From Nematopogon swammerdamellus (taxonomy: Eukaryota; Arthropoda; Insecta; Lepidoptera; Adelidae): a stretch of DNA of 64,000 nt. A model generated the notes under the pieces. The model had not been told where the DNA came from. It ran no database searches and was given only the letters and a program-made list of their open reading frames with translations. The translations under genes and the position numbers were made by a program. Of this stretch, positions 1 to 64,000 are shown piece by piece. Where the stretch lies: NCBI GenBank assembly GCA_946902875.1, contig OX336348.1:19121741-19185740 (forward strand), written 5' to 3'. How positions within the stretch are numbered: the stretch's first letter is position 1; the number at the start of each line of letters is the position of its first letter.

Positions 1-619
1 GCTAAAAGTGAGAAGGAGTACGAGTAAACTCCCTCGCATATTTCAAGCGAGAAACGCCCTGATTGGTTGAGTGAGATCGTTTCTCATGCTCACATCGGCG
101 AGCGAGTAACGCCGGTACAGGGGCAGGGATTCCATAGTCCAGTCGCCCGTAGAACATTCATAATACCAAAAAGGTTACCGCTTGGCTTAGTGAAATTGTT
201 ATAAATTACGGCATATTAAACACAAAAACCCAAGTCTTAAAGATCACAAATGGGCGCAACCGTATTCGGTGACAAGTCGAAAATCGCCAAAAATGTCAGT
301 AATTTACTTTTTGAGGTTACCGATTCTTTTCACTATAGTTATGTTCTCCAGCTTATTTCAATTACCACACGCCATCGTAAGACCATGGCGAGTGGGCATA
401 CACTGTTTTAAGACCACATGAAGTCAGCTAATTTTGACGTTAAATTACTTTTTGAGGTTACCGCTTCAAATTTATACAGCAGCTAATAGACCCTCTGTAC
501 AAACCACATACCTATTTTAAGACTCTTTCTGTGGGCGCTTTAGATTTTAAGACCCATTTTGTCGGCGAAGAAAAAATTAAAAAAATGGTATTAAAGTACG
601 TAAATACATACATAATATA

Positions 620-905
620 CATACCACGCGCTGTATTCCGACAATCGGGGTAAGCAGAGTAATCGGCGTTGTGCTGTAAGAACACCGGTAAATTACAGCT
701 CAACACCGACCACTATGTTTAGCAAAGTAATCGAACAAGATAACTATCGAGCAGCATGTAAGAACAAAAACCCACCTGCTGCATGATGGAAGGACCGTGC
801 TAAGGTGAGAGGTGGCTAACCCGTCGCCCTTGAGCACGGCATCTTGTCCTTATCCCTTTTACGACATGCACGGGGAGAGATGTAGTGGAACTGGTATGAA
901 CCTTG
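620..905 (-). repeat. Interspersed repeat (SINE-like), family of 5.4 kb
   Basis: Reverse complement of the family at 5,398-5,722. It shares the stretches around the CATGCACGGGGAGAGATG head and the ACAATCGGG...GCAGAGTAATCGG tail. It lies in the first copy of the 0.1-2.2 kb duplication. Confidence 0.6.
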
Positions 906-1509
906 TAGTAGTCCGGGGTCCCATATTGTATTCCCATGCAATAGAATATTGAAGGAGCACTACAAAGTTCGTCATTCGCCTCGCCACCCGCGCGCATGTG
1001 GAAACTACTGCAGTGCAACGTCGCAATAACGCACTTTACCTAAAATAGTGCCGTCGCCCGTAGAACATTCATATTACCAAAAAGCTTACCGCTTGGCTTA
1101 GTAAAATTGTTGTAAATTACGCCATTTTAAACACAAAAACACAAGTCTTAAAGATCGCAAATGGGCGCAACCGTATTCGGTGACAAGTCGAAAATCGCCA
1201 AAAATGTCAGTAATTTACTTTTCAAGGTTACCGATTCTTTTCACTATAGTTATGTTCACCACACGTCATCGTAAGACCATGACAAGTGGGCATACACTGA
1301 TTTAAGACCACATGAAGTCAGCGGATTTTGACGATAATTTACTTGTTGAGGTTACCGCTTCAAATTTATACAGCAGGTAATAGACCCTCTGTACGAGCCA
1401 CATACTTATGTTCAGATCCTTTCTGTGGGCGCTTTAGATTTTAAGACCGATTTTGTCGGCGAAGAAAAATTTCAAAAAATGGTATTAAAGTACGTACATA
1501 CATAAATAT

Positions 1510-1803
1510 GTACTTTCATTCAGTTGATTGTGTTGCACAACGGTACCACCGATTAATGTACATAATATGTAAGTTTATTATATATGCTTATTAAAGTAAA
1601 TTGCAAAGTAAATATTTCTGTAGTATTCCTATGTAGTTTATCAATTATATTTCTCTACAGTCTAACACATTGCCAAAAACTCCAAAAGGTTACAAATCCC
1701 AAAGGTTAGTTAGAATAGAATGTCTCGCGGCATTAAGCCTGTTGCCTGTTGTACCTAATTTTTATAAATTGATGTTCAATAAAGAATATATACATATACA
1801 TGT
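1510..1803 (+). repeat. 3' end of a non-LTR-type repeat (inverted partner at 2.55 kb)
   Basis: This block is an imperfect inverted copy of 2,548-2,845. Both hold the GCGGCATTAAGC / GGTACCACCGATTAATG landmarks, and both end with CAATAAAGAA, which looks like the polyadenylation end of a retroelement. It interrupts the second copy of the duplication at 1,052-2,235. Confidence 0.6.
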
Positions 1804-1811
1804 ACATAGCA

Positions 1812-2060
1812 CACGTTGTATTCCGACAATCCGGGCAAGCAGAGTAATTCGTGTTGTGCTGCAAGAACACCGATAAATAAAATCTCAACACAGACAACTA
1901 AGTTTAGCAAAGTAATCGAACAAGATAACAATCGAGCGGCAAGTAAGCACAAAGACCCACCTGCTGCATGATGGAAGGACCGTGCCAAGGTGAGAGGTCC
2001 TTGTCGCCCTTGAGCACGGCATCTTGTCCTTATCCATTTTACGACATGCACGGGGAGAGA
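1812..2060 (-). repeat. Interspersed repeat (SINE-like), family of 5.4 kb
   Basis: Second copy of the 620-905 element, in the second unit of the duplication. It is separated from the rest of its unit by the insertion at 1,510-1,803. Confidence 0.55.
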
Positions 2061-2235
2061 TGCAGTAGAGCTGGTATAAACGTTCTGTTATTTATAAACC
2101 TTGTAGTGATACTATATTGTATTCCGATGCAATAGAATATAGGAGCACTACACGTTCGTCATTCGTCTCGCCACTATCGCCACCCGCGCTCATGTGGAAA
2201 CTACTGCAATGCAACGTCGCATTATCGCACTTTAC

Positions 2236-2547
2236 TTAAAACTATGTCGTATATTTTTGCGATGCGACGTCGCACCCTCAGTCGCACCGCGCACCGCACT
2301 CGCACTCCGCCCGCAGTGATGTAAATTTAGTGAAACTAGATGCCGCCGACCTTTATAAGTTTTACTTACTGTTAAATAATTTGTAATTCAGTTCCAGCTT
2401 GCGAATCTGCTAAAAAGTTCCAGCTTGCGAATCTGCACCGACATGTCTTTCCACTCATTGTTAGAAAAAAATTACACATTATTCAACCCTCCCTTGCTCG
2501 CGCGGGGATACTAGCTATCCCCATGAAATTTTATGTATGTATGTATA
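2236..2547. other. No gene seen
   Basis: Unassigned sequence with a short GC-rich patch (2,270-2,330) and a small direct repeat (AGTTCCAGCTTGCGAATCTGC-type, at about 2,391 and 2,415). No reading frame or RNA gene is supported. Confidence 0.6.
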
Positions 2548-2845
2548 TATTCTTTATTGAACACCAATTTATCAAAATTAGGTACAACAGGCGAGCTTAA
2601 TGCCGCGAGGCATTCTATTCTAACTAACCTTTGGGATGTGGGAGAAGTACATGCAGGCGAACAAGAATAGTTTGTGACAATGTGTTAGATTAAAGAAATA
2701 TGTATGATAAACTACGTACGAATACTACATAAATACTTTAATAAGCATAATATATATGTATATAATAAACTTACATATTATATGTACATTAATCGGTGGT
2801 ACCGTTGTGCAACACAATCAACTGAATGACAGGAGAGTAAGGGAA
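2548..2845 (-). repeat. 3' end of a non-LTR-type repeat
   Basis: Inverted, diverged copy of 1,510-1,803. On the minus strand it ends in CAATAAAGAA at about 2,550, as expected for a retroelement 3' end. Confidence 0.6.
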
Positions 2846-2989
2846 GGGGAGTAAAGATATGTACTTATGTAATATAAATTGCATTTACTTCGGTAAGGAA
2901 AGGAGAAGTTTGTTTAAATTTATCTTAAATACATTCATAGACGTAGAGGAGCGTAAATGCACAATTGCACAATTTCAATATATATATTT

Positions 2990-4310
2990 TTTTTTATTGA
3001 CAGCGCTAAATATGGCGCCGAGCCACCCATAAGGTGTCTAACGACGCCCATGGACAGTCGGTCGTATGCGGGGGTTGCGAATGCCATGCCGGCCTGACAG
3101 GTGCCCATTCACGCCCCTCTTGAAGGACCCGAGACTGTACTTGGGGGGAAATATATGGGCAGGGAGAGCGTTCCAGAGTTTACCGGTTCTGTAGAGGAAA
3201 GATCTGCAGAATCGATTGGTACGCATCCGCGGTAAGTCCAGCGTGTAGGGATGCAATCCCTGCCCAGTGCGCGTGGTGCGAAGGTGGAAAGGGGACGGCG
3301 GGATCGAATTAAACAGCTCCTCCGAGCACTCCCCATGGAATAAGCGATAGAACACACTTAGGGAGCCGACATCCCTACGGTGTTGCAGTGGTTCTAGATC
3401 GCAGGACACTTCGGGGTCACCCACTAGTCGCACGGCTCGACGCTGGATTGAGTCCAGAGGCGCAAGCTGGTATTTGGCAGAGCCATCCCACAGATGCGAG
3501 CAGTACTCCAAGCAGGACCTGTTCTGCGATTTATACAGAAGCAGCTTTTAGTCCGGCGTGAAGTACCGTCGCACCTTATTGAGTACGCCCAGCTTTTTAG
3601 AAGCCAGCTTGGCCTTCCCCTCGATATGGCGACGAAAGTTCAGGTCGTGCGACAGTTCGACTCCAAGGACCCCGAGGTGTTCGCTTAATTTAAGCGACGT
3701 GCCTTGGAATGAAGGAGCCGGTGTGAACGCCGCTCTCTTCGCACCGAACGCGCAAACTTGTGTCTTGGAAGCGTTGAACTCGACCAAATTACTACGGACC
3801 CATTCGGAAATAGAGCCGAGTGTGTGTTCGAGCTCAGACACAAGTCTTCGCCTCTTCTCATCCACAACATCCCGACTGGCTGAAGGGTGACTGGTGTAGG
3901 ATCCGTGTGCCGTACTGTCATCTGCATAACAATGTACGTTGCCCAGAGACAGCATATCATTGATATGCAGAAGAAACAGCGTGGGTGACAACACAGATCC
4001 TTGTGGTACACCGGCGTTCACTGACATGGCGTCCGACGAGCAACCGTCCACTAGGACCTGAATGCTACGCCCATGTAGGAAGTCGGCGACCCAGTCACAG
4101 AGGCCAGAAGGAAGTCCGTAAGCCGGCAATTTACTCAAGAGCGACTTGTGCCAAACCCGGTCAAATGCCTGGGCAATATCAAGGCCAATTGCCAAGGATT
4201 CACCATGACCTTCAAGCGATTCCCCCCAAAGGTGAGTGACGTACGCTAGGAAATCACCAGCAGATCGTTTTGGCCGGAAGCCGTATTGCCGATCGCCGCC
4301 TTTGCCCACT
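2990..4310 (-). pseudogene. Non-LTR retrotransposon, 5'-truncated reverse transcriptase and C-terminal region (CR1/Jockey-like)
   Basis: The minus-strand frame from 4,309 encodes the second half of a reverse transcriptase. Visible motifs are QYGFRPKRS, a catalytic-aspartate motif LDIAQAFDRVWH, GVPQGSVLSP and the active site YADDS. The same frame continues after one in-frame TAA (3,548-3,550) into a C-terminal region with EYCSHLWDG, which ends at 3,038. The endonuclease and the start of the RT are absent, so the copy is truncated near 4,310. The 3' end has a T run on the plus strand at 2,987-2,997. In the family this enzyme drives target-primed reverse transcription; this copy is dead because of the truncation and stop. 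Fragments of the same family lie at 28,005-28,155, 36,706-36,935 and 38,991-39,475. The clade assignment is tentative. Confidence 0.85.
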
Positions 4311-5355
4311 CCTGTATTTTTTGTTTCTTGTCGTGTAAGGTTCTTCTTTCAAGTGTGTGCAAAGCAAATAATAAAGAGTTTATAATCTTTTCTATTAAGA
4401 CAGATCCCCCCCTCCCCGACCAGATATGAAACCCTGACGTAAGGCGCCAGCGCAGGCATTCCAGTAACTAGCTCCAGGTTACTAATGCTGGTCGACAACA
4501 CTTTATTTACACCTTTGCATATCTTAATAATAATCAACTTAAGTATAATAATAAGTATCTGGATCTGCAGCACGAGGTTACCAAAATATGGCCCGTCGAC
4601 TCGACGATCGTTGTGCCCATAGTCGTATCGGCGCATGGGCTGATAGCGAAGAGCCTCGATGATCACCTTAAGATGCTCTCGCTGAGTGGTTGGGTCAAGG
4701 GCCAGATCCATAAGGCAGCCCTGCTCGAAGCTGCACGCATCGTCCGAAGGTTTCTCTCTTTGGGACCCGACCATCGGTAACCTGGTTCGCCCCGCCGCCG
4801 GTGGTGGAAGCTCCGTTTATATTTTTTATATTAATTTTAGGTATATTAACATTGAAAATGTTTTTTCGATCGCGTTGGTAGGGCACCCATTTCAAGGAAA
4901 AGTGCGACATCGCCCTGGTGTCGTGAATGTTACAGCTACGTGGATGATTGGGGTGTCAAGAGATGCGTCTCGGCGAGGGCTACAATATGGCTTAATATTT
5001 TTTTGGAAAAGTCAGAAACTTTTTTCAAAAAAAAAAAAAATCGAAAAATGACGTGATTTTTTGGTGTCTTCTCTTATTGAATCGGCGATTTCTCAAAAAC
5101 GAAAAACGATATCGAAAAAATGAAAAAAGCCCTCGGGGTATTGAGTAGGGCTACAATTTGCAAAAAACGGGACCTCGCTATCTCTCACGGTCTAGACTGT
5201 AGCTTATCCTCTATGCAGCGGAATTTTGAATACCGCGGGAGGTATGTGCGGCGCGCGGACTAATCTGAGTAGTAACATTAAAGTTTATGATTTTTACATA
5301 TAAATATAATATTAACAAAATATAAAAATAAAATAATAATAATGTAAAATATTAT
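4311..5355. other. Unassigned, probably transposon debris
   Basis: No supported gene. The sequence around 4,600-4,790 (GGGTCAAGGGCCAG...) has coding-like composition in a short minus frame that I do not recognise. From 4,970 on it is A/T-run-rich non-coding sequence, with a poly-A of 14 at about 5,027. No clear element ends were found. Confidence 0.4.
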
Positions 5356-5375
5356 TTAGGTTAGGTTAGGTTAGG
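5356..5375 (+). repeat. Interstitial (TTAGG)4
   Basis: Four perfect tandem TTAGG units followed by TTAAT. TTAGG is the insect telomere motif, but four units inside repeat-rich DNA do not make a telomere. Confidence 0.9.
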
Positions 5376-5397
5376 TTAATTGTTACTTTAGTTAGGC

Positions 5398-5722
5398 ATA
5401 CCGTGTGGGGCCGGTACTTAAAAAGAATAGCCCCACTGCATCTCTGCCCGTGCATGTCGTAAGAGGCGACTAAGGGATAAGGACAAGATACTGCGCTAAA
5501 GGCGACAGGCTAGCCACTTCTCACCTTGGCGCAGTCCTTCCACCTAGTCATGCAGCAGGTGGGTTCTTTGTGTCTTACTTGCTGCTTGATAGTTGTCTTG
5601 TCCATATACTGTGCTAAACGTGGTGGTCGGTGTTGTGCTGTAATTTACCAGAGTCCTTATAGCACAAGACCGATTACTCTGCTTACCCTGATTGTCGGGA
5701 TACAGCGTGTGTTATGTATGTA
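5398..5722 (+). repeat. Interspersed SINE-like repeat
   Basis: The head contains GTGTGGGGCCGGTAC, then CCCCACTGCATCTCT and CATGTCGTAAGAGGCGAC. The body has a CTTGGCGCAGTCCTTCC block, then a tail with ACTCTGCTTACCCTGATTG and a TATGTATGTATG run. Copies or parts lie at 620-905, 1,812-2,060, 24,057-24,296 and 48,566-48,632. The head alone is reused at 43,500-43,600 and 47,036-47,095. The short plus-strand frame inside is not conserved. Confidence 0.65.
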
Positions 5723-6100
5723 TGTGTATGTTAGACATAATGTCAAGCTTATCTCTTTTTCTGTCCAAATCTTAGTTTACATTTCTTAAGCTGCTTGTGT
5801 TTTTGAAAAATAATAAAAAATATATAAATGTAATACTTTTTTTTAATTTTGTTGCGTCCATTTTCAATATACCTCGAAGGTCGTGTAATGCACGAGATCT
5901 GTGAGTTTTTGTATTTTTAACGTTGTATATGTAAAGTTAATGTAAATATTATAAATGTGTAAATAAGCACTTACTTTGCTACTCGTAAATTATAGTTAGT
6001 TACCAAGAAATAAAAAACAAACATTCGATTTATCTATAAGTAATCGACGGATAAGATATCGCATTGGCGAATTCTAGATAACCGACAGACGTCAGGGGTG
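5723..6100. other. No gene seen
   Basis: AT-rich sequence with poly-T and poly-A runs and no supported feature. Confidence 0.6.
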
Positions 6101-6194
6101 GCTCAGTTCATTCAGTTTTAGTTTATTTATTGATTCATTGTTGGTGGTTCGGTCATGTTGGGAGAGTGGACGATAGAAAAACTGCTTTCACAAG
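6101..6194 (+). promoter_or_regulatory. Candidate initiator, short leader and first coding exon
   Basis: Two copies of the arthropod initiator TCAGTT (about 6,103 and 6,113) precede an ATG at 6,155. The ATG opens MLGEWTIEKLLSQ and is followed exactly by a strong splice donor, CAAG|GTAAGC (GT at 6,195). Without splicing the frame runs 45 codons to a TGA at 6,290-6,292, with a hydrophobic end. I do not recognise the peptide. If it is a real first exon, the transposon at 6.4-8.8 kb would lie in its intron. This rests on short motifs only. Confidence 0.25.
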
Positions 6195-6414
6195 GTAAGC
6201 ACTCTGTGCTCACAAAGGACCTTAAACCTCCAAAGACGTATCGTTGGTTCATTGAGCCTGTTTTATCGGTACTACTATGGCCGCTGCTCTGACGAACTTG
6301 CTTCCCTTATCCCTCCTCCTCCTGTTCGCCTCCGCCAAACCGGCCATACTCTCGCGGAACAACCCTTTGTAGTCGACAGAATTTTTTTTAATAACTATTC
6401 TCAAAATGTATGGA

Positions 6415-6948
6415 GAAAAAAATAGGTAAAAAATTTTTTAAGTTAAACGGTTTTATTAAAAATAAAAAACTAGGAAAAAAACAGCTGTACAAAAAACTAT
6501 AAAATAATAAGAACACAAGCCTGGGCCTACTTAAGATTTTACGTCTGGGTAAGAAATCGTGCGTGCTGTCTTCTCATGTCGGATGCCAAAGGGCACATTG
6601 TGTCGCTGCGTCAGCGGAATAAGTAATAAATTGAGACTTTTAACAGACTAATATAAAAACGTGGGGCGTATAATATGCGTAATAAATAACATGCGCCCCA
6701 CGTTTTTATATTAGTCTGTTAAAAGTCTCAATTTATTACTTATTCCGCTGACGCAGCGACACAATGTGCCCTTTGGCATCCGACATGAGAAGACAGCACG
6801 CACGATTTCTTACCCAGACGTAAAATCTTAAGTAGGCCCAGGCTTGTGTTCTTATTATTTTATAGTTTTTTGTACAGCTGTTTTTTTTTTTAGTTTTTTA
6901 TTTTTAATAAAACCGTTTAACTTAAAAGTTTTTTTACCTATTTTTTTA
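6415..6948. repeat. Giant palindrome, arms about 254 bp, loop about 25 nt
   Basis: The left arm 6,415-6,668 is complementary to 6,694-6,948 with very few mismatches. The arms meet at GTGGGGCG / CGCCCCAC around a loop at 6,669-6,693. The arms agree with each other at positions where they differ from the homologous palindrome at 56,400-56,870. Confidence 0.9.
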
Positions 6949-6981
6949 TTTACTCGTTTTTAGTTTGATTTTTGGCTCGTA

Positions 6982-7366
6982 TCATTCATTACGTAAACTC
7001 GTCATCCTTTCCAACTCTCTCATTGCATCTTTGTTACTCGGTTTCTTACCTGTCAATTACTCACAATCAAGCTCCTCAATACATAACCCTTCTAAAGACT
7101 TCACGCGACTCAATGCAACATACGCTTGACCCTCCTCAAATAGTCTGGAGCCCAAATACACTACAGCACGGTCAACAGTACTGCCCTGCATTTTATGGAC
7201 AGTGGAGGCCCATGACAAAATTATCGGTAACATCCGTCTCTCAGCTGTTCCATAATTAAACTTTGCTGGAAACTGTATGGCTTTAGGATGGATAAGGTGT
7301 CCGCCGTCTCTTTCAAAATCAATTTGAACAGATGGTATGTCTGTTTCATACGTTTGCGTTCGGCAA
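6982..7366 (-). pseudogene. PIF1-like helicase, C-terminal fragment (copy A)
   Basis: The minus-strand frame reads through [16 protein letters not shown] and [15 protein letters not shown], which are C-terminal superfamily-1 helicase motifs of the PIF1 family (motif VI region). Everything upstream, including the Walker A and B motifs, is missing. The frame runs directly into the 130-bp satellite at 7,367. A TAA at 7,057-7,059 interrupts the frame. Beyond it the reading LTGKKPSNKDAM...RNE continues to a TGA at 6,982-6,984, so the family's C-terminus was longer. PIF1 helicases unwind DNA 5'-3', and Helitrons carry one fused to Rep. This fragment cannot be an active helicase. Confidence 0.85.
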
Positions 7367-8520
7367 GTATGGGACACTCGTCCAAACAAACCAAATGAGC
7401 CCAACCTCGAGAGGGTTACTAGTAACGGTTGAAGAGTTCCACTGTACACCTCCTGACTCCATCATCAGACCCTCGTCACCAAGTGTATTGGTAAAAGTAA
7501 GGGACACTCGTCCAAACCAACCCTATGAGCCCAAACTCGAGTGAGTTACTAGTAACGGTTGAAGAGTTCCACTGTACACCTCCTGACTCCATCATCAGAC
7601 CCTCGTCACCAAGTGTATTGGTAGAAGTAAGGGACACTCGTCCAAACCAACCATATGAGCCCAAAATCGAGGGGGTTATTAGTAACCGTTGAAGAGTTCC
7701 ACTGTACACCTCCTGACTCCATCATCAGACCCTCGTCATCAAGTGTATTGGTAGAAGTATGGGACACTCGTCCAAACCAACCAAATGAGCCCAAACTCGA
7801 GGGGGTTACTAGTAACGGTTGAAGAGTTCCACTGTCCACCTCCTGACTCCATCATCAGACCCTCGCCAAGTGTATTGGTAGAAGTATGGGACACTCGTCC
7901 AAACCAACCAAATGAGCCCAAACTCGAGGGGGTTACTAGTAACGGTTGAAGAGTTCCACTGTACACCTCCTGACTCCATCATCAGACCCTCGTCACCATG
8001 TGTATTGGTAGAAGTATGGAACACTCGTCCAAACTAACCAAATAAGCCCAAACTCGAGGGGGTTACTAGTAACGGTTGAAGAGTTCCACTGTCCACCTCC
8101 TGACTCCAACATCAGACCCTCGTCACCAAGTATATTAGTAGAACTATGGGACACTCGTCCAAACCAACCAAATGAGCCCAAACTCGAGGGGGTTACTAGT
8201 AACGGTTGAAGAGTTCCACTGTACACCTCCTGACTCCATCATCAGACTCTCGTCACCAAGTGTATTGGTAGAAGTATGGGACACTCGTCCAAACCAACCA
8301 AATGAGCCCAAACTCGAGGGGGTTACTAGTAACGGTTGAAGAGTTCCACTGTACACCTCCTGACTCCATCAGCAGACCCTCGTCACCATGTGTATTGGTA
8401 GAAGTATGGGACACTCTTCCAAACCAACCATATGAGCCCAAACTCGAGGGGGTTACTATTAACGGTTGAAGAGTTCCACTGTCCATCTCCTGACTCCATC
8501 ATCAGACCCTCGTTACCAAG
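7367..8520. repeat. 130-bp satellite array, about 9 copies
   Basis: The unit contains a perfect 12-bp palindrome, GTTACTAGTAAC, beside ACTCGAG. Period is 130 bp, with one unit (near 7,865) shortened by a few bases. Because 130 is not a multiple of three, apparent peptides shift frame each unit; they are not genes. The same unit forms about 30 copies at 52,070-55,951. Confidence 0.95.
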
Positions 8521-8580
8521 TTGAAATATCATAATATTGTATTGTCACGAGAACTCAATGTGTGTGCAAAGTTTCAAAAA

Positions 8581-8804
8581 AATCGGTTCAGTAGAAGTAA
8601 TTGAAAAAGTTGTCGCAAGATTTGAAACAAAGATAGTAACAAACAAACAAACAAACAAATATACGGAGTCAAGCTAAATAAAACCGTTTAAAAATCGGTT
8701 CAGTAGAAGTAATTGAAAAAGTTGTCGCAAGATTTGAAACAAAGATAGTAACAAACAAACAAACAAACAAACAAATATACGGATTCAAGCTAAATAAAAC
8801 CGTT
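8581..8804. repeat. 112-bp direct repeat, two copies
   Basis: AATCGGTTCAGTAGAAG begins at 8,581 and again at 8,693. Both copies include an (ACAA)n run and end in TAAAACCGTTTAA. The segment forms one flank of element copy A and is single in copy B (about 51,895-52,010). Confidence 0.85.
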
Positions 8805-8815
8805 TAAAAAATGTT

Positions 8816-9639
8816 TTTTTCTTCAAATTAAAAAGTCGTAGAACAAAAGTTGTTCTATTTCACGTACAGAATCATCCCCTTTCGGGTTTTATGGTTTGCA
8901 ACACCGTGTATAATAATCAATCAATCAATACATGTTACCGTAACACAATGTTACCATAAACACCCGAAATCAGTAAGAACCGTTTTTACTAGTAAATACG
9001 CGAAGTAGGTATCTAAGAGCATCAGAAACAACGCATTTTTTATTTACTAGTAAGAACCCGTTCTTACTGAGGCAGTTAGGTAAATGCCGAGTAAGATGAT
9101 TACATCGGCTTTTTACTAAATAGATATCAGTAAATATCCTATACCGAAACATCCGATGCGGCTAGCTACGTCTTCTTTGCCCTCGGAAATGATTGACAAT
9201 TTAGAAAGAGAAAATTATTTAGAGAAATTCATAGCCGAAGCATAGTTGGTTAAACCAGTCTCATTTTACTATGCCCGAAGGAAACCAAAGCAGCCATATT
9301 TATATAACTAAGTATTCCCTTTTTTATTTTATTAATTTAATTTTAATTGAAGCAAATGTATCAATAGCGACTTCTGTAATGATAGCCAGGGTACAGCTAC
9401 GAGTTCCATGGATAAACATCCATGATCACATTCCATGAATAAATGTCAATGTTCCAAGTATACACAACGAACAGTGAAACATTCAGTGTAGATAAAAATT
9501 AGAAAAACTGAAATTATATTTAGAAAACAGTAATATTTTTTCCGAATTTTGGTATTTCTGAAATTTCACATTTTTATTTTGCACACCCTAATCGCGACTA
9601 CTGATTAAAGGGCACAAACAGATAACAAAAAATACCTAT
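8816..9639. other. No gene seen
   Basis: AT-rich sequence. It contains TTACTAGTAA-type motifs around 8,980 and 9,050 in loose inverted order and a stretch near 9,400 resembling dispersed repeat sequence. Nothing coding is supported. Confidence 0.5.
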
Positions 9640-10000
9640 GCAACAACGATGATAGATAACATAATATATTGCGTTGTAGTTTCTCTATCCTCGCTATTAT
9701 ACGCGGCGGAGTCGGCTGCGTCTGCAATATATTCCTCTACAGTTCACAACTTCCTGTCTCGTGCGCCGCTACTGCGACTGCGACACTGACTAGCGGGGAC
9801 AAACCGGACCGAGACCCCGCCCCGCCCAAGCTGGCTCCGCGGCAGCGTGCGCCTGGCTCGCCTGCCGTTGCAGAAATCCCTTTGTGCTTCGTGCACTCAT
9901 CAGTTGACGCCGCGGGGTCCGCAGTTCGACGTTCCCGCATATAGCAGCGGTGAGTCCGCGAGTTCACGAGGAGCGACTTGACGCATCCTCACCGGTAGGT
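9640..10000 (+). promoter_or_regulatory. Candidate GC-rich promoter and non-coding first exon of the NACHT gene
   Basis: A GC-rich island (about 9,700-9,990) sits in AT-rich surroundings. It holds an arthropod initiator TCAGTT at 9,900-9,905, followed 44 bases later by a splice donor CG|GTGAGT (GT at 9,950). Further donor-like GTAGGT/GTAACT sites lie at 9,995-10,004. An acceptor-like ATGCAG lies near 12,014, upstream of the ATG at 12,189, giving a possible first intron of about 2 kb. The short frames across the island on both strands are unlikely to be coding. The link to the downstream gene is inference. Confidence 0.35.
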
Positions 10001-11284
10001 AACTTTTCATATGTTGTGGTTTTTAGGTTTCCGCACCGTAGAGAAGGGCTGTAGGCATAAGATTAAAATAGTAAAACCAATAGTAATACCTATTTAGGTA
10101 ATGTTTAAATTACCTCCCAAACTAATGTGATAGATAACACTCGTTTAAGTGAACAGTAAAGTAGGTTTAGAGTTTTTTTATGACCAAGGATGCGACTTGG
10201 TTTATAGACTTGTTTAGGGCGTTAATAAAATAGTTTTACAATTACAATATTTTTGTACAAAAATGGAATTTTTTTTTTTAATAATGTTTTTCTTATCATT
10301 AATAATGTTTTAATGATAAATTGTCACCGAAACATTATACTAAATTAAATTAGCCGAAATGATTATTATGTCAAAATATTATTTCGACAAACAAAAACTA
10401 TGTGAAATTAATATTATGTACTTAGAAAGAATATTATGTAAAGCTTTCTAAGCAAAATGAAAATTGAAATAGTGAATTAATAATTTCGATCAAGGTGTAT
10501 TACATTTTTCCTTTTAGCAATTACTCTATTTTATATATATGTCGCAGTATTATCATAAGATTAGTAAAATTATAATTTTACTAATCTTATAATAATACTG
10601 CGACATATATAAAGTAAAATACCTTATAAAAAAATATAAAAGTTTAAAATATGTATTTAGAAATATGTTTAAAAGTGCCCTTTTTAAACCCCCTAGAAAC
10701 GGCTATTTTAAGCGGTTTTTTGCGATTTTCTCAAAAACTCTCAAATTTTTTAAATATTATTTTTCACAATCTTCTAGCTCTACACCTCTAAATCTTCTAG
10801 ATACGCGTCATTTGACATCCTAAATATTCACGTAACCTTAAAACTCACGACACCAAGGCCAATTCGCACTTTCTGCACAATTCGCAATTTTCTGGAAATA
10901 GGGGCCTATACTGAAGCGATCGAAAAGACATTTCCAATGTCAAAATATGTGTTTTTTGATATATATAAGTAATATAAATTTTAAAAACAGATAAAAACTG
11001 CAAACATGAAACTTTTCACCCTCACCAGTCTACAGCCGTGATTCTTTTCCATGACACTAAACAATAGATCCGCGCGACGCCGCGACACGGCGCTGCGGGG
11101 CGCTGCGGCGCGGTGGCGCGGTGGCGTGTTGCAAGATATTTTCTAACTAAACATAAAAAATTAATATCTTTTGATTCTGTGGGTTGATTTTGATGAAATA
11201 AACTTTAAATATTACTCAGAATAAAGCTTCATATTTTTTAGTAATTAAATATTGAATCCAATGAGTGGTTTTTACGTGATGCGC
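10001..11284. other. Intron-like or intergenic sequence with repeat debris
   Basis: No gene is supported. The block at 10,670-10,990 (GTGCCC...GGCCTATACTGAAGCG) looks like a dispersed repeat. A GC-rich spot lies at 11,068-11,130. A palindrome at 10,528-10,620 is listed separately. Confidence 0.5.
10528..10620. repeat. Palindrome, arms about 45 bp with almost no loop
   Basis: The left half reads into GTCGCAGTATTAT...TTAGTAAAATTA and the right half is its near-perfect complement, with the centre at about 10,572. This is foldback-element or replication-error architecture. No ends were identified. Confidence 0.85.
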
Positions 11285-11288
11285 GCAC

Positions 11289-11380
11289 AAACGAACAAAC
11301 AAACCGACAAACCAACAAACCAACAAACCAACAAACCGACAAACCAACAAACAGACAAACCGACAAACAGACAAACATTT
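11289..11380 (+). repeat. Microsatellite of 4- and 8-bp units (ACAA / CCGACAAA variants)
   Basis: An imperfect array of ACAAACCA/ACAAACCG-type units, which produces a misleading Thr/Asn/Lys/Gln-rich reading frame. Confidence 0.9.
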
Positions 11381-11494
11381 AAAAAAATATATTTTTACGT
11401 TCTATTACTTATTCCTTCCGTCCCCCAGTTATTGTTTTGCAAAAATAGTTCATGTACAGACACGACAAGTCTACGATTTTATTATATGTATAGA

Positions 11495-11514
11495 AGATAG
11501 ATAGATAGATAGAC
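11495..11514 (+). repeat. (GATA)n microsatellite
   Basis: About five tandem ATAG/GATA units. Confidence 0.9.
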
Positions 11515-11985
11515 TATGTATTTTTATTATTTTAGAGTAAATAAACCACTCGCCTGCGTATTGCTTCTAAATTACAATTAAATAATTTTATAAATAAAAC
11601 TGCATTGACGGTAATTGATTATTTTATAATAAAATTAAACCAATCTTGCACAAATGGAATTCACATCCCTGAAAGCCTTGAAATGATATAATATCCTTTA
11701 TATATTTATTACTACTGCGGTCCTTGCGGAAGACAAGTCACATCAAATATTATGAATTCTCAAATGTTTCTAGGAGTCACTTTTTGCTATAAATATTTTC
11801 AGCGATCGACCTACAAGCCCCTTGGGATCGACGATCGACCGCTTGGGCACCACTGGTGTATACACTACACAATACAATCCTATACACTTGTTGCAGATCG
11901 AGTAACTCCGACAAGCGAAACCTGAAATCAGCCTCAAATACTACGATACATCCAGAATTCACAGACGAATACAATTAAACCGGAG

Positions 11986-11997
11986 TATAAATATATA
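11986..11997 (+). promoter_or_regulatory. TATA-like motif upstream of the NACHT gene
   Basis: TATAAATATATA lies 192 bp before the ATG at 12,189. There is no good initiator at the usual 25-30 bp downstream. It is an alternative to the GC-rich promoter candidate at 9.9 kb. Confidence 0.3.
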
Positions 11998-12188
11998 ACC
12001 ACCTACAAATGCAGAGAAAACTCCCACCGGCACCTTCAGCAAAGTATTATGACAAGATCATTATTAAGTAGCAAGAGACACAAAGATGTACACTCTAATA
12101 CCTAATGCATGACTCGGTGGAGGACCGAACCCAGTCAACAGGTGCCGTATCCATAAACTGTTAAATAAAAGAAACAACACAAATAAAA

Positions 12189-15100
12189 ATGGAATCAAGT
12201 GAACAAACTGAACATAAAAATAAACTAAATAAACAAGCACATGATACAGAATGGAAAAAATTGAAAGAGTACATAAAAAATGGCGACGAAGACGGTGTTG
12301 AAATGATTCTGACAGAAAACGCAGCCTTCAACACAGCAGACAACATGAGCAGAGTTTTACACATAGCGGTCGCAGCGAACAGAGAAAACATTGTCACTCT
12401 AGCTATCAACAAGGGGGCAGACATCAACGCCGTAGACGAGAATGGAGACTCTCCGCTTCATATTGCTGTTAGAAAAATACATTGTGCTGGATTAGTGCAA
12501 CATTTTATATCATTGAATGCAAAACGTAACATTCGCAATGAAAATAATGAAACACCTTTGGATATTATAAACGAAGCATTGCGTATTGAATCAAAGCCTA
12601 TTAGAAAAGAAAAAATTATCTCGATGAAAGCTCTGTTCATAGAAGACACAGAAGAAAAATATAAGAAAAATTATCGCCAATTGTCAAAATCTACATCGAA
12701 TTCCGAATTAATGTTTGAATGTTCTAAAGGTTTAAAAGTGAATTTGACCGGAGCTATGTTTCAAACCAAGCTTTTAATGCTTTTCGCCAAGCGTGCTATG
12801 GACAGAGGTTATAAATTCAGATTAGCGACCGAAATAGAATCTGCGGGAAAATTTGACGACGTAGTTTTGAGATATGAAGAGAACGAGACAACAGTATACA
12901 GATTTTTACAGGCGAAGCATAGAGACAACCCTTCCAGTACCATTAGGGAATTTGATCTTTTCTCTTCGGATACGAAAGGAGATTTTAATATTGTTAAGTA
13001 TTTCCTATCGTTTGTTAAAATAGTTAACAGCAAAACATATAACGACGGTGAATTAAAAGATTTTATAATTTGTACAAATACCGACCTAGAAACAAAATCA
13101 AAGGAATATTTCACTTGTAAAGACTTATTGGGAGATGCAATTTTGTATATAAATACGTGTGCTAAGAAATATAAATTAAAATTCGAAATTGGTCAATATA
13201 TAATTGCGCAAATTAAGAATATAGCTTTGGATGCCATAAGTCCAAAAGCAATTGAAGCTATGAAGAATAACAGAAATGAATTGCAGAAACAAGTTCAATT
13301 AGTAAATGAAATAAATACATTACAAAAACAAAAAAATACTACATATAGTTACTGTAACAAATTATGGCCTTTTGAAAAAATTAAGAAACAGGGCTCAAAC
13401 GCATTTGATAATTACTTGAGCTTGTTGTCGACATACAAAAAGAAAGTTAAACACGCCGTCGATGGAAAAGAAAAAACCGCGATACAAACAATTCATGATA
13501 TCTTCCCGATCGATGGTGAAACGCCAAGTCACACTGATGATTTGAAAGAATTAAAAGAAGAAGCTTGCAGCATAATCCACGAGCATAGTCAAAGGGTGAA
13601 GAACCAAAAAGCACTACTTATCGATTGTTGTATGGACGAGAGTGAAGTTGTAGTTAGGATTGATGAATTTTTAAGTAAGTTTTTCATAGTGGCCAATTAC
13701 GCCGGAATTGATGATTTAAACAACCAAATCAGCCATGAACTTGGCGGCGAATTCCAATTGCTAGATGCAACCCTTCTAAATGATTCCTTTGAAAAGGATA
13801 TGTTCAATTGGGTGAGAAGTTATGAGGGTAATAAAAGTACATACTTTTTGGGAAAAGACAGCAAAGAAATATTCAATATCTTGACATGTAAACTGAACAC
13901 TTTAATGGTTAGCGGGGTCAGCAAATCCCATGTCGACAAAATTTGTAAGCACAACATCTTCTTTAAACACGATCAAGTCAAGGTGATTGATTTCATTCTG
14001 AGTGATAACAACATTCTCCACGTGACCACAGAACATCCTCGCTTGAGTGCTCTAAAGATTATTCAGACGTTAGAAAGAAATGAAACGTTCAAAAGACTAG
14101 ATAGCGTTATATTTACTAGCGTTGAAACATTTCTGCTCACAGAAATGTACAAACGCATGATAAATGCATTCTCCTCTGACTCCAGTCACCATATTCTAGT
14201 AATAGAATGCCAACATGTATCGTCAAGTCGAAATGTACATTTCGACTACAATCACTTATCCTCTGCTATAAATACCATCCTAAACAAAAATTCAAATAAG
14301 AAATTAATCCTTATAGCGCGTAGCAAACACTTTGTAGTTGAAAAATTCAAGACCAAAAATTACTCTCATGCGTTTGACAAAATTAAGTTTAAAGATCTGA
14401 AAGAGGAATCACGAAAGGCAATTCTCAATAAAGATGTAACTTTTCAAGAAAACCGAGGAACATCTGAAAATAAAATACAATTAAAAGATTTGATTAATGA
14501 AGATTCAGCGGACGACATCATCGACGAGGAAATGTTATGGTGGCTTATAGAAAACAACAACATTAGAGTGGGCGATGGAAGAGCTTTTTATTCCAGAGGA
14601 TACAATGAAAAATATAACATTAAAAGATCATTACAACGTCAAATAGTCGATTTAAAAATCCAATCCGATAGGTTATCATGTTTAATTTTCATAACGGGTA
14701 CGAAAAATAATTTAGAAATGCTTTATTCTTCCCGGAGACTTGGCAAAGCGAATTGTGAATGGTGGCACAACGAAATGCCCTTTCTAAGTCAAGAAATGCT
14801 TGATTGTACTTCGCCCAAAGTTAAGATTATTTTGTCACCAAATAAAGACAAAAATATAATCCACAGACATAGGTTTGAAAATATTTGTCGAAAGTTTCCC
14901 TACGTTCAGTGGCTAGAGTATGCAGGAAGTGGATTATTTTTGTGGGGAGATTTCAAATATTCGACTAAGTATTTAGATGAACATGATCATCCAGTAACAT
15001 ATGACATGAAGTTGCTCAATATTAATATACGGGAAGCGTCATCATACAGACGAAGAGATAACATGTTTATCCCTGAAGCGCTTGAGGAAAAAATAATAAT

Positions 15101-18100
15101 TGTAGCGAACGATCCTGGAGAAGGCAAGTCTACCATGCTGACTGGTTTGTCGTACGATTTGAAGAAAAGATTTCCGCATTCGTGGATCGTTCGGATAAAT
15201 TTAACAGACCATGCCGTCGACGGTGATCCGTCAACTGGATTGAAAAATATTGAAATCGAAGATAACGATAAAGAAAAGGGGATAGACATTGTCGCAAAAA
15301 TGATAGTTCGCGGCGACCCAGATGATGTTCAGGTGAAGTTTCAAAGAGAAACAATTAAGGCTACCTTGGACGGAAGAGCCAAAATAAGACTTATAATAAT
15401 GTTTGATGGCTTTGATGAAATTTCTCCCAACTACAAAAGTAAGACTTGTATCCTACTAAGAGTAATTAAAGATACTAACGTTAGTCAACTCTGGGTTACG
15501 ACTCGAGTACATCTGAAAACTTATTTGGAGAATGCGCTTCAAACGCCGGCTTATATGATGATTGCCCTAACTCGTGAGGAGCAAGCGAACTATTTAAACC
15601 ATTACTGGAAGTGGAATTTGAAGTTTTACAATGATGATCCGTGTAATGAAACAACTACAACTGGGATACTAGACTTGCTTAAGAATTTCCAAGAGTCAAT
15701 TTCCCAATGTATCGAAGAACGAAGAAACGAACCATACTTTTTACATAATAGAAACAATAGAAAAACTAATCTTGAAGAGCTTCTTTTCAAAATAAATTCT
15801 ATAATAAAATATTCTGATGCGACGCTTTCCACATTACAGACAAAGGTGTACGGGTTAAACTTCTCGACTTATGCAGAAATTGTACTGAATGTTGTGTCAG
15901 AATTATATTTCAGTAATCACAAAGGTGCGGATATTGAACAATATAGGGATAGTTTCACAGCTGTTCCGCTAAATCTCAGTATGATAGCCGAGAACATGTT
16001 CAAACGTAAATTACAAATTCCTAAGAGTACTGGACTGTACAGTCTATACAGCCAGTTTGTGCTGGACAAGTTCGAAATATATCAACGAAAAAATGTGAGC
16101 ATTAACGACAGCAGCATCGTTGGTAAAGAGCAACGTAAAAGAGAGATTCCAACACTTCAAAGAGTACATCGTGAGTTGGCCTTGAAGTTGTTATGCCCCG
16201 ACTTCTACAAGAAGAACATTATGCCAGAAACGAGCGAGTTGGCTCAGTACACAGATGAAGAATGGACGAGAATCGGACTCGTGCGACACGAGTTAGTTCT
16301 TGAGTTCGTCCATCGCACATACGCTGAATACTTTTTGAGTGAATATTTATTTTGGCATTTTAACAATGAAAATGATCAAAATCAATTATTGTATAAAATA
16401 TGTGTCAGTAATGACTATCGTGTAGTGAGACTCTTTTTAAATACATTATTACTATCTGATGATAACGCGAATACAATAAAGGGAATGAGGATATTGCAGC
16501 ACAATTACCGACACGGTTCCGTAAATCCGCTCTTCGTAGCAGTGCGGGAAAGGATTTTAGGTTTCATGAAGTTCGTTCTTAATATTTTTGGAGTTGACTG
16601 TAACATATTATTTGAGAACGGTATATCAATCTTAAGCAATATACATGACGCTGAAACAATGAACACACTTTTAGACTATTCAGAAAAAAATACGGAACTG
16701 TTCAACCAGCTACTCTTTTCGAAAAGCTCACCTGCGCTACACTTGACACGTAATAAGGAAGTAGCCCAGACTCTGCTGGAACGGACCAGCAAGAATCCCA
16801 GTTTATTTAGAAAAGTTATACTTTGCATCGATGACGAAGGCAGGTCAGTGCTGCATCTTCAGAATGATGCAGTAACCATAAAAACTATACTAGAGATGGT
16901 GCAGTACGATGAAGAACTGCTCGAGGACTTGGTTAATCTCAGAGACAAAGAAGGAAAAACAGCCTTACATACGGCGGAAACGAAAGAAAATATTGAAGTA
17001 GCCCATGAACTCTTGAAATGCATAAAAAATCCAGATTTGTATAGACAAATTACACAAAGCGTTGACGCGCACGGTAAGTTCGAATTATGTAAACATGTAA
17101 TGCTAAACACAGTATTAGAAATGGTACAATCTGAAGAGTTATTTCAAGATTTACTACTTGACAAGGACAATGAAAAAAGTACTATGATACACGTGGAGAT
17201 GTTGCAGAGACAGAAAAATATAGACAAATACATCTCAGAATTTATGAGCAAAAATAACATTTTGCTGGAACAAATTGTACAAAGTGTTGATGAGAACGGC
17301 GAGTTCGCATTAAGTTATATAACTAGTGTAGAGATGTATAAAAGTATTCTAACATTTGTGCAATGCGAAAAAAACCTGTATAAACGTTTGCTGCTTATAA
17401 GGGACAACGAAGGAGAAACAGTGCTGCGCACAGTGCGTAAGAAATATGTAGCGCAAGCGCTTCTACTGGAACGTATACGCACAGTGAAGAACACAATTTC
17501 AATGAAAGAAGTGGTCCGATTTGCCGATGAACTCGGTAAATCTGCATTGCGTAACTTAACTAATGCCGAAATTATAAAAACTATACTAGAGATTGTGAAT
17601 TCTGAACACGTTTTGGATAAATTGTTGTTTCTTAGTGACAAGAACGAACAAACAGTGCTACACAAAGTTATACAATACGAAACAGTAGCAGATGCGCTGT
17701 TAGAAACCACCAAATCCAATGTCAATATATTTAGAAAAATTATACATAGCTTCGATAAGAATGGCAAGTCCGTCTTACATTACGCATCTAAAGAAGAAAT
17801 TGTAAAAACAATATTAGAAATGACAAAAAGTAACGACGACTTGTTTAAAGAATTACTACGTTTTAGGTACAATGAAGACAATACTGCGTTACATGTGGCG
17901 GTGTGCGCTAAAAATGAAGAAGCCGTCGAAAATATTTTGAAATATATCACGAACGATTCCAATTGGTTCAAACAAATATTACTGAGCGTTGACGCGCACG
18001 GTAAATCAGCATTACATAATGTAACAAATGGCAAAATATTAAAAATAATACTAGAACATGTGCAATCACATGTAGACCTGTTAGCTATACGAAATACAAA

Positions 18101-19532
18101 AGTAGCGCACCAACTCTTGAAATACTGTAAAAATAATGAAAATGTGTTTAAACAAATTATGGTAAGCGTAGATAAGCAAGGCAAGTCCGCCTTGTGTTAC
18201 GTTACCAATTTTGAAATTTTAATGAGCATGGTAGAAATAATGCAAACTCATGATGGTATGTTTGAACATTTGATGATTCTCAAGGACATTCGGGGAAGAA
18301 CAGCACTACATACAGCGATTTACAATAATCAAACTGGAGTAGCTAATATTTTGTTGCAAACTATCAAAAATAATTCAGAATTATTTAAAAAAATTATACT
18401 TAGCGTTGATGTGCAATGTAAATCTATATTACATGACGCTGATAATGAGGAACTTGTAAAAATAATACTAGAATACGTGCGGTCTGATGAAGAATTGTTT
18501 GAGAAGTTGTTGCTTCTCAAAGATCAAGAAGGGAGAACAGCGCTACACACAGCTACGAGCGCCGGAACACACGTAGTACAAGCGCTGTTGAAAAGTATGA
18601 ACGGGAAACACGATTTAAAAAATAAAATAATACTTATTGTAGATACAAAAAGCAGATCTGTATTACATTACGCGAGCGATGAGGAGCTTGTAGAAATAAT
18701 ACTAGACTACGTGCGGTCTGATAAAGTCCTGTTTGAGAATTTGTTGCTTCTCAAAGATCAAGAAGGGAGAACAGCGCTACATACAGCGATGAAAGCAGGA
18801 ATACGCGTAGTAATTGCGTTGTTGGAAAGTATGAACGAAAAAAGCGATTTATTAAAAAAAATAATATTAATGGTAGATAATCAACGCAGATCTATATTAC
18901 ATTATACAAATATCGATAATGGGGGCACGATACAGACCACATGCTCTGTGATACAGACAGTACTTAATATGATACAATGTGACAAATTGTTAGAGAAATT
19001 GTTGCTACTGAGGAACATTAGTGGAAGAGCAGGGTTACATGTAGCGATGTCTTTACCACCGATATGTCAACAGGCCGTGTTTGTGCGTGCCAAAAATAAT
19101 CCGGAGTTGTTAAAAAATATTCTACTTTGTGCCGATGAGTGTGGAAAATGCGCTTTGCATTATGTTCGTTCAGGGACAGCTATAAAAACAATACTAGATA
19201 TGGTGAAACACGATGAAGGTCTGTTAGAGCAAGTGTTGCTTCTCAAGGACAACAAGGGAAGAACCGCGTTACATGCGGCGATGCGTAAAAAAGAAAGATA
19301 CGAGATATTAAAATGCATTAAGGATTGCATTAAGGACAATCAAGATTTATTTAAAGAAATTATACTTAGTGTTGATATGAACGGAAAATCTCCTTTGCAT
19401 TATTTAAATATCGTCGTTATACAAAAAGTACTAGATCTGTTGAAACACGATGAAGGTCTTTTAGAGCAAGTGTTACTTCTCAAGGACAACAAGGGAAGAA
19501 CACCGCTAGTATTGGCAAACCACAATTGTTAG
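12189..19532 (+). CDS. Giant ankyrin / PD-(D/E)XK nuclease-like / NACHT (STAND) NTPase / ankyrin-dyad protein
   Basis: One open frame of 2,447 codons with no intron. The ATG is in good context (A at -3, G at +4) and is preceded by an in-frame stop at 12,162. Residues 20-150 hold about four ankyrin repeats (DENGDSPLHIAV at 83-94). Residues 180-310 resemble DUF4297/Cap4-type PD-(D/E)XK nucleases: ATEIE (213-217), KFDD (221-224) and FLQAKH (239-244), then a TN motif at 296-297. Candidate catalytic residues are D223 or D224, Q241 and K243. Residues 310-960 have no domain I can name. NACHT: Walker A DPGEGKST (975-982), Walker B IIMFDGFDE (1069-1077), sensor TTR (1104-1106), PLNLSMIAENMF (1260-1271) and VHRTYAEYF (1374-1382). 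Residues from about 1,505 to the end are ankyrin-like dyads of about 80 residues. There is no signal peptide or membrane segment, so it is probably intracellular. By analogy with bacterial Avs and animal NLRs, ligand binding by the repeats would trigger NTP-driven assembly and nuclease action; that role is inference. It could be of bacterial origin. Confidence 0.9.
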   Translation: MESSEQTEHKNKLNKQAHDTEWKKLKEYIKNGDEDGVEMILTENAAFNTADNMSRVLHIAVAANRENIVTLAINKGADINAVDENGDSPLHIAVRKIHCAGLVQHFISLNAKRNIRNENNETPLDIINEALRIESKPIRKEKIISMKALFIEDTEEKYKKNYRQLSKSTSNSELMFECSKGLKVNLTGAMFQTKLLMLFAKRAMDRGYKFRLATEIESAGKFDDVVLRYEENETTVYRFLQAKHRDNPSSTIREFDLFSSDTKGDFNIVKYFLSFVKIVNSKTYNDGELKDFIICTNTDLETKSKEYFTCKDLLGDAILYINTCAKKYKLKFEIGQYIIAQIKNIALDAISPKAIEAMKNNRNELQKQVQLVNEINTLQKQKNTTYSYCNKLWPFEKIKKQGSNAFDNYLSLLSTYKKKVKHAVDGKEKTAIQTIHDIFPIDGETPSHTDDLKELKEEACSIIHEHSQRVKNQKALLIDCCMDESEVVVRIDEFLSKFFIVANYAGIDDLNNQISHELGGEFQLLDATLLNDSFEKDMFNWVRSYEGNKSTYFLGKDSKEIFNILTCKLNTLMVSGVSKSHVDKICKHNIFFKHDQVKVIDFILSDNNILHVTTEHPRLSALKIIQTLERNETFKRLDSVIFTSVETFLLTEMYKRMINAFSSDSSHHILVIECQHVSSSRNVHFDYNHLSSAINTILNKNSNKKLILIARSKHFVVEKFKTKNYSHAFDKIKFKDLKEESRKAILNKDVTFQENRGTSENKIQLKDLINEDSADDIIDEEMLWWLIENNNIRVGDGRAFYSRGYNEKYNIKRSLQRQIVDLKIQSDRLSCLIFITGTKNNLEMLYSSRRLGKANCEWWHNEMPFLSQEMLDCTSPKVKIILSPNKDKNIIHRHRFENICRKFPYVQWLEYAGSGLFLWGDFKYSTKYLDEHDHPVTYDMKLLNINIREASSYRRRDNMFIPEALEEKIIIVANDPGEGKSTMLTGLSYDLKKRFPHSWIVRINLTDHAVDGDPSTGLKNIEIEDNDKEKGIDIVAKMIVRGDPDDVQVKFQRETIKATLDGRAKIRLIIMFDGFDEISPNYKSKTCILLRVIKDTNVSQLWVTTRVHLKTYLENALQTPAYMMIALTREEQANYLNHYWKWNLKFYNDDPCNETTTTGILDLLKNFQESISQCIEERRNEPYFLHNRNNRKTNLEELLFKINSIIKYSDATLSTLQTKVYGLNFSTYAEIVLNVVSELYFSNHKGADIEQYRDSFTAVPLNLSMIAENMFKRKLQIPKSTGLYSLYSQFVLDKFEIYQRKNVSINDSSIVGKEQRKREIPTLQRVHRELALKLLCPDFYKKNIMPETSELAQYTDEEWTRIGLVRHELVLEFVHRTYAEYFLSEYLFWHFNNENDQNQLLYKICVSNDYRVVRLFLNTLLLSDDNANTIKGMRILQHNYRHGSVNPLFVAVRERILGFMKFVLNIFGVDCNILFENGISILSNIHDAETMNTLLDYSEKNTELFNQLLFSKSSPALHLTRNKEVAQTLLERTSKNPSLFRKVILCIDDEGRSVLHLQNDAVTIKTILEMVQYDEELLEDLVNLRDKEGKTALHTAETKENIEVAHELLKCIKNPDLYRQITQSVDAHGKFELCKHVMLNTVLEMVQSEELFQDLLLDKDNEKSTMIHVEMLQRQKNIDKYISEFMSKNNILLEQIVQSVDENGEFALSYITSVEMYKSILTFVQCEKNLYKRLLLIRDNEGETVLRTVRKKYVAQALLLERIRTVKNTISMKEVVRFADELGKSALRNLTNAEIIKTILEIVNSEHVLDKLLFLSDKNEQTVLHKVIQYETVADALLETTKSNVNIFRKIIHSFDKNGKSVLHYASKEEIVKTILEMTKSNDDLFKELLRFRYNEDNTALHVAVCAKNEEAVENILKYITNDSNWFKQILLSVDAHGKSALHNVTNGKILKIILEHVQSHVDLLAIRNTKVAHQLLKYCKNNENVFKQIMVSVDKQGKSALCYVTNFEILMSMVEIMQTHDGMFEHLMILKDIRGRTALHTAIYNNQTGVANILLQTIKNNSELFKKIILSVDVQCKSILHDADNEELVKIILEYVRSDEELFEKLLLLKDQEGRTALHTATSAGTHVVQALLKSMNGKHDLKNKIILIVDTKSRSVLHYASDEELVEIILDYVRSDKVLFENLLLLKDQEGRTALHTAMKAGIRVVIALLESMNEKSDLLKKIILMVDNQRRSILHYTNIDNGGTIQTTCSVIQTVLNMIQCDKLLEKLLLLRNISGRAGLHVAMSLPPICQQAVFVRAKNNPELLKNILLCADECGKCALHYVRSGTAIKTILDMVKHDEGLLEQVLLLKDNKGRTALHAAMRKKERYEILKCIKDCIKDNQDLFKEIILSVDMNGKSPLHYLNIVVIQKVLDLLKHDEGLLEQVLLLKDNKGRTPLVLANHNC
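16700..19520 (+). repeat. Tandem ankyrin-dyad coding repeats, about 12 units
   Basis: Two alternating motifs recur. One is of the D-x-x-GRTALHTA type and one of the D-x-x-GKSxLHYA type, each followed by long amphipathic helices; together they form dyads of about 80 residues (234-246 bp). One half-unit is missing near 18,080. Some neighbouring units are nearly identical in DNA (18,440-18,545 versus 18,685-18,790, and 19,205-19,262 versus 19,440-19,497), which points to recent unit duplication. Confidence 0.85.
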
Positions 19533-19724
19533 AATCAATTTTAAGAAACTTAATGCCAAGTTCTTGTCCAATTTTGCTGCGGAGGTACACCGCACATAAT
19601 GTAATTTGATTGCTGTGAGTTTTTTGTTGATCCAAAGAAATATGACATTAGTTTGTTTTAAACTAAAAAAAAAAAACAAAAATTAAACTAGTTTTTAAAA
19701 TATTATTAATTTAATGCTTCGAAG

Positions 19725-19736
19725 AATAAAAATAAA
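19725..19736 (+). terminator. Polyadenylation signals of the NACHT gene
   Basis: Two abutting AATAAA hexamers lie about 190 bp after the stop codon, followed by T-rich sequence. This suggests a 3' UTR of roughly 0.2 kb. Confidence 0.6.
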
Positions 19737-19850
19737 TGTTTCATCATTGTTTTATTTTCATTTACACAATAGAAAAAAATGTTACATACCTGTACAGTAC
19801 GTACAAGATGCACTGTATTCATAATTTGAGTAGGCAAGTTATTATTATAC

Positions 19851-20000
19851 AACTAGCTGTGCCCACGACTACGTCCGCGTGGACTTGATCTTTCTCAGCC
19901 TGTTATAATTATAAATCGCAAAGTGACTCTGTCTGTACGTTCGTTGGTATGATTCAATTGATATTCGACCTACATAAGGCAAGCCTTAACCAATGCTAAT
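19851..20000 (+). repeat. Dispersed retroelement tail (AGCTGTGCCC family)
   Basis: Begins CTAGCTGTGCCCACGAC and carries CGTCCGCGTGGA. It resembles the 3' tails at 40,486-40,712, 40,943-41,170 and 47,395-47,612. I recognise this as a common lepidopteran RTE-like or SINE-like tail, though the class is tentative. Confidence 0.5.
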
Positions 20001-20250
20001 TTATAATCTACAATAACGCTTCTCTGTAAACTATATTAGAAGTAGAATTTCCAGGAATGTGTGAAATAAATATATTTCATTTCATTTCAGTTCATTTAAT
20101 TTCATTTCATATAAATTATTTGAATTACTAATAAGGCAAAGAGCCACGTATAGCTGACCGTGCGAAAAGCAACTCAAACTTAGATCTAAGCCTGCTACCG
20201 AACCAATGACTGTGACCAATCAGTAAGTCACAACCTCAGGTCACAGCCCC
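20001..20250. other. No gene seen
   Basis: Contains a TTCATTTCA-type simple repeat at 20,075-20,110 and otherwise unassigned sequence. Confidence 0.5.
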
Positions 20251-20339
20251 CTTCTAGTCCCAAGTGGAGCGCGCGCTCCAGTTTTCGTCGACGACCCTTG
20301 GCTCCCAAGTGGAGCGCGCGCTCCACTTGGGACTAGAAG
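20251..20339. repeat. Nested palindrome: 30-bp perfect inverted arms, each holding a 16-bp palindrome
   Basis: Arms 20,251-20,280 and 20,310-20,339 are perfect complements around a 29-bp spacer. Each arm includes the self-complementary TGGAGCGCGCGCTCCA. Confidence 0.95.
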
Positions 20340-20486
20340 CAATACTGATTTTCGTACAACTTCACATTTGTATCTATGCTGTAAACTTGAAAGGGGCGGC
20401 TGCATTGAATTGGGGCGGCTGGTACTAAACGGCCTAGGGCGGCTAAGGCTGCTAGTCCGCCTCTGCTCAGGTCACAGCCTTCTCTC

Positions 20487-20563
20487 CTTCTAGTCCCAAG
20501 TGGAGCGCGCGCTCCAGTTTTCGTCGACGACCCTTGGCTCCCAAGTGGAGCGCGCGCTCCACT
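20487..20563. repeat. Second, truncated copy of the nested palindrome
   Basis: The same left arm, spacer and TGGAGCGCGCGCTCCA core recur, but the right arm stops after ACTT and is replaced by ATTGCGCGCC. The copy lies 236 bp downstream of the first. Confidence 0.9.
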
Positions 20564-21490
20564 TATTGCGCGCCTTTTGCGCGCCGCTAGTTTTAATTCA
20601 TTATCTAATTCTACCAATTTTCTACCAAAACACTCAATACTGGTATCATTTCTTGGTTAAACTTACTAATAACTATTCTCAGACACGACTGGGCACACAA
20701 TAACCTTCACACAGAAAATAAATAATGAAGTTGACAGAAAATAAAATGTCACTTTTGGCAGCTGACATTTCCACTGACCCTGGAATAGACAAAGATTGTA
20801 CCCGTAAACGTAGTTCGGTATTTGATAGTTCGTTTCAATGCGCTTATTTCGGTATGCGATATGTAAGACGAAATTGTACAGTTTTGGTCAGAAAAAAAAA
20901 AATTTCGAGTGTGTTTTGTTTTGCCTGGAGTTCAAAAAATCGGTCTGTGCTTCTAAATAAGTGAATCCTGAAGAGTTTGGTATCACTGAACGCTTAATTT
21001 CAGTACAAACAAGACTGAATAACGAGTATTGATGGATCGATCGATTGAGGCGGGATATTCGAATTTGTGCGGGAGCGCGCGCGCCAAAATTTTGCGTTTT
21101 TGAGCGCCGCTAAAAGGGCCTGGGAGCCAAGGGGAGTAGTACTATTTTGAGTCAAACGGACTCAAAGGGTTAATAATCCTTACATACTTAAATACTATTT
21201 TACTATTTATTACATACGTATATATTCATATTAATTCTTCTTATGCTTCTTGGTGAAGTTCTTCATAGTTAGGTATCTGGTGAACTCCTCGATTCACGAC
21301 AGATATAATAGTCTGTAACTCGTTGAAGGGACAGGTTGGAGACACTCCACTTTGGAAGTCCTCCTCCTCGGCGAGATTGCAGGTGGCTTCTCTTCGATCT
21401 GATGATTCATCGGACAACTGATACAGCCCCAGCAACCTCGTCCTCAGCAGAGCTCATAGGCAACGGCTTCACCGAAACCCCTCCGAAGCC
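20564..21490. other. Unassigned, possibly transposon remnant
   Basis: Contains GC-rich patches (GCGCGCCTTTTGCGCGCC near 20,567 and GGGAGCGCGCGCGCC near 21,071) similar to the preceding palindromes. Short frames (for example 79 codons at 20,725) have no recognisable similarity. Confidence 0.35.
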
Positions 21491-22645
21491 ATGAATCTTC
21501 AGTCTCCGCAGCACACAGAAGCCTTCACCTTCAGTCTCAGCAGCCGGCAGAAGCCTTCATCTTCAGTCTCAGCAGCTCACAGAAGCTTGCATCTTCAGTC
21601 TCAGCAGCCCACAGAAGCCTTCATCTTCAGTCTCAGCAGCTCACAGAAGCTTGCATCTTCAGTCTCAGCAGCCCACAGAAGCCTTCATCTTCAGTCTCAG
21701 CAGCTCACAGAAGCTTGCATCTTCAGTCTCAGCAGCCCACAGAAGCCTTCATCTTCAGTCTCAGCAGCTCACAGAAGCTTGCATCTTCAGTCTCAGCAGC
21801 TCACAGAAGCTTGCATCTTCAGTCTCCGCAGCACACAGAAGCCTTCACCTTCAGTCTCAGCAGCCGGCAGAAGCCTTCATCTTCAGTCTCAGCAGCTCAC
21901 AGAAGCTTGCATCTTCAGTCTCAGCAGCCCACAGAAGCCTTCATCTTCAGTCTCAGCAGCTCACAGAAGCTTGCATCTTCAGTCTCAGCAGCCCACAGAA
22001 GCCTTCATCTTCAGCCTCGTAGCCCACAGAAGCCTTTATCTTCAGTCTCCGCAGCCCACAGAAGCCTTCACCTTCAGTCTCCGCAGCCCACAGTAGCTTT
22101 CATCTTCAGTCTCAGCAGCCCACAGAAGCCTTCATCATCAGTCTCAGTAGCCCACAGAAGCCTTCATCTTCAGTCTCAGTAGCCCACAGAAGCCTTCATC
22201 TTCAGTCTCAGCAGCCCACAGTAGCTTTCATCTTCAGTCTCAGCAGCCCACAGAAGCCTTCATCATCAGTCTCAGTAGCCCACAGAAGCCTTCATCTTCA
22301 GTCTCCGCAGCCCACAGTAGCTTTCATCTTCAGTCTCAGCAGCCCACAGAAGCCTTCATCATCAGTCTCAGTAGCCCACAGAAGCCTTCATCATCAGTCT
22401 CAGTAGCCCACAGAAGCCTTCATCTTCAGTCTCCGCAGCCCACAGTAGCTTTCATCTTCAGTCTCAGCAGCCCACAGAAGCCTTCATCATCAGTCTCAGT
22501 AGCCCACAGAAGCCTTCATCTTCAGTCTCAGCAGCCCACACAGAAGCCTTCATCTTCAGCCTCTCAGCCCACAGAAGCCTTTATCTTTAGTCTCCGCAGC
22601 CCACAGAAGCCTTTATCTTCAGTCTCCGCAGCCCACAGTAGGCTA
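21491..22645. repeat. 32-bp minisatellite, about 36 copies
   Basis: The unit is of the type CAGCCCACAGAAGCCTTCAT + CTTCAGTCTCAG. Many units alternate between a CCCACAGAAGCC form and a TCACAGAAGCTTG form, giving a 64-bp higher-order period. Three overlapping plus-strand frames (Gln/Ser-rich) arise because 32 is not a multiple of three; none is a credible gene. Confidence 0.9.
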
Positions 22646-22713
22646 AGGCACGACCACGTCCACTTCAGAGTTCAGCAGACCTCGTGGCCCCACATAAGCC
22701 GCTAAGATAATAA

Positions 22714-23092
22714 CATTTTTTTCATGGAAACTGACACGGTTGGCTGCGACAACTACAACATCCGTGATGTCAGCCCATACACCGGGTGAGCTAGGTGCCA
22801 TGTCAGTGCTTCCCTTCATTTCATATCATTTACACTGAACTGGACGGAAAACACGAACTATTCACATAGCCGTTTCGACCGACGTTTCATTCAGTGCGGT
22901 GCGGTGGTACCAAACCGGGCGGGATAAACCCCACCACCTAGTAAGGTAAGAAAGGAAGGGACCTACAGTTTAACGTGGAATCCGAACCACGGTCAGCTTC
23001 CAACGGTCGAGCGGTCACCCATCCAAGTACTGACCGCGCTCAGCGTTGCTTAACAACAGTCGACCGACCGCACCACTAAGCTACCGAGGCTG
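22714..23092 (-). mobile_element. SINE with tRNA/5S hybrid head
   Basis: On the minus strand it starts AGCCTCGGTAGCTTAGTGG (tRNA-type A box). It continues with a block like the 5S rRNA internal promoter (TTAAGCAACGCTGAGCGCGG, then GTACTTGGATGGGTGACCGC) and then GGTTCGGATTCC (B-box-like). It carries the shared body and ends in TTTCCATGAAAAAAA. It is close to full length. Confidence 0.85.
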
Positions 23093-24056
23093 AAAATATA
23101 TAATTCTGTCTCTCTCCATTTCAATTATTTGAGCATTTTTTTCCTTTCATTAAAATGTCTTCAATGTTTTTCCTCTAATAGTGCTCCCTAAGACCAGCGC
23201 GTCTCTACCATTTGTTTTTATTAATTCTTACATTTTTAAATCAATATGTAAAGTAGTAGGTACCTAGGTGAGGCCACGCCAAATTGTACTATAACTGAAC
23301 ACACGGCTGACATTCATAGTCGTTCCATAGTTCGAAGCTTAGCACTGTCTAAGCTAAGCACGAGTCCGATTAAAGTTCACTAACATTTTGTACAGGACTT
23401 TCATAGTCGAGTCGAGACTAAGGGCGGTTGTTCACGAACTATGCTAAGCCAAGTAATAATTGAAGACGTGAGTGGACATAGGTGTTAACTAACATTTTTT
23501 GTAAAATGAGTTTTTTTCAATGGGTGAAGGTACTGTGTGCCGATCTTTCTTGTGGCATTCACAGAATTCTCGATTGTTGGTAGCAAATAGGAGTTTTCAA
23601 AGTGGTGAAGGTGTTAACTGCAGGAAAATCCATAACCTGGAGTGGAAAAAGGAGTCATGTTAACCTATCGCCCTATTCCAGTTTGAAAGTCGCTCCAAAT
23701 TTCTCTTCATTGCATCGATAAAAGAGCTACATGCTCATAACGCCTTCGTCTGCTTACCGCTATTTAGCGCACATAGTTTCATCTCGGTCTTTCTTAAGGC
23801 TTAAGACAAGGACACCACATGAGCATTTGAACTGTCAAAAGTGTCAAACATACTTGTCTCGTAATCAAATCAAACCGGAATGTTCGTGGTTGTTTCTGCT
23901 ATGTGTTTTTTAAAAAAGGGTGAGCAAGAAAGTATTCTGGTGAGTAAGATTTAGTATTACTATTTCTTGATTAATCAACTGGAGAAAATTAATTTCTTTC
24001 ACACGTTTGGCTCTCGAATTTTTTCATACAGGCAGTCCTACATACATACAGACATA
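23093..24056. other. Unassigned, possible transposon end
   Basis: TGACATTCATAGTCG at about 23,309 is perfectly inverted at about 27,138, so 23.3-27.15 kb might be bounded by one element's terminal repeats. No gene is supported. Confidence 0.3.
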
Positions 24057-24296
24057 TCACACGCATCCCGACAATCGGAATAAGCAGAGTAATCGGTGTT
24101 GTGCTGCAAGGACTCAAGGTGATTTCAGAACAACACCGACCACCACATTTAGCAAAGTATTAGGACAAGATAACTATCAAGCAGCAAGTAAGGCACGAAG
24201 ACCCACCTGCTGCATGACTAGGCACAAGGACAGTGCCAAGGTGAGAGCTGGCTAGCATGTCGCCCTTTAGCACGGCATCTCGTCCTTATCCCTTGG
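24057..24296 (-). repeat. Interspersed SINE-like repeat, family of 5.4 kb
   Basis: Reverse complement of the 5,398-5,722 body and tail, carrying the AAGCAGAGTAATCGG and TGGCTAGC landmarks. Confidence 0.6.
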
Positions 24297-24606
24297 GTCC
24301 CTTAGCCCCTATCCTGCAGCCAGTCCTTGTATATTGCACTCAATAACATTGATATGGTGATGATTTACACATACAGAGTCTGCGTTTGACTACTCTGGGA
24401 GCGACAGTGATACTAGCTGGCACCGGAGCCTGAAAAGCCACGCCTCATGGAATGGGAACACGAGACTTCACCACAAGCTGGGCCATCTTTTTTCAACCCG
24501 ATAACTTAAAAAGCTACACCCACTCAAGACATGGATAAAAACCAACAAAGCTTTCTTCACAATGAACATCAAGATCCCTATGAACGAACAGAACGAACGT
24601 ACAGCA

Positions 24607-24853
24607 AGTATTATTAAAGTAGTTAACGGCTTTACTCACGGTGATCTCCGAGCTATGTGGCCCGACGTTGCAGGCCAAATGTATGGCACATCCTCATGAG
24701 CACCCTGCCGGAGCGACGGTTGGCAGAGAACATACAACAACATGAAACAACCGTCGCTCCGGCAGGGTGCTCATGAGGATGGGCCATACGTTTGGACCGA
24801 GCCACATAGCTCGGAAACGACCGCGAGTAAAGCCGTTAACTACTTTAATAATG
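24607..24853. repeat. Imperfect palindrome, arms about 105-115 bp
   Basis: The left arm (24,607-24,723) contains GTAGTTAACGGCTTTACTC and CTCATGAGCACCCTGCCGG. The right arm (24,742-24,853) carries their complements. The loop is about 20 nt. This is a foldback element or replication-derived structure. Confidence 0.85.
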
Positions 24854-25055
24854 TTTACAACCACAGTAATTTCAAAACACGTACAGCAAGTAGGTCAGTT
24901 TCAGGCGTTCAGTTTCATTCGCTTTCAGCTTAGGGTATTGCAATCCAATCAGCCTGCACTTGCGAGTATATTACACTAATAAAATTTTAAATTTCCTATT
25001 TATTGTTTTATTTTTTGAATACCTATTTTATTTTTATATTATAAAATATATAAGA

Positions 25056-26120
25056 TCTTTCAAAATTAGTTCATAGTACGCTAAGGGGGAGTTCTTTTTC
25101 GGAAATAGATCACTTTGGAAGAACAAAGAATTTTTGTTTACAAAAAAAATTTTTTAATGTAAGATGTAAAAAAAAAATTTTCTTAATCGTTTCAGTTTCA
25201 TGCCAGGAACAAAAAAGTCTTCCAACAAATAGATCTCTATCTTTCATAAATTGTGAAAAACCACAATTTTAGTTTTTGTTTACAAAAATTTTTTTTTTAT
25301 GTAAGATGTAAGAAAAATTCTTTTCTTAATCGTTTCAGTTTCATGCCAGGAACAAAAAAGTCTTCCAACACATAGATCTCTATCTTTCAGAAATTGTGAA
25401 AAACCACAATTTTAGTTTTTGTTTACAAACAATTTTTTTTAATGTAAGATGTAAGAAAAATTCTTTTCTTAATCGTTTCAGTTTCATGGCAGGAACAAAA
25501 AAGTCTTCCAACATATAGATCTCTATCTTTCATAAATTGTGAAAAACCACAATTTTAGTTTTTGTTTACAAAAATTTTTTTTTAATGTAAGATGTAAGAA
25601 AAATTCTTTTCTTAATCGTTTTAGTTTCATGGCAGGAACAAAAAAGTCTTCCAACACATAGATCTCTATCTTTCATAAATTGTGAAAAACCACAATTTTA
25701 GTTTTTGTTTACAAAAAATTTTTTTTAATGTAAGATGTAAGAAAAATTCTTTTCTTAATCGTTTCAGTTTCATGCCAGGAACAAAAAAGTCTTCCAACAC
25801 AAAGATCTCTATCTTTCAGAAATTGTGAAAAACCACAATTTTAGTTTTATTAGTATGGAATAGAAAGAATTTGATTTTTTTTACCAACTTACACGTGTTA
25901 CATCATAATGGTAATTACAACTTTTTTGTTACTGTTATGAAACTGAATCCATTAGGCTATAAAAATAAAGCACATATTTTTTTATTGAAATACATAAAAA
26001 AATATTTTACATAAAAAAAAGCCCAAGGTCCTTAAAGTTTATATAGGTTCTACTCCCTATATGATACAGAACCCCCCCTCCCCCCCACCCCTTAGCGTAC
26101 TATGAACTAATTTTGAAAGA
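25056..26120. mobile_element. MITE-like element with about 33-bp terminal inverted repeats
   Basis: The left terminus at 25,056-25,089 and right terminus at 26,087-26,120 are near-perfect complements (ATAGTACGCTAAGGGG-type inner part). The element is 1,065 bp, AT-rich and non-coding, with the 143-bp array inside. The target-site duplication is not obvious, so the superfamily is unassigned. Confidence 0.8.
25136..25850. repeat. 143-bp tandem repeat, five copies
   Basis: GTTTACAAA starts at 25,136, 25,278, 25,421, 25,564 and 25,707. Each unit carries CGTTTCAGTTTCATG and TCTTCCAACA. A single inverted unit lies at 44,652-44,772. Confidence 0.95.
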
Positions 26121-28004
26121 CCTAATATAAAGCATAGTTAAAGATTCACATCCAACTAATTTGAAGTAATATTATTTTCCAGTAATAGCAAGATTATGCA
26201 TCCCTGATAGTAACTCAATCATAGTATACAAAATGTTCATTATATAAAAACTTCTATTACATAAAACCTAAAAGCCTAAAGGTTTTATTCTAAACATAAC
26301 ACCTTTGTGTGTTTCCATTATGGAAAATATTATTATATTATTGAGTGCATAGAGGTATTATATATTCATAACACTTTTTCCAATTTGCAACCGTGAAGTT
26401 CTAAAAGTTTACTACTAGTGGATGAAGGTGTTATGTACATATTTTCTTAAAAAAAACCACAAAGATATGTTTTTCCCTGTTTTTACTATTCATATAGAGT
26501 AAGCTTAATCTGTTGGCTACCATTAATAACAAAAATCCAATCAAAACGTCCCATGTTAAAAAAGTTATAAGCCATAATCTTTGAAGTCATTTTTCTCTAC
26601 TTTTTGTTTTTGTTAGTTTGGACCTTTGTCACCTCATGTCCTCAATTCTTAGCGCTTAAACGTTAATTTTTTTTCTTTTTCTGGTGGGATTCGCACCATT
26701 GGTCATACTGACATATCGGATGTTTTTCGTAGAGATGCCCCATTTCATCAAAGTTGACTGTCACACTCAAGCACGCTGTCAGACAAACCGCCGTCACTGG
26801 ACACTGGCAGTAAGAAACGAATTACATATTCGTTTGGTTGCCACTATTTAAAAAAAAAATAACCTGTTGTGACCTTGACCGTGAGGTGACAGGACAGCCA
26901 GTGTGTCAATGCTCTGTGTATTCTATTCTGCGCTGCTCCCTCATTTGTACTAAAATGAAAGAGACAGAAAACTCGTAAGTCGTAGTTCGCTTTCGAGGCT
27001 AAAGTCGTCGTAAGACTAGACTTGGACTTGGCTTAGTTTTCAAACTCAAAGACGGTTGCTTAGCGCGCGCACGGCTTGTCCATGAGAGTGTTAAACGTCA
27101 AAGTTTGAACTCAGAGACGAACTAAGCACGCTCGTTGCGACTATGAATGTCACTCAAAGAGATTAAAAGAGATTAAGAGGGTGAGTTTAACGTCTTTGAT
27201 GTCACTCTAAATTCTAAGATAACACACGGAACACACTGGAAATAGTTGGTATTAGTTCACAATGTGCATGAGCATACAATTTATTTCATCTATACTATAC
27301 ATATATACACTGAGCCACCGAGAGACTGACAACTAGTATTTAATTTAAAATAAAAAAGTAAAGTAAACAATTTATTTATTTCAAAAGAATGAGGCCGTCT
27401 ACAGTTTTTGCCTCCGAAAATAGCCGCTACAGCCGTAGCATAGCAATCAGTAATTAATTACCTATCGACTTATTACAATTTAGGCTTCGATCATAAAAAA
27501 TATTAAGATTCCGCATGTCAGGGCGATTCGTGCCCCACCAAAAATACGTGCAATTCAAATATTACGTGCATCGCCCAATGACGTGCATCGCCCGCTCATT
27601 CTGCCATCGACCGCCAGCGCGAGAGCACTTGCTTCAGCGTCTTCAATATTACACAAATGCCGGCTTCAGGCCTCTGCATAGTATACGAGAGCATCTGGCA
27701 TTATATTTCAAGAGTGAAAATCCCTTCAAATACAATGTTATATAAGAAAAAGTAAAAATTTTCACTTCATACATTTAATGTGTTTGGATTAAGTGGAGAT
27801 GGCTTCTTTAAAATTATATTTTTTTACGTCGCCACCTTTGAAAACGGTAACACTGGATTCCCAAAAGAATTATTTTATAATATATATATTTTACTATATT
27901 AGATGGCAATTTGAAAAGCTACAATAAAATCAACAAAATACCAGAACCCTTACATGATTTTTATTTACAGATTTTTGCTTGTGTTTTCTTTGTGTTTTTT
28001 TTTA
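26121..28004. other. Unassigned intergenic sequence
   Basis: No gene is supported. The 26,990-27,150 region resembles the inverse of 23,300-23,470 (possible transposon ends). The motif TTCGTTTGGTTGCCACTATTT near 26,829 recurs near 38,700. Short frames at 27,515-27,745 show no recognisable product. Confidence 0.35.
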
Positions 28005-28155
28005 TTGAAAGCGCGACCTGTGGCGCCGAGGCACCCTAAGGGAGATGTCTAAGGACGCCCATGGACATTTGGTCGTATGCGGGGGTTGCGAATGCCATGC
28101 CGGCCCGACAGGTGCCTGTTCACGCCCCTCTTGAAGGACTCGAGACTGTACATGG
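28005..28155 (-). mobile_element. Non-LTR retrotransposon 3' fragment, left half
   Basis: Closely matches the 3' end of the element at 2,990-3,140 (GGGGGTTGCGAATGCCATGCC). It is interrupted after ATGG at 28,152-28,155 by the LTR retrotransposon and resumes at 36,702. Confidence 0.85.
28152..28155 (+). repeat. Target-site duplication ATGG, left
   Basis: ATGG flanks the LTR element on both sides (28,152-28,155 and 36,702-36,705). Removing the element and one ATGG restores alignment with the related copy near 3,131. Confidence 0.85.
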
Positions 28156-29317
28156 TGTTACACAGCGTAGGCTCTGCCTTCTGTTTAAATTAAAAGTAAT
28201 TAATTCATTCTGACAAGTGGAACTGAAATACGGTCCACTAACGTAACCTTGTTCACGACGCCCCGTTTGACAGGACATCGACCTGTCTCCCTCTCGCACC
28301 CGACGTAGACAGAGACATGACTAGACGGACTTGAAAGACGGATATGGTTGCCTAACTCGTCCGCCAGAGGCGCAATCGTCTACGCCGGGACGGTAGAAAG
28401 ATGACAGCTCGTTTCCCGCCGCTCGGGTTGAGAAACGTCAGACGGTGGCTAGGCCTTCCGGTGATTTTCTCCTGCTGAAGAGGACACGAAAACTCCATCG
28501 AGCTCCGAGGAGCTGCTCTCAGAGATAGGCGATGGCGGAGAAGAACCCACCGACTCCATATCGTGCGGTCTACGCGTAATCGCGCCGCTCTCATCACTAA
28601 TCTACACAGAATCTTAATCCCGAGGTGAGCGAGTTTTCATCGACGCTAATATTTCCTTGTACAACTGATAAAATTGTAAACTTTTGCGCTCCGACATCCG
28701 CGCGGAGGCGCAAACCTCGCTTAGCTTTGCTCACGTAGCCTCGCTCTCGTAGGATATTGTCCCGAGGCTACTTCTTCAGGTAAACGAAATACTTACGAAC
28801 TGAAACTTTACACAGACCGGACACTCTCCGGGTCGGGAGTCTAGGCCCCGGCGAACGACCGCGCGGCCTGCTGGTGCCCGCGTCGTGCCTGCGGCCACGT
28901 CGCCGAGGACTACGCCCCGCTCTGGAGAACCAGGAAAGTGGCTCGTGTATTTACCGCCGACTACCCCATCTCGGCCGTGGCGATGATCGCTCCAGGCGAC
29001 CGCCCTCGCTCGTCGCCCCGCTTCCTATGTACACCTAGATTGATAAATTATCTCGGCTCGTAGGCGATAATCTGTCGGTCGTCGTTCGGTCCACCAGCCT
29101 CACTGCTCGTGGGTGCCAGCTGGTGCCTACTTGGTTGGCGGGCTTAGGTAGGGACCTATGTACCACCTTCTCTTAGCGACCGACCAACTTCACGACCCGG
29201 CTCGATCCAACCTAGAACTTTAACTGAAACTTTTTACGCCAGGTTAGGACTTAGGATAATTAAAGATTGTACTGTGATCCACTCTTTTATTTCTTTCCCC
29301 TAACCCGGTAGGTAATA
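28156..29317 (+). repeat. 5' LTR (1,162 bp)
   Basis: Starts TGTTAC and ends GTAATA (imperfect terminal inverted repeat). By eye it differs from the 3' LTR at only about four positions (around 28,403-28,408, C/T near 28,883, one base near 28,965). An ATTAAAG signal lies near its end. Confidence 0.95.
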
Positions 29318-29318
29318 A

Positions 29319-29330
29319 TGGCGCCCAACT
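29319..29330 (+). promoter_or_regulatory. Primer-binding site
   Basis: TGGCGCCCAAC begins one base after the LTR. The first 11 bases fit the 3' end of a tRNA-Lys of the Lys1,2 type; beyond that the match weakens. The tRNA assignment is tentative. Confidence 0.7.
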
Positions 29331-29761
29331 CTTAAGTCGAACCGAGCCGACAGATCGCACCCTACGAGCCACCTCGAAAGAGCACACGGACTTAGACGTC
29401 CTTAGCCTGTGTACCTAGCCGACCCCACGTCTTATATTGTACACCCCGTGTGGGACCGGGTAAGAATGTTCTCACAGGCTCGGCAATGCCTGGCGGTAGA
29501 AATCCGCCTGAAATTGACCAAGCCTACTCGGTGTTTGTCCTAGTAATGCCTAATAAGAATAACGCATAGGCAGGCATTTTGTACTCTTAATGTATACCAC
29601 CCATAATATTAACTAACCACCTTGAATAAAAAAAAAAATAAAAAAAATTTACTAAACACCTTGAATCCTAGAAAATTTAAATCACTTAACCTTGAACAAA
29701 AAAAAAAAAAAACCTTAAACAACAAACACCGAGTGGACTTGTATTTATGTTAGTATTAAGC

Positions 29762-29789
29762 ATTGATTTTATAACCCTATAAAATCAAT
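29762..29789 (+). other. Perfect 12-bp hairpin in the leader
   Basis: ATTGATTTTATA / TATAAAATCAAT with a 4-nt ACCC loop, 120 bp before the gag start codon. A packaging or dimerisation role is possible but speculative. Confidence 0.75.
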
Positions 29790-29909
29790 AGTATTAAGTC
29801 ATAGGTTTTAGTCTTTGGGCCATTGCGCACTATAGGTATTTACCTTGTTTCACCATAGAAAGGTGCACTTAATTTAAAAAACATTCCTTTGTAAGAAAAT
29901 TCGCTCACC

Positions 29910-31172
29910 ATGGCATCGTATCGCATTCCATATGGGTTACTGCGCAAAGACGAGTTGCAATATGAGGTAAATATAAGAGGCGGTTCTCCTGACAGTACCG
30001 TGCAAGCCTTAAGACGACAAATAGTGGAACTTTCAAAAACTTTCCCCGAGACAGAACTCGACGATACGGACCTGACATTTACAGAGGAACACGCGACAAT
30101 ATTGCAAAAAATAAAAGATCTGGAAGAAACGGACACAAAAACCCCTAGATTCGGTGCACTCTACAACCATCTACACCATAGAATACGGCGTCTATCAGCC
30201 ACAGGCTCAAAAGAAAATACTTGGCTGGCAGACCTTAAGAAAAATTTCCAAAAACTATCACTACTTCTAATGGCAGACCCTAGCGGTGCCTCTAACACTG
30301 AACAATCATTAGAGGACACACACACAAATGCTGTCCAAGTACAGTGCACGCATAACATCCACGCTGACTCACTGAAACTTAAATTCGACGGCAACACTTG
30401 CGTCAGAGCTTTCCTAGAACGCGTCAGTGAGGTTAGACTATCCAGAGGCCTCTCAAAGGAGAAACTTTTCCAGATATCAGCGGATATGTTCACAGGACCA
30501 GCACTGTACTGGTACCGTGGCAACAGGCTAACACTAAAAGATTGGGACGAACTAGAAAACCTCTTAAAGGACGAATTTGGGGTTACCGACTATGAATATC
30601 GGCAAACAAATGAAATTAGGTCCAGATCTCAAGGTAAAGAAGAAACAATAGTGGTCTACTTAGCGATAATGAACTGTATGTTCAACAGACTTACAAAACA
30701 GCTGTCGGAGGCTGACAAATTAGAAATACTACTACACAACATTCGCCCTGAGTACTCATTAATGCTTGCACTGACTAATATAAACACCATACAACAATTA
30801 AAAGAAGTGTGTAGGAAGATAGAAGAAAACAAAGCCAGGTCCGACATGTTCCTTGAACCACCGACCCCTACCAACAAAACTGTAGCGTCGGACCTCGCGT
30901 ACCAGCCTAGAAAGCCTGACTACAAACATAAAGTTTCTGCGGTAGCTACAAGCTCAAACAATAAGCCTGGGGGTACTAATAAAAATTATAAACCAAAAAG
31001 TGGAACAGATTATTGTTTCAGATGTAAAATGTCCAACCATAGCATGCGTCAATGCAATGCGCCTAGAGAACTAAAATGCTTCAGGTGTGGCAAGATATGT
31101 CATAAGTTAGCTGACTGCCCAGACTGCAAGAAAAACTTCCCTGAAAAATATTCTAATAACTCAAAAAACTAA
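29910..31172 (+). CDS. Gag polyprotein of the LTR retrotransposon
   Basis: A 420-residue capsid/nucleocapsid precursor. Residues 150-310 form a retrotransposon gag region (ALYWYRGNRLTLKDWDEL around 199-216). Two zinc knuckles of the CX2CX4HX4C form lie near the C-terminus (C369/C372/H377/C382 and C390/C393/H398/C403), which bind the element's RNA in the particle. It starts at an ATG just after TCACC and stops at TAA 31,170-31,172, immediately after a slippery heptamer. No frameshift or stop is visible, so it may be functional. Confidence 0.95.
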   Translation: MASYRIPYGLLRKDELQYEVNIRGGSPDSTVQALRRQIVELSKTFPETELDDTDLTFTEEHATILQKIKDLEETDTKTPRFGALYNHLHHRIRRLSATGSKENTWLADLKKNFQKLSLLLMADPSGASNTEQSLEDTHTNAVQVQCTHNIHADSLKLKFDGNTCVRAFLERVSEVRLSRGLSKEKLFQISADMFTGPALYWYRGNRLTLKDWDELENLLKDEFGVTDYEYRQTNEIRSRSQGKEETIVVYLAIMNCMFNRLTKQLSEADKLEILLHNIRPEYSLMLALTNINTIQQLKEVCRKIEENKARSDMFLEPPTPTNKTVASDLAYQPRKPDYKHKVSAVATSSNNKPGGTNKNYKPKSGTDYCFRCKMSNHSMRQCNAPRELKCFRCGKICHKLADCPDCKKNFPEKYSNNSKN

Positions 31173-34100
31173 AAACGGTTCATTCTAAGATGACCAAGCC
31201 GGGTGAACCATGCTCAAAATTTGGTCAAACTAGTAAAACAGAGTGGAACGAATGGTTACATTCCATTTCAAGTTTTTTTAAATCTTATAAAGTAACTTCT
31301 ATCTTATTCACAGAGACAGTCGACAAAGAGAGACTATATATAAACATTGATGTAAATAACACTACCCTATGCGGACTACTAGACTCAGGCGCGGCCATAT
31401 CAATACTAGGAGATAACGCTCACCAAAAATTAATAGAAATAGGCTTCACAATCACAAAGACGATGGAAATCTCAGTAAGAACGGCTAATGGTAGCATTAT
31501 TACTTGCGACAAGTGTATGTTCATCCCGGTAAAATTTAATAACCTATACAAATCCATTCAATTCTTTGTAATTCCAGAAATAACTGACAACTTGGTCCTT
31601 GGTATCGACTTTTGGAAATCATTCGATTTATTACCAAAAATTCTGAAAGATGCTCTTAAAGTACAAGCTAACGAACAACGAATCTCATTAATTAGCAACG
31701 GAAAAAGTAAAGGAAATTTGTCTCATTTTGACCATCTCAGTAAAGAAGAACAAACTCTAGCGAACAATATCATAGAGCAGTACGATACAATCTCAGCTGA
31801 AAAGGTAGGACTAGGCCGCACAACGCTTTGCGAACACGTCATAGAAACCACAGGTCAACCAATAAAACAACGATCCTATAGGCTTAGTCCACTTAAAACT
31901 AAAGCCTTGTATAAAGAACTTGATAGAATGTTACAGCTAGATGTCGTCGAGCCTAGTGAAAGTCCTTGGAACTCCCCCGTACTTTTAACCGAAAAGAAAG
32001 ACAACACTTTGAGATTTTGCCTAGACAGTAGGAAACTAAACTCTGTCACTAAAAAAGACTCGTACGCATTACCTAACATTTCACAGATCTTAGATAGTTT
32101 GAGAGACGCTAAATACCTTTCAAGCATCGACTTAAGCTCGGCATTCTGGCAAATTCCTATTGCAAAGCCAGATAGAGAAAAAACTGCATTCTCGGTAGCG
32201 AATAGAGGTATATTCCACTTTAAAGTTGTACCTTTTGGCCTAACGGGAGCTCCGGCAAGACAACAAAGACTGATGGATCAACTGTTCGGCCCTGAATTTG
32301 ATAGTAAAGTATTCTGTTACCTCGATGACATTATTATAGTATCAAACAACTTTAACGAGCATTTAGACTTGTTACTAAGAGTAAAAGAAAAACTAAAATC
32401 AGCAAGTCTCACCATTAACCGTTCCAAATGTAAATTCTTTAGGGAACAATTAAACTACTTAGGATACTTAGTAGATGAATATGGTTTAAGACCTGATCCT
32501 GAGAAAGTGCGTGCTATCCTAGAATATCCTGTCCCAAAGAATAGTAAGGATGTCAAAAGATTCCTAGGAACTATGAGTTATCATAGACGCTTCATACCTA
32601 ATTTATCTACAATAGCAACACCACTTAATAAACTTACCTCCACCAAGAAAGGTACTCCCCCGTTCTCTTGGTCCGATGCGGCAGAATCGGCTTTCCAAGA
32701 ACTAAAGTCAACACTGGCTAGCGCACCTATCCTTACATGCCCAGACTACGCTAAACCGTTTGAAGTTCATACAGATGCGAGCGGATTTGGTATTGGCGCT
32801 ATGCTAAGTCAAACAATCGACGGCATAGAAAGACCGATCGCTTATATGAGTCGCTCCCTTAATAAACACGAAAAAAACTACTCAGCTACCGAAAGGGAAG
32901 CTCTTAGCGTCTTAACATCCCTAGAACATTGGAGATGCTATATTGAAAATGGACAAAAGACTATAGTATATACGGATCATTCCAGCCTAAAATGGTTTCT
33001 AAGCTTAGAAAACCCTACTGGTAGACTAGCAAGATGGGGTGTACGCTTGTCCCCTTTTAATCTTGAAATCGTACATAGAAAAGGAACCTTGAATATAGTA
33101 CCGGATGCCCTCTCACGTTCGGTACCTATCTCCTTGATCGCTACAACATTCACAGATCCTTGGTACATAAACATTGTGGATGGATGTAAAAATTCTCCTC
33201 AAAGCTTTCCAACCTATAGAATAGAAGAAGGGAAATTATATAAATACACAAAAAGTAAATATAGTCTAAGTAACGAATTTGACTGGAAAATAGTTATTCC
33301 AGCAGATCTCAGAAAAAACATTATCTTAGAAAATCACTGTACTCCAACTGCAGGACACCTTGGAATATTCAAAACGCACAAGCGTGTTGCACTGACATAC
33401 TATTGGCCAGGAATGTACCTAGACATAGCTAAATTTGTAACTAATTGTGATACCTGCCAGGCTTACAAACATTCCAGACGAGCACCACCAGGACTCATGG
33501 GAGATCCTAAAGTATGTTCAAGACCATGGCAAGCTATTAGTATAGATTTAGTAGGTCCACTCCCACAATCTCGAAATGGTCATTGTCACTTATTAGTAAT
33601 AACTTGCTGCTTTAGTAAATATTGCTTGTTCTTCCCCTTAAAGAGAGCCGTGTCACCAGCAATAATTAAGATACTGGAAAATCAAGTATTTTTAGTCCAT
33701 GGTGTCCCGAAAACTATAATACTAGATAATGGATCTCAGTTTACTTCCAAAGAAATGGAAAAGTTCTTTAAACTCTATAAAATACCTCAAATCCACTATA
33801 CCGCTCGATATACCCCACAAGTAAACTTGGTCGAACGCTACAATCAGACAATCGAAACAGCCATTTCAACCTTTGTAAATGAAGATCATAGAACTTGGGA
33901 TGTTAATCTTAATAAAATAATGTTTGCTATCAATAACTCAGTTAGTGAAGTGACGGGCTACACTCCTTCATTTCTTGTCTTCGGTAGAGAAATAATCATA
34001 GACGGCTCCCTATACCCGTCAAGTAAACAGGATAATTGTACTGATCTAGTGCATGCACCTAGGAATATGTATGCAGAAAATACAGGCCACTTAGCTTGTA

Positions 34101-34393
34101 TCTTTGATAAAGTACAGAAAAAACTATATCATGCACATTGCAAAAGTAAGCAAAGGTATGACACTAGACGCACGGAAATTGAATTTGATGTAGGTGATAC
34201 GGTGTGGAAGAAAACTTACAAACTGAGTGATGCATCTAAATATTTCACTAACAAACTTGCTCCTAAATATGAAAAGTGTAAAATCGTTGAAAAGGTTTCA
34301 CCACTAATTTATGAGTTGGCGGACAACAAAGGTAAACAAATACCTGGCCGGTGGCACATAAAAGATCTTAAACCCTCGGGTACCACAACCTAA
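31160..34393 (+). CDS. Pol polyprotein: protease, reverse transcriptase, RNase H, integrase
   Basis: The frame is -1 relative to gag. Numbering here starts at the ATG at 31,190 (1,067 residues). The aspartic protease has LLDSGAA (D65). Reverse transcriptase has the YLDD active site at 377-380. RNase H carries HTDASG (D529). The integrase zinc-binding region begins with H716 and ends in a CDTC motif. The catalytic triad D786, D846, E882 has the exact D-x59-D-x35-E spacing. Together these process Gag-Pol, copy the RNA and insert the DNA. No stop or frameshift is seen. Translation is probably by frameshifting as a Gag-Pol fusion, so the ATG may not be a real start. I saw no chromodomain. Confidence 0.95.
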   Translation, partial: LKKLKTVHSKMTKPGEPCSKFGQTSKTEWNEWLHSISSFFKSYKVTSILFTETVDKERLYINIDVNNTTLCGLLDSGAAISILGDNAHQKLIEIGFTITKTMEISVRTANGSIITCDKCMFIPVKFNNLYKSIQFFVIPEITDNLVLGIDFWKSFDLLPKILKDALKVQANEQRISLISNGKSKGNLSHFDHLSKEEQTLANNIIEQYDTISAEKVGLGRTTLCEHVIETTGQPIKQRSYRLSPLKTKALYKELDRMLQLDVVEPSESPWNSPVLLTEKKDNTLRFCLDSRKLNSVTKKDSYALPNISQILDSLRDAKYLSSIDLSSAFWQIPIAKPDREKTAFSVANRGIFHFKVVPFGLTGAPARQQRLMDQLFGPEFDSKVFCYLDDIIIVSNNFNEHLDLLLRVKEKLKSASLTINRSKCKFFREQLNYLGYLVDEYGLRPDPEKVRAILEYPVPKNSKDVKRFLGTMSYHRRFIPNLSTIATPLNKLTSTKKGTPPFSWSDAAESAFQELKSTLASAPILTCPDYAKPFEVHTDASGFGIGAMLSQTIDGIERPIAYMSRSLNKHEKNYSATEREALSVLTSLEHWRCYIENGQKTIVYTDHSSLKWFLSLENPTGRLARWGVRLSPFNLEIVHRKGTLNIVPDALSRSVPISLIATTFTDPWYINIVDGCKNSPQSFPTYRIEEGKLYKYTKSKYSLSNEFDWKIVIPADLRKNIILENHCTPTAGHLGIFKTHKRVALTYYWPGMYLDIAKFVTNCDTCQAYKHSRRAPPGLMGDPKVCSRPWQAISIDLVGPLPQSRNGHCHLLVITCCFSKYCLFFPLKRAVSPAIIKILENQVFLVHGVPKTIILDNGSQFTSKEMEKFFKLYKIPQIHYTARYTPQVNLVERYNQTIETAISTFVNEDHRTWDVNLNKIMFAINNSVSEVTGYTPSFLVFGREIIIDGSLYPSSKQDNCTDLVHAPRNMYAENTGHLACIFDKVQKKLYHAHCKSKQRYDTRRTEIEFDVGDTVWKKTYKLSDASKYFTNKLAPKYEKCKIVEKVSPLIYELADNKGKQIPGRWHIKDLKPSGTTT
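31163..31209 (+). promoter_or_regulatory. Programmed -1 ribosomal frameshift signal between gag and pol
   Basis: Slippery heptamer A AAA AAC at 31,163-31,169, in the correct gag phase, is followed at once by the gag TAA. After a 7-nt spacer comes a stem of nine pairs (31,177-31,185 with 31,201-31,209, two of them G-U) and a 15-nt loop. Slipping by -1 enters the pol frame, which is open from 31,160. The nominal pol ATG at 31,190 lies in the loop. Confidence 0.8.
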
Positions 34394-35529
34394 TAAAAAT
34401 ACAAAATATGGAAAATCTCATGTATAATTTAAACCTAGCAGTACGGGCCTAAATACTAAATAAAAAATAAAAAACCTTAAATATAAATAACCTTAATTAA
34501 AAAAAAAAAAAAAAAAAAAACACATCTAAGACTAACCTAGCAAAAAAAAAAAAAAAACAAAACTTAAATCTTAATAATCTTAAAAAAAAAAAATATTAAA
34601 AGAAATAAATTAACAGTAACACTAATAAACTAGACATAGCTCACTAACCGTTTAGCTACCCTATTCATACTAACATAGTTACTAATACTCACTTAGATTT
34701 TAAATAAAAATAAAACTAACTTACTATTAAAACCCTAGGAATAGTTTAAAATCTAGCATCTAGGAACACAGATACACTAGAAATAGCTTGAAAACACTAG
34801 AAATCATATGGAAAGTCATATCTCAGAATTACTTTAAAACTATAAATAAAATAAATCCTAGAACACCTAACGGTAACTTAACAATTGACAGCGTAGCTAC
34901 TTGAAACCTTGCCTCGCTTAAAATAAAATAAAATAAAATTACAAAATAGGAAACCTCACCTCAACTATATATTCTAAAAAGACCACTGCCTAGGAGTAGG
35001 CGGGTGAAGTTAAAGCTCAGACTTAGCGGAAAGAAAGAAATGGTATGCTGCAGAAGGGTACGTATGTCAGTACTGTATCCTCCCTTGAAGAGCGATGACG
35101 AGCGGTTAGCAACTCGGTAAACAAGCCCTTGCCTGCAGTTCAAGCAATGACTTGTCCTGCCCTTGGTTATAACTTAGATCCCTGGAAATCATAGTTAAAA
35201 TTCTACGCTCTGGGTACAGACATCGGCAAACGGTTTGCATTAGTATTTCTCTCTTATCGCAACAAGTTTGATACAGGCTGAGTAAGTACGTCTCAATCGT
35301 ACATAGATTGAGCCGGACAGCAGTAAATGGGCCTCGTTACCACATAACCTAGGTACACGAAGGCAAAAATGATTGAAGAAGGATGAATGAAGATGTATGA
35401 CAGATGACGTTTGAAAGAGTAGTATTCAGTAGACACTAACCAACACACAGCCACTCCACACTTAGAATATAATACAGTAGAGTGGAGGCGATGAATTCCC
35501 AATGGATGGAAATTCATCTTAGCCTGACA
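34394..35529 (+). other. Non-coding spacer between pol and the 3' LTR
   Basis: About 1.1 kb of A-rich sequence (poly-A at 34,500-34,520 and 34,541-34,557). No reading frame of envelope size exists on the plus strand, so the element lacks env. Confidence 0.85.
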
Positions 35530-35539
35530 AAGGGGGAAT
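35523..35539 (+). promoter_or_regulatory. Polypurine tract
   Basis: ACAAAGGGGGAAT directly precedes the 3' LTR, as expected for the plus-strand primer. Confidence 0.85.
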
Positions 35540-36701
35540 TGTTACACAGCGTAGGCTCTGCCTTCTGTTTAAATTAAAAGTAATTAATTCATTCTGACAA
35601 GTGGAACTGAAATACGGTCCACTAACGTAACCTTGTTCACGACGCCCCGTTTGACAGGACATCGACCTGTCTCCCTCTCGCACCCGACGTAGACAGAGAC
35701 ATGACTAGACGGACTTGAAAGACGGATATGGTTGCCTAACTCGTCCGCCAGAGGCGCAATCGTCTACGCCGGGACGGTAGAAAGATATAGCTCGTTTCCC
35801 GCCGCTCGGGTTGAGAAACGTCAGACGGTGGCTAGGCCTTCCGGTGATTTTCTCCTGCTGAAGAGGACACGAAAACTCCATCGAGCTCCGAGGAGCTGCT
35901 CTCAGAGATAGGCGATGGCGGAGAAGAACCCACCGACTCCATATCGTGCGGTCTACGCGTAATCGCGCCGCTCTCATCACTAATCTACACAGAATCTTAA
36001 TCCCGAGGTGAGCGAGTTTTCATCGACGCTAATATTTCCTTGTACAACTGATAAAATTGTAAACTTTTGCGCTCCGACATCCGCGCGGAGGCGCAAACCT
36101 CGCTTAGCTTTGCTCACGTAGCCTCGCTCTCGTAGGATATTGTCCCGAGGCTACTTCTTCAGGTAAACGAAATACTTACGAACTGAAACTTTACACAGAC
36201 CGGACACTCTCCGGGTCGGGAGTCTAGGCCCCGGCGAACGACCGCGCGGCCTGCTGGTGCCCGTGTCGTGCCTGCGGCCACGTCGCCGAGGACTACGCCC
36301 CGCTCTGGAGAACCAGGAAAGTGGCTCGTGTATTTACCGCCGACTACCCCCATCTCGGCCGTGGCGATGATCGCTCCAGGCGACCGCCCTCGCTCGTCGC
36401 CCCGCTTCCTATGTACACCTAGATTGATAAATTATCTCGGCTCGTAGGCGATAATCTGTCGGTCGTCGTTCGGTCCACCAGCCTCACTGCTCGTGGGTGC
36501 CAGCTGGTGCCTACTTGGTTGGCGGGCTTAGGTAGGGACCTATGTACCACCTTCTCTTAGCGACCGACCAACTTCACGACCCGGCTCGATCCAACCTAGA
36601 ACTTTAACTGAAACTTTTTACGCCAGGTTAGGACTTAGGATAATTAAAGATTGTACTGTGATCCACTCTTTTATTTCTTTCCCCTAACCCGGTAGGTAAT
36701 A
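35540..36701 (+). repeat. 3' LTR (1,162 bp)
   Basis: Near-identical to the 5' LTR, with the same TGTTAC...GTAATA termini. It is followed by the ATGG target duplication. The minus-strand frame spanning its right edge is chimeric and not a gene. Confidence 0.95.
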
Positions 36702-36935
36702 ATGGGAGGAAATATATAGACAGGAGAACGTCCCAGAGTTTACCGGTTCTATAGAGGAAAAATCTGCAGAAGAGGTTGGTACGCATCCACGGTAAGTCCA
36801 GCGTGTGGGGATGCAATCCTTTTTAACAAATTCCTCTTTTCAAACAAATTTCCCTTTTAAAATCTGATATTTGGCAGAGCCATCCCACAGGTGCAAACAG
36901 TACTCCAAGCATGACCTGATCTGCGATTTGTGCAA
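36702..36935 (-). mobile_element. Non-LTR retrotransposon fragment, right half
   Basis: Continues the fragment that stops at 28,155. The matching sequence in the 2,990-4,310 element starts near 3,145 (GGAAATATAT...). An unrelated-looking AT-rich stretch (36,818-36,865) replaces about 200 bp of the family before it resumes with TTTGGCAGAGCCATCCCACA. Confidence 0.85.
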
Positions 36936-37932
36936 AACGACTTAGGTGCACAAGAAATTTACGTGTTTCTTTCTTGGTTGGTTCTTGTTTGATTCTTACA
37001 GATTTTGAATAACATATTTATTTGCTTTATGAAATGTATATGACAAAGTGGTTCAAAAAAGTTAACATCAAAGGGAGGAATACGAAAATATTAAAACTGG
37101 TCTCGTTTAAATAGTTAGTGAGAAATTATTATTTAGGTTGACTGCAAAATTAAGTTTGTTTGTAATATATTTATGTATCAAAAAGGTGATGAGTGGAGGT
37201 GAGAAATGTTTTTCTTTTTATAACCAGTTTGGTGGTTCAAAAAAAATTATCAAGGTTAATTTATAGAAGATGCGTCACTACGCTCCGCATCTTCTATAAA
37301 TTAACCGTAACCTAATAGGGACCATGTCGAGGCAGCCCGTGTCGTTTTTGCATACATGTCTATTCAAAATCAATGTTTTTGTAGTTAAAAAAAGTAAAGT
37401 TTTAATTTTGCATGAAAGATTAAAAATTAAAAGTTGTATGGAAACCTGTTTCTTCTTTTAAGTAAACTAAATAAACTACGCGTCCGGCAAAACATTATTT
37501 CACTAAAATTTATTTTTTAACTTCAGTCTACACAATAAGCTTACTAGCAATTTGCTAGCAAACTTCCCCACTTCAAAGCCACGCCTCCGTCGTATTGTGC
37601 GGAACCCTCGGTTTGTGGGTTGGTCAACTTGGTCTGTGTTTTTAATGTTAGTAACATATTGGCTTTATTTCTAGTAGACACTTCACACTATTAAAGCTAA
37701 AATTTAGATATTCCTGTCATTATTGTCATTTTGAGAAAGAAAGACAGGAGATGAACGAATGATTTAATAATCTTAATTTAAGCACATCTGTCAAATTTTA
37801 GGTGATTTTAGTTGCAAGTGATATAATATAAGACACGTCTAAAGTCGACCTAAATTGACAAATGCGTTTGAATTTTTTATAAAATAATTCACTCATCGTC
37901 CATAGGTTTTCTTTCACAAATAAATGTAAATC
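36936..37932. other. No gene seen
   Basis: AT-rich unassigned sequence with one perfect hairpin (37,254-37,306, listed separately). Confidence 0.5.
37254..37306. repeat. Perfect 21-bp hairpin
   Basis: Arms 37,254-37,274 and 37,286-37,306 are perfect complements around the 11-nt loop TCACTACGCTC. Confidence 0.95.
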
Positions 37933-38200
37933 GTAAAACTGTAGGTCCCTTCCCTCCTAATCTTACTTGGTGGTAGGGTTTAACCCGCCCGGGTTGATAC
38001 CACCGCACTGAATGAAACGTCGGTTGAAACGGCTATGTAAATAGTTTGTGTTTTCCGACCAGTTCAGTGTAGCCGGCACGATCAAAGGGGGAAGCACTGA
38101 CATGGCACCTAGTTCACCCGGTGTTATGGGCTGACATCACGGACGTTGTAGGTGATGTAGCCAACCGTGTCAGTTTCCATAAAAAAAATAAACGAAAAAA
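37933..38200 (+). mobile_element. SINE body, head missing
   Basis: Runs from AAAACTGTAGGTCCC through CCGCACTGAATGAAACG to GTGTCAGTTTCCATAAAAAA. It lacks the tRNA/5S head seen at 44,776, so it is 5'-truncated. Confidence 0.85.
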
Positions 38201-38990
38201 ATTGCAATAAATGTTTTTAATAAATAATTTAATAATAAGAAGTAAAAAGCCACCTCCATAGTTTTGAGCCGTTGAAGCAAGCGGCAATTTATCGATCGAC
38301 TACGTGCGACATTCGCTTGTTTTGGAGCACGTAAATGTTTGCGTGGAGCGTGCAGGCAAGCGATACGGGATTACTGCGCGTGGAAAAAGGATGACACAAT
38401 ATCACTGCGATCTCTTGAGATGGTCGGTCCTGTATTACGCGATACGCACACTACCATAACCACGGTGTCTCGTTTTAGTAATAATTGAAGTATGAAGTGC
38501 GGAGTCCAGAACTATTTTTTCTGTCTACGAATTTAGGTACCTAGGAATATAAATATTGCGGAAACCATTGACTTAAAAAAAAACTTATAGACAGATAATC
38601 AGCTATTCCCTGAGTAGCCACCTAACAGACGCCCATTCATAGGACAGACTGTATCATTATCAGTCTATGGGCAGCTGTCATTCGGTTTGGGCGTATAATT
38701 CGTTTGGTTGCCACTATTTAATAAAAAAAAGAAGAAGAAGAGTATATTGTAAAAAATGTAGGGAAAATATGCCGAAACCGCTCTGAAAGGGACAAAAAGG
38801 TCCTAGGAATACAACCTAGGAACCTACCACAACTTTTGTATACTTTTACGAATCCAATAGCAATATATTTAGTGGTATATCAATTAAAAATAGTTATTCT
38901 GGTATGAAACAATATGGCGTTTCTTCTTCGTACAAAGTGCCAGGGGCGAATTTAGTGATATTTTGTTGAAATTGTTAAGTACATTTTTTT
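38201..38990. other. No gene seen
   Basis: Unassigned. A stretch near 38,700 repeats the motif of 26,829. No coding frame is supported. Confidence 0.5.
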
Positions 38991-39475
38991 TTATGGAAAG
39001 CGCGACATGTGCCATCGTTCACCTACAAGTAGGTATCTAAAGATGCCCAAGGACATTATGTTATTCACGGGGATTGCAAATGCCATGTATGCCTGTCAGG
39101 AGCATCTTCGCACCCCTTTTGAAAAACCCCAGGCTGTACTTGAGAGGAAATAGATGGGTAGGGACTAGGGAGTGTGTTCTACATTTTCCCGTTTCTGTAG
39201 ATAAAATACTCCAAGCAAGTATTCCACGAAGAGTGTTCGGATGAGATGTTTAACGCGATCCCGCTGTTCCCTTTTCGCCTCCGCACAACGCACACTGGGC
39301 AGGGATTGCATCCCTACACGCTGGACTTACCGCGGATGCGTACCGACCGGTTCTGCAAATCTTTCCTCCACAGAACTAGTGAACACATATTTCCCCTGGT
39401 CTCGGGTCCTTCAAGAGAGGCGTGACCTGTCAGGCCGGCATGGCCTTCGCAAATCCCGCATACGACTAATGTCTG
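38991..39475. mobile_element. Two head-to-head fragments of the CR1/Jockey-like element
   Basis: 38,991-39,235 matches the family's 3' end on the minus strand (diverged). 39,240-39,475 matches an overlapping part on the plus strand, including CTACACGCTGGACTTACCGC. They form an imperfect inverted pair. The plus frame at 39,241 is a remnant of the retrotransposon C-terminal region, not a host gene. Confidence 0.75.
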
Positions 39476-39682
39476 TATTTTTGCTGACGTCCGACAGCCT
39501 GCATTTTATAATATGTACGAAAGGTACAGGGTTAGTAAAGAAGATGTGCAGTGACATAGAATAAAATTGGCCGGTGTCACATTTCAAAACAAATGACATT
39601 CGAAATTGGAATCACCTTCATGTCATCCATGTACCACACTCTTGTATGTATGTATAAGTAATGTATAAGTCTCCTGTATGGC

Positions 39683-40137
39683 ACCTATTCTCGGAGGTGA
39701 TATTGGCTGGTCGGAGCATGTGCTTTGGCCCCTCCGACTCAGCCACCCATAACGGATTACATAAAAAAAATAAAAATAAATCTGTCTTCTCATACCTACA
39801 TTCGAGAAGTTTTGTTTTCCGCATCTCGTGTTCACTGCTCAGCCCTTTGGAGAAAATATCGTGATACTACTACACAGAGTGGTCACTCGCTAGTCCCGCC
39901 CCACCTCGCTTGACATGCTTCTCTACTACCAATGGGCCCGAATATGTTCGGTGAAGCCATCGCAAGCTCAGTTATATGTGTTTTTTTTATGTAATCCGGT
40001 ATGGGTGCCTGAATCAGAGGGACCAAAGCACATGCTCTGACTAGCCAATATCACCTCCGAGAAGGTAGGTGCCATACCGGAGACTTTCCTGGATTGTTGG
40101 CTATACTGGACTAGAGAACAACACAACCGAGGTTGCT
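39683..40137. repeat. Inverted pair of a dispersed repeat
   Basis: 39,683-39,760 (TCGGAGGTGATATTGGCTGG, plus) is inverted at about 40,010-40,137. A longer plus copy lies at 43,757-43,905 and a short piece near 46,825. Small frames in both orientations are by-products of the repeat. Confidence 0.75.
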
Positions 40138-40159
40138 ATGCGGCCATCTTACATCCAGT

Positions 40160-40240
40160 ACGGTGGTACCAACCCAGTCGGCTACAATTTGAGCCTACCA
40201 CCTAGTAAGGGGCAAGGGAAGGGACCTACAGTTTTACACC
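40160..40240 (-). mobile_element. SINE fragment
   Basis: Reverse complement of the SINE segment from GGACCTACAG to GGTGGTACCAACCC. Only about 80 bp are present. Confidence 0.6.
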
Positions 40241-40330
40241 GGTTCCGAACGGTGAAGCAGCAGGTGTAGGTATGCACGTAATTTTTTTCGTCAGAAACAA
40301 CTCATTGGTACACGCCGACCGGATTCGAAC

Positions 40331-41172
40331 GACGTAATACAAACTCTTTGGGTATTACAAATTTATATCTCTGAAAGCGCACTGATTAAACTCGAAAAGT
40401 AGGAGTGGGAAAATACTCTGCCTTTATAACAGCAATACCGCAGCTAGCAGGGGAAAAGATGTGGAACTGTCTTTTGTATGAAGCTACTAGCTGTGCCCGC
40501 GGCTCCGCCCGCTCCCATATTTGACTTCACTGCTAACCTCATAAGCCATTTAGCGTGATAGTAAGTAGCGTATAGTTTATGGGAAGAATCAAGCTATCCG
40601 CAGATTTTTTTAATTAAAATCGGTTCAGTGGTTCTCGAGTTATAAGCGGACAGACAGACATACACTCAGACACTCAGACAGAAAGCAGACGTTGGATTTT
40701 ATTATAGGTAAGGAATGTTTAAACAATTTATTAATGTGGTAGGTACTACCAAAGAGTTTGTATTACGTCGCCGCGCTCCTTCGACGTAATACAAACTCTT
40801 TGGGTATTACAAATTTATATCTCTGAAAGCGCACTGATTAATTAAACTCGAAAAATAGGAGTGGGAAAATACTCTGCCTTTATAACAGCAATACCGCAGC
40901 TAGCAGGGGAAAAGATGTGGAACTGTCTTTTGTATGAAGCGACTAGCTGTGCCCGCGGCTCCGCCCGCTCCCATATTTGACTTCACTGCTAACCTCATAA
41001 GCCATTTAGCGTGATAGTAAGTAGCGTATAGTTGATGGGAAGAATCAAGCTATCCGCAGATTTTTTTTAATTAAAATCGGTTCAGTGGTTCTCGAGTTAT
41101 AAGCGGACAGACAGACATACACTCAGACACTCAGACAGAAAGCAGACGTTGGATTTTATTATAGGTAAGGAT
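40331..41172. repeat. Direct duplication with 452-bp offset, each copy with an AGCTGTGCCC-type tail
   Basis: GACGTAATACAAACTCTTTG starts at 40,331 and again at 40,783. Both copies run through CTAGCTGTGCCCGCGGCTCC, an (AGAC)n run and TTTTATTATAGGTAAGGA. They differ by only a few bases. Confidence 0.9.
40749..40803. repeat. Perfect 22-bp hairpin
   Basis: Arms 40,749-40,770 and 40,782-40,803 are exact complements around CCGCGCTCCTT. It lies at the junction of the two units of the 452-bp duplication. Confidence 0.95.
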
Positions 41173-41695
41173 GCTCTGAGGCGTATTCTATATGCTTTAG
41201 GTTATTTCTATGAGAAAAACAAACAAAAAAAGATCATAAAACAAACTTATTATGTACAGTTTGCTATGTTGTACGGTTTGTGCCAATTATTTGGATGAAA
41301 TTGCTTATTTAGTTGTGTAATAGTTTACTTGTACAAACACTTCATTTCGTAATAAAAGAGCATTTGCTGTGTACTTATGATGTTATTTATTTGGCACATT
41401 CATTTTGGCAAACTGTGACCATCTCACATTGATAGTTCTAAAATTGTCAGTCCTGCCTGCTCAGTCAGAGTGAGCGTGGGCTGACAATTTTAGGAATATC
41501 AGTGTGAAATGGTCACAGTTTGGCTGAATGTGCTGTACCTACCTACTAAAAATAAATTAAATTCGAAATTCCCGCTAAGTCCTAGTTCTGAAATTCGCCG
41601 TCTGTGCACATTTGGCGCCACCAAGGTTAAAACATAGGCAAATTTTGTATGGGGTTGTGCTTCTTCTACGCCCTAGTAGTATTATATTCTTTGCG
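41173..41695. other. Unassigned sequence containing a small foldback element
   Basis: A foldback of about 140 bp occupies 41,394-41,533. Its imperfect arms of about 55 bp (41,394-41,450 and 41,481-41,533) begin GCACATTCA. No gene is seen. Confidence 0.6.
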
Positions 41696-41696
41696 T

Positions 41697-43165
41697 GCTG
41701 GTGTGCAGGTAGACGAGCCTAGGGGCGGTGGTGGGGCGCGGCACGGCGGAGGTGTGCTCGCGTACGACAGATAGCGGCCCGATATGTCCACCGGCTCCAT
41801 CTGTCAAACAAGCGCACACAACAACAACCAACATTAGTGCATTACAAAGCGTGCTGGTGTGCAGGTAGACGCGCCTAGGGGCGGTGGCGGGGCGCGGCGG
41901 TTGTGGGGCGCGGCACGGCGGAGGTGTGCGGGCGCGGCGCGCGCGGCGCCGCGCGACCCGCGTGCGCGCTCGCGTACGACAGATAGCGGCCCGATATGTC
42001 CAGCGGCTCCATCTGTCAAACAAGCGCACACAACAACAACATTAGTGCATTACAAAGCGTGCTGGTGTGCAGGTAGACGCGCCTAGGGGCGGTTGTGGGG
42101 AGCAGCGCGCGCGGCGCCGCGCGACCCGCGTGCGCGCTCGCGTACAACAGATAGCGGCCCGATATGTCCAGCGGCTCCATCTGTCAAACAAGCACACACA
42201 ACAACAACCAACATTAGTGCATTACAAAGCGTGCTGGTGTGCAGGTAGACGCGCCTAGGGGCGGTGGTGGGGCGCGGCGCGCGCGGCGCCGCGCGACCCG
42301 CGTGCGCTCTCGCGTACAACAGATAGCGGCCCGATATGTCCACCGGCTCCATCTGTCAAACAAGCGCATACAACAAGAACCAACATTAGTGCTTTACAAA
42401 GCGTGCTGGTGTGCAGGTAGACGCGCCTAGGGGCGGTGGCGGGGCGCGGCGCGCGCGGCGCCGCGCGACCCGCGTGCGCGCTCGCGTACAACAGATAGCG
42501 GCCCGATATGTCCAGCGGCTCCATCTGTCAAACAAGCGCACACAACAAGAACCAACATTAGTGCATAACAAAGCGTGCTGGTGTGCAGGTAGACGCGCCT
42601 AGGGGCGGTGGCGGGGCGCGGCGGTGGTGGGGCGCGGCACGGCGGAGGTGTGCGGGCGCGGCGCGCGCGGCGCCGCGCGACCCGCGTGCGCGCTCGCGTA
42701 CGACAGATAGCGGCCCGATATGTCCAGCGGCTCCATCTGTCAAACAAGCGCACACAACAACAACATTAGTGCATTACAAAGCGTGCTGGTGTGCAGGTAG
42801 ACGCGCCTAGGGGCGGTGGTGGGGCGCGGCGCGCGCGGCGCCGCGCGACCCGCGTGCGCGCTCGCGTACAACAGATAGCGGCCCGATATGTCCAGCGGCT
42901 CCACCTGTCAAACAAGCGCACACAACAACAACACTAGTGCATTACAAAGCGTGCTGGTGTGCAGGTAGACGCGCCTAGGGGCGGTGGCGGGGCGCGGCGC
43001 GCGCGGCGCCGCGCGACCCGCGTGCGCGCTCGCGTACAACAGATAGCGGCCCGATATGTCCAGCGGCTCCATCTGTCAAACAAGCGCACACAACAACAAG
43101 CAATCAACATTAGTGCATTACAAAGCGTGCTGGTGTGCAGGTAGACGCGCCTAGGGGCGGCGGCG
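41697..43165. repeat. GC-rich satellite, nine units of about 172 or 208 bp
   Basis: The landmark GTGCTGGTGTGCAGGTAGAC recurs near 41,697, 41,850, 42,058, 42,230, 42,402, 42,574, 42,782, 42,950 and 43,129. Long units carry an extra GC-rich 36 bp. Each holds a GGCGCCGCGCG CpG-dense core and an AT-richer linker. Arg/Ala-rich frames on both strands are composition artefacts. Confidence 0.9.
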
Positions 43166-43271
43166 CGGCGGGGCCGCGGCCGGGCGCGCCTTGACATCCG
43201 GCGGGGTAATTCTGCGAGTGTTCTGGGAACTTTAGAAAACGCCCCTTTTGTTTGATAGTATTATTTTAATT

Positions 43272-43595
43272 ATTTTTTTATTGGTACTGACACGGTTGGC
43301 TACGTCACCTACAACATCCGTGATGTCAGCCCATAACACCGGGTGTACTTGGTGCCACGTCAGTGCCTCCCTTCGGTCGTGCCGGCTACACTGAACTGGA
43401 CGGAAAACACAAACTATTTACATAGCCGTTTCGATCGACCTTTCATTCAGTGCGGTGGTTTCAACCCGGGCGGATAAACCCTACCACCTAGTAATATAAG
43501 AAGGGAGTCATATCCCTTAGTCGCTTTTTACGACATGCACGGGGAGAGATGCAGTGGGGCTATTCTTTTAAAGTACCGGCCCCACACGGTACAAA
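43272..43595 (-). mobile_element. SINE with alternative head (chimeric family)
   Basis: On the minus strand, the head GTGTGGGGCCGGTAC...GCATGTCGTAAAAAGCGAC is the one used by the 5.4-kb repeat. It leads into the same body as the tRNA/5S SINE and ends in an A tail (T run at 43,272). The 47,036-47,334 copy has the same arrangement. Confidence 0.75.
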
Positions 43596-43756
43596 ATTTA
43601 ATGTTTGTTAGGTGGGTTTAAATGTTTTAGTTATTAATATTAGTTTTTTATATTTTCTTCAATAAAGTATTTTATTTTGCTATGTAAAATTTGTTGCTGT
43701 ACTTTAATAATACTCGTAGTTTATAATTTTTATTATTAATAGAAAACCTACTTAAG

Positions 43757-43905
43757 AAGCCTCGGTTGTGTTCTCCTCTAGTCCAGTTTAGCCAGCAATC
43801 CAGGTAAGTCTCTGTTAAGTATGGCACCTACGTTCTCGGAGGTGATATTGGCTGGTCGGAGCATGTGCTTTGGCCCCTCCGACTCAACTACTCATACTGA
43901 ATTAC
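43757..43905 (+). repeat. Dispersed repeat (TCGGAGGTGATATTGGCTGG family)
   Basis: Longest copy of the family also present at 39,683-40,137. It starts near AGCCTCGGTTGTGTTCTCC. Confidence 0.65.
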
Positions 43906-43928
43906 ATAAAAAAACAATTCAAAATGCG

Positions 43929-43930
<2 letters not shown>

Positions 43931-43960
<30 letters not shown>
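43931..43960 (+). repeat. (GT)n microsatellite
   Basis: About 15 tandem GT units. Confidence 0.95.
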
Positions 43961-43964
<4 letters not shown>

Positions 43965-44020
43965 ATATCAGTGATGTTAATGTGTCAGCGCCAGACAAGA
44001 TGTGACGCGTTAGTTTTATA

Positions 44021-44496
44021 GTAGTATCAAACGGTCCTGGCAGTCCGGGCAATAAACTTTTACGACCTAGGGAAGCGAATCTGCGCGCGGCGCTTTATCG
44101 ATAAAAAGTCACCTTCGTCGATAGAATAGTTATTGCCGTTTTTTATTTATCTGAATTAATAATATTGTTTAAGATACCTTATGCTATTTATTTATAATAG
44201 GTACCTACCTATTTCATATTGAGTATATTCCTTGTAAGCCCTTCCTTGTAGCATTTGTTATTCCTGTTATCCCTAAAACTCGGACATAGTACTGCAAATC
44301 AAATCAAATCAAACAATAACACATGTTTTCACTGGTTTTTTGTTTTTTATTTATCTGATAATTCAGGTAAATAAAAAAGCCTGAATAACTTTCTATCGAT
44401 GAAGGTGACTTTTTATCGACAAAGTACCGCGCACAGATTCGCTTTCGTAGGTCATGAAACTTTATTGCCCTACCTGCCACTACCGTTTGATACTAC
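44021..44496. mobile_element. Foldback MITE with about 120-bp inverted repeats and TA target duplication
   Basis: The termini GTAGTATCAAACGGT are perfectly inverted at 44,021 and 44,496, and imperfect complementarity extends about 120 bp inward. TA flanks both ends (44,019-44,020 and 44,497-44,498), as in Tc1/mariner-type elements. It is 476 bp and non-coding. Confidence 0.8.
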
Positions 44497-44651
44497 TATA
44501 GTTTTAATAAGTTAGTTTTTAATTTTTAGTTAAGTATAGTTTTTTAATTAGTTAAGTAGGTAAATTTTATACATTAGACATATGTCTCAATGTAATATTG
44601 TTATTGTTGTGTGTTCTTTATGGCGAAATAAATATCTGAATCTGAATCATA

Positions 44652-44772
44652 CTAATAAAACTAAAATTGTGGTTTTTCACAATTTCTGAAACAAAGAGAT
44701 CTATTTGTTGGAGGACTTTTTTGTTCCTGGCATGAAACTGAAACGATTAAGAATTTTTTTTTTTACATTAAT
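44652..44772 (-). repeat. Single copy of the 143-bp unit
   Basis: Inverted, partial copy of the unit arrayed at 25,136-25,850 (AAAATTGTGGTTTTTCAC and CATGAAACTGAAACG). It ends where the next SINE begins. Confidence 0.85.
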
Positions 44773-44775
44773 ATG

Positions 44776-45168
44776 TCAGCCTCGATAGCTCAGTGGTGCA
44801 GACATTCAACTGTCGCTATTGAATGTTAAGCAACGCTGGGTGCGGTCAGTACTTGGATGGGTGACCGCTAACCGTTGGAGGCTGACCGAGGTTCGGATTC
44901 CTCGTTAAACTGTAGGTCCCTTCCCTCCTAATCTTACTTGGTGCTAGGGTTTAACCCGCCCGGGTTGGTACCACCGCACTGAATGAAACGTCGGTCTAAA
45001 CGGCTATGTAAATAGTTTGTGTTTTCCGACCAGTTCAGTGTAGCCGGCACGATCAAAGGGGGAAGCACTGACATGGCACCTAGTTCACTCGGTGTTATGG
45101 GCTGACATCACTGACGTTGTAGGTGATGTAGCCAACCGTGTCAGTTTCCATAAAAAAAAAAAAAAAAG
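44776..45168 (+). mobile_element. Full-length SINE with tRNA/5S hybrid head
   Basis: Order of parts: tRNA-type A box ATAGCTCAGTGG, a 5S-like block (GTTAAGCAACGCTGGGTGCG and GTACTTGGATGGGTGACCGC, 44,825-44,868), B-box-like GGTTCGGATTCC at 44,891-44,902, the common body, then CCAT(A)15. It is the best reference copy in the window. Confidence 0.9.
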
Positions 45169-45820
45169 TATCCCACTCAAGGGTCCAAGAACATACTTTT
45201 CTGATGTCGTTAATTTTCAATAGTTATTTAAATATGTGTTCGTAAATGGCGTTACAATAGTTATCCTATTAAATTCATCGTCACGAAACGAATACTGGCA
45301 TATTGAAAGTTCAAAAGCTGCACGAAAGTATCATCGCAACGATGATGTGGCGTCTCTTCGTAAGTGACGAAATTTTCGTAAAAGTAATTTCGGCTTACAT
45401 GTAATAACAGCTTTCAATAACAGGATCAACAACATAATTTGAGTGGCCGTTAGAGAAACTAATCGCCGCCATCTTGGAAAGTCAAGGCGTTGACACTTAA
45501 AATTAGTATTAATTCGCCAAAAATAAAAAATTAAAAAATTACACCTTAAGGGTGATCCAGGGGACAATTTTGTCCCCAGTTTTGTATGGAAAAAAGGGGT
45601 TTAACACAGGGTAACCAACATTTAAAAAAATACTCAAAATTCTTTGTGCAGCTTCTTTCTTATTAATCAATTACTTATCTGAGAGTTGCTGTAACTATTA
45701 AATAAGGTGAATTTATCAAGATAATATCCTGTTTTCAAACAGATACCAAAAACAAGAAAAAAGTTGATCTACCCATTTAAGGTTATTTAACTTCCGCGAC
45801 GTTCGCTCGTTTCGAATTTA
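45169..45820. other. No gene seen
   Basis: Unassigned AT-rich sequence. Short minus frames near 45,331-45,567 lack recognisable similarity. Confidence 0.5.
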
Positions 45821-46220
45821 TTTAAAATGGCGTTTGCCTGCGGCTTCGCTCGCGTGAAATTCGTATTTAAAAAGAAGAAAGTAAGTAAGCCCGCTATCGT
45901 ACCTTTATTTCGGCACGCGAAACAATATTCGGTTTGTATGAGAGCCACATCTTAGCGTAACCGGAACTGGATTTTATTTAGCCTATCCATGGTAAAATGT
46001 GCTTGTACTAAGTTTAATCGAATTCGGATGATCGGTTTAGAGTTATGGAGGAACATACATACATACAGAAAAGATTTATAAAAATCGTCAATTTAGTTTT
46101 AGTAATGTAGTATACATACAGTCTACAAACGCAGTATCTCATAAAACAAAGTAACTTACTCCATGCCATGACCATCCCTTAAAGATTTATTATTAGTATT
46201 GATTGATGATGATGATTGAT

Positions 46221-46845
46221 TATTCCCCTATAAACGTGGACACTTTTATTACCTGGCAACACCGAACGATCGTGGCGCCCCCAGCCAGATTCTCTCCGAG
46301 TTCCGTCCGACCCACGCCCACGTCGAGGTCTCTCTCTCTACTATGTTTCAAGGTCTCACTATCAATGCAGTAATACGTAGATATACATAGGTCACAGTTG
46401 TCGAATTTTGCTCCTCATGTGCTCGTGTGTTACATTTAAATAAAGAAAATACAAAATGGACGATCGATTTCGGGGACCGGCTGGCTGGCAGACCATTGTA
46501 AGCTGTGTTAAAATTATTAGGTGAATGGGTAGGTACATAGTTACTTACATATGAATTTTATAGGTTATTTCATTCTCATATTTCACTTCACTGCTAACCT
46601 CATAAGCTATTTAGCGTGATAGTAAGTAGCCTATAGTTGATGGGAAGAATCAAGCTATCCGTAGAATTTTGTTTTATTAAAATCGGTTCAGTGGTTCTCG
46701 AGTTATAAGCGGACAGACAGACACTCAGACAGAAAGCAGACGTTGGATTTTATTATAGGTAAGGAAGGAAGGGGATTGCCCGCTTTAGATAATTGCTCAA
46801 AGCGAAGTTTCCGGTAGGGCCACCTTCTCGGAGGTGATATTGTAA
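46221..46845. other. Spacer of the inverted repeat
   Basis: 46,240-46,500 is unassigned, with a GC-richer part (46,260-46,340). 46,583-46,768 is a headless AGCTGTGCCC-type tail (AAAATCGGTTCAGTGG to TTATAGGTAAGGA). Confidence 0.5.
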
Positions 46846-47035
46846 TATTATCATCAATCAATACTAATAATAAATCTGTAAGAGATGGTCATGGAGTAGG
46901 TTACTTTGTTTGATGAGATACTGCGTTTGTAGAATCTATGTATGATACCTACTAGGTAAAACTAAATTGATCATTTCTAGAATTTTTTTCTGTGTGTAGG
47001 TATGGATGTACTATGTATGTAGGTGCTTTAAAGAT

Positions 47036-47334
47036 GCAGTGGGGCTACACTTCATCTCTCCCCGTGTAGGTCGTAAAAGGCGACTAAGGGATATGACTCC
47101 CTATTACTAGGTGGTAGGGTTTAACCCGCCCGGGTTGATACCACCGCACTGAATGAAAGGTCGGTCGAAACGGCTACCTATGTAAATAGTTTGTGTTTTC
47201 CGTCCAGTTCAGTGTAGCCGGAACGACCGAAGGGAAGCACTGACGTGGCACCTAGTTGACGCGGTGTTATGGGCTGAAATTACTGATGTTGTATTGTAAG
47301 TGATGTAGCCAACCGTGTCAATTTCCCTAAAAAA
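47036..47334 (+). mobile_element. SINE with alternative head
   Basis: Starts GCAGTGGGGCTACAC and continues through GTCGTAAAAGGCGAC into the common SINE body. It ends with TTTCCCTAAAAAAA. It was inserted in the right arm of the 45.8-47.8 kb inverted repeat. Confidence 0.75.
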
Positions 47335-47394
47335 AATTTCCTCCGTAACTCTTAAACCGATCATCCAAACTTAGTACAAGCACATATAATTATA

Positions 47395-47612
47395 TAGCTG
47401 TGCCCGCGGCTCCGCCCGCTCTCATATTTGCCTTCTCTGCTAACCTCATAAGCCATTTAGCGTGATGAAAAGTAGCCTATAATTGATGGGAAGAATCAAG
47501 CTATCCGCAGAAGCAAACTATATTAAAATCGGTTCAGTGGTTCTAAAGTTATAAGCGGACAGACAGACAGACATACAGACAGAAAGCAGACGTTGGATTT
47601 TATTAAAGGTAA
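47395..47612 (+). repeat. AGCTGTGCCC-type tail element
   Basis: Diverged copy of the unit at 40,486-40,712, with ATCGGTTCAGTGG and an (AGAC)n run. It interrupts the right arm of the inverted repeat. Confidence 0.75.
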
Positions 47613-47790
47613 GGAAGGATAAGGAAGTGACACAGGCTAAGCTATAATAAAATTCAGTTACGCTAAGATCATACAAACCGAATTGTTCCGTGCGCCGAAA
47701 TAAAGGTACGGTAACGGGCTTACTTACTTTCTTCTTTTTGTAATACGAATTTCACGCGAGCGAAGCCTCGGGCAAAAGCTATAATAAATA

Positions 47791-48565
47791 TATTAAATAC
47801 TAAAATTGAGGTTTTTATATTATGTATTTATTTATTTATTTATTTATTGGATCTTCGACATGTAGGACATATTCACAATTCATTTTGGCTTAGGTATACT
47901 TAATAACTATATGTCTACACAATAAAGGAAGAACACTACTTTCTTAAGAAATAAGTGGATGGATCGATCGTGTCGTTCGTCGTCGCTTATCCGTCCGCAA
48001 GACGGTGAATTGTACCAGGAGCCGGACGGCGCGGCGGCGGCGCGGTGCGGCGCGCGGGCGCGCGGGCGGCGGCGGCGCAGAGGAGTCGCTGCTCCGCCGC
48101 CGCCGTGCGGTTATTTTACCGTACCGTGTATAGGTACCTAATTCGCTGCATCACGGTGTCGAGTCGAGTGTTGAGTGCGCCGCGGCGCCGCCCCCGCGCC
48201 GCTCGGCTCTGCATTTATGTATAAACTACCATGTAACTACCCACGAAAACCACCCAATTTAACAATTTAGACTAGGTACAAGATATTAACTAAAAATTTG
48301 TAACAAAATTAATCTACAAAACTACCAAAAACCCAAAAAATTGTAAGTAGAAAGAAGAAAAAACACAATTAAATTAAAACTAATTTATACAATGTAAGTA
48401 AGCACCTAATTAATACTAATTATAATAATAATACAGTAAGTATTTTAACAAGTTGTTGCTAAGTATAAGTTGGTTGGTACACAGTTTCTTTCAGATTGTC
48501 TAAATTCAAATTAAAATAAAAGTGTATATACTGTGCATAATATATATGAGTGTAATTAAATCAGA
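47791..48565. other. Unassigned; contains a GC-rich island
   Basis: 48,005-48,205 is very GC- and CpG-rich, and a short frame there (Arg/Ala-rich, 60 codons) is probably compositional. An (ATTT)n run lies at 47,824-47,848. A promoter function is possible but not supported by clear motifs. Confidence 0.35.
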
Positions 48566-48632
48566 GTCCCTGCAGCACAACACCGATTACTCTGCTTAAA
48601 CCGATTATCGGGATTCAGCGTGTGTGATATGT
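48566..48632 (+). repeat. Tail fragment of the 5.4-kb repeat family
   Basis: Matches GCACAA...CGATTACTCTGCTTA and the GTGTGATATGTATGTATG end. Confidence 0.6.
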
Positions 48633-48776
48633 ATGTATGTATAAACAAATCGACATCAAAATTATGCTTGTATAGACATACATATATATATATGTACATG
48701 AGTACATATGCATATACTACGAGAGACATTGAGGTGATTACGTCTACCTACAGGTCTTGCAAGCAGGTGCTGCCCT

Positions 48777-50978
48777 CTACGGAGGATCATTCAGAAGCGC
48801 TAACAATGTTCTCTTGTATTTGTAAGTAGACATGGAGAACATGTCCAGGCCGAGCTCTTTACACAACTCATTATGCTCTCGTGAAATGCTCGCTATAGGA
48901 TTGAAATGACCTAGGGATGTTTTATACCTACGTACGTACAATGGGTTGAAATTACATAAGCGCACTGATGGCCGCGGAATCTGGAAGGTAATACGCTGCA
49001 ATATATCAGGACAATCTATTTGATAATTCAAAGTTTTATATAATAGCATTTGGCCTGCTAGTTTCCGTCTAGAAGTTAGGGAAGAGAATTTGTACTTTCT
49101 TAACCTGTCGTCATAAGTTTTTAGTGTTGACCGTAGGTTGTCTTTCCATGTTAGGTGACGAAGGAATCGTTTTTGTACTCGTTCAATTCTCTGCGTGTGA
49201 ACATCGAAATAAGGACTCCAGACAATAGAGCAGTATTCGAGCGTACTACGTACCAAGGAGTTGAATAATGTTATCTTAGTCTGAGCGTGCAAGAAAGACC
49301 TGGAATTCCTATATATGAATCCGAGCATTTTATTTGATTTTTTTAACTATGTTGTCGTAATGAAATTTGAAAGATAATTTACTGTCTAATGTTACACCGA
49401 GGTCTCTAATTTGCTGCACTTTTTCAAGTGTCACTCCTTGGATGCAGTAGTTAGTACACAGTGGTTTCTTTTTCCTCGTAAATGTGATTTGTTTACATTT
49501 GTTTAAGTTCAGAGCAAGTCTGTTGCCTACACACCAACTTGCAATATGATTAATATCCTCTTGTAGTTTTATAGAATCTGTCACATTGCTAATAATATGA
49601 TAAATTTTCAGATCGTCTGCGAACATAAGGAACTTGCAGTGTTTAATTACGCTATGGAGGTCGTTAACAAAAGCCAAAAAAAGGATAGGACCCAAGTGGG
49701 ATCCCTGGGGAACACCGGAAGTGACGTCCACGTGTCGGGAGCCGTAACCACAGGCCACTACCTTCTGTTTTCTGCCAGATAAATAAGAAGAGAACCAGTC
49801 CAATATGTTTCCATGTATACCGTATGAATCTAATTTATTTAACAATAGACAGTGATCGACTTTGTCAAATGCCTTGCTTAGGTCAGTGTTTATTGCATCA
49901 ACTTGTTTAGTGTCATCAAGTGCCTGAGAAAGATCATCGACGAGGCAAGTGAGATTGGTCAACGTTGACATTTTGCTACGGAAGCCATGTTGCTGTGGTA
50001 TTAGAACTTGTTTAAGATGTTGTGTTAATATAGGACATACTACTGCCTCGAAAACCTTGGAGAAAATTGATAATAATGATATGGGTCTATAATTCTGCAC
50101 ATCACAGGGGTCGCCACCTTTAGGTATTGGTATCACATTTGCCTGTTTCCATGCAGAGGGGAAAACACCGCTGGATATGGATTTGTTGAAAATCGCTGTA
50201 AGTGGGTAGGTAAGGCTGTCTGCACATCGAAAAACAAATAATGATGGAATCCCATCAGGCCCGGCTCCCTTGTCGGGGTCTAGACTCTTTAGTTTGCATT
50301 TAATTAATTTAAAATTGACTCTGAGGTTACTGAGCACCGTTGTACATTTACTTTCCAAGTTAGAAACATCACAAGAGGTGCTGGATAAGTTCGTGGTTTC
50401 ATAAACAGATGAGAAATGATCGGCAAATAATTCACAAATAAGTTCTGGCGTGTTAGCCCTTTTGTCACGCAGAAACATGTCACTAGGAATAGTACTCTTA
50501 CCCTTACGTTTTGACTTTATGTACGACCAAAACATTTTAATATTACTTTTATTGTGTAATAGCGAGTTCTCTATCATTCCTAAATAATCAGAGTGACACT
50601 TTTTAATTAATTTGTGGCAACGATTTCTTAATGTGTCAAAGCTAATTTTATCAAGTGGATTGCTGAATGTTTTATATTTCTTGCGATATTTGTCCTTCTC
50701 CTTAATTAGCCCGATGAGATCGCTTGAGTACCATGTAGGATACTGGCTTCGTGATTGTTTTACTAGGGGAACGTGGGTTTTAATGACACTGCGTAGATTT
50801 GAATAAAATATATCGACCATATTGTCCACCGAAGAACCTTCACTAAAGAGTGATTTCCAGTCTATACAATCCAGTGCTTTTGTGATGAGCTCATAATTTG
50901 CTTTACGAAAGTTAAATATGTTCGCTGAATTGTCTCTTAGAAACTTAATTTGAGATTGGTCGTAGATAATTTCTATTG
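48777..50978 (-). pseudogene. Non-LTR retrotransposon, 5'-truncated and frameshifted (CR1/Jockey-like)
   Basis: The minus frame 50,829-49,330 encodes a reverse transcriptase: IPIPKGGDP, NYRPISLLS, QQHGFRS, DLSKAFDKVDH, SGVPQGSHLGP and the active site FADD. The C-terminal part (SLVRSTLEYCSIVW, 49,328-48,777) is in another frame. The break falls at a run of seven T on the plus strand (49,338-49,344), consistent with a one-base length change in a homopolymer. Related-looking sequence upstream reaches about 50,978, but the endonuclease domain is absent. The family differs from the element at 3-4.3 kb. Confidence 0.9.
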
Positions 50979-51001
50979 GAGTTCAGTCAGTTGTATGTTC
51001 A

Positions 51002-51076
51002 GTCAGCCTCGGTAGCTCAGTAGTGCGGTCGGTCAACGCGATCCGTACTTGGATGGGTGACCGCCGACCATTGGAG
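51002..51076 (+). mobile_element. Left part of a split SINE
   Basis: Carries the tRNA-type A box and part of the 5S-like block (GTACTTGGATGGGTGACCGC). It stops after CATTGGAG (51,069-51,076), exactly where the CAGTGGCGTACC terminus starts. The remainder begins with CATTGGAG at 62,903. Confidence 0.85.
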
Positions 51077-51119
51077 CAGTGGCGTACCTAGGTAACCAAG
51101 GGCCCCGGTGCAAAAAGAA

Positions 51120-51715
51120 ATTGGGGCCCTATCTAATGGTTAGGTTTAAAATATTTATAAAATGAGTAAAAAAAATATTGCTTATAGGATTTTTGTTTTA
51201 AATTGTGAAGTAATTATTTTTTTCTTTATGACAAATGTTAGCCTGTAGACGTCCGCTGCTGGACATATGCTTCTACCATGGTTTTATTTTAAAAATAAGT
51301 AAAAAAAATCTACTTTTTTACTAGTTTTTAAAATAAAAAAATGTCACAGGCATATTTCCAGCAGTGAACCTCTACTAACTAAAAGACATGGTTTACATAT
51401 TAGTGAGAATACAGGCTTACATTATGATAAGATAAAAACAACTTGTTACGACTGTACACGCCGACCAGATACCTCACGTCATGCCGAGTACGAATATGAC
51501 GCTATTGTGTGAATGTGTTAATGACTTGGGCCGCAATTCGATACAAATCAAACTTATTTAAAAATCTTGCCGTTAATTGTAAAAACACCATTTCCATTGA
51601 AAATCCAATGAAATTTTCTTCAAAATTATATAACATACTCGGTGGAAATATGAAAGGAATGTATACCTACCGAAATTTTTTAGGAAAGCCGACTTGAAAA
51701 ATGTGTGAAATAAAA
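51120..51715. other. No gene seen
   Basis: AT-rich. It includes the lepidopteran repeat motif GTAGACGTCCGCTGCTGG at about 51,245. Confidence 0.55.
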
Positions 51716-51857
51716 AAAAATCGAACCCTAGAGTTGAAGGCGATGCAAAGAAGGCTACGGCTACACAAAATCACAAAAGGGTATCATCCACTGATGTTTT
51801 CCTTCATCCATCATTTTTGCTTGCTTTAGCACCGCCTTCAACTCTAGGTTTCGATTT
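51716..51857. repeat. Small inverted repeat, arms about 25 bp
   Basis: ATCGAACCCTAGAGTTGAAG near 51,718 is inverted near 51,832-51,857. The motif CTTCAACTCTAGGGTT also occurs at about 57,098, on the other side of Helentron-like copy B. Confidence 0.75.
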
Positions 51858-52069
51858 ATTTTTATTTAATACATTTTTCAAGTCGGTTTTTATATTTTTA
51901 AACGGTTTTTTTTAGCTTGACTCCGTATATTTGTTTGTTTGTTTGTTACTATCTTTGTTTCAAATCTTGCGACAACTTTTTCAACTACTTCTACTGAACC
52001 GATTTTTATGAAACTTTGCACACACATTGAGTTCTCGTGACAATACAATATTATGATAATTTCAACTTG

Positions 52070-55000
52070 GTAACGAGGGTCTGATGATGGAGTCAGGAGG
52101 AGGACAGTGGAACTCTTCAACCGTTACTAGTAACCCCCTCGAGTTTGGGCTCATATGGTTGGTTTGGACGAGTGTTCCATACTTCTACCAATACACTTGG
52201 TGACGAGGGTCTGATGATGGAGTCAGGAGGTGGACAGTGGAACTCTTCAACCGTTACTAGTAACCCCCTCGAGTTTGGGCTCATATGGTTGGTTTGGAAG
52301 GGTGTCCCATACTTCTACCAATACACTTGGTGACGAGGGTCTGATGATGGAGTCAGGAGGTGTACAGTGGAACTCTTCAACCGTTACTAGTAAGCCCCTC
52401 GAGTTTGTGCTCATATGGTTGGTTTGGACGAGTGTCCCATACTTCTACCAATACACTTGGTGACGAGGATCTGATGATGGAGTCAGGAGGTGTACAGTGG
52501 AACTCTTCAACCGTTACTAGTAACTCCCTCGAGTTTGGGCTCATATGGTTGGTTTGGACGAGTGTCCCATACTTCTACCAATACACTTGGTGACGAGGGT
52601 CTGATGATGGAGTCAGGAGGTGTACAGTGGAACTCTTCAACCGTTACTAGTAAACCCCTCGAGTTTGGGCTCATTTGGCTGGTTTGGACGAGTGTCCCAT
52701 ACTTCTACCAATACACTTGGTGACGAGAGTCTGATGATGGAGTCAGGAGGTGGACGGGGAACTCTTCAACCGTTACTAGTAACCTCCTCGAGTTTGGGCT
52801 CATATGGTTGGTTTGGACAAGCGTCCCAACTTCTACCAATACACTTGGTGACGAGGGTCTGATGATGGAGTCAGGAGGTGTACAGTGGAACTCTTTAACC
52901 GTTACTAGTAACCCCCTCGAGTTTGTGCTCATATGGTTGGTTTGGACGAGTGTCCCATACTTCTACCAATACACTTGGTGACGAGGATCTGATGATGGAG
53001 TCAGCAGGTGTACAGTGGAACTCTTCAACCGTTACTAGTAACCCCCTCGAGTTTGGGCTCATATGGTTGGTTTGGACGAGTGTCCCATACTTCTACCAAT
53101 ACACTTGGTGACGAGGGTCTGATGATGGAGTCAGGAGGTGTAAAGTGGAACTCTTCAACGGTTACTAGTAACCCCCTCGAGTTTGGGCTCATATGGTTGG
53201 TTTGGACGAGTGTCCCTTACTTCTACCAATACACTTGGTGACAAGGGTCTGATGATGGAGTCAGGAGGTGGACGAGGAACTCTTCAACCGTTACTAGTAA
53301 GCCCCTCGAGTTTGGGCTCATATGGTTGGTTTGGACGAGTGTCCCATACTACTACCAATACACTTGGTGACGAGGGTCTGATGATGGAGTCAGGAGGTGT
53401 ACAGTGGAACTCTTTAACCGTTACTAGTAACCCCCTCGAGTTTGGGCTCATTTGATTGGTTTGGACGAGTGTCCCATAGTTCTACCAGTATACTTGGTGA
53501 CGAGGGTCTGATGATGGAGTCAGGAGGTGTACAGTGGAACTCTTCAACCGTTACTAGTAACCCCCTCGAGTTTGGGCTCATTTGATTGGTTTGGACGAGT
53601 GTCCCATATTTCTAACCAATACACTTGGTGACGAGGGTCTGATGATGGAGGCAGGAGGTGTACAGTGGAACTCTTCAACCGTTACTATTAACCCCCTCGA
53701 GTTTGTAGCTCATATGATTGGTTTGGACGAGTGTCCCATACTTCTACCAATACACTTGATGACGAGGGTCTGATGATGGAGTCAGGAGGTGTACAGTGGA
53801 ACTTTTCAACCGTTACTAGTAACCCCCTCGAGTTTGGGCTCATTTGGTTGGTTTGGACGAGTGTCCCATACTTCTACCAATACACTTGGTGACGAGGGTC
53901 TGATGATGGAGTCAGGAGGTGGACGGGGAACTCTTCAACCGTTACTAGTAAGCCCCTCGAGTTTGGGCTCATATGGTTGGTTTGGACGAGTGTCCCATAC
54001 TTCTACCAATACACTTGGTGACGAGGATCTGATGATGGAGTCAGGAGGTGTACAGTGGAACTCTTCAACCGTTACTAGTAACTCCCTCGAGTTTGGGCTC
54101 ATATGGTTGGTTTGGACGAGTGTCCCATACTTCTACCAATACACTTGGTGACGAGGGTCTGATGATGGAGTCAGGAGGTGTACAGTGGAACTCTTCAACC
54201 GTTACTAGTAAACCCCTCGAGTTTGGGCTCATTTGGCTGGTTTGGACGAGTGTCCCATACTTCTACCAATACACTTGGTGACGAGAGTCTGATGATGGAG
54301 TCAGGAGGTGGACGGGGAACTCTTCAACCGTTACTAGTAACCTCCTCGAGTTTGGGCTCATATGGTTGGTTTGGACAAGCGTCCCATACTTCTACCAATA
54401 CACTTGGTGACGAGGGTCTGATGATGGAGTCAGGAGGTGTACAGTGGAACTCTTTAACCGTTACTAGTAACCCCCTCAAGGTTGGGCTCATTTGGTTGGT
54501 TTGGACGAGTGTCCCTTACTTTTACCAATACACTCGGTGACGAGGGTCTGATGATGGACTCAGGAGGTGTACAGTGGAACTCTTCAACCGTTACTAGTAA
54601 CCCCCTCGAGTTTGTGCTCATATGGTTGGTTTGGACGAGTGTCCCATACTTCTACCAATACACTTGGTGACGAGGATCTGATGATGGAGTCAGGAGGTGT
54701 ACAGTGGAACTCTTCAACCGTTACTAGTAACCCCCTCGAGTTTGGGCTCATATGGTTGGTTTGGACGAGTGTCCCATACTTCTACCAATACACTTGGTGA
54801 CGAGGGTCTGATGATGGAGTCAGGAGGTGTAAAGTGGAACTCTTCAACGGTTACTAGTAACCCCCTCGAGTTTGGGCTCATATGGTTGGTTTGGACGAGT
54901 GTCCCTTACTTCTACCAATACACTTGGTGACGAGGGTCTGATGATGGAGTCAGGAGGTGGACGGGGAACTCTTCAACCGTTACTAGTAAGCCCCTCGAGT

Positions 55001-55951
55001 TTGGGCTCATATGGTTGGTTTGGACGAGTGTCCCATACTACTACCAATACACTTGGTGACGAGGGTCTGATGATGGAGTCAGGAGGTGTACAGTGGAACT
55101 CTTTAACCGTTACTAGTAACCCCCTCGAGTTTGGGCTCATTTGATTGGTTTGGACGAGTGTCCCATAGTTCTACCAATATACTTGGTGACGAGGGTCTGA
55201 TGATGGAGTCAGGAGGTGTACAGTGGAACTCTTCAACCGTTACTAGTAACCCCCTCGAGTTTGGGCTCATTTGATTGGTTTGGACGAGTGTCCCATATTT
55301 CTAACCAACACACTTGGTGACGAGGGTCTGATGATGGAGGCAGGAGGTGTACAGTGGAACTCTTCAACCGTTACTATTAACCCCCTCGAGTTTGTAGCTC
55401 ATATGATTGGTTTGGACGAGTGTCCCATACTTCTACCAATACACTTGATGACGAGGGTCTGATGATGGAGTCAGGAGGTGTACAGTGGAACTTTTCAACC
55501 GTTACTAGTAACCCCCTCGAGTTTGGGCTCATTTGGTTGGTTTGGACGAGTATCCCATACTTCTACCAATACACTTGGTGACGAGGGTCTGATGATGGAG
55601 TCAGGAGGTGGACGGGGAACTCTTCAACCGTTACTAGTAAGCCCCTCGAGTTTGGGCTCATATGGTTGGTTTGGACGAGTGTCCCATACTACTACCAATA
55701 CACTTGGTGACGAGGGTCTGATGATGGAGTCAGGAGGTGTACAGTGGGACTCTTTAACCGTTACTAGTAACCCCCTCAAGGTTGGGCTCATTTGGTTGGT
55801 TTGGACGAGTGTCCCTTACTTTTACCAATACACTCGGTGACGAGGGTCTGATGATGGACTCAGGAGGTGTACAGTGGAACTCTTCAACCGTTACTAGTAA
55901 CCCCCTCGAGTTTGGGCTCATTTGGTTTGTTTGGACGAGTGTCCCATACTT
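52070..55951. repeat. 130-bp satellite array, about 30 copies with higher-order duplication
   Basis: Same unit as at 7,367-8,520. Variant patterns repeat at offsets of 1,558 bp (12 units; for example 52,490 and 54,048), 1,689 bp (13 units; 53,183/54,872, 53,582/55,271, 53,789/55,478) and 1,300 bp (10 units; 54,482/55,782). Confidence 0.95.
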
Positions 55952-56336
55952 GTCGAACGCAAAAGTATGAAAGAGACATAGCATCTGTTCAAATTGATTT
56001 TGAAAGAGACGGCGGACACCTTACCCATCCTAAAGCCATACAGTTTCTAGCAAAGTTTAATTATGGAACAGCTGAGAGACGGATATGTTACCGATAATTT
56101 TGTCATGGGCCTCCACTGTCCATAAAATGCAGGGCAATACTGTTGACCGTACTGTCGTGTATTTGGGCTCCAGACTATTTGAGGAGGGTCAAGCGTATGT
56201 TGCATTGAGTCGCGTAAAGTCTTTAGAAGGGTTATGTATTGAGGAGCTTGATTGTGAGTAATTGACAGGTAAGAAACCGAGTAACAAAGATGCAATGAGA
56301 GAGTTGGAAAGGATGACGAGTTTACGTAATGAATGA
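55952..56336 (+). pseudogene. PIF1-like helicase, C-terminal fragment (copy B)
   Basis: Homologous to 6,982-7,366. A 2-bp insertion (GGATATG in place of GGATG, near 56,083) breaks the frame before the conserved motifs. Further on, the HKMQG-like and QAYVALSRV motifs remain readable in another frame. The in-frame TAA after LDCE (56,259-56,261) is shared with copy A, so that stop predates the separation of the copies. Confidence 0.85.
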
Positions 56337-56399
56337 TACGAGCCAAAAATCAAACTAAAAACGAGTAAATAAAAAAATAGGTAAAAAAACTTTTAAGTT

Positions 56400-56870
56400 A
56401 AACGGTTTTATTAAAAAAAAATAGAAAAAAAACATGAGCTGTACAAAAAACTAGAAAATAATAAGGACACAAGCCTGGGCCTTCTTAAGATTTTACGTCT
56501 GGGTAAGAAATCGTGCAATACTAGCGTGCTGTCTTCTCATGTCGGATGCCAAAGGGCACATTGTGTCGCTGCGTCAGCGGAATAAGTAATAAATTGAGAC
56601 TTTTAACAGACTAATATAAAAACGTGGGGCGTATAATATGCGTAATAAATAACATGCGCCCCACGTTTTTATATTAGTCTGTTAAAAGTCTCAATTTATT
56701 ACTTATTCCGCTGACGCAGCGACACAATGTGCCCTTTGGCATCCGACATGAGAAGACAGCACGCTAGTATTGCACGATTTCTTACCCAGACGTAAAATCT
56801 TAAGAAGGCCCAGGCTTGTGTCCTTATTATTTTCTAGTTTTTTGTACAGCTGATGTTTTTTTTCTATTTT
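56400..56870. repeat. Giant palindrome of copy B, arms about 230 bp
   Basis: Left arm to 56,631, right arm from about 56,656, loop about 24 nt. It is homologous to 6,415-6,948, but both arms carry a 9-bp insertion (AATACTAGC) and several substitutions not found in copy A. Confidence 0.9.
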
Positions 56871-56880
56871 TTTTTATTTA

Positions 56881-57395
56881 TAAATAGTTTTTTGTTTCAG
56901 TTTCTTTTCCTAATTTTTTGCTATTGGTGTACTCGGCTTTTATTTCATTCTTTTTAGTAATATTACATAAAAAAGAATAATCGAAATTGTATAATCGAAA
57001 TCGGTTGAAGTGGTACAGAATTATTCGCCATGTGTCAAACTGCAAAGTTTTGAGCGTGTGTAGTGAAGGTTGCAGTATAATGCAACCTTATTAGCATTGC
57101 CTTCAACTCTAGGGTTAGATTTTTTTATTTCATACATTTTTGAAGGCGGTTTTTATATTTTTTTAAATAGTTTTTTATTTCACTTTTTTATAGTAATTTT
57201 TTGCTATTAATGTACTCGGCGAAATGTTCCGCCTCGCTTTCCAATCCGATCTTGACCAAATTAAAATGGGACCACCTCAGTATTATCCCCTTTCAAACAA
57301 AGCAAGAATATCCGAAATCGGCCCACAATTGACGGAGTAATCGCGTAACAAACATAAAAAAAAATAATACATACCGTCGAATTGAGAATCTCTTA
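56881..57395. other. Transposon-end debris
   Basis: Contains AATCGAAATCGGTTGAAGTG near 56,997 (recurs near 60,614) and ATCGGCCCACAATTGA-type sequence near 57,318 (recurs near 60,829). No gene is seen. Confidence 0.5.
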
Positions 57396-58275
57396 GGTCT
57401 AAAGTAAATTGCTCGTGAAGACAAATGCAACGAGTCCAAACGCGATGGGTTTATCATGTGTAGTTTAGGAGTTCCTATGGCCAACTTCCGTCTCCATCAT
57501 CAGACCAGCTCGATAGTACTCGTACCATAAAATATTAAGCGCATCTGGCCCGTCGGAAAAGATTTCAAATTTAGAATACTTATTCATGAAAAAAGGGTCC
57601 GAATATGAATCACAATATCGATTCATGTATTTCAATACAATGACAGAGAAAATTTCAAAATATTAGGTGTTTATTACTTTTTAGTTCTAGTTTTTTTTTG
57701 GAAGTCGGTTTTATATTTTTTAAAACTGTTTTTATTTAATTATTTTTAGTAATATTACATAAATTAATTTAAAAAATAAAAAAAACCCGACTGCGTAAAA
57801 AAATTACTTTAAATAAAAACTGAAAAGAAAAAAAAGGTCTAAAGTAAATTGCTCGTGAAGACAAATGCAACGAGTCCAAACACGATGGGTTTATCATGTG
57901 TAGTTTAGGAGTTCCTATGGCCAACTTCCGTCTCCATCATCAGACCAGCTCGATAGTACTCGTACCATAAAATATTAAGCGCATCTGGCCCGTCGGAAAA
58001 TATTTCAAATTTAGAATACTTATTCATGAAAAAAGGGTCCGAATATGAATCACAATATCGATTCATGTATTTCAATACAATGACAGAGAAAATTTCAAAA
58101 TATTAGGTGTTTATTACTTTTTAGTTCTAGTTTTTTTTTGGAAGTCGGTTTTATATTTTTTAAAACTGTTTTTATTTAATTATTTTTAGTAATATTACAT
58201 AAATTAATTTAAAAAATAAAAAAAACCCGACTGCGTAAAAAAATTACTTTAAATAAAAACTGAAAAGAAAAAAAC
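57396..58275. repeat. Tandem duplication, 440-bp unit, two copies
   Basis: GGTCTAAAGTAAATTGCTCG starts at 57,396 and 57,836. The copies are almost identical (single-base differences such as ACGCGA/ACACGA), so the duplication is recent. Confidence 0.95.
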
Positions 58276-59700
58276 AAGTCCAGTAGTCTAGAACTCTGTT
58301 AAGTAATATTGAATAACTACACAATTGAAATAGTTGCATTATCGATACTGTTACCTGTCTATTTTTATAGCAATATAAATAAAACCCAGGTGTACAATTT
58401 GTAGATTTATTCGGTCGTATCTACAATTAATTGGTATATAAATAGGGTCTCTGGATTAAATACAAGTCCTCGGCGTGCTGCGTCCGCTCGGCGAACAAAG
58501 AATTCCTACCTACCTACCTAGTCAGCTGACTAAGGGAGAATAGGAGCGATCGCACCGGTTTATTGACGGACGTCGTGGTCTTCTTCTCCGTCTTCCCGCA
58601 CAATCAGCCGGAGGCCTAGCCTCTCGACGCGCAGCTCCCACGGCACGGCGTTCCGCTGAACACAGCAGAGCCGCCGGCAGCCCAGCGACAGGTGAATCGC
58701 TGACTCGCAGGGGTGGCGTCGACGGGGCACTCTCCGACCGTCCTGACCGCTCGCGCGGTGACGGGAGCGGAAGTCGGGAAGTTGTCTTGGAGCGAAGCCC
58801 GTACCAAACTCTGCGCGATAGGGAAAGAATCACACGCCGCACTAACATAATCGCCATGGAGCGGCGGTGAGGCCCTATCACGCAGTAAAAACACAATTTA
58901 CAATTTTGTGAAACGTGGCCGGTGACGGTAGTCACGCGGCCGGTATAAAATTTTTACACAACGATTTTACACATACAATTTATATAATTGGCGTTCGCCT
59001 ACTCACCCACTGACGTGGAGTTTACTTCTCGTTCAAGGCGAGATGTGAAAATATTCCTAATACTCTTTTCACATTAATTTAAGCTTGAACAAAAGAATTG
59101 TACTGAGAGCGTGCACCAATCTCTGACAGCCGGAAGAAAAGTAATATCTGTCGCACTGTCCTATCCTTCGTGGTTCGCTCTCGGGTCCGCGACTCCGATC
59201 GCTCTTTCTCTTGACGTGCTGCCTCGCTCCCTGGTATCGGCGAGCGAGACAGCACTTCATTCGTCTGTGAGCAGCGGCGCGGACCGTCGAACGAGTTGAC
59301 GCCCATTAAATGTTAATTTATTTGATTCTACTCACAACTGTGAAGTAAAGATTTTACAATTAATACCATTATTTTATTTATCATTTTAACTATTAATATT
59401 ATCCAATACCGGCGCACGAAGCGACGCGACTCTGATCGAGTTGCTGTGTTGGTTGATGTCAGATCAAAGATTGATTGAATCGAATTGATTGATGGTTGAT
59501 TGACGTCAGCTGCAAACATAACGCGCGGCCGTATTCTGGTCGCCGTATTTGAGTCGCTTTCGTCCGTGAGCGGCGGCAATATTTAAAATACTGAAACAAA
59601 TAACTAAACAGAACCGAAGGGTCGTGTTACGGCAGACCTTGCGGTTTTGCAACGTAACAATACACACATATAATAAAACAAATAATAAACTCTAATGCGG
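58276..59700. other. Unassigned, with GC-rich segments
   Basis: A TATA-like TATATAAATAGGG lies at 58,435-58,447. GC-rich, CpG-rich sequence covers 58,475-58,940. The mixture resembles a solo LTR or a promoter island, but I could not define matching ends. Frames here (for example Arg-rich minus 58,935-58,522) are not convincing genes. Confidence 0.35.
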
Positions 59701-59716
59701 AACACAGCGACTTTAA

Positions 59717-59760
59717 CAGTCGGGACCCATTGAAATTTTCCCAATAATGGGTCCCGACTG
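59717..59760. repeat. Perfect 15-bp hairpin
   Basis: CAGTCGGGACCCATT at 59,717-59,731 is complementary to 59,746-59,760, with a 14-nt loop. It adjoins the next array. Confidence 0.9.
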
Positions 59761-59761
59761 A

Positions 59762-60230
59762 AAGCCGAGTTGCGTTCAGGAAGACCATAAACCTTCTCTA
59801 AGAAAGTAAGTAACTAAGGGCGAGGCCGAAGGCCGATCTGCGTTCAGGAAGACTAAACCTTCTCGATGAAAGTAAGTAATTGAGGGCGAGGCCGAAGGCC
59901 AAGCTGCGTTCAGGAAGACGATAACCTTTTCGAAGAAAGTAAGTAACAGAGGGCGAGGCCGAAGGCCGAGCTGCGTTCAGGAAGACCATAAACCTACTCG
60001 AAGCAAGTAGTAAGTAACTAAGGGCGAGGCCAAAGGCCAAGCTGCGTTCATTAAGACTATAAACCTTTTCGAAGAAATCAAGTAATTGAGGGCGAGGCCG
60101 AAGGCCGAGCTGCGTTCAGGAATACTATAAACCGTCTTGAAGAAAGTATCTAACTATCGCCCATAGTTACTTACTGTCAGCGTCTTCCAGGATACAGCTC
60201 GGCCTTCGGCCACGCCCTTAGTTACTTACT
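59762..60230. repeat. Minisatellite of about 66 bp, six units plus an inverted unit
   Basis: The unit contains GGGCGAGGCCGAAGGCC and AAAGTAAGTAA. Units start near 59,771, 59,836, 59,902, 59,969, 60,040 and 60,108. The last segment (60,160-60,230) is inverted (CTCGGCCTTCGGCC). Confidence 0.9.
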
Positions 60231-61010
60231 TTTTTTATGGAAACTGACACTTTAAATCGTTATAGATCCTAAATGGTCATTCAAAATGAAAAATGATAAG
60301 AGAAACCTAAAGATCATTTTCAAATACCTATTCAACGATATCCCACTTAACATAGTTAGTCAACTTTAATTTTTTTCTTTTTCACAATATGGCACCTAGT
60401 TGTCGCCATATTGAATTTTGATTACTCTCATGTCTTCAGTGACACTCGCAAGATTAAGGCAAATCGATTGACGTAAGAATCATCAGAATCGGCCCACGCG
60501 TTTGGTCTCTAGAGTGCCACAAAGGAACAAACATACATACATACATAGGCTGATAAACACATTACCCTCCTTTGCGTCGCGCAGTCGGGTAAAAAGAATA
60601 ATCGAAATCGAATAATCGAAATCGGTTGAAGTGGTACAGAATTATTCCCATGTGTCAAACTGCAAATTGCTGAAAAAGTCCACATCACAAAAGTTTTGCT
60701 AAAGGTAACCATACACCATAGTATTTTGTTGATTTTTCAAAAACCGCTGAATAAATTTCGATAAAATTTAAATGGGACCACCTCTGAAGTACCTATGACC
60801 TACCAAACAAGAAAAGAATTTTCAAAATCGGCCCACAATTGAAGGAGTAATCGCGTAACAAACATTAAAAAAAATTGGTTGTCTGTAAAGTGGTTTACGG
60901 ACGATAGTTTTACGTGATGACGTCATAAAGTATATAAACTCAGCTACAAAATCAGTTTATAATACTTTATCGTGCTTAGAAGTTTAATTCTTAAATCGCA
61001 AATGTGAGTA
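60231..61010. other. Unassigned; candidate promoter motifs near the end
   Basis: Repeat debris up to about 60,870 (a (CATA)n run near 60,533 and the ATCGGCCCAC motifs). Then TGACGTCA (60,918-60,925, a CRE-type palindrome), TATATAA (60,931) and TCAGTT (60,952-60,957), followed by a donor-like AAAT|GTGAGT near 61,002. This may be transposon-borne. Confidence 0.35.
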
Positions 61011-61233
61011 CTTTAAAACTAATAATATTAATTATCAATAGGTATTTTCAATACAAGCTGTTATATTACACTTTTTAAAATTGGGAAGGTAGATGCGTAA
61101 ACTGTCTTTTCATTTATAATTAATAATATTAATAATAATAACTAAATAATTAAAACCTAACTAACAAATGTATAACAATGATAAAATTAACCTAATAAAT
61201 AAATAAAGAAAAACTAAATACTAACATTCAAAA

Positions 61234-61502
61234 TTACTGTAAGTAAAAAACTTCGTCCAACTCCTCCGACTCCGCCACAGTACCCAATACGCTGGCTGCG
61301 TTGCCCCTTTGAATGGCTAGGCCTATTTGCTGAAAAAAGAAAGACTTGGCGCGTCGGTCACCAGACTTATCAATAAGGAGCTTTCCTAGGACGTTTCCGA
61401 AAGTCCTTGCGTCGGGTGACCACACGCCAAGTGTATCAATATAAACTTGTAATTTACGCCATCTACATATTAAAGCGCATACTACAACGTTGCAACACCT
61501 AC
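61234..61502 (-). pseudogene. Conserved-looking coding fragment of unknown, probably transposon, origin
   Basis: An open minus frame of about 88 codons from about 61,502 (no start Met) to the TAA at 61,234. It has non-random composition (WRKLQVYIDTLGVWSPDA, then RTFGNVLGKLLIDKSG) and a C-terminal ESEELDEVFYLQ. I have the impression of a repeated lepidopteran element but cannot name the family. It could be the end of a larger ORF whose upstream part is lost at about 61,500. Confidence 0.45.
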
Positions 61503-61601
61503 AAGTAAACTACCGCTGAAGTATTTCATTTACTATATTGACGCTAGATGTCGCTCCAAAAGACTCAACGCCATGAAATATGCACCTACTGGTGACCGAA
61601 T

Positions 61602-62356
61602 CAGTGTTGCCGTTTTAGTGACTTTGTCACTAGATCTAGTGAGTTTTTGACGTCTTTGGTGACATTTTTTAAAAACCTAGTCACTAGAAAAAATCTAGTG
61701 GCTTTTAGTGACTTTTAATAGTGATAAAATTTGAAGCACGGAGATTGACTTGGCTGTATACCCTCATAGATTTTACCTGTTCTTCATCACATCATCACAT
61801 CATAGATCATCGACGATCTATGAACTTGAACGAATTAATCAAAATAATCGCTTTGGCTGTATATACCTTTGCCTTTTCAAGCAAATTTTCAGTACAATGA
61901 ACATTGTAAAAACTAAACAACGAAATAGACGAGCCACCAAAACTCTATTCAATACTTTTGATAAGGAACGAACTAAAAATTTTGAAAGAAAGCGGCCACA
62001 CTTACATTATACCTCCAGAAGTCCTGTCAAAAATTACGAAAACTACGAGAACCGTAAATAGAGAAACAGAATCAACAGCTACAACTTCTACAGAACCATC
62101 CACCTTCCCTGTGTCGGAAGAAGATGATGAGGAAATAATTCAATTAATTGAATTTTAAATTACGCAAGTGTAAACATTGAATGAATAAATCATTGATTAT
62201 TTCAAATTTTATTTTATTATATCTTATTTTAAAAATGACGCTCTGAAAAAAATATTTAGTGACTTCTAGTGACTCTTTGAAGTAATTTTTTCCCCAATTC
62301 TAGTGACTTTATGGCAATAGTTTGGTGACTTTCTTTTTTCCTAAGCGGCAACACTG
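61602..62356. mobile_element. hAT-like non-autonomous element with perfect 8-bp target duplication
   Basis: The termini are CAGTGTTGCCG and CGGCAACACTG (11-bp perfect inverted repeats). The flanking 8-bp GACCGAAT is present at 61,594-61,601 and 62,357-62,364. Inside, several TAGTGACTTT-type subterminal motifs cluster at both ends, as hAT transposase binding sites often do. Short plus frames of 103 and 66 codons (61,750-62,061 and 61,958-62,158, the latter with an acidic C-terminus) are unrecognised. Confidence 0.9.
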
Positions 62357-62382
62357 GACCGAATTATCTTCGTTAGTACAGA

Positions 62383-62610
62383 CCGATTTAGCCGGGTGGT
62401 TAAGACGTCTGGTCGGTCACACAAAATTGGTGGCAGGGACCGCGGATTCGAGGCTCGCAAAAGACGGACAAATATATTTTGTATTTCCTACTCTCCTTAT
62501 ATGCCTCTCTATCGCTTGTTACGCGCTCTCGCTTGCACACACAGGTTCAGATGGAACGTGACACTTTTTCGTTTGTGCAGCCGGTGTTCATCAATTTATA
62601 AGACGTGACA
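62383..62610 (+). mobile_element. tRNA-derived SINE-like repeat
   Basis: A-box-like TTAGCCGGGTGGTTAAG and, 45 bp on, a B-box-like GCGGATTCGAGGC, followed by an unrelated body. It is a tRNA-type Pol III head but cannot fold as a true tRNA gene with a normal 3' end. Confidence 0.55.
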
Positions 62611-62902
62611 TCATCACGTCAAAAAACATTCAGTTGAAGTGAGAACCTCCTCCTTATTTGAAGTCGGTTGATAATAGAAAATCCAGGTAACATTTTAGAA
62701 GGAGATTTTTTGAAGAATTATTCCAAGTTTTCATGTTTGATTTATTTGAATAGTCTCTAGCTAGGCACCACATACGACCAGTAGCCACATACGACCACAT
62801 ACGCCTCGGGGTAACATTGCTCAGGGGGCCGAGGGCCCCCTGAGCTTGGGGGCCCCGGTGCACTGCACCGCCTAGCCCTATGATAGGCACGCCACTTGAC
62901 TG

Positions 62903-63164
62903 CATTGGAGGCTGTCCGTGGTTCAGATCACACGTAAAACTGTAGTTCCCTTAACTTCTCACCTTACTAGGTGGTAGGGTATATCCGCCCGGGTTGGTAC
63001 AACCGCACTGAATGAAACGACGGTTGAAACGGCTATGTAAATAGTTTGTGTTTTCGGTCCTGTTCAGTGTAGCCGGAACGACCGAAGGGAAGCACTGACC
63101 TGGCACCTAGTTCACGCGGTGTTATGGGCTGAAATCACTGATGTTGTAAGTGATGTAGCCAACT
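62903..63164 (+). mobile_element. Right part of the split SINE
   Basis: Begins with CATTGGAG, the duplicated target, then continues through the degraded B-box region and the SINE body to GATGTAGCCAAC. It lacks the last tail bases. It complements the head at 51,002-51,076. Confidence 0.85.
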
Positions 63165-64000
63165 ATCTGGTCTCGCTTGGTGTACACGAGCGAAGAAAAA
63201 AAAAGATGTCAGGCAGCCGCTTGAAACTGGAAACAAATTGCCATCCGCCCCGCCCGGTCGGTTAAGTTGGAAGCCGGAAAAAAAAAATTTTATTTCGAAC
63301 GGTGAACGAGAATGGAAAAATGCACTTCCGATTTCAATGATTTTGAAATCGGATGGCATTTGTTTTTTTAGTCTTGTATGATGTGAAAAACGATGTTTGG
63401 GCCCGATTGTAATAAAATGAAGTATGGTTAAAAAAATGGTTATATTTTTCTTTATCAAACTGTAAAATATCAACCCAATTCTTAACTAGAAAACGAGAAA
63501 TCTTAAAAAAAAGTAGTGAAAAAACGATTACTAATTAAACTAAAAATCGATTAATGTACATACATGATTTTATACATTTAAAGATAAAAACGCTAGCACC
63601 AAATGAATAACTTAATTAAAGTAATTATATCCATTACAATTAACATTTTACAGTTAAAAAAACCTTCACATAATAATAAAAGGACCCTAGCATACATAGG
63701 AAATAATTTAATAATAAAAAAAGATGGCGGACGGCGGAAGTTTGTCGCGTCGTCGTCGTTGTAATTAAAAATATATATTTTTGTGTTTCTCGCGGTGCGA
63801 GAACTTATACAACAGACGTTAAAAGCTACAACAGAATTGGCTGTATACTCTAATGAGTTTTGCCTGTTTCGGGAGGAGACGAATTAATCTAAAAAAAAAA
63901 AATAAAGAGGTAGAGCTGTCATAGCTGTCAGTTGTATTTTCATTTCAATATTATTTACAAAACATAAATAACTACAATTCTGAAAAAGTTCACATTATAT
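63165..64000. other. No gene seen
   Basis: AT-rich unassigned sequence. A small inverted pair (GCCATCCG / CGGATGGC, 63,240 and 63,351) is present. No coding frame is supported. Confidence 0.5.

What the first reader, a model, noticed from the sequence alone, without database searches (positions are those of the whole stretch)
12189..19532. Animal Avs-like protein: ankyrin, PD-(D/E)XK nuclease-like domain, NACHT NTPase and long repeat sensor in one 2,447-codon exon
Seen: Walker A DPGEGKST, Walker B IIMFDGFDE, sensor TTR and VHRTYAEYF of NACHT proteins. Ahead of these is a KFDD...FLQAKH signature spaced like the catalytic core of DUF4297/Cap4 PD-(D/E)XK nucleases. Known: bacterial Avs proteins join such nucleases to a STAND NTPase and a repeat sensor to kill phage-infected cells. 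Inference: this insect gene may be an intracellular immune sensor with a built-in DNase, possibly acquired from bacteria. The single long exon, AT-rich codons and transposon-packed surroundings fit transfer or retroposition.
Basis: partly seen in the sequence, partly recalled or inferred. Interest (0 to 1): 0.88.

Follow-up and report, generated by a model that had tools for sequence, protein, structure and literature searches.

The report
Arthropod NLR-like protein with DNA-cutting domain
A giant arthropod gene in one exon joins a bacterial-defence-type DNA-cutting domain to an NLR-type molecular switch and ankyrin repeats, belongs to a family of mostly intact copies in its genome, and has full-length relatives in Wolbachia, so it may be an unrecognised intracellular immune sensor.

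Summary
Window 12189-19532 (+) is one 2,447-codon frame. Residues ~178-335 are a PD-(D/E)XK nuclease domain: D224, Q241 and K243 are kept in 94 of 94 aligned fragments, the predicted core has pLDDT 86-96 and the right order of strands and helices, and its nearest profiles and folds include Cap4, LmuA and Avs3. Residues ~960-1440 fold like the NACHT-WHD-HD2 of NOD2, NLRP3 and NLRC4. Ankyrin repeats stand at both ends. It is not an Avs by family: no PADLOC match, ankyrin sensor.

It is one of about 17 loci on six contigs, 14 of them long open frames (my grouping), mostly under purifying selection. The nuclease occurs in 35 of 343 genomes of Mesenet's order (Rickettsiales) but in only the centre genome of 398 across the phylum. 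Wolbachia carries the full chain. One Rickettsiales NACHT clade is rejected (p-AU 0.003), which suggests several transfers; direction is open. NACHT sharing with phage WO was published in 2016; I found no report of the nuclease. Best reading: an NLR-like sensor with a built-in DNase (inferred).

The parts
12189..19532 (+). whole open frame, 2,447 codons, one uninterrupted frame
   Evidence: 200 shuffles of the window never exceeded 229 codons
12273..12608 (+). N-terminal ankyrin repeats (residues 29-140)
   Evidence: Pfam Ank_2 best stretch 29-111; PDB ankyrin matches 22-130
12720..13193 (+). PD-(D/E)XK nuclease domain of Cap4/LmuA kind (residues 178-335)
   Evidence: alignment A2, conservation, fold model, fold matches, profile comparison
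12831..12833 (+). E215, conserved acidic residue just after strand 1 (85 of 94 fragments)
12849..12860 (+). KFDD motif; D224 invariant (94 of 94)
12903..12920 (+). FLQAKH motif; Q241 and K243 invariant (94 of 94)
13491..14480 (+). helical linker and an alpha/beta region (residues 435-764), conserved with the nuclease; could be a degenerate second P-loop domain (my reading of strand order only)
   Evidence: alignment A1, model; not matched to a known fold
15066..16508 (+). NACHT with helical, winged-helix and HD2 parts (residues 960-1440)
15111..15134 (+). Walker A, DPGEGKST
15393..15419 (+). Walker B, IIMFDGFDE
15492..15509 (+). sensor 1, WVTTRV
16308..16334 (+). winged-helix motif VHRTYAEYF
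16686..19529 (+). C-terminal repeat region (about residues 1500-2447), degenerate ankyrin-type repeats, partly a 234-base (78-codon) tandem unit at 18422-18904
   Evidence: Pfam ankyrin stretches, tandem repeat
11986..11991 (+). TATAAA upstream, possible core promoter
   Evidence: sequence match only
19725..19736 (+). two adjoining AATAAA signals after the stop, possible poly(A) signal
   Evidence: sequence match only

Best explanation
An animal-encoded NLR-like intracellular sensor whose effector is a built-in nuclease. Supported by computation: the domain chain ankyrin - PD-(D/E)XK nuclease of the Cap4/LmuA kind - helical and alpha/beta linker - NLR-type NACHT-WHD-HD2 - long ankyrin-type repeats; conserved catalytic and Walker residues; a multigene family in this genome, mostly under purifying selection; full-length relatives in Wolbachia. 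Inferred: the C-terminal ankyrin array binds a microbial or danger ligand; ADP/ATP exchange in the NACHT opens the protein and drives oligomerisation; nuclease domains are brought together and cut DNA, destroying foreign DNA or killing the infected cell. The genes have probably moved between arthropods and their Rickettsiales symbionts more than once, and this lineage then multiplied its copies by DNA duplication with exchange between copies.
Confidence: 0.58

Rival explanations
1. A domesticated or exchanged symbiont-manipulation gene: the architecture arose in Rickettsiales or phage WO as a host-acting effector, and arthropod copies act in germline or symbiont conflict (toxin, antidote or decoy) and not as general immune sensors.
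For: Full-length relatives in Wolbachia, two with a latrotoxin C-terminal domain (P0061, P0103); nuclease in 35 of 343 genomes of the order and only the centre genome of 398 drawn from the phylum; NACHT of prophage WO with ankyrin and latrotoxin CTD reported earlier (PMC5062602, passages seen).
Against: Named arthropod sequences are diverse (Daphnia, millipede, cockroach, beetles, flies, moths), and the present copies group with Diabrotica, Sitodiplosis and unnamed rows, with no named bacterium inside that group.
Confidence: 0.17
2. A catalytically silent scaffold: the nuclease fold is kept to bind nucleic acid or to hold the receptor together, with signalling through other partners.
For: No activity shown; E215 is not universal (85 of 94).
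Against: D224, Q241 and K243 are kept in 94 of 94 fragments, from animals and bacteria; nuclease dN/dS is the lowest or tied lowest of the segments in 8 of the 11 pairs of the divergent group that have a nuclease ratio.
Confidence: 0.12
3. Mostly relic genes: ancient insertions that stay open by chance or by gene conversion, without function.
For: 3 of about 17 loci are broken, one by an insertion at the winged-helix motif.
Against: 14 frames of 1,857-4,054 aa stay open; nuclease dN/dS 0.07-0.22 where its dS is 1.06-2.36 in the divergent group.
Confidence: 0.06
4. A true member of the bacterial Avs family, moved into an animal.
For: Same order of parts (nuclease, STAND NTPase, repeat sensor; Avs features recalled); Avs3 among the fold matches of the nuclease (8dgc).
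Against: No PADLOC family at E 1 or less for the whole protein; repeats are ankyrin; NACHT part matches animal NLRs first.
Confidence: 0.04

Closest known systems
Prophage WO / Wolbachia NACHT-ankyrin-latrotoxin proteins and their arthropod homologues (Bordenstein and Bordenstein 2016, PMC5062602; NACHT passages seen)
   Same: A NACHT shared by Wolbachia and arthropods with ankyrin repeats behind it; P0061 and P0103 here end in Latrotoxin_C, the layout that paper describes. That they are the same gene was not checked.
   Different: The word nuclease has 0 occurrences in the paper's text. Added here: the N-terminal Cap4-like nuclease, the family's size in one genome and the full chain in Wolbachia.
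Cap4 (CBASS) and LmuA (Lamassu) nucleases, DUF4297 superfamily
   Same: Fold and order of D and QxK residues.
   Different: Does not reach PF14130; fused to a NACHT; no SAVED domain was found.
Avs (bacterial antiviral STAND) proteins
   Same: Nuclease - STAND NTPase - repeat sensor in one chain (features of Avs recalled); Avs3 fold match of the nuclease.
   Different: Ankyrin repeats, NLR-type NACHT, no PADLOC match.
Animal NLRs (NOD2, NLRP3, NLRC4)
   Same: NACHT-WHD-HD2 fold.
   Different: Nuclease in place of CARD/PYD, ankyrin in place of LRR (CARD/PYD/LRR layout recalled).
Fungal NLR-like proteins (PMC4986451, listing and start of abstract only)
   Same: NACHT proteins, some with ankyrin repeats and exchangeable N-terminal effectors (recalled).
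   Different: Cap4-like nuclease; arthropod and Rickettsiales distribution.

Membership tests
PD-(D/E)XK nuclease superfamily | alpha-beta-beta-beta-alpha-beta core | tested here: met
PD-(D/E)XK nuclease superfamily | conserved D and (E/Q)xK residues | tested here: met
   D224, Q241, K243 in 94 of 94 fragments
PD-(D/E)XK nuclease superfamily | metal-dependent DNA cleavage | not testable with these tools
   needs protein
Cap4_nuclease (Pfam PF14130 / DUF4297) | match to the Pfam model | tested here: not met
   0 of 26 members match PF14130 at E 1 or less
Cap4_nuclease (Pfam PF14130 / DUF4297) | profile similarity to Cap4/LmuA sequences | tested here: inconclusive
   pooled profile 90% probability, E 1.4e-6, but 20% and 27% when taken apart; 30 column shuffles of A2 reached at most 0.3% against the separate profiles, none were run against the pooled one; PADLOC PDLC02007 SAVED_PDDEXK 4 of 26 and PDLC03849 LmuA 3 of 26 members at E 1 or less
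Avs | match to a curated defence profile (that PADLOC holds Avs models is recalled) | tested here: not met
   0 PADLOC families at E 1 or less for P0001
Avs | TPR-type C-terminal sensor (recalled) | tested here: not met
   ankyrin repeats, no TPR family listed
Avs | N-terminal nuclease or other effector before a STAND NTPase (recalled) | tested here: met
Avs | activation by phage terminase or portal (recalled) | not testable with these tools
   none
NLR | NACHT-HD1-WHD-HD2 module | tested here: met
   invariant Walker A/B columns
NLR | Pfam NACHT above cut-off | tested here: not met
   14.2 bits against 26.7 for P0001; of 7 relatives scanned, P0009, P0013, P0019, P0104, P0057 and P0103 pass, P0061 does not
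NLR | leucine-rich repeats | tested here: not met
   ankyrin only
NLR | immune signalling | not testable with these tools
   none

The most novel reading that the evidence does not exclude
Arthropods have their own class of intracellular NLR-like immune receptors whose effector is a DNase of the bacterial Cap4/LmuA kind (swapped for a lipase in relatives), traded repeatedly with Wolbachia and other Rickettsiales, and expanded with sensor-length change and exchange between copies in this genome: the same receptor used as host defence on one side and as symbiont weapon or decoy on the other.
Probability: 0.42. Interest if true: 0.9.

Novelty: new variant of a known kind. Interest (0 to 1): 0.78.

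Why it matters
Insects are usually described as lacking NLR-type receptors (recalled; the passages I saw of one review, PMC3801108, did not say so). A multigene family with an NLR-type switch and a nuclease effector would give them a direct, self-contained DNA-cutting sensor like the bacterial ones, and would make testable how defence modules pass between symbionts and hosts. It also suggests a function for the N-terminal part of some giant NACHT-ankyrin proteins of Wolbachia.

Tried and rejected
Pfam and PADLOC on the whole protein gave no nuclease; alignments were needed. Composition as evidence of transfer was dropped. Retroposition was set aside after the flank comparison. Contamination was rejected: 22.4-Mb contig, kin on six contigs of 13-27 Mb. 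A mobile element carrying the gene: no shared element ends were noticed in the flanks held, about 1-2 kb a side; not excluded beyond that. A viral-structure search of the nuclease gave one match at E below 0.001, an Mrr-like protein of Orpheovirus, not pursued. A scan of viral contigs with close nuclease sequences found no relative; this says nothing about distant ones. PF14130 in 289 genomes of the class gave two matches, one over the cut-off. A target-site duplication at the insertion in the sister copy was suspected from overlapping matches but not verified. Papers: ten answered searches (two of them with no result) listed no report of an arthropod or Wolbachia nuclease-NACHT; the library holds open-licence papers only, and I opened passages of three papers. 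Trees: one search used 114 rows after I left out 17 near-duplicates by name and rows without most of the domain (the own-genome copies L019 and L026 are not among its rows); its bootstrap had not settled and two long branches meet (Aedes, Culex). One search used 75 hand-chosen rows and a quick search. One search used the 43 named rows of these, leaving out 32 unnamed ones; the group tested was named after the larger tree had been seen, and starred branches alone do not force more than one change there. In one search, 95 fragments were aligned; hits spanning under 60 residues were dropped, and one partial copy (L015) has no core, hence 94.

Full report
Observation. The frame 12189-19532 (+) encodes 2,447 aa without a break. 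The longest stop-free frame in 200 shuffles of the window was 229 codons. The gene sits in a 22.4-Mb contig of a 699-Mb, 39-contig assembly with about 24,000 exact, overlapping matches to six TTAGG units and none to the pattern read backwards: an arthropod chromosome. The species was not determined. Of the seven neighbouring long frames I scanned, four are retroelement pieces and the others have no or doubtful matches.

Repeats. Pfam finds ankyrin repeats at 29-111 and in further stretches. Part of the C-terminal array is a 234-base tandem unit at 18422-18904. The sister copy at C16:19.218-19.233 Mb carries extra tandem copies of a unit matching residues 2036-2122, so sensor length changes between near-identical genes.

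Family in this genome. The protein search gave 62 matches (a lower bound; 19 of 117 candidates scored), which I group into about 17 loci on C7, C16, C20, C22, C23 and C32; 14 are long frames (1,857-4,054 aa) without stops and three are broken. This gene and four others lie within about 320 kb on C16, and five lie within about 160 kb on C32. Near-identical copies share sequence beyond the frame. The nuclease pattern is found in 17 of 20 extracted frames, the three misses being partial pieces; Walker A in 17 of 20, the misses being two pieces and the full-length C22 copy. dN/dS between copies is mostly 0.1-0.5. In the C7/C22/C23/C32 group the nuclease is at 0.07-0.22 in 11 of 15 pairs, the other four undefined because dS was saturated. 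The closest pair, window and sister copy, has ratios of 0.5-1.1 in linker, mid and NACHT with few changes, in keeping with a sister copy that is broken. dS differs strongly between segments of the same pair (window against L013: 0.07 in the ankyrin part, 1.29 in the NACHT), a sign of exchange between copies.

Distribution. Named animals with the nuclease, all arthropods: Diabrotica, Sitodiplosis, Planococcus, Daphnia, Hermetia, Hypothenemus, Temnothorax, Gryllus, moths, mosquitoes, Anoplophora, Leptinotarsa, Brassicogethes, a millipede, Periplaneta. Bacterial relatives: Candidatus Mesenet, a Midichloriaceae MAG and a Rickettsiales MAG; 35 of 343 genomes of Mesenet's order at E 0.001 or less, some of them fragments or weak; of 398 genomes drawn from the phylum only the centre genome itself. 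Two Wolbachia proteins from contigs over 1.5 Mb (P0061, P0103) carry nuclease, linker, NACHT, ankyrin and a latrotoxin C-terminal domain; P0057, named partial, from a short Wolbachia contig, has the same order as the window protein, including N-terminal ankyrin. Many of the other Rickettsiales copies held here show the nuclease and a short conserved adapter in shorter frames, in loci of about 3.6 kb, so the rest of their layout was not judged.

Trees. Nuclease tree, 114 rows: the 15 own-genome rows are one clade (98/100); starred branches force at least 3 label changes for Rickettsiales and 8 for named arthropods; deep nodes are weak and the bootstrap had not settled. NACHT tree, 75 rows, quick search: own genome one clade (99), joined with Diabrotica, Sitodiplosis and unnamed rows (100); two Wolbachia rows lie beside Planococcus. 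With the 43 named rows, one Rickettsiales clade is rejected, p-AU 0.003, although starred branches alone do not force it. This suggests more than one transfer; direction is not shown.

Prior work. Bordenstein and Bordenstein 2016 (PMC5062602; NACHT passages seen) reported that prophage WO's NACHT has only animal homologues by BLASTP and lies among more diverse arthropod sequences, with ankyrin and a latrotoxin CTD downstream. The word nuclease has no occurrence in its text (count). Ten literature searches listed no report of the nuclease part. PMC8195603 (passages) treats restriction-endonuclease-fold domains as effectors of bacterial conflict systems in general.

Mechanism. By analogy with Avs and NLR proteins (recalled): repeats bind a ligand, the NACHT exchanges nucleotide and oligomerises, and the nuclease cuts DNA. 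Exchange of the N-terminal effector supports a modular receptor: on the same NACHT-ankyrin part P0009 has a class 3 lipase over Pfam's cut-off, and P0013 and P0104 lipase matches just under it; P0089 has the nuclease before an NB-ARC. None of these steps has been shown by experiment.

Verdict. Observation confirmed; interpretation right about the domains, wrong about the family label, open about the origin. New variant of a known kind, with a part of the evolutionary story already in print.

Noticed in passing
G000 C16:5249885-5261965 (L015, L016) and C20:1766562-1774610 (L011): Very long single frames of 4,054 and 3,719 aa; the first holds two nuclease and two NACHT modules in a row. Anoplophora P0014 also has two nuclease and two linker-NACHT modules in one protein.
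   Followed up: partly
G000 C16:19218071-19233384 (L009, L010): A 95% identical sister copy is interrupted at the end of the winged-helix motif (window position about 16334) by about 7 kb of repeat-rich sequence.
   Followed up: partly
L011, L012, L013, L014, L016 against the window gene: Synonymous divergence jumps between segments of the same gene pair, most clearly for L013, which suggests gene conversion or mosaic copies.
   Followed up: partly
L018 (C22 copy): Full-length frame that keeps the nuclease motif but lacks the strict Walker A pattern.
   Followed up: no
P0009, P0013, P0104 (unnamed or metagenome proteins): Same NACHT-ankyrin part with a class 3 lipase match in place of the nuclease; over Pfam's cut-off in P0009 only.
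   Followed up: partly
P0089 (Wolbachia of Brachyopa): The same nuclease in front of an NB-ARC domain and ankyrin repeats.
   Followed up: partly
window 21200-22600: Minisatellite-like array whose translation repeats a short peptide; its Pfam matches are probably spurious.
   Followed up: no
window 29910-34393 (+), 3548-4309 (-), 49330-50829 (-): LTR-retroelement gag and pol frames, and two reverse transcriptase pieces.
   Followed up: no
G000, e.g. C1:4477616-4477750, C1:8372368-8372557: Many internal TTAGG arrays.
   Followed up: no
nuclease model m11755d836852 against viral structures: Best viral fold match of the nuclease is an Mrr-like protein of Orpheovirus, E 3e-4.
   Followed up: no
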